Assembly (NCBI GenBank): GCA_035573675.1
Contig: DATMAB010000021.1
Span: 1 to 64,000, forward strand
Source: Terriglobales bacterium
GTDB taxonomy: Bacteria; Acidobacteriota; Terriglobia; Terriglobales; Acidobacteriaceae
Direction: 5' to 3'
DNA length: 64,000 bases
A program made the translations under genes and the position numbers. The notes beneath the pieces were generated by a model that was not told the origin of the DNA, made no database searches, and worked only from the letters and a program-made list of their open reading frames with translations. Positions 1-64,000 of this stretch are shown here, piece by piece (the stretch's first letter is position 1; every line of letters starts with the position of its first letter).

Positions 1-12
1 GGATGCCGCCAC

Positions 13-40
13 GCCAGCCGGCGAGACGCTGGCGCTACCA
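13..40 (+). repeat. GAGAC hairpin repeat (REP-like)
   Basis: GCCAGCCGGCGAGACGCTGG followed by CGCTACCA. Pairing of the CCGGC/CCAGC-type arms around a central GAGAC gives a small hairpin. The same unit recurs at 2587, 2825 (inverted), 2898, near 6333 and at 16817, and a variant lies near 63947. Confidence 0.6.
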
Positions 41-50
41 CGAAGTGGCG

Positions 51-677
51 TCATCCCACCTTCTGGGCAACGTAGGGGGCGAGCCAGGCGCGGACGGCGG
101 AGTCGATGAGCGTATCCGAAAAGTATTCCAGGTGCATGCGGTCGAGGTTGCCGGCGCGGACGTTGAGCGCGGGCGTGGCCTGAGCGTTGCGCACGATCTG
201 CGCGCAGGCGAACTTGACGGCGTCGGGAATCGCCGGCAGGCCCGCGGTGTAAGTGATCTCGACCTCGTTGTAGGCGAGGCCGAGAGCGTTGGAAGGCAGG
301 GTGAGCTCGCCGGTGTCGGCGTCGAAGTCGATGGCCGCCGGATCGATGGCCGTCCAGGTTCCGGGCAGTCCGAAGACGCGCGCGATGTCCTCGTTGGGCG
401 AGGCGGGGTCGCCCTCGTCCCGGCGGGGCACGGCGTAACGGGCCCGGGCCGAGACGAGGGGCGACGTGGCAGGCTCAACGACCGCCAGGGGCAGGTAGGA
501 GAGGCGGATGGTGTTGCGCCCGGCGCGGATGCGGAGCCGCTCGACGTACTGCGCCACCAGGAGCGAAGCGCGGCGGCAGTGGGCGTCTACGAGCGACGAA
601 GCCGAGGCCACCCAGGCCGGCGGGGTTTTGGGCTCGAGACCGTAGGCGGAGTATTCGGAGGGAGAGAGGTACGTCAT
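51..677 (-). CDS. phage head-tail connector (gp6-like)
   Basis: This 208-aa protein probably belongs to the gp6-like adaptor family that sits under the portal in the virion neck. It begins MTYLSPSEY, continues with a helical stretch containing LVDAHCRRASLLVAQYVERL, then a beta-rich middle (LSYLPLAV, DFDADTGELTL, VEITYTAGL), and ends with a second helix that includes FACAQIVRNAQATPALNVRAG. This layout, with an N-terminal helix, a beta insert with a TYTAG turn and a C-terminal helix, is what I know of that family. It lies immediately downstream of the capsid gene, the normal place for a connector. The family call is by pattern only. More phage genes presumably follow beyond the left edge. Confidence 0.6.
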   Translation of the reverse strand: MTYLSPSEYSAYGLEPKTPPAWVASASSLVDAHCRRASLLVAQYVERLRIRAGRNTIRLSYLPLAVVEPATSPLVSARARYAVPRRDEGDPASPNEDIARVFGLPGTWTAIDPAAIDFDADTGELTLPSNALGLAYNEVEITYTAGLPAIPDAVKFACAQIVRNAQATPALNVRAGNLDRMHLEYFSDTLIDSAVRAWLAPYVAQKVG

Positions 678-902
678 GGTGAGTTCTCAGTTCTCGGTTC
701 TCAGTTCTCAGTAGCCAGTACCCAGTAGCCAGGTGTCAGGTCGCAGGTCTCAGGTCTCAGGAAGAAATCACGACGGATTGACCCATTGACGATTGATTCA
801 TTGACGATTGGGAGCCGGACCGAACGGAGTCGCGACGCCCGCACGTCAATGAATCAATGACTCAATGAGTCAATCGTCAACTTGAGTGCTGAGTGCTTGT
901 TG
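678..902. repeat. word-repeat palindrome upstream of the connector gene
   Basis: AGTTCTCAGTTCTCGGTTCT and related words lie at 681-770. GATTGACGATTGATTCATTGACGATTG-like words (780-810) face GTCAATGAATCAATGACTCA (845-864) and its continuation. The halves are imperfectly complementary. No coding capacity is credible. Confidence 0.5.
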
Positions 903-1874
903 CTACCGCGTCACGTTCACCTTGTAGTGGGCGTAGCTGGCGCCTTTGACCACGATGGCGCCGAACTTGACCACCACGAACTGCGAGGCGAGCGAGCCGG
1001 GCGTGCCGAGCTGGAACACGCGCGGGTTGGGATCGGTGAGCCAGTGGTACTCGATCATGTCCTCGCTGACGATGTAGGCGGGGAGCACGGCGGTACCGCT
1101 GCCCGGGGTGCCGGTGTAACCGAGCGTCCACTCGGGGATGAGCGGCAGGTCGCCGGCCTGAGTAGAGAGCGCCTTGACGCGCAAGCCGCCGGCGATCTCC
1201 GTGGTCGCGAGCACGACGTTGAACTGCGCTTTCATCTCGCGGTCGATCAAGTCGAGCAGCACGGGGTTAGCATAGATGGCGGTGGGCCGGACCTCGAAGC
1301 TGGAGTTGGAGACCATGAGGGCGACGGCCTCCTTGATCTTGTCCACGATGCTGTCGGAGAGGCCGACGGTGACCAGGTTGCCGCCGGCGGTAATCTGTCC
1401 GGTGGCGCCGAAGTACTGCAGCGTAGTGGGCGAGGTGAGCGAGGTGTCGTTGCCGTTCCACAGAGCGGAGTCGTGGGTGCGCATCAGGCCCTCGATGGAG
1501 TCGGCCAAGTCCTTGGCCTGCAGGAAGGCGAACTGCTGCTGCTGCGCGCCGACCTCGACGTCGAACAGCGAGTAGTCGATCTGCGAGACCAGCGCCTTGA
1601 GGGGCACGCTGCGCTCCACGCGGGTGGGCGAGCCGACCGTGGCCACGATGTTGCGCGGGTCCACGAAGGCCTGCGCCGCCGAGGGCGAGTTGATGGCCGT
1701 CTGCTCGAAGAAGCGTGAGGGGTGGCCGGTGGCGGGCACCTGCTTGATGCGCTGGCCGAAAGCGCCGCGGCGGCGCACGATGTCGGTGATCTCGGACTGG
1801 TAGCGGTTGACCTCGATGGCGCCGGGACCGAGGAAGTCCGCGGCCGCGTTCAGGTCGATGAAGTGTGCGGTCAT
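903..1874 (-). CDS. phage major capsid protein
   Basis: This 323-aa protein lies between the protease-scaffold gene and the connector, where the capsid gene normally sits. The N-terminus (DLNAAADFLGPGAIEVNRYQSEI) is followed by a segment with FFEQTAINSP, a helix-rich middle (QQQQFAFLQAKDLADSIEGLM, a spine-helix candidate) and a domain with VRPTAIYANPVLLDLIDREM. The C-terminus is beta-rich and ends in FGAIVVKGASYAHYKVNV. That is consistent with an HK97-fold coat protein, but I recognise the fold only by order and context. Start choice: ATG at 1874 with AAAGGA about 12 nt upstream. That SD lies inside a perfect 14-bp palindrome. Confidence 0.65.
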   Translation of the reverse strand: MTAHFIDLNAAADFLGPGAIEVNRYQSEITDIVRRRGAFGQRIKQVPATGHPSRFFEQTAINSPSAAQAFVDPRNIVATVGSPTRVERSVPLKALVSQIDYSLFDVEVGAQQQQFAFLQAKDLADSIEGLMRTHDSALWNGNDTSLTSPTTLQYFGATGQITAGGNLVTVGLSDSIVDKIKEAVALMVSNSSFEVRPTAIYANPVLLDLIDREMKAQFNVVLATTEIAGGLRVKALSTQAGDLPLIPEWTLGYTGTPGSGTAVLPAYIVSEDMIEYHWLTDPNPRVFQLGTPGSLASQFVVVKFGAIVVKGASYAHYKVNVTR

Positions 1875-1885
1875 GCTGGGAGTGT

Positions 1886-1899
1886 CCTTTCGCGAAAGG
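1886..1899 (-). promoter_or_regulatory. perfect palindrome overlapping the capsid Shine-Dalgarno
   Basis: CCTTTCGCGAAAGG reads the same on both strands and contains the only SD-like motif (AAAGGA on the minus strand) for the capsid start at 1874. A short hairpin here could sequester the ribosome site. The palindrome is seen; the regulatory role is inferred. Confidence 0.35.
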
Positions 1900-1918
1900 G
1901 GATGAACTTCGGCTGCCA

Positions 1919-1948
1919 GCCTCTAGCTGCTAGCTAGGAGCTAGAGGC
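1919..1948. repeat. intergenic hairpin between capsid and scaffold genes
   Basis: GCCTCTAGCT at 1919-1928 is the exact reverse complement of AGCTAGAGGC at 1939-1948, giving a 10-bp stem with a 10-nt loop. No T-run follows on either strand. It may be an mRNA processing or stability structure between the scaffold and capsid genes. Confidence 0.45.
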
Positions 1949-2015
1949 GTGGGCAAATAAGGATGCTCGCGTCGCGCGTTCAGCCCGTAAGAGCGGCGGG
2001 CGCGCGGTCGCTCGC

Positions 2016-2072
2016 CCAGATCCTTCGCTCGGCAAGAAACACAGGCGCCTCGCTCAGGATGACAATCCTCAA
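2016..2072. repeat. dispersed repeat, GATCCTT...AGGATGAC type
   Basis: The spacer carries AGATCCTTCGCTCGGC followed by GCTCAGGATGACAATC. The same word pair, in the form GAATCCTGAACG / GAAGGATC, recurs near 61880-61904. It resembles a short dispersed element common in acidobacterial spacers and is clearly non-coding here. Confidence 0.4.
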
Positions 2073-2074
2073 GA

Positions 2075-3187
2075 TCACTCGATGATGCCGGCGCGGGCCA
2101 TCTGGCTTTTGACGGCGATGCGCTGCTCGAGGCTGAGGGAAGCGAGCGTCTTGTCGAGCGCGGCGGGGTCGATGGCCGAGTCGGCTTCGATGCCGTGCTT
2201 GGCCAGCAGCGAGCTGACCAGGGGCGGCAGGGTCTTGCGGCTGGCGGTGGCGGCCAGGCGTCCGGCCTGCGCCTGGAGGTCGGCGTTGGTGCGCTCGAGG
2301 TCGGCGATGCGCTGCTCGAGCACGCGGCGGAAGGCGGCTTCGCCGTCTTCGACGGCGGCCACGATGCGCTCCACCTGTGCGTTGAGCGACTGCTGGCGCT
2401 GGCCGAGTTCGTCCTGATGCTGCTCGAGACGGCCGGCTGCGGCCGAAAGAGCCTCGGCGGCCGCGGCCAGGCGCTCGGTGGTGGCGATGAGTTGCTGAAG
2501 GTTCTGCTGGTTCATGTCTGCGCTTTCTCCTGGAAGCAGCGTCGCAATCATGTCGGCCAGCTCGGAGGGATCCTCTTCCCCGGCGGAGAGCCGGCGAGAC
2601 GACGCTGCGGTGATGAGTTCGATGGAAGTGTTCTGGTAGGCGGCCTTGGAGCGCCGCAGAATGGCCGCACCGGTGAACGTGACCTGGGTGAGGACCCAGA
2701 CGGCGGCCCGCGTGTCGGCGACGCGGGCATCCGCAATCTCGTAAGAGAGGCCAAGAGAACCCGAGGCGGCGCGGAGTTCGCGGATGACTTCGGGGAAGTC
2801 GCGGGCGAAGAGGTAACCGGAGATGTGTAGCGCCAGCGTCTCGCTGGCACTCTCGGCAGGTTCTTCGCCTTGGGCGGGAGCAGGCTGCCCCCGCGACAGC
2901 CGGCGAGACGCCGGCGCTACGAAGGCCTCGGTGATCACGCCGACCTTGCGGCGGGCGTCGTGGCCGTCGAGCGAGGGCCGGTAGCCCAGACCCATGCCGA
3001 GGAGCGACGACAGCGCAGCTTCGGCGGCGGCGCGGGTGAGCACCACGCGATGCCCGCGCGCGCCCGCAGGCGGACGGTCCGAAGGAACGTCCAGCAGCGT
3101 GAGCACGCCGCGGAAGGGAGCACGGTTGGGATGGTTGCCAACAGGCGGTCCATTTCCTACAGCCAACAGCTGAATCGATTCAACCAT
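2075..3187 (-). CDS. phage prohead protease-scaffold fusion (putative)
   Basis: This 370-aa protein lies upstream of the capsid gene. Residues about 20-190 form a globular part (FRGVLTLLDVPSDRPP, GYRPSLDGHDARRKVGVITEAFV, LGLSYEIADARV, WVLTQVTFTGAAIL) resembling phage maturation proteases. Residues about 220-310 are Glu/Gln/Ala-rich and strongly helical (TTERLAAAAEALSAAAGRLE, LEQRIADLERTNADLQAQ), as in scaffolds. Fused protease-scaffolds are known in tailed phages. Candidate catalytic residues would be the His of DGHDARRK and the Ser of LGLSYE, but I cannot confirm the triad. Three copies of the GAGAC hairpin repeat interrupt the gene in frame (residues about 93-101, 112-119 and 194-200), so the linkers are repeat-derived. 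Confidence 0.55.
   Translation of the reverse strand: MVESIQLLAVGNGPPVGNHPNRAPFRGVLTLLDVPSDRPPAGARGHRVVLTRAAAEAALSSLLGMGLGYRPSLDGHDARRKVGVITEAFVAPASRRLSRGQPAPAQGEEPAESASETLALHISGYLFARDFPEVIRELRAASGSLGLSYEIADARVADTRAAVWVLTQVTFTGAAILRRSKAAYQNTSIELITAASSRRLSAGEEDPSELADMIATLLPGESADMNQQNLQQLIATTERLAAAAEALSAAAGRLEQHQDELGQRQQSLNAQVERIVAAVEDGEAAFRRVLEQRIADLERTNADLQAQAGRLAATASRKTLPPLVSSLLAKHGIEADSAIDPAALDKTLASLSLEQRIAVKSQMARAGIIE
2587..2608 (+). repeat. GAGAC hairpin repeat, degenerate copy inside the scaffold gene
   Basis: AGCCGGCGAGAC followed by GACGCTG is a degenerate copy of the dispersed GAGAC hairpin unit. It is read in frame as SSRRLSAG in the protease-scaffold protein. Confidence 0.45.
2825..2920. 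repeat. inverted pair of GAGAC hairpin repeats inside the scaffold gene
   Basis: TAGCGCCAGCGTCTCGCTGG at 2827-2846 is the reverse complement of the unit at the left edge. AGCCGGCGAGACGCCGGCGC at 2898-2917 is the forward unit. The two copies face each other about 50 bp apart and are translated as part of a Pro/Ala/Glu linker. Confidence 0.65.
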
Positions 3188-3211
3188 GTGGTAGACCCCA
3201 GAGGACGCAAG

Positions 3212-3238
3212 AAAAGGCGGCCGTGGATAGCCGCCTTG
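3212..3238 (-). terminator. rho-independent terminator after the mazF operon
   Basis: On the minus strand AAGGCGGC, a 7-nt loop and GCCGCCTT are followed by TTCTTGC. The hairpin lies just after the mazF stop and before the protease-scaffold start. The toxin operon therefore appears to be transcriptionally separate from the head genes. Confidence 0.6.
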
Positions 3239-3261
3239 GGGACTGCTAGATGTGGAATGTA

Positions 3262-3639
3262 CTAGGGAGGAATTCCCAGCACGTATGCAAGCGCTGCCTC
3301 AACCTTGGCCATGGCCGTAGGAGTCAACCTAGCTAGGCGCACATCGGTCCCTAGTCGAACTGTGCTTAGGACCCGGACCTGCTCAATCAACGCGACACCA
3401 GGCTGACATCCGCGAGTGCCCGGTTCGTTGATAATGTCGGATGGCCCAACCAGAATGCGGTGTGCGTTTTGCTTTTGAATGTTACTTGAGAGCGGAACTC
3501 CAATGACTATGGGCAGAACCGAGTTCAGGGCATCAATAGATACGATGATGTACGGCCTGGGCTTGTCCTGCTCGCTGCCACGCACCTCGCGGGTGTGAAC
3601 ATCAACCCAGAAGATGTCCCCGCGCTTTGGTGAGGGCAT
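3262..3639 (-). CDS. mazF: MazF/PemK-family mRNA interferase toxin
   Basis: This 125-aa protein has the standard MazF/PemK layout. The N-terminal beta strand KRGDIFWVDV is followed by GSEQDKPRPYIIVS, the strand VLPIVIGVPLSS, and then PSDIINEPGTRGCQPGVALIEQVRVLS. The family active site uses the Arg of the KPRPYIIVS segment and a Thr/Ser in the following strands. Both regions are present and the length is normal, so the toxin looks intact. MazF toxins cleave RNA and are neutralised by a partner protein. The start ATG overlaps the stop of the upstream 248-aa gene (TGATG), indicating translational coupling. The locus sits between portal and protease genes and is visibly less GC-rich than they are, which suggests an acquired cargo gene. 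Confidence 0.85.
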   Translation of the reverse strand: MPSPKRGDIFWVDVHTREVRGSEQDKPRPYIIVSIDALNSVLPIVIGVPLSSNIQKQNAHRILVGPSDIINEPGTRGCQPGVALIEQVRVLSTVRLGTDVRLARLTPTAMAKVEAALAYVLGIPP

Positions 3640-4385
3640 CAGAGTTCATCGGGCAAACAATCGATCTCGCGTGTTGAGGCGACCGCCAATACCTCATCCT
3701 CCTCGTCCCAAGAAGCATCGGCAAATCCAAGCGTCGGCTCCGGGCTCTCATGCCGCTGCCGCGCAGAAGCGTATGCTTCCAAGGACAGCTCCCTTAGGTC
3801 ATAAAGGATTTTGGCGGAAACTGCAGGATGTAGTTTCGTTCCTTGCTCAAGGGCGAGCCTTAGACAATCAAGATGAAATAGAGCACACGCAAAACACAAC
3901 ACTCCTCTACGACGTAGCTCTCGCGTCGCATCCGTCAACGGTTGGGCATTGGCATTCATACGCCGGACCAAGAGGTATGTTCGTTCAAGCGTCGCAATCG
4001 TGAAATGAATCACTGCAGCAGCCTCAGTGCCGAACTGATCTGATGCCGTCCCAAACGTCCTTTGCATTCCTTCAAAGCTCTGGCGGGCAAGGTCCTGGTG
4101 GACATGCCGTTCGGTGGTTCCCATCACGATGCTGGCTGCGGCGTTCATTAGATTCGCATAATGGCCAAACGTCTCGCTCCTAAGCGCCTCGAACTCCTCG
4201 GCAGAGCGGGCATGCAATAGCGGCGTGAGCTGTGCGTCGATTTCCTTCCTTAGCCGCAGCACGACGTGTGCGAGGTTCGAGCTTAAGCGCGTCGCGAATG
4301 CCTCTTGCGGTAGGGCGCCGAAGCTAATCGGTGGGACGCGAGAGACAATCTTCTCCAGGTCGAATCGAACGCACGCAGCACTCAT
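3639..4385 (-). CDS. unknown helical protein coupled to MazF; candidate antitoxin
   Basis: I do not recognise this 248-aa protein. It is mostly helical, with long runs such as FATRLSSNLAHVVLRLRKEI and TEAAAVIHFTIATLERTYLL. It ends in an acidic, probably disordered tail (EPTLGFADASWDEEDEVLAV ... DCLPDEL). Classical MazE antitoxins are about 80 aa with an N-terminal AbrB fold, which is not evident here. The acidic tail is, however, the kind of segment MazE inserts into MazF. The stop overlaps the mazF start by one base. Upstream lies a TTGACA box with a palindrome in the promoter spacer. An antitoxin role is inference from coupling, tail and promoter. An unrelated cargo function is possible. 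Confidence 0.55.
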   Translation of the reverse strand: MSAACVRFDLEKIVSRVPPISFGALPQEAFATRLSSNLAHVVLRLRKEIDAQLTPLLHARSAEEFEALRSETFGHYANLMNAAASIVMGTTERHVHQDLARQSFEGMQRTFGTASDQFGTEAAAVIHFTIATLERTYLLVRRMNANAQPLTDATRELRRRGVLCFACALFHLDCLRLALEQGTKLHPAVSAKILYDLRELSLEAYASARQRHESPEPTLGFADASWDEEDEVLAVASTREIDCLPDEL

Positions 4386-4391
4386 AAGGTT

Positions 4392-4420
4392 CCGCCAGAC
4401 CGGTCAGTCCGGTTTGTCAA
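4392..4420 (-). promoter_or_regulatory. promoter/operator candidate of the MazF operon
   Basis: On the minus strand TTGACA (4420-4415) is followed 17 bp later by a weak -10 (TGGCGG). The spacer holds ACCGGTCAGTCCGGT (4399-4413), with perfect 5-bp arms. The ATG at 4385 follows. A palindrome between promoter elements would suit autorepression by a toxin-antitoxin complex. The -10 match is poor. Confidence 0.4.
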
Positions 4421-4651
4421 GGGTTCAACCGAATAGATTCTGCTTGGCCCCAAAAGGCTGCATGACCCCCAAGCGGGGGAGAGCGATATTGAGAATATCT
4501 TATCCCGTGGGTTGGGGACCAAGAAAAAACTAACCGGGCGAACCTTGCAGCAAACGGTACATCTGGCCGATTGGGCGGCGCACAGCGCTAAGCCAAAGGT
4601 AACATTGCAGTTATCGGAGCCCGCAAAGGTGCAGTGTGCCGATTACAAAAG
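4421..4651. other. AT-richer spacer between portal and MazF operon
   Basis: No gene is supported in this spacer. It is less GC-rich than the flanking phage genes. It contains the palindrome GATATTGAGAATATC (4485-4499) and a short GC stem (CCCCCAAGCGGGGG, 4466-4479). Together with the mazF terminator, it marks the edges of what looks like an inserted cassette. Confidence 0.4.
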
Positions 4652-5932
4652 TCACTCGGTGCGTGTGTCAAAGGCTCCGCTCTTCGTAAGCGGCAACTGC
4701 AGGCTGAGCACCGAAGGCTGGCGGCTGATGTCGGCGGCGCTCAGTTCGGGCAGGCCGCGGAGGCGGCGGACTTCGTTGACGGTCAGCACGCCGTTGCGCA
4801 GCAGGATCTCCTGGATCTCGGCCTCTTCCCTTTCGTTGCGGACCTCGGCGTCAATGAACGTGAACTCGAGGTCGTCCCAGCCCAGCTTCTTGGCAATGGC
4901 GTCGCGAGTGAGGTGCTCGGCGAACAGGCGCGCGGTGGGCACAATGGCGCAGCGGAAAGCGAGGTCGTTGAGTTCGGCGGCGGTGGAGCGGTTGACGTCG
5001 TTTTCCAGGCCGAGGAGCAGCGGCGGCAGGTCGAAGGCGTCGGCGATGACGCGCAGCAAGAGCTCCTGCCAGCGCAGGCGAAGGTCGTCGTCGTTACCGG
5101 CGCCGAAGCGCAGCACTTCCGGGCGATGCTCGACGGAGAGAATGGGGACGCGGCCGGTGCCTTCGATCTCGTCCTGCCACCAGCGAATGAGCCGCTCCTG
5201 GTGCGCGGGCGTGAGCTCCTGCAACCAGAGCGCATACTGCACCACCGAGTTCGAGGCCAGGCGCGCGGCGTAACGGTGCGCGCCGAGAAAGGCGTTGATG
5301 GTTTCAAACGCCACCTCGAGGCGGCCAAGGCCGAAGGGCGTGTGCGTGCGCGGGTTCAGGCGGATGTAGATGAGCTCGTCGTCGTTGAGGTCGATGTGGG
5401 CCTCGGGGCCGAAGCGGCCGGTGGCCTGCGCGTAACGCGGCGAGTCGGGACGGCCGTCCCAATCGGGACGCAGGCGGATGGTGGCGCCATCGACCGGCCA
5501 TAGGACCAGCGGGCGTTCTGGATCGGCGGTGCGCTGCACTTCGATGGCGCCGAAGCCGCCGACAATGACGTCTTCGAGGACCTGCTCGGCGAGCGAGCGG
5601 AAACTGTCGTCGGGATTGGGGGCGTCGAAGTTGTCGGACAGCACGCGCAGGCGGCGGGCGCCTTCGGGAAGATCGTCGAGCGAGCGGCCGTTGCGCGGCT
5701 GGATGCGCCAGCGCATGCCGGCAACGCGGTCCTTGATGGTGTTGATGGCCTTGCGCGCCACCGGCGTCTCGGCAAAACGGCGCAGGTTGTGCGGCGTGGC
5801 CTTGGGAAGACGCTCGGGGCGGGGTCCGTGCGCGGAAAGGACTGAGGGCACGGGCAGCGTGCGGCGGGCTTCGGGCGCGCGAGCGCCGGCGATGCGGCGC
5901 AGAGCGCCGCGGAGGAGTGATGGGATGTTCAT
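4652..5932 (-). CDS. phage portal protein
   Basis: This 426-aa protein has the portal signature. The N-terminal part carries NLRRFAETPVARKAINTIKD and VAGMRWRIQPRNG. The core follows with LAEQVLEDVIVGGFGAIEVQ, LWPVDGATIRLRPDWDG, DELIYIRLNPRTHTPFGLG, the helix AFETINAFLGAHRYAARLAS and AFDLPPLLLG. The C-terminal helices hold ILLRNGVLTVNEVRRLRGLP. These are hallmark positions of HK97/SPP1-like portals, which form the dodecameric DNA channel at one capsid vertex. The length is normal. The gene lies downstream of the terminase, separated by the HipA-like cassette, an unusual interruption of the terminase-portal pair. Confidence 0.85.
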   Translation of the reverse strand: MNIPSLLRGALRRIAGARAPEARRTLPVPSVLSAHGPRPERLPKATPHNLRRFAETPVARKAINTIKDRVAGMRWRIQPRNGRSLDDLPEGARRLRVLSDNFDAPNPDDSFRSLAEQVLEDVIVGGFGAIEVQRTADPERPLVLWPVDGATIRLRPDWDGRPDSPRYAQATGRFGPEAHIDLNDDELIYIRLNPRTHTPFGLGRLEVAFETINAFLGAHRYAARLASNSVVQYALWLQELTPAHQERLIRWWQDEIEGTGRVPILSVEHRPEVLRFGAGNDDDLRLRWQELLLRVIADAFDLPPLLLGLENDVNRSTAAELNDLAFRCAIVPTARLFAEHLTRDAIAKKLGWDDLEFTFIDAEVRNEREEAEIQEILLRNGVLTVNEVRRLRGLPELSAADISRQPSVLSLQLPLTKSGAFDTRTE

Positions 5933-5945
5933 AGTCTTGATTTCG

Positions 5946-6014
5946 CCGCGGATTGACGCGGATGGACGCGGATCAAAAAACTGTTTTCACCACGGAGACA
6001 CGGAGGCACGGAGA
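5946..6014. repeat. dispersed repeat, GCGGATTGACGCGGATGGACGCGGA and CACCACGGAGACACGGAG type
   Basis: Two words that I know as widespread acidobacterial spacer repeats occur back to back: CGCGGATTGACGCGGATGG (from 5946) and TTTCACCACGGAGACACGG (from 5985). Translated they give the familiar spurious peptide FTTETRRHGE. Non-coding. Confidence 0.6.
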
Positions 6015-6023
6015 CGAGCCAGC

Positions 6024-6452
6024 TCAGAACAGACGCAAGGGCATGATGGAGAGCCAGAGGCCGAAAACCAGCAACGCCGCCAAGACGAGCAGGATCCGTC
6101 CGGGGCCCTTGCCTGCGATGGCGACCAGCAGGGCGGCGAACAGCGGAATCATAGCCGCGCCGGAAAAACGGTCGTAAAGGCTGCGGTTGCTGTAGCGGAA
6201 TTCCACGAAGAACTCCGCCAGGTACATTAGGAAACTGATGGAGGCGCCGAGGTAGCCGAGGAACAGCACCTTTCGCCGCCAGGTTGAACCCCTCGCTTCT
6301 GAAGACGCCTTTTGCGGGCGAGACGCCCGCACGACAGCCGCCGAGTCGGCGGCGCTACGAGGGCGGAGGAGGCGGTACCAGCCGAAGCCGAGCAGGGCGG
6401 CGGCCAGCAGATGGAACATCCAGGGCACGAGATCGAAGCCGAGGCCGGTCAT
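6024..6452 (-). CDS. small membrane protein of unknown function
   Basis: This 142-aa protein has about four hydrophobic segments: WMFHLLAAALLGFGWYRLL, FLGYLGASISFLMYLAEFF, AAMIPLFAALLVAIA and ILLVLAALLVFGLWLSI. I do not recognise a family. The start overlaps the stop of the DUF3037 gene by ATGA, so the two are translationally coupled and probably work together. Residues about 32-55 (SAADSAAVVRASRPQKASSE) come from an inserted hairpin repeat at 6313-6366 and form a cytoplasmic or periplasmic loop. The repeat has kept the frame open. Confidence 0.5.
   Translation of the reverse strand: MTGLGFDLVPWMFHLLAAALLGFGWYRLLRPRSAADSAAVVRASRPQKASSEARGSTWRRKVLFLGYLGASISFLMYLAEFFVEFRYSNRSLYDRFSGAAMIPLFAALLVAIAGKGPGRILLVLAALLVFGLWLSIMPLRLF
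6313..6366 (+). repeat. GAGAC hairpin repeat pair inside a membrane-protein gene
   Basis: TGCGGGCGAGACGCCCGCAC (6313-6332) and AGCCGCCGAGTCGGCGGCGC (6335-6354) are two adjacent hairpins of the dispersed family. They lie in frame in the 142-aa gene on the opposite strand. Confidence 0.6.
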
Positions 6453-7276
6453 CCGACGCGCAGATCCTTTCGGGCGCGCTCGGCGATCTCGGGGAGCGCG
6501 GCGGTGGTCGCGACCGTGATGCGGGCCTGAGCGAGGACGTCGAGCGCGTAGGCGACGGGCTCGCTGGCGCGTTCGAGGTCGTTTTCGACCACGGCGGTCA
6601 ACTCGGCCTGTGCATTTTCCAGACGCGCGATGCCTTCCGCAACCTGCGGGAAGCTGAAGGCCAGGAGCTTGGCGGAGTTCGGGTCAGCCTGGAGCGAGAG
6701 CGCGTGGAACATCTTCACCACACCGTTGGGCTGGTAGCCGCAGTCGATGACCAGCGGGTCGCCGGGGCGAGTGTATTTCGCGGCGGCGATCTTCTTGCGC
6801 ATCATTGGCCAGACGCCGGCCTGCTCGAAGGCCGCCTGCATGCGCCGGAAGATGCGCGAGCGGGCGGCGGGCTCGCGGGCAGCAGCCACGCGCCGCGGCG
6901 ACTCGAGGTACATCTCCACCAGGCGCGCGAGCTCCTGGGCGGGTGATTCGGCTTCGAGCGCCTTGGAGGGCGAGAGTTGCAGGGAGCCCGAGAGCGAGTC
7001 TTTCAGGCGCGCCACCAGGGCTTCGCGGTCGGCAGCGTTCGAGAGCTTCGAGCGCAACTCGGTCTCGAGGGCCTCGAGCATCTCGAGGTCGGCGTCGGGG
7101 TCGAGGCAGCGCAGGCGGCGCCAGTCGCGGGCGAACTGGACGCCAGCGAATCCGCCGGAGGCTTCCAGCAGGACGACGCCGACGTTAACGAACTCGTCCT
7201 TCACCGCGTCCGGGACGTAGCGGAGGAGGAAGAATTCGAATTGCTTGGACTCAGCCACGGATCTCCACGGATGCAC
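6449..7276 (-). CDS. DUF3037 family protein
   Basis: The N-terminus has FEFFLLRYVPDAVKDEFVNV followed by GVVLLEA, which I recognise as the DUF3037 family; its biochemical function is not known to me. The rest is mostly helical, with the later segment GDPLVIDCGYQPNGVVKMFH. The ATG at 7276 lies in a repeat-derived stretch, so a GTG at 7258 (MAESKQFEF) may be the true start. In other bacteria I associate DUF3037 genes with an adjacent HipA-like kinase, and one lies directly upstream here. The stop overlaps the start of the membrane-protein gene. Confidence 0.65.
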   Translation of the reverse strand: MHPWRSVAESKQFEFFLLRYVPDAVKDEFVNVGVVLLEASGGFAGVQFARDWRRLRCLDPDADLEMLEALETELRSKLSNAADREALVARLKDSLSGSLQLSPSKALEAESPAQELARLVEMYLESPRRVAAAREPAARSRIFRRMQAAFEQAGVWPMMRKKIAAAKYTRPGDPLVIDCGYQPNGVVKMFHALSLQADPNSAKLLAFSFPQVAEGIARLENAQAELTAVVENDLERASEPVAYALDVLAQARITVATTAALPEIAERARKDLRVG

Positions 7277-7447
7277 ACGGATAGAAGATCATTTCACCAC
7301 GGAGACACGGAGGCACGGAGAAAAGCGACAAAAGCTCACCACAAAGGACACGAAGGCGGACACGAAGGACACAACCACAGACAAAGTCCGCAATGTGAAC
7401 GGGATCAATCATCTGAAATCTCCGTGTCTCTGTGTCTCCGTGGTGAA
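7253..7447. repeat. composite repeat block between HipA-like and DUF3037 genes
   Basis: In order the block holds CCACGGATCTCCACGGATGC, TTCACCACGGAGACACGGAG, ACAAAGGACACGAAGGCGGA followed by CACGAAGGACACAA, and the inverted copy TCTCCGTGTCTCTGTGTCTC (7419-7438). The inverted ends make it look like a small mobile cassette. It separates two genes that normally sit together. No coding capacity is credible. Confidence 0.6.
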
Positions 7448-8284
7448 TCATTCTTTCCACTCCGGGAACGGGTTGCGCGAGGAGCGGCGGAAGTCGGCGA
7501 TGAGCTGGCGCACGCGGGGCCGGCGCCGGACGAGTTCCGCGACAAGCTTCTCCATCGCTTCCCAGTCTCCTTCATACCACTCGGGCGGGATTTCGGATGC
7601 CAGTTCGCCCAGAGCCGCCGAGTCCAGGGCCTCTAGGCGCGAGAGCCAGGGCTCGAGCGATTCCCAGCCGCGGATGCCGGCGTACACGGCATTCGAGGCG
7701 TGGACGCCGCGCAAGGGCGAATCCGGAAAGCTCCATTCGCCGGCGTTGAAACAGTAGCCCTGGTCGATGAAGCTGACCGTGTACTTGCGTTGGCGCGGCG
7801 CGCGCCAATAGACCGCCTGGCGGCCGTTGGCGTTGCAGGTCCACTTGTCCAGCGCCAGCACGCCAGCGAAGGCATCCAGGTTGCGAACTTTTTCCAGCAG
7901 CACCTCCGGCAGATAGTCGAAAACCTGTCCCGCCGCGGGATCCACCGCGTAACGCGAACCGAATTGTAGTCCCGGTCGGCAGGGCAACGCCTTCCCGGAG
8001 AGCTGCACGGTCAGGTCCGGGGTGTGGGCGATGAGCCATTGCGAGACCTCGATGACGGCGGGCACGGGCACCGGCAAGCCCAGCCGTTCCGCCAGCCGTG
8101 TAGCAAGCAATTCGTTGGCCAGAACCCGCAGATGCTGCGGGTTGTTCTGGAACTTGACTACGTAGAAGTGGCCGTCGGAGGCGCGCATGAGGTGCGCCTG
8201 CGCGCCGCCACGCAGCCGGCGGACGTGTTGGACGGCGTGGAGAGGCAAGCGGCGGATTGTAAGAAAGCGATAAGCAATAAGCAA
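7448..8284 (-). CDS. HipA-like kinase (HipA_2 type)
   Basis: The protein shows the single-domain HipA-like fold found beside DUF3037. The nucleotide-binding Lys is in HFYVVKFQNNPQ and the helix is NELLATRLAERLGLPVPVP. A catalytic-loop candidate is ALDKWTCNANGRQAVY (Asp and Asn). The metal-binding Asp is in VSFIDQGYCFN. HipA proteins are Ser/Thr kinases; full-length HipA phosphorylates glutamyl-tRNA synthetase, but this short form lacks the N-terminal HipB-binding half and no HipB-like gene is present. The first 12 residues are encoded by repeat sequence, so a TTG at 8248 is the more plausible start. The gene lies between terminase and portal as an accessory insert. Confidence 0.65.
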   Translation of the reverse strand: MLIAYRFLTIRRLPLHAVQHVRRLRGGAQAHLMRASDGHFYVVKFQNNPQHLRVLANELLATRLAERLGLPVPVPAVIEVSQWLIAHTPDLTVQLSGKALPCRPGLQFGSRYAVDPAAGQVFDYLPEVLLEKVRNLDAFAGVLALDKWTCNANGRQAVYWRAPRQRKYTVSFIDQGYCFNAGEWSFPDSPLRGVHASNAVYAGIRGWESLEPWLSRLEALDSAALGELASEIPPEWYEGDWEAMEKLVAELVRRRPRVRQLIADFRRSSRNPFPEWKE

Positions 8285-8389
8285 TTAGCACTTAGCAGTT
8301 AGCACTTAGCCCCGCAGGCCCACTGCTGAGTCCATCTCCGAAGGTGCAGTGGCTAAATGCTAAGTGCTGATTGCCAACTGCTGCCTCTC
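8262..8389. repeat. word-repeat palindrome (AGCACTTAGC type)
   Basis: AATTAGCACTTAGCAGTTAG ... CACTTAGCC on one side and GGCTAAATGCTAAGTGCTGA on the other form a long imperfect inverted repeat built from short tandem words. It marks the boundary between the terminase and HipA-like genes. Confidence 0.55.
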
Positions 8390-9919
8390 TTACCGTTCCG
8401 GGAGGGCGGCGAGCGCGAGATTCCCGGAGTGGGAATCGAGGCCGGGCAGCTCACTGCGGACGGCGAGGGCGATGGCCATGGCCAGGACGCAGTCGTCGTT
8501 CGCGCCGGAGAGGGCGCCGGCCGAACCCTCGGGGCGGCGGACGAAGGTGCGACACTCCTCCAGCAGGCGCCGGCTGGAGAACAGATCGGGCGCTACCGCA
8601 AGCACCGCGCCCAGATTCTCAATCATGGGCGGACGGGTGAGAGCGGAGGTGAGCCAGCCCAGATTGTTTCCCTTCTGGTACAGGTGATGATAGCGCTCCG
8701 CCATCTGCAGATAGGCGAGCACTGCGTGGCCGTGGTTGTTGCGCTCGACGGCGACCAGCGCCTGGTTGTATTCCCGGGCGAGGGCGGCGACGCGCGCGGC
8801 CAGCTCGGCGGGCGGGAAGTGTCCGCGAAGTTCGGCGCATTGCAGGGCTTTTTCCCGCTCGATGACCTGGGCGCAGGCGTAATCGCCTTCGACGCCGCCG
8901 CCGGCCGGATCGACGCCGAGGATGTACTGACGTCCGGAGACCGGCGGCCAGAAAATCTGCAGGCGGCCGCTGTCGCGCGATTCGGCGGGCTCAGGACACT
9001 CCGCCAGGCGGCGCTCGACCACTCCCAGATCGAAGACGCACTGGCGCGAAGCGAGGAAGCAGGAATGCGGGTCTTCGGCGAACTCCTGCGGCGCGAGCGC
9101 GCGGAAGTTGGAGCGCAGATCGCGACGATAAGCGATCTGGCCGGGCCGGAGACCGAAGCGCTCGATGAGTTCCTGCTCTTCGGGCGTGAGCGGGCCGGGG
9201 TCGATGACTTCTTTCGTATAGCCCGGCTCCCACCACCAGGGAAAGAAGTGGCGGGCGTAGCCGGTTTCCTCGGCGCGCTGCCATTCGTCGTAGAAAACGG
9301 AGCCGGCGCCGGCGGGCGTGGATTCGAGCACGATCTCGCCGGCGGGCGGCACGGCGGCGCGCAGGGAAGCCAGGGTTTCCGCCGCCGGGCCGGGCCAGCG
9401 GGCCACCTCCGATCCGTGGAGATGACGGATGGTGAGCCCGCGACCGGCGTTGGGGTCCGCCGCGGTCTCCACGCGGTACTCGCTGTCGAGCGCGGGGAAG
9501 ACGATCTGGCGGACGTTGGCGCGCGAAGTGCGCAGCGCGCCCACGCGCAACCGCGGAGGCAGGTTCGCCAGGAAGCGGTGCACGATGCGGAAGATCTCTT
9601 CGGCCGAAGTCTGGTCGTGGGCCACCTGGACCGCAACCGTACCCGGGCGGGTGATGACGCTCAGGAAGTTGCGGGCAGCGATCCAGGTGGTGATGCCCAT
9701 CTGGCGCGCCTTGAGCACCAGGTTGCGAGCAGCGGCCGCGCGTTCGTACTCCTGCTGCACGCGGTTGGCGGCGAGCGGCACCAGCCTGCCGTCCTTGTTG
9801 CGGACGTGAAGAAGGAGTCCGATCAGGCGCGCGCGCATGGCCGGCTGTTCTTCCAGACGACGGCCGGCGGCGAGCAGGGCGTCGAGGTCCTCGTGATACC
9901 AGGGTTTGGTTGCGGTCAT
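8390..9919 (-). CDS. phage terminase large subunit
   Basis: This 509-aa packaging ATPase-nuclease starts at the ATG at 9919 (MTATKPWYHED); the longer frame runs into repeat sequence. A Walker A-like motif is in LVLKARQMGITTW (residues about 67-79). Walker B with the catalytic Glu is in GEIVLESTPAG. The RNase H-like nuclease carries ILGVDPAGGG, LVAVERNNHG and a late acidic motif GANDDCVLAMAIA. Terminases cleave concatemeric DNA and pump it through the portal. All key residues seem present. The small terminase subunit is not identified in the window. Confidence 0.85.
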   Translation of the reverse strand: MTATKPWYHEDLDALLAAGRRLEEQPAMRARLIGLLLHVRNKDGRLVPLAANRVQQEYERAAAARNLVLKARQMGITTWIAARNFLSVITRPGTVAVQVAHDQTSAEEIFRIVHRFLANLPPRLRVGALRTSRANVRQIVFPALDSEYRVETAADPNAGRGLTIRHLHGSEVARWPGPAAETLASLRAAVPPAGEIVLESTPAGAGSVFYDEWQRAEETGYARHFFPWWWEPGYTKEVIDPGPLTPEEQELIERFGLRPGQIAYRRDLRSNFRALAPQEFAEDPHSCFLASRQCVFDLGVVERRLAECPEPAESRDSGRLQIFWPPVSGRQYILGVDPAGGGVEGDYACAQVIEREKALQCAELRGHFPPAELAARVAALAREYNQALVAVERNNHGHAVLAYLQMAERYHHLYQKGNNLGWLTSALTRPPMIENLGAVLAVAPDLFSSRRLLEECRTFVRRPEGSAGALSGANDDCVLAMAIALAVRSELPGLDSHSGNLALAALPER

Positions 9920-9939
9920 GTCTTGCTTGCGGTGTTGGC

Positions 9940-10030
9940 GGTGTCGCCCGCTGCGCGGGCTGAGTTCTCTTATCCAAGCCAACCCAGCCCTTGCGGGCTG
10001 GGCTAATCTGTGGCGGCCCTCCGGGCCTTC
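9940..10030. repeat. GC-hairpin dispersed repeat upstream of terminase
   Basis: The stretch contains several small hairpins: CCCGCTGCGCGGG (9949-9961), CCCAGCCCTTGCGGGCTGGG (9984-10003) and GGCCCTCCGGGCC (10014-10026). I associate this composite, translated as ANPALAGWANLWRPSGPSR, with dispersed acidobacterial repeats. No gene is supported between 9920 and 10134. Confidence 0.5.
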
Positions 10031-10134
10031 GCGAGCGGCGACGATGGGGGTGCCGCCCGAAGCGGAGCTTCCCTATGCCAGGACACTGTTGTTCGGGTGG
10101 AGATTCCCCGCTGCGCTGGGAATGAAAAACACTT

Positions 10135-11370
10135 TCACCAGCGAACGACGCGCGGCAGCGTGGCAGGGCCAAGGGGAGGCGCGGCGGCCTCGATCCACTC
10201 TACATACCCCCACAGCCCCGTGACGCGGTTGCTGTGTGCGCTGCGATTGGTGTAGCCGATGTCGTAGCTCGCCACCGTGGCCTTGGATTTCGTTCCCAGG
10301 TCCACCACCAGATGACTAGCCGTGGTCATCATGGCCCAAGTGTCAGCGGTGCCGTCGCAGCCAACCCCAGTGTCAGGCCCGGAGCTTTGTGTGCCGCCAT
10401 CATCCCAGATGTCCACGCGGCAGAGGCGAGTGCCCGTGGAGCCGGAAGCGCCGAAGCGGGCCACCAGGTCCATCAGGATCATGTCGGCGTCGGAGGGAAT
10501 CTCAGAGCCGAGCGTGATGTTGAAACGGTCGGCGGTTCCGGAAGTCCCGATGGTGTTGTAGCCGGAGAGATCATCTGGCGTTCCAGGCATGTCGTCCACG
10601 CAGTCGGTGTTCGTCGTCGCTGAGCAGTTGGCCCCGGTCTTGGTCCAAGCCACGGTATCGTCGCTCGTAGGCTCGATGAGAAAGAGCTTGCCCGGCCCGG
10701 TCCAGGAGTTCTGGAAAGTGCCGTTGGCATCGTTGACGGCCACATCGTCGAAGAAGCAGGTGGCTGTCGTGGTGTCCACCAGGCCGAACACCCAGTCCTG
10801 CACGTCGGTAGCCAGCGTGTCCTCGTTGGTGATGGAAAGGGTCTCCAGCGGCGTGGTGTTTCCGTCCTCATAGATTCGCACTTCCATCTCTCCGCCGGTG
10901 TCGGCGAGCAGATGCCGGGCCTCCAGCCGATACCAGGTGTTGGTGGAAAGCGCCTGCGACCCTGTTTGCTCTGTGGCGGTGACATTGTTCCTCAGCCGGA
11001 TGACGTTCGACGTATTGACGAAGCGCACCGACATGGAAATCGCACCCGCCCCCGTGCGCCGCGTGCTCATCAACTCCGTCACAGTGTTGGGGAAGGTGGA
11101 GCAGCGGAAGTACACCCGCATGAAGAAGGTGCCGCTGGTCACCGCCGCCGACCGCTGCCTGCGCACCCAGCGCACACTGCTCGAAGGGGCGGCTTGAATA
11201 GCGTAGGTCCCGGAATGCACCGTTGTGGTCTGAAAGGTAGGCGCAGTAGTCGAAGTCCCGGTCCACTCCGTCGTCGTGAAGTCATTGGTCTCAAAGCCGG
11301 AGGTGAACAGGCGGTCCGCGAAGGCCGGGCAGGCGACGATCAGTATCAGGAACAGAAGGGCGCGCTTCAT
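10135..11370 (-). CDS. secreted LamG/jellyroll-like protein, phage accessory
   Basis: This 411-aa protein starts at ATG 11370 with a clear signal peptide (MKRALLFLILIVACPAFA). The body begins DRLFTSGFETNDFTTTEWTG and carries beta-sandwich features (VHSGTYAIQAAPSS, GTFFMRVYFRCSTFPNTVTE, NTWYRLEARHLL, MEVRIYEDGN) typical of LamG/concanavalin-like carbohydrate-binding folds. The second half (SDADMILMDLVARFGASGST, RLCRVDIWDDG) is another beta domain. Its start overlaps the stop of the upstream secreted protein (ATGA). It is probably a virion or exported carbohydrate-binding protein. The exact role is unknown. Confidence 0.5.
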   Translation of the reverse strand: MKRALLFLILIVACPAFADRLFTSGFETNDFTTTEWTGTSTTAPTFQTTTVHSGTYAIQAAPSSSVRWVRRQRSAAVTSGTFFMRVYFRCSTFPNTVTELMSTRRTGAGAISMSVRFVNTSNVIRLRNNVTATEQTGSQALSTNTWYRLEARHLLADTGGEMEVRIYEDGNTTPLETLSITNEDTLATDVQDWVFGLVDTTTATCFFDDVAVNDANGTFQNSWTGPGKLFLIEPTSDDTVAWTKTGANCSATTNTDCVDDMPGTPDDLSGYNTIGTSGTADRFNITLGSEIPSDADMILMDLVARFGASGSTGTRLCRVDIWDDGGTQSSGPDTGVGCDGTADTWAMMTTASHLVVDLGTKSKATVASYDIGYTNRSAHSNRVTGLWGYVEWIEAAAPPLGPATLPRVVRW

Positions 11371-12440
11371 TTGCACTTCTCCAGATTGCGGTAATTGCCC
11401 GTCCAGTAGTTCTTGTAGAAGACTTCGCCTAGGGCCGCATTGGGCAGGGTGATGGTCCCACCGCCTGAGGAAGCGTCGCTGCCGGTCTGGTTCCACTGCA
11501 CCTGTGTCGAACTGGGAATGGCCGTCACATCGAAGTTGGTGCCGTTGAAGCTGGCATCGGTGACACCACTCACGTCGATGTTTACGCTGTCGCTGCCCAT
11601 CTGGTGCGCTGCCGAAGTCGTAGCAGTCACTACATTCGAGGAGCGGGAGATGGTAGAGATGGCCTTGTTAGAACCTATCTCCCATGTCGATACTCCCAGA
11701 AAGTCACAGCGCTCTGAACTGTGGTTGCCGCCCATCGACGAATGCGTCAATCCATCGGTCGCCAGAACTCCGTCCACGTAAACCTCGGCAAAGCCTGTCC
11801 CATTGCGCCGAATGTAGTGGATTGCATAGGTCTTCCACGTATCGCCAGGCAGGGGATCGAGAACCGGATCGTTGTCGCCACAGGACCCGGATTCGCACTG
11901 TTGCTCTAGAATCCCTTCGACCGAAGAGCCGCAGTTGATTTCCGGGCCGGACACCAGAACGTCCCAGTTGCCCTCTACGGTGCCGGTACAATTGCCCTGC
12001 GAACGGAAGATTTTTATCTGTCCGTTGGAGCATGACTGTCCGCGCAGAGTGTCCAGGACGGCCTGAGGGACGTAGGCTTGGAAGCAGACCCAGTGGTCTC
12101 CGTTCAGGTCCGGGCGCGTGGGTCCTTGGGGCAGGACGGAAGCATTGTTATACCGCAGCCGGGCGCGGGCGAACCCGGCATTGTTCTGTGTGAAGGCGCG
12201 CAGACAGTTGCCGCCCCCCGGACAGGACGTGGTGATCTCAATATTGTGATTAGCGTCACAGGCCGTGCTGCAACTGGCGCTAAACGCTCCCAGGCTGGAG
12301 GAGAAGTCGTTCTCATAGAAGGTGCGCTTGGGCACGGCTTCTCCGCCGCTCACTGAGCCTCCGCCCACGCTGACCTGACCTTCGAGCAGCAGGCCGGTTC
12401 CCAAGATGACAAGCGTCAGGATGGCAGCCAGGGCCCTCAC
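11367..12440 (-). CDS. secreted beta-sandwich protein, phage accessory
   Basis: This 357-aa protein starts at a GTG (12440) that overlaps the stop of the tailspike-like gene by GTGA. A signal peptide (MRALAAILTLVILGTGLLLE) is followed by FYENDFSSSLGAFSASCSTA. The beta-sandwich contains GDHWVCFQAYVPQAVLD, TWKTYAIHYIRRNGTGF and EVYVDGVLATDG, in the style of polysaccharide-lyase or LamG folds. It has many Cys residues, suggesting disulphides outside the cytoplasm. The coupling to both neighbours implies that the three exported proteins are made together. Confidence 0.5.
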   Translation of the reverse strand: MRALAAILTLVILGTGLLLEGQVSVGGGSVSGGEAVPKRTFYENDFSSSLGAFSASCSTACDANHNIEITTSCPGGGNCLRAFTQNNAGFARARLRYNNASVLPQGPTRPDLNGDHWVCFQAYVPQAVLDTLRGQSCSNGQIKIFRSQGNCTGTVEGNWDVLVSGPEINCGSSVEGILEQQCESGSCGDNDPVLDPLPGDTWKTYAIHYIRRNGTGFAEVYVDGVLATDGLTHSSMGGNHSSERCDFLGVSTWEIGSNKAISTISRSSNVVTATTSAAHQMGSDSVNIDVSGVTDASFNGTNFDVTAIPSSTQVQWNQTGSDASSGGGTITLPNAALGEVFYKNYWTGNYRNLEKCK

Positions 12441-15400
12441 ATCGCCCTCCGCGCCGTTCCTTCAATGGCCAACACCTGAAGAACTCCCGTGTAGGCATCG
12501 CTGGCATCGCCGCCAAGCCTTTGCAAACGAAAGATGACGGTCTCGTTGGCCGCGCAGCCCGTCGTGGTGATGTTGCTGAAGGTCAGGGTCTTGCGCTGCC
12601 CCGCAGTCGTCGGCCCCGCTCCCGTTGCGCTGGTAGTAGTCGTGAAGGTCGGGTTCAGCAAGTCTTCGTCGTTGCCCACGCAGGCTTGCGCCGGTTGCAG
12701 GACTATATTGTTCGTCGAACTCGTGTCGCCGGTGTAGGTTATCTTCAAATCCACGGCGGTGGCGGATGCCCAGTCCGCAGGGAATTGCCAATGCCAGTAA
12801 GCGGTCGAGGTTGCGGCGTCCGCGAAGGTCAGGACGCCGTAACGCGGTCCCGATCCGATGCAGGCTTTCCCTGCCGCGCCCGAGGTCGGCAGGTCCAGCG
12901 CTGAGCCAGCCGTTGTGCCATCGCATCCCCCTGCTGCCCAGTAGAGCTTCGAGGGCAGCGTCACCGTGTTCCCCGTCCCTTCGGCATCGAGCGAGACATT
13001 GGTCACGGTGCCAGAAGAGTCGATGCGCGTGGTCCCGCCGGTCTGAAGGGCGGTAGTGGCATTGACCGTGGGCGCGACGACGCTTGTGCCGAAGTATCCG
13101 GTTCGGGGGCGGTTGGCACCGCTGGCCCCGATGTCGTTGGCGTTGTCCGTTGCGAACAGCAGATCGGCGCTGCCCAGTGTCACGCTCTGTGAGCCGAAGG
13201 CCAGCGTGGGATCGGTCGCTCCGGCATCAAAGGTCCAGGTGAAGCTAGACGCGTTGCCGAAGGTGACGGAGCGAATATCGGTGGTCACAATCTTGCCCGT
13301 GATGTCATCAGGCGTCGAGGCGGTGTTCAGCGCCCACTTCACCGGAACATCGTTGCCGGTGATGGAGCCGTCGAGCAGGTTGGCGTCCGTGGCCGGGCTT
13401 CCGTTTACGGAGATGGCGTCCCCTCCACCCCCGGCTCCGCCATCATCATCCGAGCAGACGATCTGGTCGCTGGCATTGATGGTCAGCGCACCACCGTTGA
13501 CGTTCCCGGAACAATTGCCGGTGATGTTCCATCCAGGGACGTAATCGGCAGTAAGGTTCACAGTCTGCCGGAGGCCGAAGTAATTGCTCTTGTCCGGGTC
13601 ATACCAGCGGACTTCGCTGCCCGTGACCAGGTTGGTCCTCCGCCCCACTTCCTTCCACGGCACTCCCTGGTGCGTCTTGACCAATTGGATGGTGTCGCCG
13701 TTGCTCAGCGCCCGGCTCACCCCGCCCTGCAACTGGATGTTAGCGTTGTCTGCGATGGTGGTGAAGGAATCGCTGGCGTGGATAGTGACGACCTGGCCCA
13801 GGTAGCCCCCTTGCAAGTCGGTGATAGTGGTCGGGGCGTTGTTCGCCGTGATCCAGACGTCCGAACCGGCAACTGAAGGGGTAGCCGAGTTCAGGGCCAG
13901 CACAGGAATGGCCTCGGTGTTGTCCGAGCGCGACTGCGGGATGACCTTGCCTGAACCGAGGTCGAAGTTCCTACCGATGGCGACACGGGTGCCTGCCCCG
14001 TCCACTCCGTAGGAAGTCGGCAATTCCATCGCCTCGACCAGGAAGTTCCCGATGGTGACGTTGCCGTCGGTCCAGTTGTCCACCGCCAGACCGCCGCCCA
14101 CGACGATGCCGTAGTCCGAGCGGTCGTTTGCGCCAGTCAGCGAACGAACGGTGTTGTTGGTGACGTAGATGCGCGTCTTGTTGACTAGTGCGATGCCCGC
14201 CCACGGGCCGGACACTCCCAGGGTCTTGCCCACGCCGTTGAAGCCGAAGCCGTCGATTAGGTTCCCGTGGACGAACAGGTCCTGCGTCGAACTTCCGCCC
14301 AGCACGATGCCCTGGCCGTAGCAGCGATAGAGCGAGTTCTTGGCCACGACGACGCGGATCGCCCCGATGCTCTGGCCTAGCTGGATACAGGGGTTATTCT
14401 GCGTCCCGGAGAACTGTCCGGCGTCGCGGATGGTGTTGCCGGAGATGATGTTCCAGCCCGTCTGTACGGTGTTGTTCTCGATAGAGATGGCCGCGTTCTT
14501 GGTCGCCTCGAAGGTGTTGTCAGAGATGAGCGAGTTCATCCCGGCGAACTCCACGCCGAAGTTGCCCATCTTGTAGAAGTGGTTGCCCGCGATAATGGCG
14601 TCCGACACGCCGCCCGAGAAGGCGTTGATGCCGTCCCAGGAACCGTTGACGAAGCGGTTGTTGCGGGCCTGGTTGTTGCGCGACTGCGGCTCGCCGTTCA
14701 CGTTGCCGCCGGAGAAGTTGATGCCCGCGCCGCCCAGCTTCTCGAACAGGACGTTGCTGACGCTGGAGTTGGAGAGCGAGGCGGTGGCCGCAAGCGGCCC
14801 GAACAGGATGCCGTAGGTCGGTCCTTGCGCGTCGCATCCGGTGACCGGGGAGCCCTGAGGGTTCTCCCCGGCGAACTTGAAGTCGCTAAGGTGGACGTTC
14901 TCAATCGAGGCTGATTCGTTCCCGGCTTTGATGTAGGAGAACTTCGTGCTGGCGCAGCCCCAGGTGGTGACGTGCAGAACGGTCTCGTCGCCCGCACCCT
15001 CGATGGTGACGTTGCTGGAGGTGATGGAGATGGCGGGCGAACTGCCGCTGACGGCCAGTTCATAGGTCGCCGCCCCCAGCAGGAGCTTAACTGGCTTATT
15101 GATGGTAATGGTAGAGGAGATGGTCTGCGAACCCTCGAGGCCGCGGGCGTCGGCGACGCCCCCAGAGGAAGGAAGGGCAGCGATGCAGGCCGCAATCTTG
15201 GCTCCAGCGTCGGCTCCGGAGAACGCATCGCAGAGGCGGATGTTGTGGAAGCTGGTGTTGGTGGTGGTGATGTTGGCGATGGCGTTATCCACGTACTGCC
15301 TGGAAGCCACCTGCATGGCCACACCCGAGGGCACAATGCTGGCGCGCACCGCGGCGATGGTGGTGGGCGAGAGGGCGGGCACGCTCCAGAGCTCCTCGCT

Positions 15401-15715
15401 GGTGGAGCGATCGTCCAGTTGGTAGACGACGCGGTAGAAGCTGCCCGGGGGCGTAGCGCCTTCGTTGGGAACCAGGCTGACGTTGAGCGTGCCGCCGGGA
15501 CCGAGCGCGACGCTCCTGGAGCCGGCGGCCACGGCGTTTCCTTGCGCCGTTTCGAAGGCCGGCCAGGTGATGAAAAGAGTGCCGCTCGCCGGCGTGCCGT
15601 CCGCGCGATAGACCACGTCGATGATGGCGGTGGTCGCGGGGCCCTGGGCCCGCAGCGGCGGCATGAGTCCGGCGGCGAGGGCGATGGAGATGAGGCAGTA
15701 GAGAAATCGCTTCAT
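12437..15715 (-). CDS. tailspike-like right-handed beta-helix protein with signal peptide
   Basis: The protein is 1092 aa from ATG 15715 (MKRFLYCLISIALAAGLMPP, then a predicted cleavage after LRAQ). Residues about 30-140 form an N-terminal domain (FITWPAFETAQGNAVAAGS). Residues about 150-600 are a right-handed parallel beta-helix with Asn-rich turns (NHFYKMGNFGVEFAG, SGNTIRDAG, VTNNTVRSLTG). The C-terminal third resembles phage tail-fibre proteins (GDAISVNGSPATDANLLDGS, GASGANRPRTGYFGTS). Beta-helices of this type bind or degrade polysaccharides. A Sec signal on a tailspike is odd, since virion proteins are normally cytoplasmic. It may be an exported host-surface factor. Confidence 0.65.
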   Translation of the reverse strand: MKRFLYCLISIALAAGLMPPLRAQGPATTAIIDVVYRADGTPASGTLFITWPAFETAQGNAVAAGSRSVALGPGGTLNVSLVPNEGATPPGSFYRVVYQLDDRSTSEELWSVPALSPTTIAAVRASIVPSGVAMQVASRQYVDNAIANITTTNTSFHNIRLCDAFSGADAGAKIAACIAALPSSGGVADARGLEGSQTISSTITINKPVKLLLGAATYELAVSGSSPAISITSSNVTIEGAGDETVLHVTTWGCASTKFSYIKAGNESASIENVHLSDFKFAGENPQGSPVTGCDAQGPTYGILFGPLAATASLSNSSVSNVLFEKLGGAGINFSGGNVNGEPQSRNNQARNNRFVNGSWDGINAFSGGVSDAIIAGNHFYKMGNFGVEFAGMNSLISDNTFEATKNAAISIENNTVQTGWNIISGNTIRDAGQFSGTQNNPCIQLGQSIGAIRVVVAKNSLYRCYGQGIVLGGSSTQDLFVHGNLIDGFGFNGVGKTLGVSGPWAGIALVNKTRIYVTNNTVRSLTGANDRSDYGIVVGGGLAVDNWTDGNVTIGNFLVEAMELPTSYGVDGAGTRVAIGRNFDLGSGKVIPQSRSDNTEAIPVLALNSATPSVAGSDVWITANNAPTTITDLQGGYLGQVVTIHASDSFTTIADNANIQLQGGVSRALSNGDTIQLVKTHQGVPWKEVGRRTNLVTGSEVRWYDPDKSNYFGLRQTVNLTADYVPGWNITGNCSGNVNGGALTINASDQIVCSDDDGGAGGGGDAISVNGSPATDANLLDGSITGNDVPVKWALNTASTPDDITGKIVTTDIRSVTFGNASSFTWTFDAGATDPTLAFGSQSVTLGSADLLFATDNANDIGASGANRPRTGYFGTSVVAPTVNATTALQTGGTTRIDSSGTVTNVSLDAEGTGNTVTLPSKLYWAAGGCDGTTAGSALDLPTSGAAGKACIGSGPRYGVLTFADAATSTAYWHWQFPADWASATAVDLKITYTGDTSSTNNIVLQPAQACVGNDEDLLNPTFTTTTSATGAGPTTAGQRKTLTFSNITTTGCAANETVIFRLQRLGGDASDAYTGVLQVLAIEGTARRAM

Positions 15716-15895
15716 GGCGGTTGGCGGTTGGCTCTTGGCTGTTAGTTGTTGGCTCTTGGCGGTTGGCAGTGAGCAAACAGCACTTAGCATTTAGCCCCAG
15801 AACGGTGCAGTGCCGCCTTGAAAGAGCATGCATTTCTCAACAGGACGACACGGACGGTTCGGGGCGACGTGCCAAATGCTAACTGCCCAATGCCG
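15716..15895. repeat. word-repeat spacer (GGCTCTTGGC / AGCACTTAGC)
   Basis: GGCGGTTGGCTCTTGGCTGT and its relatives, then AAACAGCACTTAGCATTTAG on the left and CCAAATGCTAACTGCCCAAT on the right, form another imperfect palindrome of short words. No gene is supported. Confidence 0.5.
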
Positions 15896-16348
15896 CTATT
15901 TTTCTGCTTGGGCGTAATCGCGGACGAAGTTCTCGACGCTTTCCACGTAGACATCGGCAAAGTCGACGACCGGGCGGCGGACCTGGATGAGCTCGAGGGC
16001 GTCCTCCAATTCCCAGCCCATGGCCCGCAGCAGCGCCAGGGCCATCATGGGAGCGCGGTGGATGCCGGCAGCGCAGTGGATGAGCAGGCGGGCTTCGGGC
16101 GCGTCGAGGGCCCGCAGGGCAAACTCGACGCCGCGCTGGAAGACTTCCGGCGGCTTGGGCTGGAAGTCGTCTTCCATGGGGTTCCACAGCACGTCGACGC
16201 CGAAGGGTTCGGCGAGCAGGGTGTCGTCGAACTCGATCTGCATGTCGATGATGTGGGTGACGCCCTGACGAACGACCTCGATCATGCGCCGCTCGTCCCA
16301 GATAGCGCCGCCGACCGCGATGCGGTCGGTCACCCAGGTCAGGTCCAT
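15896..16348 (-). CDS. dual-specificity protein phosphatase
   Basis: This 150-aa protein is a compact Cys-based phosphatase. The P-loop LLIHCAAGIHRAP (residues about 88-100) matches HCxxGxxR with catalytic Cys and Arg. The general-acid Asp is probably in NPMEDDFQPKP. The N-terminal segment VTDRIAVGGAIWDERRM and VTHIIDMQIEFDD fit the DSP fold. The length is that of a single-domain enzyme. It lies among phage genes between the tailspike-like gene and the late regulators. The substrate is unknown. Confidence 0.8.
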   Translation of the reverse strand: MDLTWVTDRIAVGGAIWDERRMIEVVRQGVTHIIDMQIEFDDTLLAEPFGVDVLWNPMEDDFQPKPPEVFQRGVEFALRALDAPEARLLIHCAAGIHRAPMMALALLRAMGWELEDALELIQVRRPVVDFADVYVESVENFVRDYAQAEK

Positions 16349-16405
16349 TGGATCAGCTCGCGTCCGGCGGCGTGGGCCGCGGAAGAACCGCGAACCGATT
16401 CTACC

Positions 16406-16774
16406 CTATGCGTCCGCGGACGCAGCCGGCGGCCGGACTTCTTCGACGGTGAGCTTCTCCAGACGGTTGAGAAGGATCTCCGCCAGCGAAGGGCCGGCGG
16501 CTTCCGGCGGCAGCACTCCAGGAGCAAGGCCGGCGAACTCGAACAGGAAGCGGGCGTGCTGGTGGCTGGTCTGCGATTGCTCGGCGAGACCGGCGATGAT
16601 CCCGGGCAGGGCGCGCAACACCTGCTGCTGGGCGGCCTGGAGCGCCTCCTGGGGCGAGATGGGCGCGACCGGGGCGGGCGGCGGCAACGACGCGGCTTCC
16701 GCAGCCTTGCCGTTCATGCTTCCGTTCTTGTGTTTTCCGTTTTTGTGTCTCATCGGATGTTCGGGAGCGTGCAT
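16406..16774 (-). CDS. small hypothetical protein, phage region
   Basis: The open frame extends to 16891, but its first 39 codons (SAGVSPAGSRATP and neighbours) come from a dispersed repeat and a GC hairpin. A start at 16774 or 16753 (MRHKNGKHKNG) is more likely. The remaining 110-120 aa have a basic N-terminus, a Pro/Ala linker and a helical C-terminus (EALQAAQQQVLRALPGIIAG, LAEILLNRLEKLTVEEV). I do not recognise a family; a scaffold- or small terminase-like helical protein is conceivable. Confidence 0.4.
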   Translation of the reverse strand: MHAPEHPMRHKNGKHKNGSMNGKAAEAASLPPPAPVAPISPQEALQAAQQQVLRALPGIIAGLAEQSQTSHQHARFLFEFAGLAPGVLPPEAAGPSLAEILLNRLEKLTVEEVRPPAASADA

Positions 16775-16810
16775 GTGCACGCGGTCGGCGAAAATGTGTC
16801 GCGGGGTTGC

Positions 16811-16880
16811 CCGCGAGCCAGCCGGCGAGACGCCGGCGCTACCAGGCAGAACGGGCGCCCCGGCCAGGGCGCCCGTTTTC
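16811..16880. repeat. GAGAC hairpin repeat plus GC hairpin
   Basis: AGCCGGCGAGACGCCGGCGC (16819-16838) is an exact copy of the unit at 2898. It is followed by a second hairpin, ACGGGCGCC / GGCGCCCGT (16851-16876). The second one carries a T-rich tail on the plus strand but has no plus-strand gene to terminate, so I treat both as one composite repeat. Confidence 0.6.
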
Positions 16881-16948
16881 CCTTTGCTCACTATCTAAGT
16901 TCAGAATAGCAAATTCGGGGGGACCATTGGGACACATTGAGCAAATTT

Positions 16949-17473
16949 TTATTTACCGTCTTTGCTAGGAGTTACGGTCAAAGTGACATTTTTTGGCTCT
17001 TGACAAGTTTTGGAGCGCGGCTGGGAAGCCTCCTCCACGTGCCCGGCCAGAGGCCGAAGCAACCCCAGATCGAGGAGGATTGCCGTGAGTTCGTCGAGGG
17101 CATCGGGATAGCGACGTGTGACCGTACGGCGGTCGCAGCCGAGCAGCACGGCGGTCTCATCACCCGTATATTCCTGAAAGACGATGCGGGCGATGAGCTG
17201 CCGGGAAAGCTTGTCCAACCGCTCCAGGCAGACTTCCATGTCATGCACGAAGATGACCAGGTCCTCGAAGGTTGGAACGCAGAGAGTGGTGACGCTGGAG
17301 CGGAAGAATTCACGGCCGAGGAGGGACGGAAGGCGACCGAGCTCCAGGGAAAGCCGATAGTAACGGCGCAGCAGTTCCAGCGTGCGCTCGCGGTACAGAC
17401 GGAGTTCGGCGGGCGGGCAGACCACGCGTGCCCGCAGCGCACGGCTGCGGGAGGGCATGAGGCGGCGGCTCAT
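16949..17473 (-). CDS. sigma-region-4-like phage regulator
   Basis: The likely product is 174 aa from ATG 17473, which overlaps the stop of the zinc-ribbon gene (ATGA). Residues about 85-140 (RLDKLSRQLIARIVFQEYTG, DETAVLLGCDRRTVTRRYPD, ALDELTAIL) look like sigma-70 region 4: a helical lead, then a helix-turn-helix with CDRRTVTRR as recognition helix. There is no region 2. Phage late regulators of this kind switch on structural genes. It precedes the virion genes on the same strand, which fits a late activator. The open frame extends upstream, but only through the overlapping neighbour. Confidence 0.5.
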   Translation of the reverse strand: MSRRLMPSRSRALRARVVCPPAELRLYRERTLELLRRYYRLSLELGRLPSLLGREFFRSSVTTLCVPTFEDLVIFVHDMEVCLERLDKLSRQLIARIVFQEYTGDETAVLLGCDRRTVTRRYPDALDELTAILLDLGLLRPLAGHVEEASQPRSKTCQEPKNVTLTVTPSKDGK

Positions 17474-17658
17474 CGCGGCCTCCAGTCGCCGGGCACGCGC
17501 TCGCGCCTGGAGATCCCGGCCATTCGCTTCCGGCAGCGCTCGCAATAGGGAACGCTCTCGTTGCTGGGGCGCATCCACAGGGCCCCACAGGCTTCGCAGT
17601 ACTTGGGCTCGAGCACGACGCTCTGCCCTTCTTCGACTTGCGGCATCGTTTCCTCCAA
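17470..17658 (-). CDS. small zinc-ribbon protein
   Basis: This 62-aa protein carries two Cys pairs, CEACG and CERCR, spaced about 17 residues apart, forming a likely single zinc ribbon. A short basic C-terminus follows (MAGISRRERVPGDWRPR). The stop overlaps the start of the sigma-like gene by ATGA, so the two are co-translated. SD: GGAGGAAAC before the ATG at 17658. It is probably a DNA- or RNA-polymerase-binding accessory to the sigma-like protein, by inference. Confidence 0.55.
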   Translation of the reverse strand: MEETMPQVEEGQSVVLEPKYCEACGALWMRPSNESVPYCERCRKRMAGISRRERVPGDWRPR

Positions 17659-17661
17659 AGC

Positions 17662-17710
17662 AAAAAAGCCCTGCCTCCAACCCGCGGGCGCGGGATGGAA
17701 GCAGGGCTCG
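17662..17710 (-). terminator. leftward terminator between early gene and zinc-ribbon gene
   Basis: On the minus strand GAGCCCTGC pairs with GCAGGGC, enclosing a second GC hairpin, and is followed at once by six T residues. It lies between the 73-aa gene and the next phage gene. It would stop leftward transcription unless read through. Confidence 0.7.
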
Positions 17711-17734
17711 TTGATGTTGCGACGACCTGCCGGA

Positions 17735-17836
17735 CTATTCAGTTGTCAGGGGTCAGTGATCAGTGGTCAGAAACTTTCAGCTCTTGGCTCTTCGCTTTTG
17801 GCTTTTGGCTGAAGACTGACGGCTGAGTACTGATTG
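17735..17836. repeat. word-repeat spacer (CAGTGATCAGTGGTCAG type)
   Basis: TCAGGGGTCAGTGATCAGTG, then TTGGCTCTTCGCTTTTGGCT and TGACGGCTGAGTACTGATTG, are tandem short words like those in other spacers of the window. Non-coding. Confidence 0.5.
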
Positions 17837-17839
17837 CGT

Positions 17840-18061
17840 TCAAGGAATCATGCGGTCGTCCTTCTTTCGCGTGAAGTAGCCCTCCTCGTAGCCGGACTTG
17901 AGGACGCGTCCGTTCTGGACCACGACGCTGAGCCGGCCGGTGAAGCCGAGGGCGGCGAGCAGGCGCTCGGTGGAGGCGGAGAGCATCTCCGAGTCGCGCA
18001 CCTTGCGGCGGAACTCGAGGAAGGCCTGCTCCTGGTGGGCCGAAGGAGGGTGAGGGGTCAT
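17840..18061 (-). CDS. 73-aa phage early protein
   Basis: The start ATG at 18061 has GGAG about 10 nt upstream and a strong promoter further up. The sequence begins MTPHPPSAHQEQAFLEFRRK and ends with VVVQNGRVLKSGYEEGYFTR plus a basic tail. The pattern of helix then two strands (LSVVVQNGRVLKSGY) does not show a helix-turn-helix, so I do not call it Cro. It is the first leftward gene opposite the repressor and is followed by a terminator, so an early regulator or antiterminator role is possible. I do not recognise the family. The open frame continues upstream antisense to the repressor, which I discount. Confidence 0.55.
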   Translation of the reverse strand: MTPHPPSAHQEQAFLEFRRKVRDSEMLSASTERLLAALGFTGRLSVVVQNGRVLKSGYEEGYFTRKKDDRMIP

Positions 18062-18088
18062 GGGACTTGCTTCTCCGAACTGTGTGTT

Positions 18089-18108
18089 ATACAAATCTTG
18101 ATGTTTAT
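18089..18108. promoter_or_regulatory. operator-like palindrome of the phage switch
   Basis: ATACAAATCTTGATGTTTAT is an imperfect palindrome with 14 of 20 positions symmetric. It overlaps the -10 box of the leftward promoter, where a repressor would block initiation. Confidence 0.45.
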
Positions 18109-18133
18109 ATCTCCACGGGACGCCCCTTGTCAA
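18104..18133 (-). promoter_or_regulatory. leftward phage promoter
   Basis: On the minus strand TTGACA (18133-18128) and TATAAA (18109-18104) are separated by 18 bp, a near-consensus sigma-70 promoter in a markedly AT-rich island. It drives the 73-aa gene and possibly the whole leftward phage block. Confidence 0.65.
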
Positions 18134-18161
18134 GCATTTTATTTTCTTTCCGGAGAAGCAC

Positions 18162-18190
18162 TTGCATTCCATATAGCGATTTGATATAAA
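18162..18190 (+). promoter_or_regulatory. repressor promoter, leaderless start
   Basis: TTGCAT (18162-18167) and TATAAA (18185-18190) are 17 bp apart. TG one base before the -10 makes it an extended -10. The repressor ATG begins at 18197, about where transcription should start, so the mRNA would have no leader, as for lambda cI from PRM. Confidence 0.6.
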
Positions 18191-18196
18191 AAACGC

Positions 18197-18913
18197 ATGA
18201 AATTCAAGGCTCTGCAGGAAAACCTCCGCAAGGCGCTGTGGAAACGGATCGAGGCCGGCGAGCTGACCGGGCTGAAGCTGGCCAAGCAGACCGGCTTCCA
18301 GCAAGCGCACATTTCCAACTTCCTCAACCGGAAGCGGTCTTTGAGCCTGGACGGCATGGACCGCGTGCTGGCGGCACAGCACATGTCGGTGCTGGACCTG
18401 CTGGATCCGGACGAGATCAACAAGCGGGCGTCGATCGTACCGCCGAGCGAGGACGAGTTCGAGAACGTGCTGCTGGTGGAGGGCACGGTGGCCGCGGGCG
18501 AGCCGCTGATCACGCAGGAGAACGTGAAGGAAATCCTGAAGTTCAAGAAGAACTTCCTGCGGCGGCTGCGGCCGGAGATGGAATCGCCGCGGGACGACTG
18601 GCATCGCTTCGTGCTGGTGAAGGTGGACGCGCGCGAGGGGATGAGCATGTACCCGCGGCTGCTGCCGGACGCCATGGTGCTGATCGACCGCCACTACAAT
18701 TCGCTGAAGCCCTACCGCAAGAACGAGCGCAACATGTACGCGGTAAAGAAAGAAGGCGGATGCACCATCAAGTACGTGGAGCAGGCCGACGGCCACCTGG
18801 TGCTGCGCCCGGAGAACCCAGCCTATCCGGTGGACGTGCTGCCGATCGAGGAAGGCACGAGCCATGCGGATTACATCGTGGGCCGGGTGTGCCACGTGTC
18901 CATCGAGGCGTAA
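18197..18913 (+). CDS. phage cI-like repressor with S24 (LexA-type) domain
   Basis: This is a 238-aa protein. Residues about 5-60 are a helix-turn-helix (LTGLKLAKQTGFQQAHISNF, LNRKRSLSLDGM). The self-cleavage site is probably Ala-Gly in LLVEGTVAAGEPL (about 91-103). The S24 catalytic Ser is in GMSMYPRLLPD, and the Lys dyad partner is in CTIKYVEQ. All elements needed for RecA-stimulated autoproteolysis are present, so induction by DNA damage is plausible. It is transcribed away from the phage genes and flanked by AT-rich operators. The start is set by the -10 box 6 nt before the ATG. Confidence 0.85.
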   Translation: MKFKALQENLRKALWKRIEAGELTGLKLAKQTGFQQAHISNFLNRKRSLSLDGMDRVLAAQHMSVLDLLDPDEINKRASIVPPSEDEFENVLLVEGTVAAGEPLITQENVKEILKFKKNFLRRLRPEMESPRDDWHRFVLVKVDAREGMSMYPRLLPDAMVLIDRHYNSLKPYRKNERNMYAVKKEGGCTIKYVEQADGHLVLRPENPAYPVDVLPIEEGTSHADYIVGRVCHVSIEA

Positions 18914-18941
18914 GCGGAAACCTGCTACGATGAAAAGCCGA

Positions 18942-18972
18942 AAGCCGCGGCGCGCGCCGCGGCTTCTTCGTT
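18942..18972 (+). terminator. terminator after the repressor
   Basis: AAGCCGCGGCG pairs with CGCCGCGGCTT across a 2-nt loop (18942-18965). A moderately T-rich tail (CTTCTTCGTT) follows. It lies 29 bp after the repressor stop. Confidence 0.6.
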
Positions 18973-19001
18973 GCTGACGGCGGCAACCGGCAGCGGACCG
19001 G

Positions 19002-19349
19002 TCAGCGCTTCTTCTTTTTCTTCTTATCTTTCTTTTTCTTCTTTTTGTCTTTCTTTTTCTTCTTTTTGTCTTTCTTCTTCTTCTTCTTGTCCTTCTTCTT
19101 GTCTTTCTTCTTTTTGGCTTTCTTGGCAGCCTGCTTCTTCTTTTTCACCGGCGCTTTTTTCGGCGGGGCGGCGGGCGGAGGAGGAATGGCGGCCGCCGGA
19201 GCGGGCAATTCGGCTTCGCCGGTCATCTCATCCATTTCTTCTTCTTCTTCCTCTTCGTACTCCTCATCGAGGTCGCCGTAGTCGGGCTCACCGAAGTCAT
19301 CCATTTCGTCATTGTCGCCAGCGTAGAGGGTTTCGTCGTCGAAGTTCAT
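19002..19349 (-). CDS. charge-polarised acidic/poly-lysine protein
   Basis: This 115-aa protein starts at ATG 19349 behind a good SD (GGAGGAAAC). Residues 1-45 are strongly acidic (DDETLYAGDNDEMDD, then EEYEEEEEEEMDEM). A Pro/Ala linker follows (about 50-70). The last 45 residues are nearly all Lys with Asp every seventh position (KKKKKKD repeated). There is no signal peptide or fold. Lys-rich tails of this kind occur in bacterial histone H1-like and nucleoid proteins, but the acidic head is unusual. The DNA is a low-complexity T/C tract that could gain or lose repeat units by slippage. Function unknown. Confidence 0.6.
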   Translation of the reverse strand: MNFDDETLYAGDNDEMDDFGEPDYGDLDEEYEEEEEEEMDEMTGEAELPAPAAAIPPPPAAPPKKAPVKKKKQAAKKAKKKKDKKKDKKKKKKDKKKKKKDKKKKKKDKKKKKKR

Positions 19350-19485
19350 GTTTCCTCCGAAATGTGGCCCAACTGCAGCGGACCGGAAGCGACCTGCCGG
19401 GCACGCGGTTGGCAATCTCTCCGAGGTTGGATGCGCCCGGAGCAGGCGCGGATTATAGCAACAGAAAGAGGGGTGTCAAATCCAG

Positions 19486-21393
19486 CTAGGGCCCGGTACG
19501 GACAATGAGCGTGTCGCCGGGGTAGAGCCGGGAAGAGGTGAGGCCATTGGCACGCTGCAGCTCGGCCACCGTGGTGCCATAGGTGGAGGCGATGCTGTAG
19601 AGGGTCTCGCCGGAGCGGACGGTGTGCACGTGCTGTCCCGGCTTACCGGTTAACTGCCCATTCTTGCGGGACTTAGTGGTGAGAGTCGCGGTTTCACGGT
19701 AGTCCACCGCGACCGGGCGATAGATGCGCAAGAACTGGCCGCGGCGCACATGGTTGCCGCGCAAACGGTTCCACTGGCGGAGTTTTTCCAAAGGAACGCC
19801 GAAGTCATCGGCGATCGACATCAGGGTATCGCCCTGGCGGACTTTGTAGCGCACCGGCCGCTTGGAATAAACCATGCCCTCCATGTCGCCGGGCAGCCGC
19901 TTGCCGGGCGTGACCGGAATGACCAGCTTGGCATCGGCGTACAGCGAGTCGCCGGTGAGGTTGTTGACCTTGGCGATGGCGTCGGTGGTGGTGCGGTACT
20001 TGCGGGCGATGGCGGACAAGGATTCACCCCGGGCCACCTTGTGGTAGCGCCACCACACCCGCATGTCGCGCGGGATGGCCGCCATGGCCTGCTCGAAAGT
20101 CTCTTTGGTCCCCCAGGGCAGGCGCAATTCGAAAGCGCCCTCGCGCGGCGTGGTCATGCGCAGCAGGGCGGGATTGAGGTCCTGCAGGATGCTGACGGGG
20201 ACATCGAGGGCCTCGGCGGCCAAGCGGAGATCGAGAGGGTAATCCACCGTCACGCGCTCCACCGCCAGGGGCTGGGCTTCCATGGGCTGGAAGCCGTAGG
20301 CCTCAGGATTCTTGGCGATGATCATGACCGCCAGGATGATGGGCACGTAGTTCTTGGTCTCGCGGGGCAGGACGTCGCGCTTGTAGAGCTCCCAGAAGTC
20401 GGCGTAGCCGGTGCGTTCCACGCCCCGCTGCACGTTGAGCGGACCGGAGTTATAGGCGGCGATGGCCAGATGCCAGTCGCCGAACTGCTCGTAGAGATCA
20501 CGCAGATGGCGGGCGGCGGCGCGGGTGGCCTTTTCCGGATCCTGCCGTTCATCGATCCACCAGTTGCGCTTCAGGCCATACTCGGTGGCGCGGGCGGCCA
20601 TAAACTGCCACATGCCCCGGGCGCCGGCACGCGAGACGGCCAGGGGATGGAACCCGGACTCCGCCTGCGCCACATAGATGAGGTCCTGTGGCACACCCTC
20701 TTCCCGCAGAATGCGCAGGATGGTCTCCCGGTACCGGGCCGCGCGCTCCCAGGAATACTGCATGGTATTGCGGCCCTTATTGGTGTTCGTGAAGTACTGC
20801 AGGTAGCTGGCGACCAGATCATTCATCACCAGCGGGATATCGGAGATGGTGGTGCGCAGCCCGGCCTCGGCCCGGGCGCGCAGATTGGGGTCCACCGGGA
20901 AGGTGACTTCGCTGGCTTCATCGATGGGGGCGGGTTCGGAGCGCTGCTCGGTGAAGCCGTCGCCCTGCTTGAGGGCTTCCATCTCCAGGCGGTTCACGCC
21001 GTCCACGATGCGCTGGAACTCCTGCTCCAGGCGGCGGTCCGAGCGGGCGTTGACCGGGCCGGTGAGCAGCAGGTCGAAGGCGCGGTCGAAGTGGGCGCGG
21101 GCCGTCTCCAGGTGGCCGGCAGCGTATTCCGCCTGGCCGTCCTGGTACTCCTTGCGGACGCGGACCAGCAAGCTTTCCACGGGATCGACGCGCGGTGCGG
21201 GTGGCTCCTGAGCCTTGGGGACAGGTTTGGTGGCTGGCACGGTCGGTGGTGTAGCTGCAGCCAGGGTGGGCGCCTGTGCGCTCGGAGGAGGAGCTACGGA
21301 GGCACGCCCGGAGCCCGCGGTTTCACAACCGGCGCTCAGCAGGACGAGCGCGAGGAGGACCGCGATGAAGACGAACCGTCTATGAATACCCAT
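19486..21393 (-). CDS. mltD: membrane-bound lytic murein transglycosylase D-like, 3 LysM
   Basis: This is a 635-aa lipoprotein. The lipobox LLSAGC places Cys23 as the acylated residue. A Pro/Ala linker and a helical region lead to the SLT domain (about 200-340), with the catalytic Glu in AQAESGFHPLAVSRAGARGM and the downstream ATRAAARHLRDLYEQFGDWH and AYNSGPLNV motifs. Three LysM repeats follow: ARGESLSAIARKY, RQGDTLMSIADDFG and RSGETLYSIASTYG. MltD cleaves the glycan strand to 1,6-anhydro ends in the periplasm. The length is typical for forms with extra LysM repeats. Confidence 0.92.
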   Translation of the reverse strand: MGIHRRFVFIAVLLALVLLSAGCETAGSGRASVAPPPSAQAPTLAAATPPTVPATKPVPKAQEPPAPRVDPVESLLVRVRKEYQDGQAEYAAGHLETARAHFDRAFDLLLTGPVNARSDRRLEQEFQRIVDGVNRLEMEALKQGDGFTEQRSEPAPIDEASEVTFPVDPNLRARAEAGLRTTISDIPLVMNDLVASYLQYFTNTNKGRNTMQYSWERAARYRETILRILREEGVPQDLIYVAQAESGFHPLAVSRAGARGMWQFMAARATEYGLKRNWWIDERQDPEKATRAAARHLRDLYEQFGDWHLAIAAYNSGPLNVQRGVERTGYADFWELYKRDVLPRETKNYVPIILAVMIIAKNPEAYGFQPMEAQPLAVERVTVDYPLDLRLAAEALDVPVSILQDLNPALLRMTTPREGAFELRLPWGTKETFEQAMAAIPRDMRVWWRYHKVARGESLSAIARKYRTTTDAIAKVNNLTGDSLYADAKLVIPVTPGKRLPGDMEGMVYSKRPVRYKVRQGDTLMSIADDFGVPLEKLRQWNRLRGNHVRRGQFLRIYRPVAVDYRETATLTTKSRKNGQLTGKPGQHVHTVRSGETLYSIASTYGTTVAELQRANGLTSSRLYPGDTLIVRTGP

Positions 21394-21582
21394 ATCCTCT
21401 GGACCGACAGGGGATTAGACGCCCGAGCTGCGCAAGCGTCTTCAGAGGCTGGTGAATCGTACTATGCGTTTGCGAAGTGGGTCAACGGAACCAGGGGCCA
21501 GTGTACTGCCGGAGTCACCCCTTGTTTCGGCACCAAGCGACCTCGGCCGACTCCTTCGGCCGATTTCGTGATGAGAACAAGA

Positions 21583-21610
21583 GGGGTCCCGGCGTTGCCA
21601 CCGGGACCCC
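21583..21610 (-). terminator. terminator of the TonB receptor gene
   Basis: GGGGTCCCGG (21583-21592) and CCGGGACCCC (21601-21610) form a perfect 10-bp stem. On the minus strand TCTTGTTCTC follows. It lies 15 bp past the receptor stop. Confidence 0.7.
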
Positions 21611-21624
21611 GTTGCTTCACCCCC

Positions 21625-24600
21625 TTACCAGGAAAGCTTGAGCGCGAACTGGAACTGCCGCGGATCGAAGGCGGAGGTAGGCGTTCCCGCCTCGGAGAAG
21701 AGCACGTTGACGTCAGCGACGTTGAAGCGGTTGGGCAGGTTGAAGATGTCGGTGATGAAGTCGAGCTTTACGCGCTCGGAGACGTGGAAGCGGCGCGCCA
21801 GGCGGAGGTCGGTGAAGACGGTGTAGGGACGGGTTCCGGCGTTGCGTCCGGTGTTCCCGACCAGGGGCAGAGTGGCCCCGTTATCCAGGAAGTTGCCGTC
21901 GATCCAGCAGGCCGGGATGAACGCTCCAGCCGTGGAGAACTGCGACGGCACGGCGGTGTCGCCGCACAGGTTGGTGGTACCGGGGGCAACCTGCAGCGGA
22001 CGGTCGGTGTTGGAACCGAAATCGAAGTTGCGGTCGCTGCCGGTAAGGATCAGGAACGGGCGCCCGGAGCTGATCTCGAGGATGGGCGCCACGGTCCAAT
22101 CACTGAAGAATTTGGACCAGAATCCGTCGCCGGAGAGCTTGCCGGTCTGATAAACGCCACTGAAGACGAAGCGATGACGCTGGTCGAAGGTGGAGTTGGA
22201 GCGCTCCAGGTCCGGACGGCGGGTATCCTGCGGCTGCAGCAGCGACTGCAGGTCGGTGGAATCGTCGATGGCGTGCGACCAGGTGTAGGACGCCAGGAAC
22301 TCGTACTTGCGGCTGAAGCGCTTCTTCAGGTTGACGGTCAGGCCGTGGTAGACGGAGCTGCCGCTGGAGACGTTGGAGTTCATGAAGTTGAAGGGAATCG
22401 GGATACAGTCTCCGGGAGTCAACGGGTCGCAGGACGCTCCGTCGGCCCCCAGGCCCAGGCCGAACTCGGCCATCACCAGCGCGGCCAGCGGCAGGCAGGG
22501 AGCCAGAGGGGGAAATGCGGCCAGCGAGGGATTCAACCCGGAAGAGCGGAAGAAGCTGACCAGGGCCGCAGGAACAAAAGGACGTCCCAGTGGATCGATC
22601 CCGCAGGTGTTGACCTGGACGGGCAGGGTTGCGGCCGTAGCCGCGCCGGCCGCCACGGCCCGTTCCCAGTTGGCGATCAAGGCTTCCGAATTCACGAAGT
22701 TGATGTCGATGGAGCGGTTCAGATGCCGCCCGCCCACGAAGTTGTAGTTCAGGCTCAGGGCGAAATCTCCGCCGAGGTCGCGTTCGATGGAAGCGCTCGC
22801 CTGGTTGGCGTACCCGTACTTGAATCGGCTGCTGATGGGGAACCCGAAGGGCTGTACCGCGAGCGGCACGCCGGCCGTGAGGTAGTTCTGGTTGAAGAAG
22901 AGCGAGTTGGTGTTCAGGTCCTCGAAGCGCGCCTCCGACTGGATGTAGTTGATGCCGCTGAGCACGGCGGGAGGGACACAGTTGGGCAAGGCCAGCGTCC
23001 CCTGCCACACATTGGTAGCGTTCAGGTTGAGCGGGTTGGCGATGCCGGCGCCCGTGCAGGGGCTGCCGCCAAACAGGATGATGCCCGGCGCCTGGGCGCC
23101 GTCTGCCACCTGGGAAAGGAAGGCCAGTCCCACCAGCGGGTGATCGTAGAACAGCCCGTAGCTGGCCCGGAATACGGTCTTGCCGTCCTTCCAGGGATCC
23201 CAGGCAATCCCGATGCGGGGAGCGACGTTGTTGGTATCCATCGGAATGCCCTGGGTGATGTTGAGCGCTCGCTGGGCCTCCTCCGCCAGCGAGTTCAGGG
23301 CGGCTTCTTCCGGCGTCCACTCCACGTCGTAGCGAACCCCGATGTTCAAGGTGAAGTTGGACTTGATGCGCCACGAATCCTGCAAGAAAACACCCAGCGA
23401 GGTGATGGCCTCGGAATAATGGGGATCGCCTATCTGCTGAATGAAGACCTGCGGGATGCCGAGCCCGTAGGCCTGCACGGGCGAGAACGAGGGGAAGCCG
23501 GCGAAGGCGGTCGAGAGCGAAGTGGCGCTGAGGGAGCCGATGTTGTACAGGCCGCCGAAGTTCACCGTGAAGTCGGCATCCACGGGCACACGATTCACGT
23601 CGGCCCCGAACTTGATGTTGTGATTGCCCTTCAGGATGGAGAAGTTGTCCGTGAACTGGTAGCGTTTCTCGACGCGGTCGGCAAACGAGAAAGGCTCACG
23701 ACCGAAGAAGGCGAATCCCGGGATGTTGAAGGCCACCTGGCCGCCGTCGGGATTGGTTCCCGAGTCGCCCGGCGCGGGCGGCGGCGTATCCCCCTGGCGC
23801 GAGAAGGTGTAGAGCAGGCCGCGGCGCGCGAACTGGAAGCGGAACTCGTTCACCTTGTTGTTGCCGATCAGCCAGGTGTGCTGCGCGGTGACGTTGACGT
23901 CACGAAAGTCCTGCGCCGAAGTCCGGGAAAACGCGTTCTGCCCGAAGTTCTGGTTCTGCGCGTTCACCTGGATGCCGGTCACCGAACTGGGGCTCACGTT
24001 CACGCGCAGCAGGGCCGTCTGATTGGCGTTGAAGCGGTGGTCCAGACGCATGGCCACGACCGTGGTTCCCTCGGAAATGGGATAGTTGCCGACCAGCGTT
24101 TGCAGCGGCACGAAGTCCGGATTGAGCGGAATGCCGGTGGAGGCGAAGCACGCGCCCGGCACCGCCGTGGGCAGCACGCACCCGGTTCCCAGCGCAGCCG
24201 TGGGCCAGGCGCCGTTGATCGCGGCACCCGCGGCTCGCGCGGCCAGCGCCACGTAGTTGAACATGGCGATCTGCGCCGGGATGGTCTGGAACGCCGGATT
24301 GCTGTTCCGGGCTTGCAGGCCGATGACCTGGTCGGGAGTCAGTTGCACGGTGCCGAAGGGGCACGGGAACGCCGGGGTCGGAACCCCGCCGACCAGCGTT
24401 CGGCAGGTGAGCGCCGAGGAATCAAAATCCACCAGCCCGAAGTTGTTGGAACCGATAGTCGAGAAGCCGCTTTCCTGGCGGCGCGTCGTCTCGTAGGAGA
24501 AGAAGAAAAAGGTCTTGTCCTTCTTGATCGGGCCGCCCAGGGTCGCCCCCGCCTGTACGCGCGTGAAGGCCGGGTTCTCCACGGTGGTGAAGGGATTGTC

Positions 24601-25401
24601 GGCCTGGATGTCGCGATGACGCAGATAGCCGAACAGGTTGCCGTGCAGCGAGTTGGTGCCCGAGCGGGTGATGATGTTCACCACGCCGCCGGAAGCGCGG
24701 CCATACTCCGCGTTGTAGCTGTTGGTGATGATCTGGAACTCCTGCACGGCTTCCTGGGAAACCGTGGAGCGGATGCCGTTGACCGAGTTGTCCACGGCGT
24801 CGGCGCCATCCACGTTGACCAGGTTGGAGCGGGCACGCTGGCCGCCGAAATTCAGCCCCGAAGTCGGGGCCACACCGATGCTGGGCGCAGTGTCGCGCTT
24901 CACCTGTGAGTTGGTGAGGGTGAAATTGATGTAGTTACGCCCATTGATGGGGAGGTTCTCAATGCTCTGCTGCAGAATGGTGGTCGAGCCCGAGCTGCGC
25001 GTGGTTTCCACCAGTTCGGTCTCGGCGCTGACCTCCACAACCGCCTCGGTGCCGGCCACCTTGAGCGAGACCGGCCGCTCGGCGGATTGTCCGATGGTCA
25101 GGACGACGCCGGTGTACACCAGCTTGGCAAAGCCCTTGGCCTCGACCGTCAGGGTGTAACTCGCGGGCGGCACCAGCAGGAACTGGTACGCGCCCTCGTC
25201 ATCTGTGATGGTGGTGCGTTCGAAGGCCCGCGCCTCGTCACGCAGCGTCACGCGAGCTCCGGCAACCACAGCGCCGTTCGGGTCAGTCACCGTCCCGGAA
25301 AGGTCGGCGGTGGCAACCCCTTGTGCCCAGAGCTGTGTGGCCCCAAGCGCGAGCAGCAGAAACAGGCAGGCAAACCTGGCAGCAATCCTCATCGCCCTCA
25401 C
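21625..25401 (-). CDS. TonB-dependent receptor with CarboxypepD_reg domain (Oar-like)
   Basis: This is a 1258-aa outer-membrane protein. After a signal peptide (FACLFLLLALGATQLWAQG) comes a carboxypeptidase-regulatory-like beta domain at about 30-115 (SGTVTDPNGAVVAGARVTL, TDDEGAYQFLLVPPASYTL). The plug holds INGRNYINFTL and RASGGVVNIITRSGTNSLHG. A long beta-barrel ends in FALKLSW. This architecture is the expanded acidobacterial receptor family. The substrate cannot be read from sequence, and no SusD-like partner is adjacent. Energy would come from a TonB-ExbBD complex; a TonB-like gene is at 50.8 kb. Confidence 0.9.
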   Translation of the reverse strand: MRAMRIAARFACLFLLLALGATQLWAQGVATADLSGTVTDPNGAVVAGARVTLRDEARAFERTTITDDEGAYQFLLVPPASYTLTVEAKGFAKLVYTGVVLTIGQSAERPVSLKVAGTEAVVEVSAETELVETTRSSGSTTILQQSIENLPINGRNYINFTLTNSQVKRDTAPSIGVAPTSGLNFGGQRARSNLVNVDGADAVDNSVNGIRSTVSQEAVQEFQIITNSYNAEYGRASGGVVNIITRSGTNSLHGNLFGYLRHRDIQADNPFTTVENPAFTRVQAGATLGGPIKKDKTFFFFSYETTRRQESGFSTIGSNNFGLVDFDSSALTCRTLVGGVPTPAFPCPFGTVQLTPDQVIGLQARNSNPAFQTIPAQIAMFNYVALAARAAGAAINGAWPTAALGTGCVLPTAVPGACFASTGIPLNPDFVPLQTLVGNYPISEGTTVVAMRLDHRFNANQTALLRVNVSPSSVTGIQVNAQNQNFGQNAFSRTSAQDFRDVNVTAQHTWLIGNNKVNEFRFQFARRGLLYTFSRQGDTPPPAPGDSGTNPDGGQVAFNIPGFAFFGREPFSFADRVEKRYQFTDNFSILKGNHNIKFGADVNRVPVDADFTVNFGGLYNIGSLSATSLSTAFAGFPSFSPVQAYGLGIPQVFIQQIGDPHYSEAITSLGVFLQDSWRIKSNFTLNIGVRYDVEWTPEEAALNSLAEEAQRALNITQGIPMDTNNVAPRIGIAWDPWKDGKTVFRASYGLFYDHPLVGLAFLSQVADGAQAPGIILFGGSPCTGAGIANPLNLNATNVWQGTLALPNCVPPAVLSGINYIQSEARFEDLNTNSLFFNQNYLTAGVPLAVQPFGFPISSRFKYGYANQASASIERDLGGDFALSLNYNFVGGRHLNRSIDINFVNSEALIANWERAVAAGAATAATLPVQVNTCGIDPLGRPFVPAALVSFFRSSGLNPSLAAFPPLAPCLPLAALVMAEFGLGLGADGASCDPLTPGDCIPIPFNFMNSNVSSGSSVYHGLTVNLKKRFSRKYEFLASYTWSHAIDDSTDLQSLLQPQDTRRPDLERSNSTFDQRHRFVFSGVYQTGKLSGDGFWSKFFSDWTVAPILEISSGRPFLILTGSDRNFDFGSNTDRPLQVAPGTTNLCGDTAVPSQFSTAGAFIPACWIDGNFLDNGATLPLVGNTGRNAGTRPYTVFTDLRLARRFHVSERVKLDFITDIFNLPNRFNVADVNVLFSEAGTPTSAFDPRQFQFALKLSW

Positions 25402-25541
25402 CCCTCAGCTTCCCGGTGAACCACGCCCCAGGCTTTTGCAGCACGGGAAGCGGGCACGTTGTACATCAGAAGCAGACGAAAAGGCAAGCGAGACAAGGGG
25501 ATGGCAGGGACGACAGGAACCACGCGGAACAACCGTTGCCT

Positions 25542-26459
25542 TTACGGACGCTGGATCCCGGCCTTCTCTTCCACCGCGCTGCGGATCGCCCAAGCCATCC
25601 GCGGTGTGTTATGAGCAAGGCCGAAGTTGCCCCGCGCGTCGAGCAGGATGATGCCTCCGTGTCCGCCCACGCGGGTGCGGAGATGCTCGATGGCCAGCCC
25701 TGCGGCGCGCTCGGGCGCGATGCCTTGCTCCACACGATCCACCGCCCACTTGCCCAGCACCAGCTTCATGATGGCTTCACCCCAGCCCGTCGTGGATACG
25801 GCGGCGCTCTGGTTGTCGGCATAGCAGCCGCATCCGACGAGCGAGGAATCGCCGACGCGACCCGGCGCTTTGCCCACTGTTCCTCCGGTGGAGGTTGCGG
25901 CCGCCAGATTGCCCTGGGCGTCACAGGCAACGGCGCCGACCGTGTCATGGGAAGCAACGGGGCCGAACAGGTCCACGGTTTCTCCACTCGCCGCTTGCGT
26001 CATCACCTCTTCCAGCCGGCGGACCTCGCGCTCCACCACCATTTCCCGGTTATCACAGAGCGCGATGCCGTGTTCCTCGGCGAATCGCTCCGCTCCCTCC
26101 CCGACGAAGTACACGTGGGGGCTTTCGTCCAACACCTTGCGGGCGGCGTGAATGGGGTTGCGAAGGCGCTCGACACAGCCCACGCCCCCGGCGCGCAGCG
26201 TGGCGCCGTCCATTAGGAAGGCGTCCAGTTGCACGCGGCCGTCGCGGGTGAGGAAGCTGCCGCGACCGGCATCGAAGGTTTCATCGTCCTCCATCAGGGC
26301 TACGGCCGTCTCGACCGCGTCCAGGGCAGAACCGCCTTCCACCAAGACGTCCCACCCTGCCGCCGCAGCCCGGCGGACGCCGGCCAGATGGGCCTCGACC
26401 ATGGCATCGGGGATGGCCCAGGCGCCTCCGTGGACCACCACCACCGGCCGGCTATTCAC
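25542..26459 (-). CDS. iaaA: isoaspartyl peptidase / L-asparaginase, Ntn hydrolase
   Basis: This 305-aa enzyme starts VVVVHGGAWAIPDA, typical of the family. The nucleophile Thr is in SHDTVGAVACDAQGNLAAAT, where autocleavage frees the Thr. The GRVGDSSLVGCGCYAD motif follows and then the small-subunit helices (GWGEAIMKL). It hydrolyses beta-aspartyl peptides and asparagine. The GTG start lies 8 bp inside the DUF885 gene, so it is the last member of a tightly packed four-gene operon with greA. Confidence 0.9.
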   Translation of the reverse strand: MNSRPVVVVHGGAWAIPDAMVEAHLAGVRRAAAAGWDVLVEGGSALDAVETAVALMEDDETFDAGRGSFLTRDGRVQLDAFLMDGATLRAGGVGCVERLRNPIHAARKVLDESPHVYFVGEGAERFAEEHGIALCDNREMVVEREVRRLEEVMTQAASGETVDLFGPVASHDTVGAVACDAQGNLAAATSTGGTVGKAPGRVGDSSLVGCGCYADNQSAAVSTTGWGEAIMKLVLGKWAVDRVEQGIAPERAAGLAIEHLRTRVGGHGGIILLDARGNFGLAHNTPRMAWAIRSAVEEKAGIQRP

Positions 26460-28173
26460 GGTCGAGCTCCTTTACCTGGTCGTCGAGGCCCAGGTATTCC
26501 CAGCGCTGCAGCGCGAGCGGCACATTGCCGTTCTTCCACAGGAAGTCGTGGAAGTCGCGCAGGCGAAAATCAACGCCTTGGGCGCGCCGCGCCGCAGCCA
26601 GCAACTCCAGAATCTGCAACTTGCCGATCTGGTAAGTGATCGCCTGTCCCGGTCCTGCTGCGAAGGAAGCCGCCTCCTCATGCGCTGTTTCCGCATCCAT
26701 GGGCACTGCCGTCCTCAGATATTCGGCGGCCTGCCCGATGGAAAATTCGCCCAGCGCCAGCCTCACGTCCGCCTCCACCCGCAAGGCGCGCAGCCGCATG
26801 AAGTTGTAGATGATCTCACGCGTCCGCGGACTGTCGTCGAAGTACCCCGCCTGCAGCATCATCTCTTCGGCGTAGAAACCCAGGCCCTCATTGGGCCCGG
26901 AATCGTAGTAGTGGCGGCGAATGGGATTCTCCTGCGCCCAGCTCAACACCAGTTGGAAGTAGTGCCCCGGCACGCCCTCATGCACCAGGATGGGACGCGG
27001 ATCGCGGGCGGTGGAAAGGCCGAAGTAGCCCAGGTTCGGCGACGGCGGCCGGATATAGCTCACGCCGTCTTCACCCAGCCGCGTGGCCGAGGTGTGATCC
27101 GCGGTTACGCCCAGGAACGAGAGCGGCTCAAGATATGGCGGCAAAGGCAGGTTGCGGTAGTGCTTGACCCAGGAGGGAACACTGAGGATCCCTTTCTCCT
27201 CAAGGAAGCGGCGGACGGCCAGCTCCGCGCGCTTCTCCCGTTCCATTTGAGCCTCTTGGTCGGGGAAAAGCGGGAGCTGCGGCAGGCCCTGGTTGCGCTG
27301 CTGCTCGTACGCCTCGAAAGAAACGGCTCGGTCCCACTCCTGCTTGCCCATGGCCAGAAGCTGTTCCGGCGTGAAGGGGATCAGGGCCACGTGTTTGAGG
27401 AAGAACATGTAAGCATCACGGCCGACCGCCGTCTTCTCCGGCATCTGCGGCAGGCGCTGCTTGAGCCATGCCCGGTACGCCTCCAGCGCTACGATCGCCT
27501 TCTCGGTCGCCTCTGGCAATTGCGCGGCGCTCGACGCATCGAGCAGCGGCTGTAGTCCGCGCTGCATCGTGCCCAAGCGTCCGCGAACGTCCGTGAGTGC
27601 CGAGATGGCGAGCCGCGCAAACGGCGCCTGAGGCTGATCGAGGTTCACGCGCGCATGCTCGAGCGTCTGCGGCATGGCCTGCAAACGACGGACGATGGTG
27701 CGGCTGCGCTGGGCATCGAAAGGCGGAGGTGGAAGCAGGGGTTCGAAGATGCTGCCCAGTGTCTGGTCTATGTAGAAATACGGGTTGTGGCGCCAGCGCT
27801 GCAGGATCTCCAGTTCCCAGCGAACGCGAGCCAGCGCCGACCCGATCAGCCGGTAGTCCACTTGCCGGGACACGGGCCAGCCGCGCGCGTCCATGAGCTT
27901 CCAGCGCCGCTCGAAGACCTCCAACTCCCGCCGCTGCGCCGCAATGCCTGCGGGCGACCAGTCCGGCAGCCAGTCCGCCGGACGCTCAATGCGGGGAATG
28001 TCGTCGCCGGAAAACGGCTGCGTGCGCGCACGCCAGGCCCAGAACTCACCGGCCAGCTCGTCCAGCGCTTCCGGGGAGGGCCGGGCCGCCGCGGCCACCG
28101 GCAATAACATCAGAAAGGCCAGGCAGCACCCGATCGAGGTTATCCAACGAGGAGGGCGCACGCGGCGACTCAT
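26452..28173 (-). CDS. DUF885 family metalloprotease-like protein
   Basis: The 573-aa product starts at ATG 28173. A signal peptide (SIGCCLAFLMLLPVAAAA) predicts export. The middle and C-terminal regions are helical with the family hallmark LVHEGVPGHYFQ (HExxxxH-like zinc site) and an acidic downstream motif EGLGFYAEEMML. It is probably an exported peptidase. The longer open frame to 28773 only overlaps the phosphatidyltransferase gene and is discarded. The start overlaps that gene's stop by ATGA. Confidence 0.85.
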   Translation of the reverse strand: MSRRVRPPRWITSIGCCLAFLMLLPVAAAARPSPEALDELAGEFWAWRARTQPFSGDDIPRIERPADWLPDWSPAGIAAQRRELEVFERRWKLMDARGWPVSRQVDYRLIGSALARVRWELEILQRWRHNPYFYIDQTLGSIFEPLLPPPPFDAQRSRTIVRRLQAMPQTLEHARVNLDQPQAPFARLAISALTDVRGRLGTMQRGLQPLLDASSAAQLPEATEKAIVALEAYRAWLKQRLPQMPEKTAVGRDAYMFFLKHVALIPFTPEQLLAMGKQEWDRAVSFEAYEQQRNQGLPQLPLFPDQEAQMEREKRAELAVRRFLEEKGILSVPSWVKHYRNLPLPPYLEPLSFLGVTADHTSATRLGEDGVSYIRPPSPNLGYFGLSTARDPRPILVHEGVPGHYFQLVLSWAQENPIRRHYYDSGPNEGLGFYAEEMMLQAGYFDDSPRTREIIYNFMRLRALRVEADVRLALGEFSIGQAAEYLRTAVPMDAETAHEEAASFAAGPGQAITYQIGKLQILELLAAARRAQGVDFRLRDFHDFLWKNGNVPLALQRWEYLGLDDQVKELDRE

Positions 28174-28802
28174 GCCGCTTCGCTGGTATGCACGGCGTCG
28201 AGTTGCCGCGTCCTCTTGTAGGTGTAGAGGATGCGGTGCAGCACGGTGATGTTGGAGAGGATGGCGATCACCCAGAGCACCGGCGCCATGCGGTTGAACA
28301 AGGCTCCCAGAATGACCAGCACCAGCCGCTCGGGCCGCTCCAGGAAACCTACCTTGCACTCCCCGATCAGCGACTCCGCCCGCGCCCGGGTGTAGCTGAC
28401 CATCACCGAGCCGGTCATCACTACCGCCACCAGGACGACGTAAAAGAAACGGTTGGCGCGGGCGTAGTACACCAGCAAGCCGAAGAACAGCGCCAGGTCG
28501 CCGTAGCGGTCCAGCACCGAATCGTAGAACGCGCCGAAGGGAGTGACCTGGTTCTTGGCGCGGGCTATGCGTCCATCCACCATGTCCAGAAAACCTGCCA
28601 GGATCACCACCATGCCGGCCGCGCGGAACATGGCCGCCTGGTTCTCGCCGGAGGCATAGCCGAAGAGCACTGCGGCCACCACCGTCACCAGCAGTCCGAG
28701 GAACGTGTAGGTGTTGGGCGAGATCCGGGTCAGCGCCAGGCTCTTGATGATGGCCTGCAGCAACACCCGGCACACATTCCCAACCGCAGCCGTCCAGGTC
28801 AT
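28170..28802 (-). CDS. CDP-alcohol phosphatidyltransferase
   Basis: This 210-aa membrane enzyme carries the full signature DG(x2)AR(x8)G(x3)D(x3)D, seen as DMVDGRIARA, TPFGAFYDSVLDRYGD. About six hydrophobic segments surround it. Members join a CDP-linked diacylglycerol or alcohol to an acceptor in phospholipid synthesis. The exact product (PG-phosphate, PI-phosphate or another) cannot be read from sequence. It is coupled to greA upstream (ATGA) and DUF885 downstream. Confidence 0.9.
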   Translation of the reverse strand: MTWTAAVGNVCRVLLQAIIKSLALTRISPNTYTFLGLLVTVVAAVLFGYASGENQAAMFRAAGMVVILAGFLDMVDGRIARAKNQVTPFGAFYDSVLDRYGDLALFFGLLVYYARANRFFYVVLVAVVMTGSVMVSYTRARAESLIGECKVGFLERPERLVLVILGALFNRMAPVLWVIAILSNITVLHRILYTYKRTRQLDAVHTSEAA

Positions 28803-29272
28803 GACGCCCCGTCGTGGATCGTGGTCAGCTTCAGAATCTCCAGCTCCCGCTGGCCGGCCGGCGTCACCACCACGGCTGTGTCGCCGACCCGTTTCCCCAT
28901 CAGGCTTCGTCCGATGGGCGAGGTGGTCGAGATCAGCCCTTTGTCCACGTCGGCCTCCTCGCTGGTCACCAGCCGGAACTCCATTTCCTGGTTGCGCGTC
29001 TGGTCATACACCACCACCCTGGAGCCGAAGGCCACGCGATCCTTGGGGATGTTGTTCAGGTTCACCAGCGACAGGTCTGCCAGGCGCTTCTTGAGTTGTC
29101 CCAGCCGGGCGCGGACGAACTCCTGGCGCTGCTTGGCCATGTGGTATTCGGCGTTCTCGGTGAGGTCGCCCATGGCCGCCGCTTTCTTCAGCTCCCGGGG
29201 GAGCTCGGTGTTGAGCTCGTATTCGAGCGTCTGAATCTCCTCCTCGAGCTTCTTGCGGATGTGCTCTGGCAT
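28799..29272 (-). CDS. greA: transcription elongation factor GreA
   Basis: This 157-aa protein has the N-terminal coiled coil with the catalytic acidic tip (MGDLTENAEYHMAKQRQEFV; the family uses the DL and EN region) and the C-terminal globular domain (FGSRVVVYDQTRN ... PAGQRELEILKL). Its middle (DVDKGLISTTSPIGRSLMGK) is the usual GreA motif. GreA rescues backtracked RNA polymerase. It leads an operon with three overlapping genes. A TATAAT-like box lies upstream at 29340-29335. Confidence 0.95.
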   Translation of the reverse strand: MPEHIRKKLEEEIQTLEYELNTELPRELKKAAAMGDLTENAEYHMAKQRQEFVRARLGQLKKRLADLSLVNLNNIPKDRVAFGSRVVVYDQTRNQEMEFRLVTSEEADVDKGLISTTSPIGRSLMGKRVGDTAVVVTPAGQRELEILKLTTIHDGAS

Positions 29273-29334
29273 GGACGTTTGGAGCGGCCTAGTCTGGGTT
29301 CGGGGGCAAGGTAATCAGCCCGCCCTCGGCGTTT

Positions 29335-29340
29335 ATTATA
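29335..29340 (-). promoter_or_regulatory. -10 candidate for the greA operon
   Basis: TATAAT reads on the minus strand, about 60 nt before the greA start. No good -35 is visible 16-18 bp upstream. The 29273-29454 spacer holds nothing else I can name. Confidence 0.35.
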
Positions 29341-29454
29341 AACCTCGCCACGCCTCGGTCTTGCAGCCGCGCAGCCGCGAGCGTTGGCTCTTGTGGCAGC
29401 ACGAAGGGCACATCACAACTGCTTATGCTTGTGTTACTTGCGACGTCGGTTTCG

Positions 29455-29482
29455 TTGACTGACTTGACACTCAGGCTATAAT
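29455..29482 (+). promoter_or_regulatory. carD promoter
   Basis: TTGACT (29455-29460) and TATAAT (29477-29482) are 16 bp apart. Initiation would be near 29489, giving a leader of about 43 nt. This shows that the ATG inside the -10 (29481) is not the true start. Confidence 0.6.
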
Positions 29483-29531
29483 GGAGTGGTTTGCCAAGCT
29501 ATTCCCCCTCCACTTTGCAGACGGAGCCTTC

Positions 29532-30059
29532 ATGAACGGAGACAGCGGCTTTCACGTCGGCGATAAAGTGGTGTATCCCAATCAGGGAGTCGGCGTGATC
29601 GAGCAGATCGGGAGTCGCACCCTCGGCGCCTCGGTCGAACGCTTCTACATCCTCAAGTTCACGGCCGGCAGCCTGCGGGTCATGGTTCCTTTCCACAACG
29701 TGGCCAGTGTCGGCCTGCGGCGCGTGATCAAGAACGGGGACGTGCAAAAGGTCCTCGATTATCTTACCGACGTGAAGTGCGACAACCACGCTGACTGGAA
29801 GTGCCGCTTCAAGGAAAACTCCGACAAAATGCGCACCGGCTCCCTGATGGATGTGGCCGCCGTGCTGAAGAGCTTGCTGCAGCTTAACCAGACCAAGCCC
29901 CTCTCCTTCCGCGAAAAGAAGATGCTGGACCGGGCGCGCTTCCTGCTGGTAAGCGAGCTGGCCTTGGCCAAGAATACGAGCGAAGACGAAGTCGAACAGC
30001 TTCTGACCAAGGCCCTGGCCAAGACCAAGCTGCGCTTCCGCGAAGCGTTCCAGGCCTGA
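29532..30059 (+). CDS. carD: CarD-family transcription regulator
   Basis: The product is 175 aa from ATG 29532 (MNGDSGFHVGDKVVYPNQGV). Residues about 5-65 form the RNA-polymerase interaction domain (FHVGDKVVYPNQGVGVIEQI, FYILKFTAGSLRVMVPFHNV). A helical DNA-binding C-terminal domain follows (KPLSFREKKMLDRARFLLVS). CarD stabilises open complexes at many promoters and is essential in several phyla. Length and domains are normal. The longer frame begins within the promoter and is rejected. Confidence 0.9.
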   Translation: MNGDSGFHVGDKVVYPNQGVGVIEQIGSRTLGASVERFYILKFTAGSLRVMVPFHNVASVGLRRVIKNGDVQKVLDYLTDVKCDNHADWKCRFKENSDKMRTGSLMDVAAVLKSLLQLNQTKPLSFREKKMLDRARFLLVSELALAKNTSEDEVEQLLTKALAKTKLRFREAFQA

Positions 30060-30079
30060 GTCCGGCGGCAAACCTTCTC

Positions 30080-31192
30080 TTATTCACCCATCCAGGCCCC
30101 GTAGGGACGTAAAGTCTCCACGTGATCGAAAATGATCTTCATGGCGCCGGTGATGGGCACCGCCAGTATCAGTCCCATCCCGCCCCAGATCCAGCCCCAC
30201 ACCAGCAGGGCGATGGTGACCACCAGCGGATTCAGTTGTAGGCGTCTCCCCAAAATCTTGGGGTACAGCACGTTGATGGCGAAGAGGTGAAGGATCAGGA
30301 CCGTGACCACCACCACCAGCAGTTTCCCTCCCGACAGTTCTCCTAGACCGGCCACCAGCGGAGGCACCACTGCGAGTACCACTCCCAGGTAAGGAACTAG
30401 GCTGAGGAATCCGCTCAGGAAGCCCAGGATGAAAGGATAGGAGAGGTCCACGAGGGCAAACACGATCACACTGATGGCCGCCATGAACAGGCCGATCAGA
30501 AGGTTGCCGACGATGAAGCTGCGGGTCATGGCGGAGATGCGGCTCAGCGTCTTGTAGGCGGCGTTGCGGTTCTCCAGCCGGAACAGCATCACTGTGGCCG
30601 ACTTCACGTGGTCCTGCCAGCTCAGCATGAAGTACACCAGGAAGGGGATGAAGGAGACGATCAGCACGAACTCCCACACCGAGGCGGCGCTGCGCGTGAG
30701 CACCTCCGCCCAGTCCACTTTCTGCTGCACCGTGACCACGCCTCGCTCCGGTTCCTGCGCCAGCACCCGCTCGGTCGTTTTCTGGATGGTCAGCGTGCGT
30801 TCCCGGAAGCTGGTCACTACCTGCCGGACGCGCACCGAATACTTGGGCCACTGTTGCACGAAGTCCACGGCACGGTTATAGGAGAAGTGCGTTCCGCCAT
30901 ACGCGATGCCCAGCAGAAAGACCACCGCCAGGAACGACGCCAGGGAGCGCGGCATGCGCAGACGCTCCAGCATTTCCACCACGGGTTGCAGCAGGAAGGC
31001 CAGCAGGATCGAGACCATCAGGGTGATGACCACCAGCTTGGCCACGTAGCACAGCGTCAACACCACCGCGATGGCCACCACGGTTTGCGCGGCCGATGAC
31101 ACGTGGTCGCCGCGCCGGCGGCGGGGAGGGGCCGGCGCTGCCGGCAGCACTGCCTCGCCCCGCTCTTCGAGGTCGATTTCGTCGGTCGCCAT
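30080..31192 (-). CDS. AI-2E/PerM-type membrane permease
   Basis: The product is 370 aa from ATG 31192. An acidic, proline-containing cytoplasmic N-terminus precedes seven or eight membrane segments (VVAIAVVLTLCYVAKLVVIT, FVLIVSFIPFLVYFMLSW, FILGFLSGFLSLVPYLGVVL, LLVVVVTVLILHLFAINVLY). The C-terminal motif YPKILGRRLQLNPLVVTIAL is diagnostic of the family. Members are putative exporters; few have a known substrate. It converges with carD, and the two stops are 20 bp apart. Confidence 0.85.
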   Translation of the reverse strand: MATDEIDLEERGEAVLPAAPAPPRRRRGDHVSSAAQTVVAIAVVLTLCYVAKLVVITLMVSILLAFLLQPVVEMLERLRMPRSLASFLAVVFLLGIAYGGTHFSYNRAVDFVQQWPKYSVRVRQVVTSFRERTLTIQKTTERVLAQEPERGVVTVQQKVDWAEVLTRSAASVWEFVLIVSFIPFLVYFMLSWQDHVKSATVMLFRLENRNAAYKTLSRISAMTRSFIVGNLLIGLFMAAISVIVFALVDLSYPFILGFLSGFLSLVPYLGVVLAVVPPLVAGLGELSGGKLLVVVVTVLILHLFAINVLYPKILGRRLQLNPLVVTIALLVWGWIWGGMGLILAVPITGAMKIIFDHVETLRPYGAWMGE

Positions 31193-31231
31193 CGCGCTTA
31201 TCGTATCCCAACCTGGCCCGCAGCCGGCTCC

Positions 31232-31237
31232 TATAAT
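31232..31237 (+). promoter_or_regulatory. -10 of ruvX, leaderless-type start
   Basis: TATAAT ends 6 bp before the GTG start at 31244, so transcription would begin at or next to the start codon. The -35 is weak. Confidence 0.4.
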
Positions 31238-31243
31238 GAGCCC

Positions 31244-31699
31244 GTGACAACCCATCCCGGCATCCGCCCGCGCATCCTGGCCCTCGACGTCGGCGCACGG
31301 ACCATCGGCTTGGCGGTTTCCGACCCACTCGGCCTCACCGCCCAGGGGCTGGCCACCCTGCGGCGCACTTCCAAGCGCGCGGATTTCGGGCGCCTGCGGC
31401 GGATCCTCCAGGAGTATGAAGTCGCGGAAATCGTTGTCGGCTACCCGCTCCGCATGAGCGGTGAGCCCGGAGCTCAGGCACAGAAAGTGGCTGCGCTGGC
31501 CGAAGACCTTCGAGCACGCTTCGGGCTTCCTGTCCACCTTTGGGACGAGCGGCTGACCTCGGTGGAGAGCGGCCGCGTCCTGTGGGAGAGCGAGGTCAGC
31601 CTCCAGCGCCGCCGCCAGGCCGTGGACCGCCTGGCCGCCGTGTTGATCCTGCAGTCGTTCCTGGACCACCGCTCCGCTGCGCGTTCTGGCAACTGCTAA
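31244..31699 (+). CDS. ruvX: Holliday junction resolvase-like RuvX/YqgF
   Basis: The product is 151 aa from the GTG at 31244. The RNase H fold shows ILALDVGARTIGLAVSDPLG at the N-terminus, VAEIVVGYPLRMSGEPG in the middle, and HLWDERLTSVESGRVL with catalytic acidic residues. The C-terminal Asp is in AVDRLAAVLILQSFLD. RuvX is linked to rRNA precursor processing. It lies 10 bp before mltG, a common pairing. Confidence 0.9.
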   Translation: MTTHPGIRPRILALDVGARTIGLAVSDPLGLTAQGLATLRRTSKRADFGRLRRILQEYEVAEIVVGYPLRMSGEPGAQAQKVAALAEDLRARFGLPVHLWDERLTSVESGRVLWESEVSLQRRRQAVDRLAAVLILQSFLDHRSAARSGNC

Positions 31700-31709
31700 A
31701 CTTCAAAGG

Positions 31710-32690
31710 TTGCGCACTTCTCTCAAACTGATCATCCTGGCGGTACTGCTGGCCGGAGCGTGGCTTGCTTACGCGCTTTATACTCCGCTCGCGCCGCCGG
31801 GAGAACAACTCATCCTGCTGCGCTCCGGGCTTTCCGTGCGCCAGATCGCAGCGGAATTGCAGGCGGCCGGCGTCATCCGCGATGCGTCCGCTTTTCTGGC
31901 GCTGCACGCCGTGAAGGGGCGTCCGTCGCTGAAAGCCGGCGAGTACCGCTTCGATCGCCCCGCCGACGCCTTCGAAGTCCTGGGCCGCGTTGCCCGCGGC
32001 GACGTAGTGGTACGCACGGTCATCGTCCCTGAGGGCTACAACATGTTCGAAATCGCAGACACCGTGGCCGCGGCCGGTCTGTGCACACGGGAGCAGTTCC
32101 TCGAGGCCGCCCGCACCGAAGTCGCCCTGATTGCCGACCTCGACCCCTCGGCCACCACGCTCGAAGGCTACCTCTTCCCGGACACCTACCAGTTCACCCG
32201 CGCGCAGGGCCCGCGTGAGATCGCCGCTGCCATGGTGCGCCGCTTCCGCCAGGAGGCCACGGCACTGGCCCTCACCTCCGACGTTCGTCGCGTGGTTGTT
32301 CTGGCCTCTATCGTCGAGAAGGAAACCGCCGTGCCGGAGGAGCGGCCGCTGGTGGCCGGTGTTTTCCAGAATCGATTGCAGCGCAACATGGTGCTGGCCG
32401 CCGATCCCACCGTCGTGTATGGCGCGCTGCTGGCCGGGCGGTATCGCGGCGCCATCCACCAATCCGATCTCGCCTTCGACACCCCTTACAACACTTATCG
32501 GCGCGTGGGGCTGCCGCCCGGTCCTATCGCCAATCCCGGCCGCGACTCGCTGCGCGCCGCCATGCAGCCTGCCTCGACCACCTACGTGTACTTCGTCAGC
32601 GACGCTCGCGGGCGCCACCGTTTCGCCTCCACCGCCGCCGAACACAGCCGCAACGTGGCCGCCTATCGCCGCGAACTCGGCCGCCGCTGA
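31710..32690 (+). CDS. mltG: endolytic transglycosylase MltG
   Basis: This 326-aa protein has one N-terminal membrane helix (LIILAVLLAGAWLAYALYT). A LysM-like region follows (LSVRQIAAELQAAGVI), then the YceG catalytic domain with LEGYLFPDTYQF, LASIVEKETAVPEERPLVAG (catalytic Glu) and PYNTYRRVGLPPGPIANPG. It cuts nascent glycan strands at the cytoplasmic membrane. TTG at 31710 is the only start near ruvX; the SD spacing is poor, so the exact start is uncertain. Confidence 0.92.
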   Translation: MRTSLKLIILAVLLAGAWLAYALYTPLAPPGEQLILLRSGLSVRQIAAELQAAGVIRDASAFLALHAVKGRPSLKAGEYRFDRPADAFEVLGRVARGDVVVRTVIVPEGYNMFEIADTVAAAGLCTREQFLEAARTEVALIADLDPSATTLEGYLFPDTYQFTRAQGPREIAAAMVRRFRQEATALALTSDVRRVVVLASIVEKETAVPEERPLVAGVFQNRLQRNMVLAADPTVVYGALLAGRYRGAIHQSDLAFDTPYNTYRRVGLPPGPIANPGRDSLRAAMQPASTTYVYFVSDARGRHRFASTAAEHSRNVAAYRRELGRR

Positions 32691-32828
32691 AGCCCGCCGC
32701 CCGAGCCCTATATACTCGAAAGTGGTTGGTCTACAGGGGAAGTCAATCACCTGGAGAGGCGCCGAATCAGAGCCGAAGGAGCCGGGGTTTAGGCCCTGCG
32801 GCCAGGAGCCCTCGAAACCGACGATACG

Positions 32829-33779
32829 ATGGTTGCTTGCCGGTTCCACCCAACGCCCAGACGCCTCCGCCGCGCTCTGCCGGCCTTGCTTGCGCTGCTC
32901 ATCCTGCCGGGGTGCCTGTTTCGTAGCCGCACCGTCGAGCGCCGGATGAGTTCAGCCGTGCTTCGCGAGGCCACGCTCGCCGAGCTGGTTGAGACCGTCA
33001 ACACCGAAGCCGCCCGCATCCAGACTCTGAATGCCACCGTGGACATCGCGCCGTCCGTGGGCGGTTCCCGGAAGGGCAAGGTCACCGATTTTCAAGACAT
33101 GCGCGGCTACATCTTGCTGCGCCAGCCGTCGACGCTGCGCATGATCGGCCTGTTCCCCATCCTGCGCAACACCGCCTTTGACATGGTGACCGACGGCGAG
33201 GAGTTCCGCCTCTCGATTCCCACCAGGAGCCGTTTCTACACCGGGCGCAACGACGCCCCGCCGGTCTCCAAGAAGTCCATCGAGAATCTTCGCCCGCGCC
33301 ACATCCTGGACGCGCTTTTGTTGCGCGCCATCGATCCCCAGCGGGAGATTGCGGTCCTGGAAGGCTCGACTGAGATCGTCCGCGACCCGAAAACGAAAAA
33401 AGAAGCAGACCAGCCCAACTACGTGGTCAACGTCATCCGCCGTAACGGCTCCGACTGGAAGCTCTCCCGCAAGATCTTCTTCAGCCGCGCCGACCTCCTG
33501 CCCTACCGCCAGGTCATCTACGATCCCGATGGGTCCGTCGCCACCGAGGCGGACTACGAGCGCATCACGGAGTACCACGGCGGCCGTTTCCCCGCCGTCA
33601 TCCACTTGTGGCGCCCCAAGGAGGAGTACGCCATCGTGCTTACCATGGTGAAGCTCAGCCTGAACCAGCCGCTGCGCGACGATCAGTTCGTGCTCCCGCA
33701 GCCCGCGGGCTACGAGCTTCGCCGCCTGGGCGAACCGACTCCGCCGGAAGAGACTAGGTCCGCGAGCCCGCCGCAGTAG
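32829..33779 (+). CDS. outer-membrane lipoprotein, LolA/LolB-like fold
   Basis: The 316-aa product has a lipobox (LLALLILPGC, acylated Cys near residue 29). It continues with beta strands and amphipathic helices (MRGYILLRQPSTLRMIGLFP, AFDMVTDGEEFRLSIPTRSR, YVVNVIRRNGSDWKLSRKIF) that look like DUF4292 or a LolB-like beta barrel. It is probably anchored in a membrane facing the periplasm. The length is normal for such lipoproteins. Upstream (32691-32828) only a TATACT box at 32711-32716 is notable. Confidence 0.7.
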   Translation: MVACRFHPTPRRLRRALPALLALLILPGCLFRSRTVERRMSSAVLREATLAELVETVNTEAARIQTLNATVDIAPSVGGSRKGKVTDFQDMRGYILLRQPSTLRMIGLFPILRNTAFDMVTDGEEFRLSIPTRSRFYTGRNDAPPVSKKSIENLRPRHILDALLLRAIDPQREIAVLEGSTEIVRDPKTKKEADQPNYVVNVIRRNGSDWKLSRKIFFSRADLLPYRQVIYDPDGSVATEADYERITEYHGGRFPAVIHLWRPKEEYAIVLTMVKLSLNQPLRDDQFVLPQPAGYELRRLGEPTPPEETRSASPPQ

Positions 33780-33860
33780 TCGCAGTGGTTGGTATGTCCT
33801 CGCGAGAGCGGGGGCCCTATGCGTGGTTGCAGCCAGGGGCGAGAACAGGGGGACGGTGCC

Positions 33861-34433
33861 CTACTGCGCCCCGCTGATCGTGATCTGGTAGATCAAGTCC
33901 GGCCGCGCATCGCCGCGCCAGTCCAGCACGTGGATGAAGACCGTGATTGTGCCGCCGGTCGTGTTCTGGAAGTCCAGGTGCGAGTTGCGGTTTTCTCCCA
34001 GACTGATGTCGTCATTGATGCAGGGATCATCGAAGTCACTGGGAGTCCCGTCCGGCGTGATCCCCAGCCCCGGAGGCGGACTGTCATCACCCGGGTCCTT
34101 GCAGGTAGTGAGCCGCGTTCCGCCACTGTTCACGATCTCGATCACGGGGTCGATTGGACTCGGGGGAGTCAACCCCGGCCCCACCACATCCACCGTCAGC
34201 GTGGCGCTCGCAGCCACGGACACCGAGTAGAAATCCTCATCCGGATCGGTCACGTCGATGGGATCGCCGAACGGGCTGATGGACGCACTGAAGGTCCCGT
34301 TGGAGAGCGGCGTCGCCGTTCCGATGCTGTCATTTCGCGACTGTGCCCGCGCCGGCGTGCTCGCTCCCGTGCACAGCGCGAGCGCCACAGCTGCCAGTAT
34401 CAGGATCCTCTGCCGACGCGAATTCATGGCCAT
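33861..34433 (-). CDS. secreted PPC-like domain protein (module copy A, gene 3)
   Basis: This 190-aa exported protein (signal peptide ILILAAVALALCTGASTPARAQ) consists of one beta domain resembling the bacterial pre-peptidase C-terminal fold. Landmarks are NGTFSASISPFGDP, DPDEDFYSVSVAASATLTVD, FDDPCINDDISLGENRNSH and VFIHVLDWRGDARPDL. It is the counterpart of the C-terminal 130 residues of the lipoprotein at 36600-37985, and nucleotide identity is also obvious in the last 120 bp. PPC domains often accompany secreted proteases. The gene lies 10 bp after the matrixin-like gene. Confidence 0.7.
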   Translation of the reverse strand: MAMNSRRQRILILAAVALALCTGASTPARAQSRNDSIGTATPLSNGTFSASISPFGDPIDVTDPDEDFYSVSVAASATLTVDVVGPGLTPPSPIDPVIEIVNSGGTRLTTCKDPGDDSPPPGLGITPDGTPSDFDDPCINDDISLGENRNSHLDFQNTTGGTITVFIHVLDWRGDARPDLIYQITISGAQ

Positions 34434-34442
34434 CCCTCCTCC

Positions 34443-35780
34443 TCACTCGCTGATAGTCTGCGCGCGACGCTTCTTGCCCCCTTCGAACGCGTCCAAACGT
34501 GGGTTCGTGCCCACCAGCACGATGTCGCCCGCATTGACCGTGCCGCCCGCCGCGACGGCAAAGGGCCCAGCCGCAGCCGGCGCTGTGCCCGGCATGGGAA
34601 TCGGGGGGTCCAGCGGGCCGACGCTCGAACCGCCGTCGAAGCCCGCATTGATGGACTCCACCTCGATCGTATAGCTGCCCGTCGGCACCGGAATCTCGAA
34701 CCGGCCGATGTCTGCGGTTTGTCGCGAACCGAAACTGTCTCCTCCCGTGTTGTCAGAGGCTCCGTTCAGATAGGGCGCCGCCGTCACGCTTTGCCCGGGG
34801 TTTCCCGTGAATTTGAACCCCGAAACCACCGAGACAGCGAACTTGCGATCCTGGTTTGTGCCTGTGTCCACCGGCCGTGCGATGACGTTCACTCCCTGCG
34901 CGTGCGTCATGGTGTCGCTGAAACGCACCGTCCCGGTCAGTGTCCCGTGCGTTCCCGCGAAGGTCGTACCCCCGCTCAACTGCGGATACAACCTTGATAT
35001 CCACGCGATGTCGTCCGTCGCCAGCGTCGCCATCTCAAGACTGACGAGAATCGGAAACATCGTTGGCAAACCGCTCTCGTCATCCGCCCCGCAGGTACCA
35101 AGACAGTTCACATTGATCTGCGAGTGGTCCAGCCCTGAGAAGTGCCCGAACTCGTGGATGAAGGCGGCGTTGAATTTTTCGTTCGATATGTCCGCCGGGT
35201 TGGGAATGGCCGCTCCGGGTGCGGTCACTCCATCCGTGAATAGGCCGTTCATCACGGCTTCGCCGCCCGTGATGCGTCCGGCGGAGTTGATACCACACGG
35301 CCCGGCAAAACCGATCACCGACTCGGTGTCCACCCCAAGATCATCGAAAATCCGTCCGTTCGCATCGTAGACAATAAAGCTCTGCGTGCTTTGCCCGCTC
35401 CCGCAGGCGTTCTCCAGCGCGGTCAACTCGGCGCCTGTGTCAACATCGCCGCCTGCGAAACCCGAAACTGCCGAGATGAAACCCGCGCGGCTATACGCGA
35501 TGTTTGAAGTCGCAACGTCCTGCCACACCTGAAACAGGCTGGCGACCCGCGTCCGCGTGGACATTTCGTCGTCTCCGGGCTGGGAGCTTAACGGCCCGTT
35601 GTCCGTCCGGTATTGGATCGCGGTTGCTGTATCCCACGTGAACGGCTGGCCCGCGACACCGAACGTCGGCCCGCCCACCCTCAGCGGGCCTCCCGCAGTC
35701 GCTGCAATGGGGAAGACCAGCAGCCACATTCCGGCTGCAGCCAGTCCGAACCAACCCCGATTGGAGAACCGCTCTCTCAT
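34443..35780 (-). CDS. matrixin-like secreted metalloprotease (module copy A, gene 2)
   Basis: The protein is 445 aa with a signal peptide (FGLAAAGMWLLVFPIAATAG). The zinc site FIHEFGHFSGLDHSQIN (HExxHxxGxxH) and the later LPTMFPILVSLEMATL form the metzincin signature with its Met-turn. A C-terminal carboxypeptidase-regulatory-like part (THGTLTGTVRFSDTMTHAQG, GSYTIEVESINAGFDGG) follows. The N-terminal segment GGPLRVGGPTFGVAGQPFTW is shared with the copy at 37982-39259. The active-site residues look intact. Substrate unknown. Confidence 0.85.
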   Translation of the reverse strand: MRERFSNRGWFGLAAAGMWLLVFPIAATAGGPLRVGGPTFGVAGQPFTWDTATAIQYRTDNGPLSSQPGDDEMSTRTRVASLFQVWQDVATSNIAYSRAGFISAVSGFAGGDVDTGAELTALENACGSGQSTQSFIVYDANGRIFDDLGVDTESVIGFAGPCGINSAGRITGGEAVMNGLFTDGVTAPGAAIPNPADISNEKFNAAFIHEFGHFSGLDHSQINVNCLGTCGADDESGLPTMFPILVSLEMATLATDDIAWISRLYPQLSGGTTFAGTHGTLTGTVRFSDTMTHAQGVNVIARPVDTGTNQDRKFAVSVVSGFKFTGNPGQSVTAAPYLNGASDNTGGDSFGSRQTADIGRFEIPVPTGSYTIEVESINAGFDGGSSVGPLDPPIPMPGTAPAAAGPFAVAAGGTVNAGDIVLVGTNPRLDAFEGGKKRRAQTISE

Positions 35781-35783
35781 CCC

Positions 35784-36404
35784 CTAGCGCCTGCCATGCA
35801 CCGATTGCTCGATGAGCGCTTCCAGGTCGGCCGCCGCCATCGGCGCTGCCCGGCCTTCCTCCAGCATCTTCTGCGTCGGCAGCGTGAGTTCCGGAAGCTT
35901 CGCCCGTAGCTGCTCCTGCATGCCGCGGAACAGCATGAAATTCCCCGCGCCATTCACGGCTACCTCCTGGCCGCTGCGGTCGCGATAGATGCGGAACCGG
36001 CCCTGCTCCATCCCCGCCAGCCCGGAGAGCCCGTAACGGTTGGGGCCGAATAGCATCAGCAGAACCTCGTCCCCTTTGCGATACCCGGCAGCATCCAGTT
36101 TGTCTCGTATGTCCCAGATGTACTGCCGGAAGGTATGGAACTGTTGCGCCTGTCCCTTGAGCGTCTTCTTGACCGCCAGCGTCACCACCAGCGTCTGCAT
36201 CTGCGGCTGGTCGGGATGTCTTTCCACCCGCGCGTGCACCACCGTGCCCCGCACGATCAGATCGGCCCTTTTCGTCAGCTCATTCAGGTTTCTGGGGATC
36301 GTAATGGCGCCGCGCTGCGCCTCGGCGGTGCCCGCCAGGCACACCAGCACCAGCAAGCTTTTCAGGAGTCCCCGTCCAGCTTTCGCGAGTGTGCTTCGTG
36401 CCAT
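35784..36404 (-). CDS. small exported protein of unknown function (module copy A, gene 1)
   Basis: The product is 206 aa from ATG 36404 with a signal peptide ending TAEAQ. The body shows a GxV...TLKG...GDE.LL...QGRF pattern (LIVRGTVVHARVERHPD, VVTLAVKKTLKGQ, GYRKGDEVLLMLFGPNRYGL, MEQGRFRIYRDRSGQE). I associate that pattern with exported proteins encoded next to matrixin-like proteases, but I cannot name a family. It is the paralogue of the gene at 39256-39879 and opens copy A of the three-gene module. Confidence 0.65.
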   Translation of the reverse strand: MARSTLAKAGRGLLKSLLVLVCLAGTAEAQRGAITIPRNLNELTKRADLIVRGTVVHARVERHPDQPQMQTLVVTLAVKKTLKGQAQQFHTFRQYIWDIRDKLDAAGYRKGDEVLLMLFGPNRYGLSGLAGMEQGRFRIYRDRSGQEVAVNGAGNFMLFRGMQEQLRAKLPELTLPTQKMLEEGRAAPMAAADLEALIEQSVHGRR

Positions 36405-36490
36405 GAACTGGTTAGTCCGCGCGACGGGGTCGCACGCGAGGAAAAGTCTTCGTATTCTTGGGTTCGGGCGGGAAAAAGTCAACTGCAAGC
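36405..36490 (-). promoter_or_regulatory. co-duplicated upstream region, copy A promoter
   Basis: On the minus strand TTGACT (36482-36477) precedes AAGAAT (36459-36454) with a 17-bp spacer. The block CGCGACGGGGTCGCACGCGA and neighbours matches the region upstream of copy B position by position. The whole transcription unit was therefore duplicated, not only the genes. Confidence 0.5.
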
Positions 36491-36599
36491 GCGCCCACGC
36501 TCGGGCCGCCGCTCAACAAACGGGTCCGGTACACCAAGCCGTCGTGGGGAGTGCTGTTTCACTCCTGCGGCCTGGCTCCGATGACTCAGCGGGACTCCG

Positions 36600-37985
36600 C
36601 TAGTTCGCGCCTGTAATGGTGATCTGGTAGCGCAGGTCCGGGCGCGCGTCGCCGCGCCAGTCCAGCACGTGGATGAAGACGGTCACCGTACTGCCGCTAC
36701 CGTTCTGGAATTCCAACTGCGAATCGAGTACGGACCCCAGGCTGATGTCGTCGTTGATGCAGGGATCATCGAACGCATCCGGCGTCGGATCGGCGTCGTC
36801 TCCCGGGTCCTTGCAAGTTGCCAGCCTGAAGCCGTTGCTGTCCAGGATTTCAATCACCGGGTCGATCGGACTGGGCGTTGGCAATCCCGGCCCCAGCACG
36901 CTCACCGATAACGTGCCTCCCGCGGCCACTGAAACCGCATAGAAGTCCTCATCGGGGTCGGTCACCGTGGCGGGGTCACCGAACGGACTGATGGACGCGT
37001 CAAAGGTCCCGTTGGAGAGTGCGGTTGCCGTCGCTGGAGAATTGTTCCGGCCCAGGCTGACGGCACTGACCGTGATCGAAAGCGATCGCGTACTCGTCGT
37101 GCCGCAAGCGTCGGTCACGGTGACGTCGAAATTCGCGGTTTCCACCGTGGTGGGTGTGCCACTGATCCGCCCGCTGGAGCCGTTCAGAGACAGCCCGGCA
37201 GGCAGCGCCCCGCCGGTCAGTGCGAAGGTCCGCGGGGGAACGCCGCCGGTCGCCTGCAACGTCACGCTGTACGCCGTGTTGACCATGACGCTTGGAAGCG
37301 CGCTGGTCGAAATGCTCAGCGGCGCCGCCGGGTTCACCGCAATCGTCAGCGACTGCGTGTCGGTCTTGGGCGTGGTCGCGGAATCGGTCACCTGCACCGT
37401 GAAGGTCCGGGTGGTCGAGGCACAGTCCGGCGTGCCGCTGATTACGCCCGTGCTCGCGCTCGGACCCGTCAATCCCGTGGGCAAGACGCCTGAACTCAAC
37501 GCCCAGGTATAGGGCGCGACCCCGCTCGTCGCCGCCAGCGTTTGGCTGTACGCCACCCCCCGCTGCGCGTCCGGTAGCGAGGTGGTTGTGATGTTCGGTG
37601 GCGGCGCCGGGTCGATGTTGATCGTGAGTTGCTGCGTGTCCGATCCCGTCGCGTCCATCACCCGCACGGTAAACGTCTGATCGTCGTTCGGATTGGTCGG
37701 CGTCCCGCTGATCACGCCGGTGCTGACGTTCAGGCTCAGTCCAGCGGGAAGCACTCCCGAAGAAACGCTCCATGTGCGGGTGCCCTGCCCTCCCGAAACC
37801 GTCAGAGTCTGGCTGTATGCAGCTCCTTCCGTCCCATTCGGCAGGCTGGTCGTCGTGATGCTGATGGGTGTGGGTTGAGGAGGAGACGTGGGAATGGAGT
37901 CGCTCCCTCCGCCGCAGCCGGACAACGCGAGCAACAGTCCAAGGCCGAAGACGGCGACCGCCACGACTTGGGTCAGGCGTTTCAC
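36600..37985 (-). CDS. lipoprotein with Ig-like repeats and PPC-like domain (module copy B, gene 3)
   Basis: This is a 461-aa protein. The lipobox LLALSGC predicts acylation at about residue 24. Three tandem putative-Ig domains follow (about 40-130, 130-220 and 220-310), each with a GxAYSQTL / LPxGL / TGVISGTP or GRISGTP pattern. The C-terminal 140 residues are the PPC-like domain shared with copy A. Copy A lacks both the lipobox and the Ig domains, so the two paralogues differ in location. The start overlaps the protease gene by ATGA. The Ig repeats may act as a surface spacer. Confidence 0.75.
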   Translation of the reverse strand: MKRLTQVVAVAVFGLGLLLALSGCGGGSDSIPTSPPQPTPISITTTSLPNGTEGAAYSQTLTVSGGQGTRTWSVSSGVLPAGLSLNVSTGVISGTPTNPNDDQTFTVRVMDATGSDTQQLTINIDPAPPPNITTTSLPDAQRGVAYSQTLAATSGVAPYTWALSSGVLPTGLTGPSASTGVISGTPDCASTTRTFTVQVTDSATTPKTDTQSLTIAVNPAAPLSISTSALPSVMVNTAYSVTLQATGGVPPRTFALTGGALPAGLSLNGSSGRISGTPTTVETANFDVTVTDACGTTSTRSLSITVSAVSLGRNNSPATATALSNGTFDASISPFGDPATVTDPDEDFYAVSVAAGGTLSVSVLGPGLPTPSPIDPVIEILDSNGFRLATCKDPGDDADPTPDAFDDPCINDDISLGSVLDSQLEFQNGSGSTVTVFIHVLDWRGDARPDLRYQITITGAN

Positions 37986-39259
37986 GGCCCCTCGAACTGG
38001 TCAAAGCGCGGGTCGGTGCCGAGCAGGACCACATCTCCGACAGACACCGTCATTCCGGCTCCCACCGCAAAAGGTCCTGCCGCGGCCGGTGCCGCGCCCG
38101 GCATGGGGATCGGCGGTGATAACGGGCCCACGCTCGAGCCACCCTCAAATCCGGGATCGATGCTCTCCACTTCTACGGTGTAGTCGCCCGCCGGCACCGG
38201 GATCTCGAACAGCCCAATGTCGCCCGTCTGCCGCGATCCGAAGTCGCTGCCTCCCGTGTTGTCGTCAGTTCCACCGAGGTAATTCGCGGTCACGCTCTGC
38301 CCCGGATTGGCTGTGAACTTGAACCCGGAAACCACCGACACCGCGAACCTGCGGTCTTCGTTCGACCCGGTGTCCACGCGGCGCGCGATCACGTTCACGC
38401 CTTGCGCGTGGGTCATGCCGTCGCTGAAGCGCACCACTCCGGTCAGCGTCCCGTGCGTCCCTGCGAACGTCGTGCCGCCGGTCGTCTGCGGATACAACCT
38501 CGAAATCCATGCGACGTCATCCGTCGCTAGCGTGGCCATCTCCGAGCTGAGGAGAAAGGGGAACATCGTGGGCAGACCTTGCAAGTCAGCCGCTCCACAC
38601 GGAGAAGCTGTCAGACAATTCAGATTGACCTGCGAGTGGTCCAGTCCGGAAAGGTGCCCGAATTCGTGGATGAAGGCAGCGTCGAATTCAGCGCTCGTCA
38701 ACTCGCCGTTGGCCGCGTTGCCGTCGATCCACTTGCCGTTCAGCGCGGCTTCCCCGGAGATGATGCGCCCCGCAGCGTTCACCAGGCAGGGGCCGGCAAA
38801 ACCGATCACGTCGGGGTCAAAGCCCAGGTCCGTGAAGACGCTCCCGTCGGTATCGAAGATGATGGGATTCTGTGTGGGCGGGTTCGCATTGCACGTGCCT
38901 TCGGCGGCGTCGAACTCTGCCGCTGTGCTCACATCCCCATCGGCCACGCCCTGGATTGCGCCCGCGCGGTTGTAACCGATGTTCGCCGTGGCCACATTCT
39001 CCCAGACGTTGAACATGCTCTCCACCCGCGCGATTGCCTGCGCGTTGGTAAGCGACCCCAGCGTGCCGCCATCCGTCCGATACTGGATCTCGCTTGTCGT
39101 GTCCCATGTGAAGGGCGCCCCCTCCACACCAAAAGTGGGGCCGCCCACCAGAATAGGACCGCCCGCCATCACCGGCTGTGGCAGAGCCAACCCCAGCGAC
39201 ATCAGCACGACCACGGCCCGCTGCGCGTATCCACATCGACTTGTGCCCTGCACCATCAT
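37982..39259 (-). CDS. matrixin-like secreted metalloprotease (module copy B, gene 2)
   Basis: This is a 425-aa protein with a signal peptide (VVLMSLGLALPQPVMAGG). Zinc-site FIHEFGHLSGLDHSQVN and Met-turn LPTMFPFLLSSEMATL are conserved. It aligns along its whole length with the protease at 34443-35780, including RFSDxMTHAQGVNVIAR and PIPMPGxAPAAAGPFAV. The start overlaps the stop of the small exported gene by ATGA, as does its stop with the lipoprotein start, so all three genes are coupled. Confidence 0.85.
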   Translation of the reverse strand: MMVQGTSRCGYAQRAVVVLMSLGLALPQPVMAGGPILVGGPTFGVEGAPFTWDTTSEIQYRTDGGTLGSLTNAQAIARVESMFNVWENVATANIGYNRAGAIQGVADGDVSTAAEFDAAEGTCNANPPTQNPIIFDTDGSVFTDLGFDPDVIGFAGPCLVNAAGRIISGEAALNGKWIDGNAANGELTSAEFDAAFIHEFGHLSGLDHSQVNLNCLTASPCGAADLQGLPTMFPFLLSSEMATLATDDVAWISRLYPQTTGGTTFAGTHGTLTGVVRFSDGMTHAQGVNVIARRVDTGSNEDRRFAVSVVSGFKFTANPGQSVTANYLGGTDDNTGGSDFGSRQTGDIGLFEIPVPAGDYTVEVESIDPGFEGGSSVGPLSPPIPMPGAAPAAAGPFAVGAGMTVSVGDVVLLGTDPRFDQFEGP

Positions 39260-39879
39260 TGCCCTCGCGTTCTCTGCAGCTCCAGGATCAGATCGCGCAA
39301 GTCGGCGACGGCGATGGGCCCGCGGGGCTGCTGTCGCACCAGACTTGCCATGCGTGGGCTGAGCTTCACGCCTTTCTTCACCAACTGCGTTTCCAGATCG
39401 CGGAACAGTCCGTGGTTGCCGAAACCGTTCACCGCCACTTCCCGGCCGCTGCGGTCGCGGAAGATGCGGAACCGTCCCTGCTCCATGCCCGCTGGGCTCG
39501 TCAGCCCGTATTGGCTCACCGGGTTCATCAACAGCAGTAGCTCCTGGCCTTTGCGGTAACCGGCCGCATCCTGCCGATCACGGAAGTCCCAGATGTACTG
39601 CCGGAACGTGTACCTCGACCCCGCCTTCCCCTTTAGCGTCTGGGTGACGTGTAGGGTCACCACAATGGTGTTCAGGTTTGTCAGCTGCGGGTGCTTCTCG
39701 ACCCGTGCGCTCGCCACGCGGCCGCGTACGATCACGGCCGATCGCCGGGTCAGTTCGTCCAGGTTTCTGGGAAGTGTAATGGCCCCACGCTGCGCCGCCG
39801 CGGTGCCGGCCAGGCACACCAGAACCCACCAGCCCGTCAGGATTCCCCGTCCAGTTTTCGCGACTAACTTCCGTGCCAT
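39256..39879 (-). CDS. small exported protein of unknown function (module copy B, gene 1)
   Basis: This 207-aa protein has a signal peptide ending TAAAQ. It is clearly paralogous to the gene at 35784 (VIVRGRVASARVEKHPQL, LHVTQTLKGKAGSRYTFRQY, GYRKGQELLLLMNPVSQYGL, MEQGRFRIFRDRSGREVAVN). The first residues (MARKLVAKTGRGILTGWWVL) also match copy A. Unknown function; membership in a protease module is the only clue. Confidence 0.65.
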   Translation of the reverse strand: MARKLVAKTGRGILTGWWVLVCLAGTAAAQRGAITLPRNLDELTRRSAVIVRGRVASARVEKHPQLTNLNTIVVTLHVTQTLKGKAGSRYTFRQYIWDFRDRQDAAGYRKGQELLLLMNPVSQYGLTSPAGMEQGRFRIFRDRSGREVAVNGFGNHGLFRDLETQLVKKGVKLSPRMASLVRQQPRGPIAVADLRDLILELQRTRGQ

Positions 39880-39965
39880 AGCTCGGTTCTTCCGCGTAAC
39901 GGGGTTGGATGCGAGGGGAAGTCTTTTAGTTTTTTGGCCGGTCGGGCGAAAGTCAACCCCGGGCC
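39880..39965 (-). promoter_or_regulatory. co-duplicated upstream region, copy B promoter
   Basis: TTGACT (39956-39951) with AAAACT (39933-39928) on the minus strand, spacer 17 bp. The surrounding sequence aligns with 36405-36490. The -35 is identical in both copies; the -10 has diverged. Confidence 0.5.
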
Positions 39966-40096
39966 GCGCGGGCGTCCGGGGACCGGCCTAGACCCGGTCT
40001 AGGGAGGCCTACCGCCACCCCCCGACTCGTCTCTGGCCGCTGACGCCTGACCACTGACGGCTGCCCGGACGGCTCATTGCTACAATGGTCTTTCCC

Positions 40097-41206
40097 ATGA
40101 TGAACAAGATGATTGTCGCCAACCTGGCGCACCGGCCCATCCGGTCCGTCATCAGCATCGTGGCCATTGCGGTTGAAGTGACGCTGATCCTGGTGATCGT
40201 CGGGTTGTCGCTCGGCATCCTGAACGACTCCAAGACCCGCCAGGCCGGCATCGGCGCCGATGTGATGGTCCGCCCGCCCGGCTCTTCCGCCCTCATCGGA
40301 ATCAGCGGCGCGCCCGTCTCCGTCAAGGTGGCCGACGTGCTCGCCAAGGTGCCGCACGTCGTCGCCGTGGCCCCGGTGGTCACGCAGATTTCCACCGGTG
40401 GAGGCAGCGTTGAAGTGCTCTACGGCATCGACCTCGCGAGCTTCGAATCTATGGGAGGGAAGTTCCACTACATGGCCGGCGGGCCGTTCGAGGGTCCTGA
40501 CGACATCATCGTAGACGATTTCTTCGCGGCCTCCCGCAATGTCCAAGTGGGCCAGACCATCGAGGTGCTGAATCACCCCTTCCGCGTGGCAGGCATCGTC
40601 GAACACGGCAAGGGCGCGCGCAAGTTCATGCCCATGGCGACGGTGCAGGAGCTGGTCGGCTCCCAGGGCAAAGCCTCCATCTTCTATCTCAAGCTCGACG
40701 ATCCGGCGAACGCCGCCGCCGTCGCCGCCGCCATCAAGAAAATCCCCGGCATGGAGAGCTACGGCGTCCAGTCCATGCGCGAATGGCTCTCGTACATGAC
40801 GCCCGAGAACCTGCCCGGCTTCTCCACCTTCATCCGTGTGGTCATCGGAGTGGCCGTCTGTATTGGATTCATCGTCATCTTTCAGTCCATGTACACCGCG
40901 GTGATGGAGCGCACGCGCGAGATCGGCATCCTCAAATCGATGGGCGCCTCCAGAGGCTACATCGTCAACGTCATCGTGCGCGAGACGTTGCTCCTGGCGC
41001 TGGCCGGGGTCGGGGTAGGCATCCTGCTCAGCTTTGCCGCCAAGGAAGGTATCCTGAAGGCCTTCCCAACCCTGCGCGTGGAGATCGCCGCCGGGTGGGT
41101 GCTGCGCGCCACCATCATTGCGCTGGCCGGCTCCGTGCTCGGCGCGCTCTATCCCGCCATCAAGGCCGCTCAGAAGGACCCCGTCGAAGCTTTGGCCTAT
41201 GAGTGA
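40097..41206 (+). CDS. ABC transporter permease (MacB/FtsX type)
   Basis: The product is about 369 aa from ATG 40097, although the frame opens at 40085. One N-terminal membrane helix (SVISIVAIAVEVTLILVIVG) is followed by a periplasmic MacB-PCD-like domain (VVAVAPVVTQISTGGGSVEV) and a C-terminal FtsX domain with three helices, including VMERTREIGILKSMGASRGY, the conserved coupling helix. No ATP-binding gene lies next to it, so its ATPase is encoded elsewhere or lost. A TACAAT box lies 10 nt before the start. Confidence 0.85.
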   Translation: MMNKMIVANLAHRPIRSVISIVAIAVEVTLILVIVGLSLGILNDSKTRQAGIGADVMVRPPGSSALIGISGAPVSVKVADVLAKVPHVVAVAPVVTQISTGGGSVEVLYGIDLASFESMGGKFHYMAGGPFEGPDDIIVDDFFAASRNVQVGQTIEVLNHPFRVAGIVEHGKGARKFMPMATVQELVGSQGKASIFYLKLDDPANAAAVAAAIKKIPGMESYGVQSMREWLSYMTPENLPGFSTFIRVVIGVAVCIGFIVIFQSMYTAVMERTREIGILKSMGASRGYIVNVIVRETLLLALAGVGVGILLSFAAKEGILKAFPTLRVEIAAGWVLRATIIALAGSVLGALYPAIKAAQKDPVEALAYE

Positions 41207-41308
41207 GATTCGGGAAACCGGAATGCCATCCTGCTCACGAGCAAGATTGCGCAACTTGGCCGGGGTTTGGTTGATAGCGGTTGGCTGTCGAACTGAGCGC
41301 CTCGTTCA

Positions 41309-41337
41309 TTGACAATCGTTCAGTCCTCCCTTATTCT
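41309..41337 (+). promoter_or_regulatory. rplM-rpsI operon promoter
   Basis: TTGACA (41309-41314) and TATTCT (41332-41337) are separated by exactly 17 bp. Initiation near 41344 gives a leader of about 64 nt, ending in a GGGAGAG Shine-Dalgarno before rplM. Confidence 0.65.
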
Positions 41338-41407
41338 TAAACCTTTGGCAGTGCGGCAGTTCCCGCCTTGAGCGGTCTTCTTTTCACTAGCTCTTGGGAG
41401 AGTTTGT

Positions 41408-41848
41408 ATGGCAACCCATTTCCCCGGTGCCGGGGAAATTGCGCGTAAGTGGTACGTCGTGGACGCCGAGGGCGAGACCCTCGGGCGCCTGGCCAGCCGT
41501 GTGGCCCGCATCCTCAACGGCAAGAACAACCCGTCGTACACGCCGTTCCTCGATACCGGCGATCACGTCATCGTGGTCAACGCCGCCAAAGTGCGCGTCA
41601 CCGGCATGAAGCCGGAGAAAAAGACCTATTACCGCTACTCCGGCTATCCGGGTGGCATCAAGGCGGAGAGTTTCCGCAAGCGCGCTGCGCGCCGGCCGGA
41701 AGTGGTGGTGCGCGACGCCATCGTCGGCATGCTGCCGCACACCAAGCTGGGCCGTCAGATGGCTCGCAAGCTGCGCGTGTACGCCGGTGACAAGCACCCC
41801 CATCAGGCGCAGCAGCCGGAAACCCTGGCGCAGGCTAAGAGAGCTTAG
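41408..41848 (+). CDS. rplM: 50S ribosomal protein L13
   Basis: This 146-aa protein has all L13 landmarks: [54 protein letters not shown] and [21 protein letters not shown]13 binds 23S rRNA early in 50S assembly. The start ATG has a strong SD (GGGAGAG). It is followed by rpsI in the usual order. Confidence 0.97.
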
Positions 41849-41931
41849 GAGTTGCAAGTCGCGGCCGTTTGCGGCCGCACATCTTTGTGCGAAAGGCTTT
41901 AAGCTGAAGCTGATTGCTGATAGCTGATCCT

Positions 41932-42327
41932 ATGGCAGAACTTATTCAGTACTACGGAACGGGACGGCGGAAATCGAGCGTGGCTCGCGTGTTCCTGCGC
42001 CCCGGCAACGGCGGATTCGTGGTGAACGGCCGCCCCTTCGAGCAGTATTTCGTCACCGAGGGCCAGCGCGTGCAGGCCAAGCAGCCCCTGGCTACCACGG
42101 AGACCGGCGCCACGTTCGACGTGGTGGCCAATGTTTCCGGCGGCGGCGTCAACGGGCAGGCAGGCGCGGTCAGGCTGGGCGTGGCCCGGGCGCTGCTCCA
42201 GTTCAATGCCGAGTTGCGCGCCAAGCTGAAGGCGGAAGGACTGCTGTCGCGCGACTCCCGCATCAAGGAACGCAAGAAGTACGGCCAAAAAGGCGCGCGT
42301 AAGCGCTTCCAGTACTCGAAGCGGTAG
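41932..42327 (+). CDS. rpsI: 30S ribosomal protein S9
   Basis: The product is 131 aa from ATG 41932 ([20 protein letters not shown]). It continues with [20 protein letters not shown] and ends in the conserved basic tail [20 protein letters not shown], which reaches the P-site tRNA. The longer frame opens within the spacer and has no support. Confidence 0.97.
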
Positions 42328-42498
42328 GCACGGTTTCTCGTTTTTCGTTTCTGGTTTCTCGTGGTTGGCTGGCAACTGACAACTGACCACTGGCAACTGT
42401 TTCTACAATCTTCCCCGGCGCCCGCGAGGCGGCGGGGCATCAATCCTGACCGACCGGCTTCGGCCGCCGCGAAGGATGCAGACCACTGAGGAGGTCGA
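42328..42498. repeat. word-repeat spacer and rpsB leader
   Basis: TTTCTCGTTTTTCGTTTCTG and CAACTGACAACTGACCACTG are short tandem words like those elsewhere in the window. From about 42410 a GC-rich leader with CCCCGGCGCCCGCGAGGCGG precedes rpsB. It may be structured, but I cannot identify an S2 site. Confidence 0.4.
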
Positions 42499-43383
<885 letters not shown>

Positions 43384-43406
43384 GGGACGGGTTCGACAAG
43401 TTCACA

Positions 43407-43430
43407 CGACCCGCGCGCGGGCGCGGGTCG
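43407..43430 (+). terminator. hairpin between rpsB and tsf
   Basis: CGACCCGCG (43407-43415) pairs with CGCGGGTCG (43422-43430). The tail ATTCGTCTCT is only weakly T-rich, so it may be an attenuator that lowers tsf relative to rpsB, or an mRNA stabiliser. Confidence 0.4.
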
Positions 43431-43477
43431 ATTCGTCTCTACCACGCATCTAAGCAGCGAAAGGATTTGTGCTTACC

Positions 43478-44137
43478 ATGGGTTCCACTGCCGTGAACAT
43501 TTCCGCCGCACAAGTGAAGGAGCTCCGGGAGAAGACCGGCGCTCCCATGATGGACTGCAAGCAGGCCCTCGCCGAGGCCAAGGGCGACCTGGAACAGGCC
43601 GTCATCCTGTTGCGCAAGAAGGGCATCGCCACCGCCGCCAAGAAAGCGACGCGCGCCGCCACCGAAGGCTCGGTGGCGAGCTACATCCATGCCGGCGGCA
43701 AGATCGGCGTGCTGGTCGAGGTGAACTGCGAGAGCGACTTCGTCGCCGCCACCGCCGACTTCAAGGAGCTGGTGCACGATATCGCCATGCACATCGCCGC
43801 CAGCGATCCCAAGTTCATCCGCAAGGAGGACGTGACGCCCGAGGCCTACGAGCGCGAGAAGGATATCTACCGCGAACAGGCCAAGGCCACCGGCAAGCCC
43901 GCCCCGGTCATCGAGAAGATCGTCGAGGGCAAGATGGCGAAGTTCTACGAGGAGGTCTGCCTCTACGAGCAGCCCTTCATCAAGGACCAGGGCATCACCG
44001 TCTACCAGCTCATCGCGTCGAAGATCGGCAAGCTGGGGGAGAATATCGCCGTGCGTCGCTTCGCCCGCTTCAAGGTCGGCGAAGGCACTCAGACCTTCGC
44101 CGTCTCCAAGCCGCCGGCTGAGAGCGGAGCGAAGTAG
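43478..44137 (+). CDS. tsf: elongation factor Ts
   Basis: EF-Ts recharges EF-Tu with GTP. The N-terminal UBA-like part ([20 protein letters not shown]) is followed by the core with [30 protein letters not shown] and [20 protein letters not shown]. The product is 219 aa, shorter than the E. coli form (about 280) and similar to compact forms in other phyla. The frame allows GTG at 43469, but I prefer ATG 43478; SD spacing does not decide between them. Confidence 0.95.
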
Positions 44138-44221
44138 CTCCAGCCGCCCGAGTGCGGCAGTTTGTCCCTCACCGCTTGCCTTTTGAATCGTCCGCTGTCT
44201 TAATGGCTCGGGGAGAGTGCA

Positions 44222-45190
44222 ATGAAACCGAAGACGCTGCTCCTGGCGGTCCTTTCATGTCTTTCTGCCTACGCCCTCTACGCAGGCGCTGCTGACCCCG
44301 CATCCGAGGCACCCCAGTACACCGCCGAGGGCAAGTTAGTGCGTCCCTCGAACTACCGGGAGTGGGTCTACCTTTCCACCGGGCTGGGCATGAACTACGG
44401 GCCGGCGGCCGACGGCGATCATCCCATGTTCACCAACGTCTTCGTCACGCCGGCGGCCTATCGCGCGTTCCTGTCCACCGGAAAGTGGCCGGACAAGACC
44501 ATGTTCGCGCTCGAGATCTATCATCCCGCCACCGGCTCCATCAACAAGAGCGGTTATTACCAGGGCGACTTCGTCTCGCTCGAAGCAGCGGTGAAGGACG
44601 AAGCGCGCAATCCCGACGTCTGGGCCTACTACAACCTCGGCCTCGACCGTCCCTCCGCCGAGCCCTTTCCCCGCGCCGCTTGCTGGCGCTGCCACAACGA
44701 GCACGGCGCGGTGGAGAACACCTTCGTCCAGTTCTATCCGCAGCTCCTGGAGGTCGCCGTTCGCAAGGGGACGGTGAAGCCCGACGCGGACTTCCCGCCC
44801 ACCGCCGGCCTGATGTTCAATCTCATCTCCGAGCAAGGCTGGACGAAAGCGGAGGCGCAGTTCCTCGAGCATCGCCGCCGCCATCCGGAGGCGGCCGTGT
44901 TCCGGGAGGATGGGCTGAACGGCCTGGGTTACCGGCTGCTGAACGCCCGGCGCAACCAGGATGCGATCGCCGTCTTTTCTCTTGCCACCCGCGAGTTCCC
45001 GCAATCCGCCAATGCCTTTGATAGCCTGGCAGACGCCTACGAGCAGAGCGGCAACCGCGAGCAGGCACTCACCGCCGCGCAGAAGTCGCTGGCGCTGGCG
45101 CTGGCTGCCAGGGACATGGACGCGAACCTGCAGGCACAGATCGTGCGCGCCGCGCAGGAGCGCATCGCCCGCCTCAACAAGACGAAATAA
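44222..45190 (+). CDS. exported cytochrome P460-like heme protein with TPR tail
   Basis: This 322-aa protein has a signal peptide ([17 protein letters not shown]). Residues about 35-165 resemble the cytochrome P460 family ([45 protein letters not shown]), with one heme motif CWRCH at about 154-158. Residues about 200-320 are TPR-like ([40 protein letters not shown]). A heme-plus-TPR fusion suggests a periplasmic redox protein with a partner. It sits between tsf and pyrH, an unusual break of a conserved translation cluster. Confidence 0.75.
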
Positions 45191-45238
45191 GCTCGCGAAG
45201 AAGCCCGGCTTCCTCGCGACCTCCGGTCACGCGCGGAT

Positions 45239-45247
45239 TGATATACT
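45239..45247 (+). promoter_or_regulatory. extended -10 of pyrH
   Basis: TGATATACT (TG plus TATACT) ends 7 nt before the pyrH ATG at 45255. This would give a leaderless message independent of the P460 gene. The -35 is not convincing. Confidence 0.4.
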
Positions 45248-45254
45248 GCTGGGG

Positions 45255-45968
45255 ATGCCCGCCGTCTTCCGTCGTGTTCTGCTCAAGCTCTCCGGTGAAG
45301 CCCTCGCCGGCAACCAGGCGTTTGGCGTCGAGCCGGCGCGCGTGGAACAGATCGCCAGCGAGCTCCAGGACGCCAAGACCATGGACGTCGAGCTGGCCGT
45401 CGTGGTGGGCGGCGGCAACTTCTTCCGCGGCGTGGCGGAACAGGCCCGCGACATGGACCGCGTGGCCGCCGACCACATGGGCATGCTGGCCACCGTCATC
45501 AACGCTCTCGCTTTGCAGGACGCTCTGGAGAAGCGCGGCGTCTATACCCGCGTGATGTCCGCCATCGAAATGAACCAGGTGGCCGAGCCCTTCATCCGCC
45601 GCCGCGCCATCCGCCACCTGGAAAAAGGCCGCCTGGTCATCTTCGCCGCCGGCACCGGCAACCCGTATTTTTCCACCGATACCGCCGCCTCCCTGCGCGC
45701 CATGGAGATCAAGGCCGACGTCATCCTCAAGGCCACCAAGGTGGACGGCATCTACGACGCCGACCCCGTCCTGGTGAAGGACGCCCGCATGTTCGACACC
45801 ATCTCGTACCTGGACGTGCTGAAGAAAGGCCTCAAAGTGATGGACTCCACCGCCATCACCCTGTGCCGCGACAACAACCTGCCTATCATCGTCTTTAACC
45901 TCAACCGACCCGGGAACATCCGCCGCGTTCTCTCCGGGGAAAAGGTAGGCTCCCTGGTCAGCCAGTAG
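45255..45968 (+). CDS. pyrH: UMP kinase
   Basis: The product is 237 aa from ATG 45255 ([20 protein letters not shown]). Landmarks: [32 protein letters not shown], the catalytic and binding core [20 protein letters not shown] and [15 protein letters not shown]. It makes UDP from UMP and is essential. The longer open frame to 44961 only overlaps the P460-TPR gene. Confidence 0.97.
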
Positions 45969-46063
45969 AGCGTACGGCGCAGCGTTTCCTTGTCGGTTCC
46001 GCAGGATCGTTGTTAATCCGTGGCTGGTCTTTCATTTATAATCAGCGGCTTTCGGAGCACAAC

Positions 46064-46654
46064 ATGGCTCAATCCACAATGGCCTCCGTTCCGGCGCTCA
46101 AGGACGTCTTCGTGCAAGTGCGCACCCGCATGGACAAGGCCGTCGAAGACTTCCGCCGGGAACTGGCCGCCACTCGCACCGGCCGCGCCAACGTGCACAT
46201 GCTCGACCCGGTGCGGGTCGAGTTGTATGGCTCGCAGATGGCCCTGAATCAGGTCGCCCAGATCCACGCGCCGGAGGCCCAGCTTCTCACCGTACAGCCC
46301 TTCGATCCCACCTCGCTGGCGGTCATCGAGAAGGCCATCCGCACTGCTGACCTCGGCCTGAACCCCATGAGCGACGGCAAGCTCATCCGGGTTCCCGTGC
46401 CGCCGCTCACCGAGGAGCGCCGCAAGGACCTGGTGAAGCACCTGCACAAGGTGCTGGAGGACCACCGCACCGCGGTGCGCAACATCCGCCGCGACGGCAA
46501 CGAACTCGTCAAGAAGGCGCTCAAGGACAAGAAGATCAGCGAGGACGAAGAGCGCCGCGCCCACGACGAGATCCAGAAGCTCACCGACGAAGAGATCAAG
46601 AAGATGGAGGAGATGAGCAAGACCAAGGAGAAGGAGATCCTTCAGGTGGGCTAG
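46064..46654 (+). CDS. frr: ribosome recycling factor
   Basis: The product is 196 aa from ATG 46064, with CGGAG 7 nt upstream and a TATAAT at 46037-46042. The sequence shows MDKAVEDFRRELAATRTGRA, ANVHMLDPVRVELYG and PPLTEERRKDLVKHLHKVLE, ending in the long helix EIKKMEEMSKTKEKEIL. RRF frees ribosomes after termination with EF-G. Confidence 0.96.
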   Translation: MAQSTMASVPALKDVFVQVRTRMDKAVEDFRRELAATRTGRANVHMLDPVRVELYGSQMALNQVAQIHAPEAQLLTVQPFDPTSLAVIEKAIRTADLGLNPMSDGKLIRVPVPPLTEERRKDLVKHLHKVLEDHRTAVRNIRRDGNELVKKALKDKKISEDEERRAHDEIQKLTDEEIKKMEEMSKTKEKEILQVG

Positions 46655-46855
46655 CATCGGGAACCACGAGCTGCGAGCGATCTCCTTGACCAAGCGTTTC
46701 GTCCCTCACAACGCGGTGCATCCCGTAACCCGTGGTTCTGGCCTGAGCATCCAAGATTCCGTATAATGAGCGGCTTCGGAACTCCATGCAGGGGTTGACC
46801 TATTTCTCCCATTCCTGACAACAGAGCGATCCCTGCAGGCGCCGGTAATCGCTCT
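46655..46855. other. bamA upstream region
   Basis: No gene is seen. TATAAT at 46762-46767 could be the -10 of the bamA promoter, with no convincing -35. It would leave an untranslated leader of about 80 nt, which may fold. Confidence 0.3.
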
Positions 46856-49660
46856 TTGGCAGGAACGGCCCTGCGATGGGCCGTAGCGGTGCTGCTGCTG
46901 ACCGGCATGACCCTGGCCCAGGGCCCGGTCATTGAAGAGATCCTGATTCACGGCAACCGGCGTATCCCGGCCGAGACCATCCGCGCCCGTATCTTCTCCC
47001 GCGCCGGCGATGTCTACGACGAAGGTGCCCTGCAGCGCGACTTCCGCTCCCTCTGGAACACGGGCTTCTTTGCCGACCTGCGCATTGAGCGCGAGGAAAG
47101 CCCCCGAGGCTACCGCATTCACGTCTACGTCCAGGAGAAGCCCAACATCCGCGAGATCAACTACGTCGGACTTTCCTCGGTGCAGCAGAGCGACGTGCTG
47201 GAGCGCTTCCGCAAGAACAAGGTCGGGCTCACGCTGGAAAGCCAGTACGACCCCACCAAGGTGAAAAAGGCGGAGGTCACGCTGAAGGAACTTCTGGCGG
47301 AGCATGGCCGCCAGTTCGCCACCGTCCGCACCGAGGTGCGCCCCATCCCGCCCAATTCGGTCGGCGTCAGCTTCATCCTCAAGGAGGGACCCAAGGTCAA
47401 GGTCGGCAAGATCCGCTTCGAAGGCAACAAGAACGTCAGCAGCCGCGTGCTGCAGCGCGCCATGGTCAACCTCAAGCCCATCGGCATCCCGCGCTCTATC
47501 TTCCTGGAAAACCTCTTTTCCAAGACCTTCGACGCCTCCAAGCTGGCCGAGGACGCCGAACGCGTCCGTTACGCCTACCAGCAGCGCGGCTACTTCAAGG
47601 CCATCGTCTCCGATCCCAGGACCGAGACCCGCGATTCCGGCGGCTTCCGCATTCCCCTGTTCATGAAAGGGGGCGGCAAGGCCGTGGACATCACCATCCC
47701 CATTGAAGAGGGCCAGCGCTACCACCTGGCCGGCATCACCTTCAAGAACAACAAGGCGATTCAGGACACGCGCGTTCTGCGGGCCGCGTTCGCCATGAAG
47801 GACGGCGACATCTTCAACGCCGAGCTGGTCCGCAAGGGCCTGGACGCCCTGCGCGAGCTCCACGGCGAGCTCGGCTACGTCAATTTCACCGCCGTGCCCG
47901 ACACCAAGTTCGACGACGAAAAGCGCCTCATCACCCTGGAAATCGACATCGACGAGGGCAAGCCCTTCTACGTGCGCCGCATCGAGTTCCAGGGCAACAC
48001 CACCACCCGCGACAAAGTCATCCGCCGCGAACTGGCCCTGGAGGAAGGCAACGTCTACAACAGCCGCCTGTGGAAGCTCAGCCTGCTGCGCCTGAATCAG
48101 CTCGGCTACTTCGAGCAGCTCGATCCCGAGCAGGACGCCTCCGTCCACCAGAACGTGCAGGAAGGCACCGTGGACATCACGCTGAAGGTCAAGGAGCGCG
48201 GCAAGAACTCCATCGGCCTGCAGGGCGGCGTCAGCGGCCTGGAAGGCGGCTTCATCGGGCTCAGCTACGAGACCAACAATTTCCTCGGCCTGGGCGAGAC
48301 GCTGCGCGTCGAAGGCTCCACCGGCAACCGCGGCTACAACATCCTGTTCGGCTTCACCGAGCCCTACCTGTTCGACCGCCCGCTGCAGTTCGGCTTTACC
48401 GTGTTCGCCCGCGAGTTCCGCTTCAACCAGGCCGACCAGTTCACCCTGGCCACCGGCCAGGAGATCCCGGAAAGCGCCCAGCAGTTCCTGCTGAACTACA
48501 ACCAGAACACCAAAGGGTTCACCGTCTCCGGCAGCTACCCGCTGCGCCGCTCTTTCAAGCGCCTCGGCCTGACCTACGCCTTCGACACCTCCTCCGTTTC
48601 GGTGTTCAGCGATGCCTCGCGCAACCTGTTTGAGCAGATCGCCTTCCGCGGGCTTTCCGGTCCCCAGGCGCTGGAGGGCATCGTCACCAGCAAGGTCATC
48701 CCCAGCTTCTCCGTCAACCGCATCGACAACCCCTACCGTCCCTCGCGCGGCTACAGCCTGTTTCTGGGAGGACAAGTGGCGGGGCTGGGCGGCAACGTCA
48801 AGCTCATTCGCCCGATCGCCGAATACAAGTACTTCCGTCCCCACAAGCGGAACGTGATCGGGATGCGGCTGCAGGGCTCGTTTCTTACCGGGTACGGCGG
48901 GCAGGTGGCCCCACCCTACGAGCGCTTCTATGTCGGCGGCGACACCGACCTGCGCGGCTTCGACATCCGCTCCGTCACGCCCATCGGCTTCCTGGTCGGC
49001 CGTGAGAACATCCCTTTACTGAACCCCGACCGCACGCCGGTTCCGTTGGACCCGACCAACCCGCGCCGCGGCAACTACATCGTTCCCATTCCCATTCACC
49101 GCATCGTGTTCACCGGCGGTGACACGACTTTTGTCAGCAACGTCGAGTACCGCATCCCCATCGTCGGCCCGGTGACCGTGGCGCTGTTCAACGACTTCGG
49201 AATGAACTTCGTCGCGCGCCCCTCCCAGCTGCAGATCAATCCCTCTACCGTTACCGATCTCAACACCAACCCCTTCGGCTGCCCCTCACTCACGGGCAGC
49301 TTCCAGTGCGCCGGCGGCTCCACGCTGGCGTTCGACTCCCACGTGGATATCGTCGACGGAACCAATTTCACCCCCCGCATGTCCACCGGGGTGGAATTCC
49401 AGGTGGTCCTGCCGGTCGTGAATGCCCCGATGCGCATCTACTACGCCTACAATCCGCTTCGCCTGACCGCCTCGACGGTGTCACCCGACTCATGCACTAC
49501 CAGCTCCGGCGCTTCCATCAACTGCATCAGCCGCGACATGTTCCCGCCCGGCGGCGCGGGCGACTTCACCTACCAGGAAACCCTGCGCCTCTTTGCCCCG
49601 GGATTCCGGTTCGCCGAGCCCAAGACTACCTTCCGCTTCACCGTCAGCACGACCTTCTGA
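46856..49660 (+). CDS. bamA: outer-membrane assembly factor BamA
   Basis: This 934-aa protein is the core of beta-barrel insertion. A short signal peptide (AVAVLLLTGMTLAQG) is followed by five POTRA domains (from IEEILIHGNRRIPAETIRAR to DEGKPFYVRRIEFQGNTTTR) and a C-terminal barrel with the conserved YERFYVGGDTDLRGFDIRSV in L6 and a terminal FRFTVSTTF. Length is about 130 aa above the E. coli form, mostly in barrel loops that contain Cys pairs. It starts with TTG and is followed by skp. Confidence 0.95.
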   Translation: MAGTALRWAVAVLLLTGMTLAQGPVIEEILIHGNRRIPAETIRARIFSRAGDVYDEGALQRDFRSLWNTGFFADLRIEREESPRGYRIHVYVQEKPNIREINYVGLSSVQQSDVLERFRKNKVGLTLESQYDPTKVKKAEVTLKELLAEHGRQFATVRTEVRPIPPNSVGVSFILKEGPKVKVGKIRFEGNKNVSSRVLQRAMVNLKPIGIPRSIFLENLFSKTFDASKLAEDAERVRYAYQQRGYFKAIVSDPRTETRDSGGFRIPLFMKGGGKAVDITIPIEEGQRYHLAGITFKNNKAIQDTRVLRAAFAMKDGDIFNAELVRKGLDALRELHGELGYVNFTAVPDTKFDDEKRLITLEIDIDEGKPFYVRRIEFQGNTTTRDKVIRRELALEEGNVYNSRLWKLSLLRLNQLGYFEQLDPEQDASVHQNVQEGTVDITLKVKERGKNSIGLQGGVSGLEGGFIGLSYETNNFLGLGETLRVEGSTGNRGYNILFGFTEPYLFDRPLQFGFTVFAREFRFNQADQFTLATGQEIPESAQQFLLNYNQNTKGFTVSGSYPLRRSFKRLGLTYAFDTSSVSVFSDASRNLFEQIAFRGLSGPQALEGIVTSKVIPSFSVNRIDNPYRPSRGYSLFLGGQVAGLGGNVKLIRPIAEYKYFRPHKRNVIGMRLQGSFLTGYGGQVAPPYERFYVGGDTDLRGFDIRSVTPIGFLVGRENIPLLNPDRTPVPLDPTNPRRGNYIVPIPIHRIVFTGGDTTFVSNVEYRIPIVGPVTVALFNDFGMNFVARPSQLQINPSTVTDLNTNPFGCPSLTGSFQCAGGSTLAFDSHVDIVDGTNFTPRMSTGVEFQVVLPVVNAPMRIYYAYNPLRLTASTVSPDSCTTSSGASINCISRDMFPPGGAGDFTYQETLRLFAPGFRFAEPKTTFRFTVSTTF

Positions 49661-49717
49661 GCGGTTCCGCCTGTACCCTGCGTGTGCGGCCGCGCTGCAG
49701 GCGGCGGAACCCGGCGT

Positions 49718-49746
49718 TTGACGCCAGCCAAACCAGCCCCTATAAT
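49718..49746 (+). promoter_or_regulatory. skp promoter
   Basis: TTGACG (49718-49723) and TATAAT (49741-49746) are exactly 17 bp apart. Initiation near 49753 leaves a leader of about 127 nt before skp. Confidence 0.65.
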
Positions 49747-49879
49747 GGCTTGCATCCTCACCAGCGGACTGTTCACGCCTGGCCGCGGGAAGTAGGGAAT
49801 GAAGGCTGGACCCGAGTCCAGCGCCGCCTGCAACGTTCTTGAGGAATCGCGCCATCTTCCGAGGAGTCCAAGCGAACCG

Positions 49880-50656
49880 ATGACACGTCAGTCTGTAACA
49901 CTTGTCCTGGTGGTTGCCCTGTTGTCCATTTCCGCGCTGGCCCAGACCGGGGCCACGCAGAACCGTCCGGCCGGCGCCGCGAATCCGCAAGCAACCACGC
50001 CCGCGCGGCCGGCTCCCGCCCCGGGAACCCAGGCCACTCCAGCGCCCGCCACGCCCACGTCGGCTGCGCCCGCCGCCGCCAAGGTCGGCGTCATTAACTT
50101 CAACGCCGCCATCGCCCTCTGCAACGAGGGACAACGCGACTTCGGCGCACTGCAGAAAAAATTCGAGCCCAAGCAGGCCGAGCTGCAGAACCTCAGCAAG
50201 GAACTCGAGGACCTGAAGAAGCAGCTCACCACCCAGAGCGACAAGATGAACGACGAGGCGCGCGCCAATCTCAGCCGCACCGTCGAGCAGAAGCAGAAGA
50301 CCCTGCAGCGCTCCCTGGAGGACGCCCGCACCGAGTTCCAGACCCAGCAGAATGAGATCGCCGAGCGCATCTACCGCAAGCTGGGCGAGGTGCTGGTGAC
50401 CTACGCCCGCAACAACAACTTCTCGCTGGTCCTGAAGTACGACGAGAGCGATGCCCAGAATCCCCTGCTCTGGTGGCAGCCCACGGTGGATATCACCCAG
50501 GACGTCATCGCCGCCTACAACGCCGTTTCCGGCGTCCCCGCTCCGCCGCCGGCGGCTCCGTCTGCGGCGCGGCCCGCTGGCGGAACCGGCACCACGGCGG
50601 CCGCCCCGCAGCAGCCGCGCACCGGCACCGGCGCCACGACCCGCAATCCACAGTAA
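49880..50656 (+). CDS. skp: OmpH/Skp-like periplasmic chaperone
   Basis: The product is 258 aa from ATG 49880. A signal peptide (VTLVLVVALLSISALAQ) and a Pro/Ala/Thr-rich linker (about 25-70) precede the OmpH domain with KVGVINFNAAIALCNEGQRD and a long coiled coil (LQNLSKELEDLKKQLTTQSD, VEQKQKTLQRSLEDARTEFQ). A low-complexity C-terminus follows. Skp carries outer-membrane proteins to BamA, encoded directly upstream. The linker and tail make it longer than E. coli Skp. Confidence 0.9.
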   Translation: MTRQSVTLVLVVALLSISALAQTGATQNRPAGAANPQATTPARPAPAPGTQATPAPATPTSAAPAAAKVGVINFNAAIALCNEGQRDFGALQKKFEPKQAELQNLSKELEDLKKQLTTQSDKMNDEARANLSRTVEQKQKTLQRSLEDARTEFQTQQNEIAERIYRKLGEVLVTYARNNNFSLVLKYDESDAQNPLLWWQPTVDITQDVIAAYNAVSGVPAPPPAAPSAARPAGGTGTTAAAPQQPRTGTGATTRNPQ

Positions 50657-50664
50657 AGGGGTTC

Positions 50665-50694
50665 AGGGCCGCCTGCGAGCGGCCCTTTCGTTTG
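50665..50694 (+). terminator. skp terminator
   Basis: AGGGCCGC pairs with GCGGCCCT around CTGCGA, followed by TTCGTTT. It lies just past the skp stop. Confidence 0.7.
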
Positions 50695-50780
50695 CGCGCT
50701 TCTCCGTTCGTCCCAGGTTTTGCCGCCTCCTCGCACCGCCGCTGGCTCCGCCTGGTGTCCAAGCTGGCAGGAGGCGCGCC

Positions 50781-51512
50781 ATGTTTGAAAGCAGCCTGCT
50801 CGAATCCTCGGGACGCCTGCGTTCCCGCCCCGGCTGGACCACGGCGGCATCGGTCGCCTTGCAGTCGCTGGCGCTCGGGCTTTTCGTCCTGATTCCCCTG
50901 TTGCACACCGAGGCTCTGCCCGCACTGCGCACCGTCGTTGCCCCGGTACCAGTGCCACTCGGAACGCCGAGCCGCATCCCTCCGGGTCCCAAGTCAGGCC
51001 GGACCTCACGAGCTTTCCTATCGCCGGATTCTCTCGTAGCCCCTCCACCCATACCGCCCACGATTGCCGAAGACATCATGGACGACCCGCCGGGACCGCC
51101 TCACGCCGGAACCCAGCCCGGCGGAGGATGCTTGCTGTGTTCGCCGGATGGAGTTCCCCGATCGGTCGGCGACTTTATGCGCACCACTCCCCCGCCCGTG
51201 CCGCCTCCGCCGCCGCAGCGCATGGTCGTCTCCGCAGGCGTGACTGCCGGACAGCTCATTCATCGTGTGCAACCTGTTTATCCGAAGATCGCCCTGCTCG
51301 CCGGCATCGAAGGAACGGTCGTCTTGCACGCCATTATCAGCAAGACCGGCACCATCGAAAGCCTGCGCGTCGTGAGCGGCCACCCGATGCTGCAGCAGGC
51401 GGCGGTGGACGCCGTCCAGCAGTGGCGTTACCGGCCGTTCTTCCTGGGTAGCGTCCCGGTGGAGGTGGAAACACAAATCACGGTCAACTTCATCCTGGCC
51501 CGGAATCGCTAG
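50781..51512 (+). CDS. TonB-like energy transducer protein
   Basis: The product is 243 aa from ATG 50781, with GGAGG upstream. One membrane helix (VALQSLALGLFVLIPLLHTE) is followed by a proline-rich periplasmic spacer (PPPVPPPPPQRM) and a TonB C-terminal domain (VQPVYPKIALLAGIEGTVVL, ISKTGTIESLRVVSG, AAVDAVQQWRYRPFFLGSV). It would link the inner-membrane motor to the TonB receptors in this window. The spacer holds an unusual Cys pair (GGGCLLC) that could form a disulphide or bind metal. Confidence 0.85.
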   Translation: MFESSLLESSGRLRSRPGWTTAASVALQSLALGLFVLIPLLHTEALPALRTVVAPVPVPLGTPSRIPPGPKSGRTSRAFLSPDSLVAPPPIPPTIAEDIMDDPPGPPHAGTQPGGGCLLCSPDGVPRSVGDFMRTTPPPVPPPPPQRMVVSAGVTAGQLIHRVQPVYPKIALLAGIEGTVVLHAIISKTGTIESLRVVSGHPMLQQAAVDAVQQWRYRPFFLGSVPVEVETQITVNFILARNR

Positions 51513-51722
51513 CGACAGCACCAGGCTTTGTGCAAAACGATTCGTGCTGAAGGCGGCGTCAGTCTAAGGGGATGGACCGGCCAGGAACGCCTGACTCCTT
51601 AACTAACTGCTTCTTGCATAATAACTTAGCGACGCCATAGGGGCGACGTGACGGGTTGGAGCCAGCGTTGACTCGCGCCCCAGAAGCCGGACTCGAGCGA
51701 AATCCACAAAATTTTCCACAGG
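51513..51722. other. convergent spacer
   Basis: The tonB-like gene and lepA converge here. I see no gene, no clear hairpin and no repeat from the families described. Confidence 0.3.
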
Positions 51723-53531
51723 CTACTTTTCGCCTTCCCCCACCCGCAGCACGGCCAGAAACGCCTCCTGCGGAATGTCCACCCGCCCGATGCGCTTCAT
51801 CCGTTTCTTGCCTTCTTTCTGCTTCTCCAGCAGCTTGCGTTTGCGGGTGATGTCGCCGCCGTAGCACTTGGCGAGAACGTTCTTGCGGATGGCGGGAACG
51901 GTTTCGCGGGCTATTACCTTGCCTCCCACCGCCGCCTGGATGGCGACCTCGAACATCTGCCGCGGGATCAGCTCGCGCATCTTGGAAGCCAGGGCCCGTC
52001 CGCGCTCGTAAGCGAAGTCCCGATGAACGATCAGGGAAAGCGCATCCACCGGCTCGCCCGCCACCAGAATGTCCAGTTTCACCATGGGCGACTCCCAGGT
52101 TCCGGAAAGGTGGTAATCGAGCGAGGCGTAGCCCCGCGACACCGACTTCAGCCGGTCGTAAAAGTCCAGCACGATCTCATTCAGCGGCAGCTCGTAGTTC
52201 AGCATCACGCGCGACGCGCTCACGTACTCGAACGCCTTCTGCCGCCCGCGTTTCTCCTCCACCAGCTTCAGGATGCCGCCCACGTACTCTTCCGACGTCA
52301 GGATGGTGGCCAGGATCACCGGCTCTTCGATCTTCTTGATCTCGCTCTGCGGCGGCCACTTCGCCGGATTGTCCACCTCCACCACCTGGCCGTCGGTCCG
52401 GGTGATCTTGTAGCGGACGCTGGGCGCGGTGGTGATCAAATCGAGACTGAACTCCCGCTCCAGCCGCTCCTGGATGATCTCCATGTGCAACAACCCCAGG
52501 AAGCCGCAGCGGAAGCCGAAGCCCAGCGCCGCCGAGCTCTCCGGCTCGAAGAAGAACGAAGAATCGTTCAGCCGCAGCTTCTCCAGCGCGTCGCGCAACT
52601 GCGTGTGCTCATGGGCGTCCACCGTGTACATCCCGGCGAACACCATGGGCTTGATCTCTTCGAAGCCGGGCAGCGGCTCGATCGCCGGCCGCGCCTCGTC
52701 GGTGATGGTGTCGCCGATCTTGCTGTCGGCCACGTTCTTGATGTTGGCGAACAAGAAGCCCACTTCGCCCGCCGTGAGCTGTTCCACTTCCACCGGTTTC
52801 GGCGTCAGCACGCCCAGCGTCTCCACCTCGAACACCTTGCCGTTCGACCACAGGCGGATCTTCTGCCCGCGCCGCAGCGTGCCGTGTACCACGCGCGCCA
52901 GCACGCACACCCCGCGGTACGGATCGAACCAGGAATCGAACACCAGCGCCTGCAGCGGCGTCGCCGGCGAGCCCTTGGGCGGAGGCACCCGCTTCACAAT
53001 CGCCTCCAGCACTTCCGGCACGCCCTGCCCGGTCTTGGCGCTCACCAGCAGCGCATCGGCCGTGTCCAATCCCACCGCCTGCTCGATCTGCTGCTTGCAC
53101 CGCGCGATGTCGGCGCTGGCCAGGTCGATCTTGTTGATCACCGGAATGATCTCCAGGCCGTGATTGATGGCCAGGTAGGAGTTGGCCAGCGTCTGGGCCT
53201 CCACGCCCTGCGACGCGTCCACCACCAGCAGGGCGCCCTCACACGACGCCAGCGAGCGCGAAACTTCGTAGGAGAAGTCCACGTGGCCGGGCGTATCGAT
53301 CAGATTGAGCTGGTAGGTCTGCCCATCCTGCGCCGTGTACATCATGCGTACGGCATGCGCCTTGATGGTGATGCCGCGCTCCCGCTCCAGGTCCATCGCG
53401 TCCAGCACCTGCTCCTGCATCTCCCGTGCGGAAAGCGCCCCGGTCAGTTCCAGCAGCCGGTCGGCCAGCGTGCTCTTGCCGTGGTCGATGTGGGCGATGA
53501 TGGCAAAGTTGCGGATGTAATGGCGGTCCAT
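51723..53531 (-). CDS. lepA: elongation factor 4 (LepA)
   Basis: The product is 602 aa from ATG 53531 ([20 protein letters not shown]). G1 is [10 protein letters not shown]3 is [20 protein letters not shown], and G4 is [10 protein letters not shown]. The LepA C-terminal domain shows [17 protein letters not shown] and ends in a basic [19 protein letters not shown]. LepA is a ribosomal GTPase that binds stalled ribosomes. The upstream extension in the frame has no SD and is discarded. Confidence 0.97.
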
Positions 53532-53630
53532 CGCTGCAGGTGGGAGCTTCCATTGTAGCAGCCGGGGCTCGTGGCGCGGCCGCCCGGCCGCGCAATCAGC
53601 CGCAGCGGGAAAAAGGAAGTGAGAAAGAAT

Positions 53631-53652
53631 CGCGGGGCCCTTCGGCCCCGCG
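53631..53652 (-). terminator. terminator of the second TonB receptor
   Basis: CGCGGGGCC pairs with GGCCCCGCG around a short loop. On the minus strand the tail is ATTCTTTCT. It lies about 40 bp past the receptor stop. Confidence 0.65.
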
Positions 53653-53690
53653 AACACTGACAACTAGCCACTGACCACTGGCAACTGCAG

Positions 53691-56600
53691 TTAAAAGCTG
53701 TACCGCACCGCGAACTGCAGCGCCCGCGCCCCGCCCGACCCGAAAAACCGCCCGGCAGTTTGCAGGGGAGTGTTGAAACCGGACGAGGTGATGGCGTTGT
53801 TGAAGCCCGAGAAGTTCCGGTTGTTGAAACCCCGAATGTTTGTGCTGTTGAAGACGTTGAACACCTCCGTGATGAACTGGAAGTTGTGGCGCTCGGCGAA
53901 GGTCCACGTCTTCGTCACACGGAAATCGAGCGAGTTGAAGCCGTCTCCAAACTCTTCGTTGTCCGGGATGTTGACCGTTAACAATCCTCCCGCACGGCAG
54001 GGAAAGATGCGCGCTGAGGGAGCCGTAGTTGTTGGATCGAGGCAAGGCGTTAGCGCGTTCCATCTTGCAACGGCTGCTTTCAATTCCGCCCCCGTCCTGA
54101 TATCCCTGCCCAGCGAGTTGCGCTGCAAAATGGGCAGGCGCGAGTTCAGCTCCGGTACGAACGGATCCATGGGCACACTCGAGCTGATGGTCAGGATCGG
54201 CGAAAAGCTGATCTGCCAGGGCATCTCGAAAATGCCGTAGAAGACGAACCGATGACGCTCGTCCGTGGGCGAATAGCCTTTCTCGATCCGCGGGTTGTTT
54301 GTGCCGAAGTTCAGGTTGACCGCGTCTTCCGCGGCGTTGAAGGGGATCTGATCGTCGTTGGCGAAGTTGTAGCTCTTCGACAATGTGTAGTTGACGTTGA
54401 AGCCCCACTTCCACGCCCCGCTGCCCGTGGGTCGTTTCTGCAGGCTCGCCAGCAAACCGCTGTACCAGGACTTGGCCGCCGACGCGATCAGTTGGATCCT
54501 GTCCTGAATGCCCGTCGCCGGATCGGTGACCGCGCACGGATCGACTCCGCCGGAGGCCGGGCACGGACCGGGGAAGCCCGAACTGGGATCGACGATCAGC
54601 GGGATGGAGGGAATCAGGCTGGTCCCGGCCCGCAGGAAGCGCCCAGTCAACAACCGCTGCCCGAAGTTATGGACTCCATCCGCAGAGATCACCCAGTTCC
54701 GGCCGATCTGATGCTGCACACCGAAGCTGAACTGGTGCACCAGCGGTTGCCGCACGTTATTGTCTACAAAGTTGAAACCGCCGAGCGGGATCGAACCCGG
54801 CGTTCCCACGAACGGGTTGTCCAGTGTCGGCGTGCCCGGGTCGAAGAGTGCGTTGGCCTGGAAACAGTCCCCACCGCCATTGCAGGTGGATCCACCCAAG
54901 GCGCCGATCTGCAGCACCCGACCGTCCACCAGCACTTCCAGGATGGGCACCTCGATCACCACGCGGTCGTAGTAAATCCCGTAGCCGCCACGCACCACGG
55001 TGGTTCCCTTCTTGAAGGGATCCCAGGCAAACCCGAAGCGGGGGCCGAAGTTGTGGAACTTCGGAGCATTATGCGGGCCCAGCACGCTCCTCAACCATAC
55101 ACAGCCCGCGGTGGTGGTCAGAACCGTCGGGTCCGCGCACGGTTGGCTGAGCGGGCCTTCGCCCAGTACATCGTCATCGAAATCCCAGCGTAGGCCCAGA
55201 TTCAATGTCAGGTTCGAGGCCACCTTCCAGTCATCCTGGAAGTACAAACCGAAGTAGTTGTTGCGATAGTAGGGAGCCGTCGGCGGACGGTTGGGCGCCG
55301 TGCCTAGAACGGTCAGCAGGACCGGAATGTCCAGGTCGTTGATGACGCCGTCATTGTTGCGGTCTTGGCTGCCGAAGTCCTCGACCGTGAAGATACTGCC
55401 GCTGCCGAACAGGTCGAACACAACATCCGACCCCGCGTTCTGCCACTCTCCACCGAAGCGGATCGTGTGCTTGCCTGCCGTCCAGGAGAAATTGTCCTTG
55501 ATCTGATAGCGATTCATCCGCGTCCGCTGCGGAATGCGGAAGTTGGCCCCGTCCTGCAGGCCGCCCGACAGGAAGCGGATCTCGTGCCCGGCGGCTATCC
55601 CCGCAGGGTCGGTGAGCGGCGTGTTTTCGTCGAAGGATGGAATCTCGTTGATGAACAGATCCACATGGAACATCAGATCATTGATCTTGTTGTTCCCAAT
55701 CTGTCTCGTCCAGTCGGTCACGATGGAGTTGAAGCGGTTCAGCGAACTCTGGCGGTTGGCGGCCGACCCGACCCCCAACGACAGGCTGCCGTTGGCTACT
55801 TCCAGCGAGCGGTTGAAAGCGTACCGGATGAACAGGTTGTCGTCGTCCGTCAGCTTGAAGTCCGCCCTCGAGTTCAGCAGCACATCGTCCAGCGGCGCAG
55901 CTGCGGCCGTGCGGATGATGCACTCGGACGACTGGGTAACGCTGCAGGTGGCGTAATTGGCAAGGTCACGCTCCCCTACCGGCACGGCTGCATCCTGGTT
56001 CCGGTCCTCCACAGAGACGAACCAGAAGGCCTTGTCCCGCTTGATCGGGCCACCCAGCGATCCCCCGAACTGTTCACGATCGAAGGGCGGCTTCGGCTGA
56101 TCTCTCAAAAGCGCATCCCTCCCCTGCAGCGCCTTGTGGCGGAAGAAGAAGAATCCCGAGCCGTGCCAGACGTTGGTTCCCGACTTCGTAATGATGTTGA
56201 TGATGCTCGAGCCCGACCGGCCTACCTCGGCCGTGAATCGGTTAGTGGCGATCTGAAACTCCTGTACGCCGTCCTGCGGGAAGTTGGCCAGCGTGCCCCC
56301 CACTACCTCGTCGTTGTTATCCCCTCCGTCTACCGTGATATTGCCGCCGCGCCCGAACGCCCCCGCCGAAGAAACTTCCAGCGTGTTGGTCTTGGTGGGA
56401 TCGTAGTTCGTCGCCGGCCGGTTCCCGGGCAGCAGATACGCCAACTCCAAAAAATTGCGCCCGTTGAGCGGGATGCTCTCCACGGTGTTGGACCCGATCA
56501 GACCCTGTACCTGCGACTGCGTGAGTTCCAAGCCCGCTTCCTGGCTGCTGACCGTGATGACTTCTCCGGCCTGCGCTACCTTCAGGGAAACGTTGAACGT

Positions 56601-56900
56601 CCGGGCGATACCCACGTCCAGGTGCAGGTCCTTGGTCTCCTGCGTGGCGAAGCCTTGGGCCTCGATCCGCATGCTGTAATCGCCAGGTGTCAGATTGGCG
56701 AAGGTGTAGTTGCCATCCGTCCCGGTGGTGAGCACCCGGGTGGTTCCTGTCCCGGTCTGCGTCAGGGTGACCTTGGCTCCGCTGACTACCGCGCCTTGCG
56801 GATCCGTCACCGTTCCGTTCAAGGTGGAAGTCGGCAACTGCGCCCAGCCCACCGCGCACACTGCCATCACTACCAGCATCCATTTCAGTGCGACACGCAT
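53691..56900 (-). CDS. TonB-dependent receptor with CarboxypepD_reg domain
   Basis: This 1069-aa outer-membrane protein has a signal peptide (WMLVVMAVCAVGWAQ). The regulatory-like domain covers about 25-110 (LNGTVTDPQGAVVSGAKVTL, LTPGDYSMRIEAQGFATQE). The plug has IPLNGRNFLELAYLLPG and RSGSSIINIITKSGTNVWHG. The barrel ends in LQFAVRYSF, a typical terminal aromatic. The same family as 21625-25401 but divergent. Two copies of GGAGATTCTC lie before the ATG; the one directly upstream carries the SD (AAAGGAGATT). The 56901-57171 spacer holds no other feature I can name. Confidence 0.9.
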   Translation of the reverse strand: MRVALKWMLVVMAVCAVGWAQLPTSTLNGTVTDPQGAVVSGAKVTLTQTGTGTTRVLTTGTDGNYTFANLTPGDYSMRIEAQGFATQETKDLHLDVGIARTFNVSLKVAQAGEVITVSSQEAGLELTQSQVQGLIGSNTVESIPLNGRNFLELAYLLPGNRPATNYDPTKTNTLEVSSAGAFGRGGNITVDGGDNNDEVVGGTLANFPQDGVQEFQIATNRFTAEVGRSGSSIINIITKSGTNVWHGSGFFFFRHKALQGRDALLRDQPKPPFDREQFGGSLGGPIKRDKAFWFVSVEDRNQDAAVPVGERDLANYATCSVTQSSECIIRTAAAAPLDDVLLNSRADFKLTDDDNLFIRYAFNRSLEVANGSLSLGVGSAANRQSSLNRFNSIVTDWTRQIGNNKINDLMFHVDLFINEIPSFDENTPLTDPAGIAAGHEIRFLSGGLQDGANFRIPQRTRMNRYQIKDNFSWTAGKHTIRFGGEWQNAGSDVVFDLFGSGSIFTVEDFGSQDRNNDGVINDLDIPVLLTVLGTAPNRPPTAPYYRNNYFGLYFQDDWKVASNLTLNLGLRWDFDDDVLGEGPLSQPCADPTVLTTTAGCVWLRSVLGPHNAPKFHNFGPRFGFAWDPFKKGTTVVRGGYGIYYDRVVIEVPILEVLVDGRVLQIGALGGSTCNGGGDCFQANALFDPGTPTLDNPFVGTPGSIPLGGFNFVDNNVRQPLVHQFSFGVQHQIGRNWVISADGVHNFGQRLLTGRFLRAGTSLIPSIPLIVDPSSGFPGPCPASGGVDPCAVTDPATGIQDRIQLIASAAKSWYSGLLASLQKRPTGSGAWKWGFNVNYTLSKSYNFANDDQIPFNAAEDAVNLNFGTNNPRIEKGYSPTDERHRFVFYGIFEMPWQISFSPILTISSSVPMDPFVPELNSRLPILQRNSLGRDIRTGAELKAAVARWNALTPCLDPTTTAPSARIFPCRAGGLLTVNIPDNEEFGDGFNSLDFRVTKTWTFAERHNFQFITEVFNVFNSTNIRGFNNRNFSGFNNAITSSGFNTPLQTAGRFFGSGGARALQFAVRYSF

Positions 56901-57171
56901 GAGAATCTCCTTTGGGTTGAGAATCTCCCTCTCCGTTCTCGTGGACTTCGAGTTTCGGCGGACCTTTGTGGGAAGTAGACGATACCCTCCAGCCCCCCCC
57001 CGGAGCAGGTCTGCACCCCCGTGCCCCTGCCAGATGCCGCTTGCCGGGAAACGTTACACCTGGACTGGGCCCCTAAGTCAACAAGCGTCGCATGGAGTGG
57101 CCGCCCTTAGTTGGCAGAAGGGCGCACAGCGCGCCAGACAGCGCTTAGGCCTTGGGTAGAATCGTTTCTGC

Positions 57172-57732
<561 letters not shown>

Positions 57733-57844
57733 GCCTTTGGTTCGCGGTTCACAGTTCGCAGATCGCAAAATTGACCGGCCGTTGCAGAGGTGTTCGCGGA
57801 GTAAAACAAGAACAACAGAGGAGGAGTGCGTAAACTCGTCGTGC
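57733..57844. repeat. word-repeat spacer between maf and tatA
   Basis: GTTCGCGGTTCACAGTTCGC resembles the short words near 62400. The remainder is plain spacer between two convergent genes. Confidence 0.35.
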
Positions 57845-58009
57845 CTAGCTCTTCTTCTCGCCTTCCTTTTCGCCTTCCTTCAGGGCGCTCTTGAAATTGC
57901 GGATGCCTTCGCCCAGTCCCTTGCCCAGCTCCGAAAGACGGCCCGCGCCGAAGATCAGCAGCGCCAGCGCCAGCAGCAGGATGATTTCCGGCATGCCGAT
58001 TTTGCCCAT
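57845..58009 (-). CDS. tatA: Sec-independent translocase TatA/TatE-like
   Basis: This 54-aa protein is too small for most gene calls but clear: [20 protein letters not shown], then [20 protein letters not shown] and a short charged tail ending EKEGEKKS. It has a membrane helix, the [21 protein letters not shown] amphipathic helix and a strong SD (GGAGGTTCC). TatA forms the pore for folded proteins. No tatC or tatB is in the window. The tail is shorter than in E. coli TatA. Confidence 0.9.
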
Positions 58010-58086
58010 GGAACCTCCGAATCTGTTTCGATTCTAGGCTTCCCCATCGGCCGAGTCAAAACTGGCCGGCGTCGGGGCGAATCCGC

Positions 58087-59268
58087 TCAGTCCTTGACGG
58101 AGGCGATCAGTCCGGCGACCAGCACCGCCTTCCAGGGCAATGCGTCCAGCACAACCTGCTCATGGCGGGCATGGGCGCCGTCGCCCAATCCTCCCAACCC
58201 ATCCAGTGTGGGCACGCCAAGCGCCGCGGTGAAGTTGCCGTCCGAACCGCCTCCGGTGGCTGACTCCTTCAGGTCCACGCCGAGACCGCGCGCCAGCTCG
58301 CGCGCCAATTCGTAGAGCGTCGCCACCCCTTCGGTCCGCTCCATGGGCGGACGATTCACGCCGCCGGTCACTTCCAGCTTGCAGCGCTCATCCTTGGGCC
58401 GCAGCGAGCGGAACTTGCGCTCGATGCGCGGCGCGTCGCTCATGCGCGCCACGCGCACATCCACCGCCGCCCACGCTTCCGCGGCCACCACGTTGGTCCG
58501 CGTTCCGCCCCCGATCACACCGACGTTCACCGTCAAACCCCGTTCGTAGTCATTGAATTTCTCGATGCGGGCGATCTGCCGCGCCAGTTCGTGGATGGCG
58601 CTCGCGCCCTTCTGGGGCTCGATCCCGGCGTGCACGGGGATGCCGGTGATTTTCACGCGATACTCACCCACTCCCTTGCGCGAGGTCTTCACCGCACCTT
58701 CCGGACCGGTGGCGGGTTCGAGCACCAGCACCGCCGCCGACTCCCTCGCCAGCCCTTCGGTGATGGCCCGCGACGATTCGCTGCCGACTTCTTCGTCGGA
58801 GACCAGCAGCAGGCGCACCGGACGCGGCAGCGCGCCGCGTGTCTCCAGCAATCCTTCGAGCGCGTACATCATCAGCGTGATGCCCGCCTTCATGTCATAC
58901 ACGCCCGGCCCGTAGGCCCGTCCGTCCGCGATGCGGAACGGCATGCTCGCCAGCGTGCCCAGCTCCCACACCGTGTCATAGTGGCCCAGCAGCAGCACCG
59001 GCTTGCCCGCGCCGCCGGCGAACTCCGCCTCCACGTGGTCGCCGAACTGCTCGGCGCGATGCAGGCGCGTCCGCCCGCCCAGGCGTTCGAAGGTCTCCGC
59101 CAGATGGGCGGCCAGACGGTCCGCCGCCGCCTTGTCGTTGCTGGGCGACTCCATTTCCACCAGCTTGCGCAGCGTCTCCGTCATCTGCGGCTGCCGCTCG
59201 CGGAAGTAGGCCAGCAGATCGGACAAGCCGCCGGTCGCGCCACCTTTTGTTACGAGTGTTCCATGCAT
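58087..59268 (-). CDS. M20-family metallopeptidase
   Basis: The product is 393 aa from ATG 59268. The core shows VLLLGHYDTVWELGTLASMP (metal His/Asp), YGPGVYDMKAGITLMMYALE and LLVSDEEVGSESSRAI (catalytic Glu pair), then the dimerisation domain with PVHAGIEPQKGASAIHELAR. This order resembles carboxypeptidase G2-like enzymes. The substrate is unknown. The long frame upstream overlaps fabZ and lpxA and is rejected. TATACT on the minus strand (59281-59276) lies 7 nt before the ATG. Confidence 0.88.
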   Translation of the reverse strand: MHGTLVTKGGATGGLSDLLAYFRERQPQMTETLRKLVEMESPSNDKAAADRLAAHLAETFERLGGRTRLHRAEQFGDHVEAEFAGGAGKPVLLLGHYDTVWELGTLASMPFRIADGRAYGPGVYDMKAGITLMMYALEGLLETRGALPRPVRLLLVSDEEVGSESSRAITEGLARESAAVLVLEPATGPEGAVKTSRKGVGEYRVKITGIPVHAGIEPQKGASAIHELARQIARIEKFNDYERGLTVNVGVIGGGTRTNVVAAEAWAAVDVRVARMSDAPRIERKFRSLRPKDERCKLEVTGGVNRPPMERTEGVATLYELARELARGLGVDLKESATGGGSDGNFTAALGVPTLDGLGGLGDGAHARHEQVVLDALPWKAVLVAGLIASVKD

Positions 59269-59415
59269 GGATATAAGTATAACGGATAGATTGGACGCCT
59301 TCGCCAACGGGGGAATTCCGGGCTGCTTCCTCTCCTCCCTGCGCGCCCTCCTTCGCGCATCCACTATAATCGTTGCCCAGCACCGGGACGCAACTTCCGC
59401 CGAGTGCGAATCGAC

Positions 59416-59943
59416 ATGACCGATCACGCCAAGACCGAGCTGGCGGAAGCGCCCGCCGAGCCGCGCTCCGTGCTCTCCATCGCCGAGATCCAGAAGATCC
59501 TGCCCCATCGCTATCCTTTCCTGCTCATCGATCGCGTCATCGACCTTACGCGCAAGCAGCGCATCGTTGCCATCAAGAACGTGAGCGTGAACGAGCCCTA
59601 CTTTGCCGGCCATTTCCCCGGCCAGCCCATCATGCCCGGCGTGCTCATCGTGGAAGCGATTGCGCAGGCCGGCGGCGCTCTGCTGCTCACCGAAGTGGAA
59701 GACCGCGACGACAAGCTCATGGTCTTTACCGGCATCGAGCGCGCCCGCTTCCGCAGGCCCGTGCTGCCCGGCGACCAGCTCCGCATCGAGGTCGAGGTGA
59801 CGGCCTGGCGCATGACCGCCGTCCGCATGCAGGGCAAGGCCTATGTCGACGGCAAGCTGGCCTGCGAGGCCACCGTGAGCTGCGCGCTCGTCGACCGGCG
59901 CCGCGCGCAGCCTGCGGCCGAAGCCGGCGAGCCGGAGGGATAG
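59416..59943 (+). CDS. fabZ: 3-hydroxyacyl-ACP dehydratase FabZ
   Basis: This is a 175-aa enzyme. Key motifs are ILPHRYPFLLIDRVIDL and YFAGHFPGQPIMPGVLIVEA, which contain the catalytic His and Glu. FabZ makes trans-2-enoyl-ACP for fatty acid synthesis, and its substrate pool feeds lipid A. The start could be GTG 59404 or ATG 59416. The C-terminal 25 residues are a Pro/Ala tail. It precedes lpxA by 13 bp. Confidence 0.95.
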   Translation: MTDHAKTELAEAPAEPRSVLSIAEIQKILPHRYPFLLIDRVIDLTRKQRIVAIKNVSVNEPYFAGHFPGQPIMPGVLIVEAIAQAGGALLLTEVEDRDDKLMVFTGIERARFRRPVLPGDQLRIEVEVTAWRMTAVRMQGKAYVDGKLACEATVSCALVDRRRAQPAAEAGEPEG

Positions 59944-59955
59944 TCCCCGCAACGT

Positions 59956-60753
59956 GTGAAACTCGAGACTCCAACCAGCATCCATCCCACCGCGATCGTC
60001 GATCCCGGCGCCGTTATTCCCGCTACCTGCCGCATCGGACCGTACTGCGTGATCGGGCCGGACGTGGAAATGGGCGAGCACTGCGAGCTCATCTCCCACG
60101 TGGCCATGCAGGGACCGACGCGCATGGGCAGCCACAACCGCATCTTCCCTTTCGCCTCGGTCGGCCTTGATCCGCAGGACTTGAAATTCACGCCCGGGGA
60201 AAAGACCCGCCTGGAGATCGGCGATCACAACACCATCCGCGAGTGCGTCACCATCCATCGCGGCACCCAGGGCGGCGGAGGCGTCACCCGCATCGGCAGC
60301 CACACCCTCATCATGGCCTATACGCACATCGCCCATGACTGCATCATCGGCGACCACGCCATGCTGGCCAATGCCGCCACCCTCGCCGGCCATGTCACCG
60401 TCGAGGACTGGGCTGTGGTCGGCGCCCTCTGTCCCGTGCATCAGTTTGTGCGCATCGGGACGCACGCGTATATCGGGGGCGGCACCACCATCACCCAGGA
60501 CGTCCTGCCCTTTTCGCTCACCAGCGCCAAGCGCGAAGTCCACGCCTACAGCTTCAACAAGGTCGGCCTGGAACGCCGCGGCTTCAGCCCGGAACGCATC
60601 CGCAGGCTCCATCACGCCTATAAGGTTCTGCTGGCTTCGAAACTCAACACCGCTCAGGCGCTCGCGAAGCTCAAAGGCGAGGGTGACCTCGGCGAAGACG
60701 TCTCCTTGCTCATCCGCTTCATCGAGAGTTCGCAGCGCGGGATTATCAAGTAG
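59956..60753 (+). CDS. lpxA: UDP-N-acetylglucosamine acyltransferase LpxA
   Basis: The product is 265 aa from GTG 59956. It shows a left-handed beta-helix of hexapeptide repeats, the catalytic region TLIMAYTHIAHDCIIGDHAM with the active His, and the C-terminal helical domain (GFSPERIRRLHHAYKVLLAS). LpxA starts lipid A synthesis. The gene order fabZ-lpxA-lpxI is the usual one here, supporting a diderm organism. Confidence 0.95.
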   Translation: MKLETPTSIHPTAIVDPGAVIPATCRIGPYCVIGPDVEMGEHCELISHVAMQGPTRMGSHNRIFPFASVGLDPQDLKFTPGEKTRLEIGDHNTIRECVTIHRGTQGGGGVTRIGSHTLIMAYTHIAHDCIIGDHAMLANAATLAGHVTVEDWAVVGALCPVHQFVRIGTHAYIGGGTTITQDVLPFSLTSAKREVHAYSFNKVGLERRGFSPERIRRLHHAYKVLLASKLNTAQALAKLKGEGDLGEDVSLLIRFIESSQRGIIK

Positions 60754-60756
60754 CCG

Positions 60757-60848
60757 TCATCACTCAGCAATCAGCAATCAGCCAAAACGCCGGAGCTGGC
60801 ACTATTCGCATTGGCTGACTGCTGAATGCTGATTGCTGAATGCTTTCC
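60757..60848. repeat. word-repeat palindrome (AATCAGCAATCAGCC type)
   Basis: CAGCAATCAGCAATCAGCC on the left and GGCTGACTGCTGAATGCTGA on the right form a long imperfect inverted repeat. It lies after lpxA and before lpxI, and could also act as a weak terminator. Confidence 0.55.
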
Positions 60849-60901
60849 ATTCCCCCGCCACCTGCCGCCTCACGGTTCACCGCTGCTACACTGGCTCCAC
60901 C

Positions 60902-61744
60902 ATGCCTGACCGTCTCGGTCTCATTGCCGGCAACGGCCGCTTCCCGCTCCTGGTGCTGGAGGCCGCGGTCTCTCGGGGCGCCGAAGTGGTGGTAGCTGCC
61001 ATCAAGGAAGAGACCTGGCCGGAGATCGAATCGCGCGGCGCGGCCGCCGTCCACTGGCTGTCGCTCGGCGAACTCAGCCGCCTCATCGACACCTTCAAGC
61101 AGGCGGGCGTCACGCGCGCCGTGATGGCCGGCCAGGTGAAACACAAGCAGATCTTCTCTTCCATCAAGCCCGACTGGCGGCTGGCGAAGCTCCTGCTCTC
61201 GCTCCGCTCGCGCAACACTGACGCCATCATCGGGGCCGTCGCCAACGTGCTGGCCGACGAAGGCATCGTCCTCATGGATTCCACCGCCTATCTGGAGCCC
61301 CTGCTGGCACGCAACGGCGTGCTCACCAAACGCAAGCCCACCGCCGAGGAAGCTGCGGACATCGCCTACGGCCGCGGCGTCGCACGCCACCTGGCGCAGC
61401 ACGACATCGGGCAGACTGTAGTCGTGGCCGGCGCCGCCTGCGTCGCCGTCGAAGCCATGGAAGGCACCGACGCCGCCATCCTGCGCGCCGGCGAGATCAT
61501 GAAGAGCCTCGAAGGCTCTGCCTCCACCCTGCGGCGCTCTCTCACCGTGGTGAAGGTCGCAAAACCCGGTCAGGACATGCGCTTCGACGTCCCCGTCGTC
61601 GGCCTGCCCACCATTGACGCCATGTGCCGCGCCGGCGCCACCTGCCTCGCCCTCGACGCCGGCAAATGCCTGCTGCTCGACGGCGACGCCATGCTCCACG
61701 CCGCCGACGACGCCGGCATCGCTATCCAGGCCGACGTTCCGTAG
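60902..61744 (+). CDS. lpxI: UDP-2,3-diacylglucosamine diphosphatase LpxI
   Basis: The product is 280 aa from ATG 60902 (MPDRLGLIAGNGRFPLLVLE). Family features are AVMAGQVKHKQIFSSIKPDW, the GVLTKRKPTAEEAADI loop, and the C-terminal domain with VVGLPTIDAMCRAGATCLAL and DAGKCLLLDGDAML. LpxI replaces LpxH for lipid X formation. TACACT (60887-60892) lies 9 nt before the ATG. The frame to 60833 opens in repeat sequence and is not used. Confidence 0.93.
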   Translation: MPDRLGLIAGNGRFPLLVLEAAVSRGAEVVVAAIKEETWPEIESRGAAAVHWLSLGELSRLIDTFKQAGVTRAVMAGQVKHKQIFSSIKPDWRLAKLLLSLRSRNTDAIIGAVANVLADEGIVLMDSTAYLEPLLARNGVLTKRKPTAEEAADIAYGRGVARHLAQHDIGQTVVVAGAACVAVEAMEGTDAAILRAGEIMKSLEGSASTLRRSLTVVKVAKPGQDMRFDVPVVGLPTIDAMCRAGATCLALDAGKCLLLDGDAMLHAADDAGIAIQADVP

Positions 61745-61747
61745 CTC

Positions 61748-61845
61748 TGGTTTCTCGTTTCTCGTTTCTCGTTTCTCGACAAAAGCAGAAACATGAGAGG
61801 CCGAACATGAAACTTGAAACGCGAAACGTGAAACGCGAAACTTTA
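61748..61845. repeat. word-repeat block (TTTCTCG)n ... (GAAAC)n
   Basis: Four TTTCTCG words (61750-61778) face GAAACGCGAAACGTGAAACG (61818-61837), so the two halves are roughly complementary and could form a long hairpin. Non-coding. Confidence 0.55.
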
Positions 61846-61879
61846 GGCGCTTAAGCAGCGTTCTGAGCCGCGCGCCGGA

Positions 61880-61904
61880 ATCCTGAACGAAGTGAAGGAT
61901 CTAC
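61880..61904. repeat. dispersed repeat, second copy of the GATCCTT/AGGAT type
   Basis: GAATCCTGAACGAAGTGAAG followed by GATC is the reverse-complement relative of the element near 2016. It also supplies the SD-like AAGGA of the following gene. Confidence 0.4.
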
Positions 61905-61906
61905 CC

Positions 61907-62371
61907 ATGAAAGAGACTATCCGCATTGCCGACCAGCTCCAGCGCTCCTACGCCGGTGGCGCCTGGCACGGCCCCTCGCTGCGCCAGGTGCTCGCCGGAG
62001 TGGACGCGCGCCGCGCCGCCGCGCATCCGGTGCCGCACGCGCACTCCATCTGGGAGCTGGTGCTGCACGTCACCACCTGGAACCGCGCCGTGCTGCGCCG
62101 CGTGGAGGGACGGAGCGTGCGCGTCTCCGCCGCAGAGAACTTCCCCAAAGTCACCGATACGAGCGCCGCCGCCTGGAAGCGGGCTCAACAGGCGCTTGCG
62201 GACGCGCACCGCGCGCTGCATCGCGCCGTGCGGCGCATCCCTGACTCGCGCCTCGGGCGCAAAGTGCCGGGCAAGCCGCAAACGGTCTATTTCATGCTGC
62301 ACGGTCTGGTGCAGCACAACATCTACCACGCGGGCCAGATGGCGTTGCTGAAGAAGGCGAGGAGGCAGTAA
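61907..62371 (+). CDS. DinB-like metal-dependent hydrolase fold protein
   Basis: The product is 154 aa from ATG 61907, with AAGGA 7 nt upstream. The four-helix DinB fold is indicated by HSIWELVLHVTTWNRAVLRR in the second helix and HNIYHAGQMALLKKARRQ at the C-terminus, giving the usual three His ligands. DinB/YfiT proteins often transfer thiols, but this member's substrate is unknown. Confidence 0.8.
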   Translation: MKETIRIADQLQRSYAGGAWHGPSLRQVLAGVDARRAAAHPVPHAHSIWELVLHVTTWNRAVLRRVEGRSVRVSAAENFPKVTDTSAAAWKRAQQALADAHRALHRAVRRIPDSRLGRKVPGKPQTVYFMLHGLVQHNIYHAGQMALLKKARRQ

Positions 62372-62425
62372 CAGTTCTCAGTTCTCAGTTCTCAGTTTCT
62401 CAGTTCGTAGTTCGCAGATCGCCGT
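62370..62425. repeat. word-repeat block at the end of the TPR gene
   Basis: GTTCTCAGTTCTCAGTTCTC and TTCGTAGTTCGCAGATCGCC are tandem words. The last ten residues of the neighbouring TPR protein (RTNGDLRTTN) are encoded by this block. Confidence 0.55.
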
Positions 62426-63944
62426 TCGTTCTCGCCCTTCCCATCGCCAACCGCGTCATGGCCAGGAGGTCGCTGACGCCGAAGGGCGCGGAGATGGCCA
62501 GCGCCCGCGATTCCTCCAGGAAGGCCTGCATCTCGGCGTCGGTTTCGTCGGTGAGCGCCAGCACGAACTTGCGCTCCGCGCCCGGCTGGTGGCGCTCCAG
62601 CCAGCGATAGATCTCACGGCCGCTCCAGCCCGCCGGCAACCGGTCGCTGACAACAATGGCGTCGTAGGGCGATTTCTCCAGCCGAACCACGGCGTCTTCG
62701 CCGCGTCCCAGCGCCAGCACCTCGGCGCCCGCGCCCGCCAGCACTTTGCGCGCAAAGTCACGCACCGCTTCCTGCGGATGGACGACCAAAACGCGCCCCG
62801 CCAGCGGCCCTTCCTTCCCGTTGCCGTTGCGTGCCGGTTGCGGCGGCTGAACCAGGGAACTCGGCGGCAGCTCGAAGACCCGCCGCCCCGGCAGCGGCGC
62901 TGCCGGGAGGCGCACACGATACGTGCGGTAGGCGATCGCGCCCACCACCACCGCCACCAGCCCCAACAGCACAAACTGGATGGCGCCGGCCAGCGAGATG
63001 CGCAGCGGCGACGAAGAACCCGCCGCGGCTTGCGTACCATCGGATTCCTGCCGCAGCACCGCAACCGGCGCGGCCGTCGGTTTCATCGTCTTGCTGCCCC
63101 GCGTCGCAGGAGGGGCAACGGGAGTCCGAACCACAGCGCCGGGCGAAAGGCTCGCGACAGGCGGCCCGCTCGCCGGCTTCTGAGCTTCTGCCGGCGCCGG
63201 CTTCGGAGTCTCCGCCGGAGCAGGCTTTGCGTCCTCGCTCGCCACCGGCTTCCAGGTCTCGTCCGTCGCGGGTTTTGCGTGCTCGCCGGCCGCATCGGTT
63301 CGGACGGGCGACGCACTCACCGTGCTCGCGCCCGACCCGCCCAACGACTCGAGCGCCTCACGCACTTCGCGGTCGTTGGGATACTGCCGCTGCGCTTCGG
63401 TGAACAGCGCGCGCGCTTCCTCCTGGCGTCCCATCCACAACAGCACGAAGGCCTTCCCCACCAGCGCGTCGTAGAGCGTGGGATTGCGCGCCAGGACGCG
63501 GTCGTAGGTCTCAAGCGCCTTCTGGTTCTGTCCCTGCCACGATGCCACCTTGGCCGTGCCGACCAAGGCCGCCGCGTTCTGCGGCTCCGTCTCCAGCAGG
63601 CGCCGGTACTCGCGCGCCGCTTCCGGGAATCGCCGCAGGATGGCAAGTGTGCGCGCGTATTCCAGGCGCACCACCGTGTTGCGCGGATCGGAAGCCAGAT
63701 AGGTCTCGAGCGGCTGGAGCGCCGCTGCGAAGCGACCCGCCGCATGCAGCGCGCGCGCCTGCGTCAGGATCTGCTCGGCTGAAAGCGACGGGTTGCTTTC
63801 GTCTTTGGCTTCGGATTCTGTCTGGGCCGCAGCGCCGACCGAGAGAAGACATGCAAGGAGGATCAGCGCCGCCATCAACGCCGGCGCGGGGGCCCGCCAA
63901 CGTGAACTACGAAGGATTGCCGACATCACTTCCCTGCATGCCAT
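62400..63944 (-). CDS. TPR protein with membrane helix and degenerate receiver domain
   Basis: This 514-aa protein starts with a signal or membrane segment (ALMAALILLACLLSVGAAAQ). TPR repeats cover about 50-200 (ILTQARALHAAGRFAAALQP, LEYARTLAILRRFPEAAREY). A Pro/Ala/Lys linker, a second membrane helix (AGAIQFVLLGLVAVVVGAIA) and a CheY-like fold (about 385-505) follow. The receiver has lost the acidic pair (VVHPQEA in place of VVDDE), has SD rather than a clean acceptor Asp (AIVVSDRLP), and has A for the conserved Lys (ISAPFG). It is therefore probably a pseudo-receiver scaffold. The terminal residues come from a spacer repeat. Confidence 0.75.
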   Translation of the reverse strand: MACREVMSAILRSSRWRAPAPALMAALILLACLLSVGAAAQTESEAKDESNPSLSAEQILTQARALHAAGRFAAALQPLETYLASDPRNTVVRLEYARTLAILRRFPEAAREYRRLLETEPQNAAALVGTAKVASWQGQNQKALETYDRVLARNPTLYDALVGKAFVLLWMGRQEEARALFTEAQRQYPNDREVREALESLGGSGASTVSASPVRTDAAGEHAKPATDETWKPVASEDAKPAPAETPKPAPAEAQKPASGPPVASLSPGAVVRTPVAPPATRGSKTMKPTAAPVAVLRQESDGTQAAAGSSSPLRISLAGAIQFVLLGLVAVVVGAIAYRTYRVRLPAAPLPGRRVFELPPSSLVQPPQPARNGNGKEGPLAGRVLVVHPQEAVRDFARKVLAGAGAEVLALGRGEDAVVRLEKSPYDAIVVSDRLPAGWSGREIYRWLERHQPGAERKFVLALTDETDAEMQAFLEESRALAISAPFGVSDLLAMTRLAMGRARTNGDLRTTN

Positions 63945-63945
63945 G

Positions 63946-63976
63946 GTAGCGCCGCGGCACGCGCCGCGGTGACAGC
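63946..63976. repeat. GC hairpin variant of the dispersed unit
   Basis: GTAGCGCCGCGGCACGCGCC followed by GCGGTGACA. The reverse strand ends GGCGCTAC, as in the GAGAC hairpin units, and the arms CCGCGGCG / CGCCGCGG pair. It is a relative rather than an exact copy. Confidence 0.45.
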
Positions 63977-64000
63977 GGAACCACGAAAGGCAACGGCTCT

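Follow-up and report, generated by a model that had tools for sequence, protein, structure and literature searches.

Matrixin-type proteases and candidate TIMP-fold partner proteins encoded side by side in Acidobacteriota

A 64,000-nucleotide stretch of DNA from a Terriglobales bacterium (the window) carries two consecutive modules on its minus strand, B (39879-36600) and A (36404-33861), each encoding a small exported protein (gene 1), a secreted matrixin-like protease (gene 2) and a third protein (gene 3). This arrangement raises the question of what gene 1 does for, or to, the protease that it accompanies. The initial annotation had suggested a dedicated partner, inhibitor or chaperone, and knew of no description of such a system.

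Two tandem modules and the size of the unit

The features of the locus are as follows.

Upstream segment of copy B, 39885..39957, minus strand: homologous to the copy A upstream segment, contains TTGACTTT
Gene 1 of copy B, 39256..39879, minus strand: exported protein of predicted TIMP/NTR fold, 207 aa
Gene 2 of copy B, 37982..39259, minus strand: secreted matrixin of 425 aa with HEFGHLSGLDH and a Met-turn
Gene 3 of copy B, 36600..37985, minus strand: begins with GTG and carries the lipobox LSGC, three Ig domains of the He_PIG type and a tail weakly similar to PPC
Upstream segment of copy A, 36410..36483, minus strand: homologous to the copy B upstream segment, contains TTGACTTT
Gene 1 of copy A, 35784..36404, minus strand: partner of putative TIMP/NTR type, 206 aa, 58.6% identity to copy B
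Gene 2 of copy A, 34443..35780, minus strand: secreted matrixin of 445 aa with HEFGHFSGLDH and a Met-turn, scoring below the PF00413 cut-off
Gene 3 of copy A, 33861..34433, minus strand: short exported protein of 190 aa, free of Ig domains and resembling PPC at a score below the cut-off

As the initial annotation had proposed, the locus is a tandem duplication: six minus-strand open reading frames follow each other twice in the order gene 1, protease, gene 3, and the nucleotide alignment of both copies that had been suggested as a check (blastn) returned three long blocks of ~72% DNA identity (E 3e-71 to 1e-133). All three proteins are indeed paralogous between the copies, with protein identities of 58.6% for gene 1, 65.6% for gene 2 and 69.3% for the tail of gene 3. 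Comparison of A with B gave dN/dS values of ~0.34, 0.19 and 0.21 for genes 1, 2 and 3 at a dS of 1.1-1.4, which is near saturation; on these values both copies look constrained. In copy B, the start of gene 2 overlaps the stop of gene 1 by 4 nt, and gene 3 overlaps gene 2 by another 4 nt. Both gene 2 sequences carry HExxHxxGxxH and the Met-turn LPTMFP, in agreement with their description as matrixin-like, and copy B alone passed the PF00413 cut-off of 24 bits (27.3 bits; 18.4 bits for copy A). In the same genome, single-protein queries found no gene 1 and no such protease beyond the two of each in the window.

The duplication extends upstream of the genes. Local alignment of the two upstream regions scored 49 versus a maximum of 32 in 300 single-base shuffles, so the claim that this sequence was duplicated together with its TTGACTTT box stood up to formal alignment; the homology spans ~75 nt, includes the box and ends 5 nt before the start codon. 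A sigma-70 scan of positions 33300-40300 found one site (before copy A only) versus 0.8 expected, leaving the box without promoter support, and a promoter and terminator scan did not rise above shuffles.

Gene 3 of copy B is, as annotated, a putative lipoprotein with three Ig-like repeats: He_PIG matches it in three stretches (E 5.9e-39), and inspection by eye shows a lipobox, LSGC. Its labelling as a PPC-domain protein fared less well, since both gene 3 copies resemble the domain at scores below the cut-off (16.8 and 18.2 versus 25.9 bits). The idea of a complete three-gene module did not generalize: the gene 3 profile matched 8 of the 64 non-window loci examined with it (L033, L034, L041, L042, L044, L046, L047 and L050). 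The core unit is thus two genes, with gene 3 as a local accessory. He_PIG domains were found in gene 3 of the relatives L042, L044, L046, L047 and L050, and lipobox-like starts, by eye, in L044, L046, L047, L050, L033 and L034. Because the Ig-bearing form of copy B is common in these relatives, the short gene 3 of copy A looks derived, as does that of a same-genus genome (G025). The proposed split into a surface-anchored version (B) and a released version (A) is possible, and would reflect the apparently derived gene 3 of copy A.

The same-genus genome G025 (locus L041) carries just one module, at the corresponding site and with the same genes on either side. The six flanking genes show protein identities of 87-97% to those of the window; we take the shared neighbours to be MltG, an FtsX-type permease, rplM, rpsI and rpsB. 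The G025 module is a mosaic: it resembles B in gene 1 and over the 5' half of gene 2, and A from the 3' part of gene 2 through the intergenic stretch to gene 3. The simplest account is that the tandem, which is probably old, was present in the ancestor and that recombination within gene 2 reduced it to one copy in G025. Alternatively, the mosaic could stem from gene conversion in the window genome.

Predicted fold of gene 1 and its linkage to matrixins

Gene 1 had no Pfam or NCBIfam match above E 0.03. An AlphaFold2 model of its mature domain, computed from a 6-sequence alignment, reached a pLDDT of 83.5 and a pTM of 0.82, and its best PDB matches in Foldseek were agrin NtA (E 2.1e-4), the PCOLCE NTR domain (5.9e-4) and TIMP-2 (8.4e-4), with SSB-type OB folds lower in the list at low TM-scores and with poor superpositions. 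VIA, used as a second look at Foldseek's own list and with best Z of 7-8 typical for models without a clear match, placed N-TIMP-3 in its TACE complex on top (Z 9.5, rmsd 2.8, 115 of 121 residues aligned), followed by NtA (9.1-9.3) and N-TIMP-1 (9.0). All 50 entries that it listed were TIMP, NtA, PCOLCE NTR or C-terminal domains of complement C3, C4, C5 or CVF, the last presumably also NTR-type. It is the uniformity of this list that makes the case for a TIMP/NTR fold: gene 1 is predicted to be an OB barrel of the N-TIMP kind. A viral structure library held no match to the model at E<=1e-3, many of the entries listed being SSB-like.

Sequence searches of PDB chains with profiles built from 40 gene 1 proteins and from 10 class B proteins gave nothing relevant, and Pfam scans of the same members found no TIMP or NTR model in either set (NtA in 1/40 gene 1 members, at E 0.25). 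DUF4131, which we take to be an OB-type domain, appeared in 3/40 gene 1 members (best E 2.6e-4). Kinship with metazoan TIMPs was not detected by sequence in these searches of PDB chains and Pfam. The gene 1 signal is of AxA type and has no lipobox (by eye), and the mature N-terminus of copy B is probably QRGAITLP, with cleavage placed by eye after AxA. The mature domain of neither copy contains a cysteine and hence neither has the Cys1-x-Cys3 of TIMPs; the absence of TIMP's Cys1 chemistry is a point against inhibition.

Gene 1 relatives were found in 53/150 genomes of the family and, with a 40-sequence profile and 8 candidates scored per genome, in at least 194/396 genomes of the phylum. The initial annotation would have been refuted by gene 1 occurring mostly without a metzincin neighbour, and the loci examined show the opposite. 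In the family set, which comprises 60 of the 62 non-window gene 1 places (G010:C128, which has stops, and G028:C10 left out), 58/60 loci show a same-strand matrixin-fold gene downstream of gene 1, with at most 407 nt between the gene 1 and protease profile matches; the exceptions are L078, at a contig end, and L048, in which gene 1 is broken and a protease is missing. For the phylum, loci were drawn from matches listed down to about E 1e-18, leaving out L101, L109 and L114 as the window itself or duplicates. In the best-scoring phylum set, 27/27 loci adjoin a matrixin-fold gene (two of these same-family), and the lower-scoring set of 20 comprises 17 adjacent pairs, one fusion, one cut locus and one (L169) without protease. 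Natural fusions, which occur elsewhere in the phylum, were collected from 20 loci chosen for long open frames, in which 20/22 NTR open reading frames also hold the protease (one is adjacent, one cut), a figure that, given this choice, is not a rate. The two genes overlap by 4 nt in 22/24 active-motif pairs versus 5/34 others (starts chosen mechanically).

The pair recurs outside the phylum, in L035 (Nitrospirales) and in two Pseudoalteromonas megaplasmids, where its members are annotated as hypothetical proteins and the downstream proteins, which contain HEFGHAMNMSHSQ or HEFGHAINMSHSQ, hit the matrixin profile at 1e-50 and 3e-45. In the window's own genome, a profile search gave two weak partial matches (E 6.9e-6 and 1.2e-3, ~77 of 196 positions) with no matrixin near either, indicating that some NTR-like domains lie away from metzincins. 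Searches that used the protease as bait found four loci, each with gene 1 upstream. The 58/60 family loci together with the natural fusions uphold the proposal that gene 1 is a dedicated partner of the protease, and we are highly confident of both its predicted fold and this partnership.

The reverse test covered 30 PF00413 loci from 119 phylum genomes, of which 19 have an NTR domain upstream or fused. The other 11 have no NTR partner, an observation that runs against the best explanation given below. The idea that the NTR domain replaces a matrixin prodomain was dropped, because the NTR-free loci also have no obvious extra prodomain: HExxH lies only 157-197 residues into the open frame in 8/11 of them, and 228-314 in the other three. 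The complex of gene 1 and protease, for which structure modelling had been suggested, was approached through a read-through fusion of gene 1A and gene 2A; the model was poor (pLDDT 50.2, pTM 0.35), uninformative on the interface, and was rejected.

Degenerate proteases and the N-terminus of gene 1

Of the 129 partner proteins compared, which include both window copies, 86 have the zinc ligands and the Glu intact, another 40 are degenerate, and 3 are unaligned at the motif. In the dead clade, HExxHxxGxxH has become RxxGRxxGLxWSQ: across the 40 degenerate partners, the first His is replaced by Arg in 39, the second by Arg in 31 and the third by Trp in 37, and the Gly is retained in 40/40, as is the Met of the Met-turn in each of the 38 proteins alignable at that position. 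The window's family supplies 38 of the 40, most uncut ones are 900-1230 aa long, and TIG and Big_1 matches were found in all three that were scanned. In a tree of 57 of 110 sequences, the 15 dead family members sampled make up a single clade with 100/100 support that lies within the active sequences, and L151 is an independent dead case. On the sequences, the dead-protease contrast thus appears to be in essence one evolutionary event. Since these proteases lost all zinc ligands and the pair persists, the complex must there serve another use, perhaps at the surface, as the Ig-like TIG and Big_1 domains would suggest. That the dead clade keeps its partner is unpredicted by pure inhibition. The available part of a pseudopeptidase review (PMC11266112) gives no account of bacterial pseudo-matrixins.

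Nine phylum pairs without HExxHxxGxx[HD] were tried as a further dead control (0.28, three pairs). This control was dropped because L120, L124, L126, L167 and L170 keep all zinc ligands and replace the Gly only (L120, labelled dead by pattern, reads HEIGHFLSLDH), and L112 and L130 fall in the family's own dead clade; the phylum thus offers no clean second dead group for comparison.

In active pairs, the segment of gene 1 that follows the signal peptide (cleavage by eye) is conserved and lies at a near-fixed distance from the first strand, with the motif QRGA[IL]T in most class A and TT[VI]xPxS in most class B proteins. Mean pairwise identity over these 12 residues and over the core was 0.56 and 0.59 in class A (n=10, both window copies included), 0.45 and 0.49 in class B (n=12), and 0.10 and 0.47 in dead class C (n=38), which corresponds to N-terminus-to-core ratios of 0.94, 0.92 and 0.22. 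At a core identity of 0.5, N-terminal identity was 0.38 in class A (11 pairs), 0.50 in class B (30) and 0.10 in class C (247). Other borders and bootstrapping, with L049 left out, gave the same contrast, and a control segment over the following helix showed a far smaller gap (0.71, 0.95 and 0.57). At the phylum level, again at a core identity of 0.5, N-terminal conservation was weaker (0.37 in adjacent active pairs, 0.24 in fusions). The N-terminal constraint of gene 1 tracks protease activity, a strong correlation rather than a proof because the dead clade is in essence one event. By analogy with TIMP and AprI, though minus TIMP's Cys1, the constraint fits inhibition by an N-terminus lodged in the active-site cleft.

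Gene 1 as a candidate inhibitor and its known counterparts

Starting from the observed homology, gene order, overlap, linkage, natural fusions and N-terminal constraint and from the predicted fold, we infer a model that extends from export route and binding to inhibition, cleft or zinc contact and the timing of release. Each module would be a protease plus dedicated-partner unit, made of an exported gene 1 protein of predicted TIMP/NTR fold and a secreted matrixin. The partners would be made together, with gene 1 first and, in most active pairs, its stop overlapping the protease start; they would be exported separately and would bind each other. The processed N-terminus of gene 1 (QRGA..) would most likely enter the active-site cleft and inhibit the protease, and a cysteine-free N-terminus placing its alpha-amine on the zinc would fit TIMP and AprI alike. 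Inhibitor, already among the initial suggestions, is our best single guess from the TIMP-like predicted fold and the N-terminus test, and we consider inhibition through the processed N-terminus reasonably probable.

Several other functions were weighed. That gene 1 precedes and overlaps the protease gene, supplies the N-terminal domain of the fusions and has been retained beside dead proteases would also suit an export or folding chaperone of the matrixin fold with no inhibitory role; a chaperone gives no reason, however, for the mature N-terminus to lose constraint together with the zinc site while the core stays conserved, and we regard it as unlikely. If gene 1 were a targeting or substrate-binding subunit like the laminin-binding NtA of agrin, with the protease or pseudoprotease as effector or scaffold, it would go unexplained why the N-terminus is conserved, at a nearly constant spacing from the signal peptide, only where the partner is active. 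NtA is among the closest folds, and the three dead partners examined carry TIG and Big_1 domains; even so, this function seems distinctly improbable.

Still less credible is gene 1 as mainly a substrate, trimmed or released by the protease, as excerpts of PMC8235301 report for Listeria Mtz/Tim: this described metzincin/TIMP-like pair works in that way, whereas gene 1 here has by eye neither a lipobox nor a long N-terminal region, and dead partners are common in the family. A generic OB-fold protein, next to a protease by operon chance, could account for the SSB-type OB folds in the Foldseek list, at low TM-scores, and for the two weak NTR-like matches without a matrixin nearby in the window's genome. 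Against this stand the 58/60 and 27/27 linkage, the fusions and the recurrence outside the phylum, and we give it practically no credence; in our view the linkage counts already refute it.

Inhibition by gene 1, the reading we prefer, has counterparts in known systems, described here from the accessible parts of the cited papers. TIMPs, a family expressed in all Metazoa (PMC9409782), inhibit through their N-terminal segment, with Cys1 binding zinc (PMC9409782, PMC7290391) and the mature Cys1-x-Cys3 chelating it (PMC9409782). The module resembles TIMP/MMP in the predicted TIMP/NTR fold of the partner, the matrixin-type protease and the implicated N-terminal segment, and differs in having no Cys1-x-Cys3, no mature cysteine and adjacent or fused genes. 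AprI, mentioned in PMC8235301 and PMC4334185, inhibits the secreted metzincin AprA by a zinc-NH2 coordinative bond, according to a title cited in PMC4334185; such a dedicated inhibitor coordinating the zinc of a secreted metzincin is the mechanism proposed here.

In Listeria, too, a secreted metzincin (Mtz) adjoins a TIMP-like protein (Tim), which Mtz appears to cleave (PMC8235301). According to the same excerpts, the protease gene comes first there, Tim is a lipoprotein and the pair is phage-associated, whereas here the partner gene comes first, gene 1 has no lipobox by eye and the flanks include ribosomal protein genes. Fused and dead-protease versions are further differences, gene 1 and Tim being compared by description. 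No phage or mobile-element association was found here: the six flanking genes are conserved in the congener, and a tblastn search with copy B gene 1 found no match in 50,697 phage records. In Pseudomonas aeruginosa, BamI is encoded beside and co-transcribed with the metzincin Mep72 (PA2782-PA2783), forms a complex with it and relieves its toxicity in Escherichia coli (PMC4334185). Here, likewise, the partner gene adjoins the metzincin gene, on the same strand and overlapping in copy B; in contrast, BamI reportedly contains regions for which a natively unfolded state is predicted (PMC4334185), again a comparison by description. The initial statement that no such system was known thus needs qualification, since Mtz-Tim and BamI-Mep72 are of this kind in the available text of PMC8235301 and PMC4334185. 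As far as searches of the open-licence literature show, the new elements are the gene order relative to Mtz-Tim, the conserved but cysteine-free N-terminus, the existence of fusions and of a dead clade, and the breadth of the family.

The module pairing may be a bacterial counterpart of the animal TIMP/protease system. As a plausible but tentative generalization, bacteria would have an old, general MMP-TIMP-type system in which a TIMP-fold inhibitor, encoded as a neighbour gene or as an N-terminal domain, silences matrixins via a processed N-terminus that has no Cys1; one clade would have turned into a dead, perhaps surface-located complex whose inhibitor N-terminus decayed. If true, the TIMP-matrixin partnership either predates animals or arose twice, and the origin of the pairing becomes directly testable with a bacterial family that shares the predicted fold and, in the loci examined, almost always adjoins a matrixin or is fused to one. 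The dead-protease clade provides a natural control that separates inhibition from complex formation, a function is suggested for the proteins annotated as hypothetical in the two Pseudoalteromonas plasmid records, and cysteine-free scaffolds for metzincin inhibitors would be on offer.

Metzincin motifs beside gene 1

Copy A gene 2, the secreted matrixin at window 34443-35780 (-), matched NF041905 (MXAN_2677/MXAN_2678 myxosortase-dependent metalloprotease) weakly, with 16.5 bits against 250. In metzincins paired with gene 1, the exported protein with a predicted TIMP/NTR fold, the motif Gly was replaced by Asn or Ser at L035:4992-6249 (Nitrospirales), L120, L124, L126, L167, and L170 (for example, HEFGHYMNLDHSQ); all three His residues were retained, as was the Glu. 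The Gly was also replaced (HEFGHxxNMSHSQ) in two Pseudoalteromonas megaplasmid pairs, both annotated as hypothetical:

L201:3896-7140, NTR gene and metzincin
L202:3956-7129, NTR gene and metzincin

Pseudo-matrixins, with a degenerate zinc-ligand motif, adjoined or were fused to gene 1 at 36 loci within L052-L100 and at L112, L130, L145, and L151; in nearly all of them (exceptions, L145 and L151), HExxHxxGxxH was changed to RxxGRxxGLxWSQ.

NTR matches without a neighbouring matrixin

At L048:6584-7227, gene 1 was broken into two ORF pieces and no protease gene followed it; this unit may be decaying. The NTR profile also matched two other places in the window's genome (L204:1222-2487 and L205:1429-2505), weakly and over part of its length, with no matrixin close to either.

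Recurrence of tandem units

Locus L133 carried two fused NTR-metzincin ORFs in tandem:

L133:3792-6284, fused NTR-metzincin ORF
L133:6293-8501, fused NTR-metzincin ORF

Tandem duplication of the unit recurs elsewhere in the phylum.
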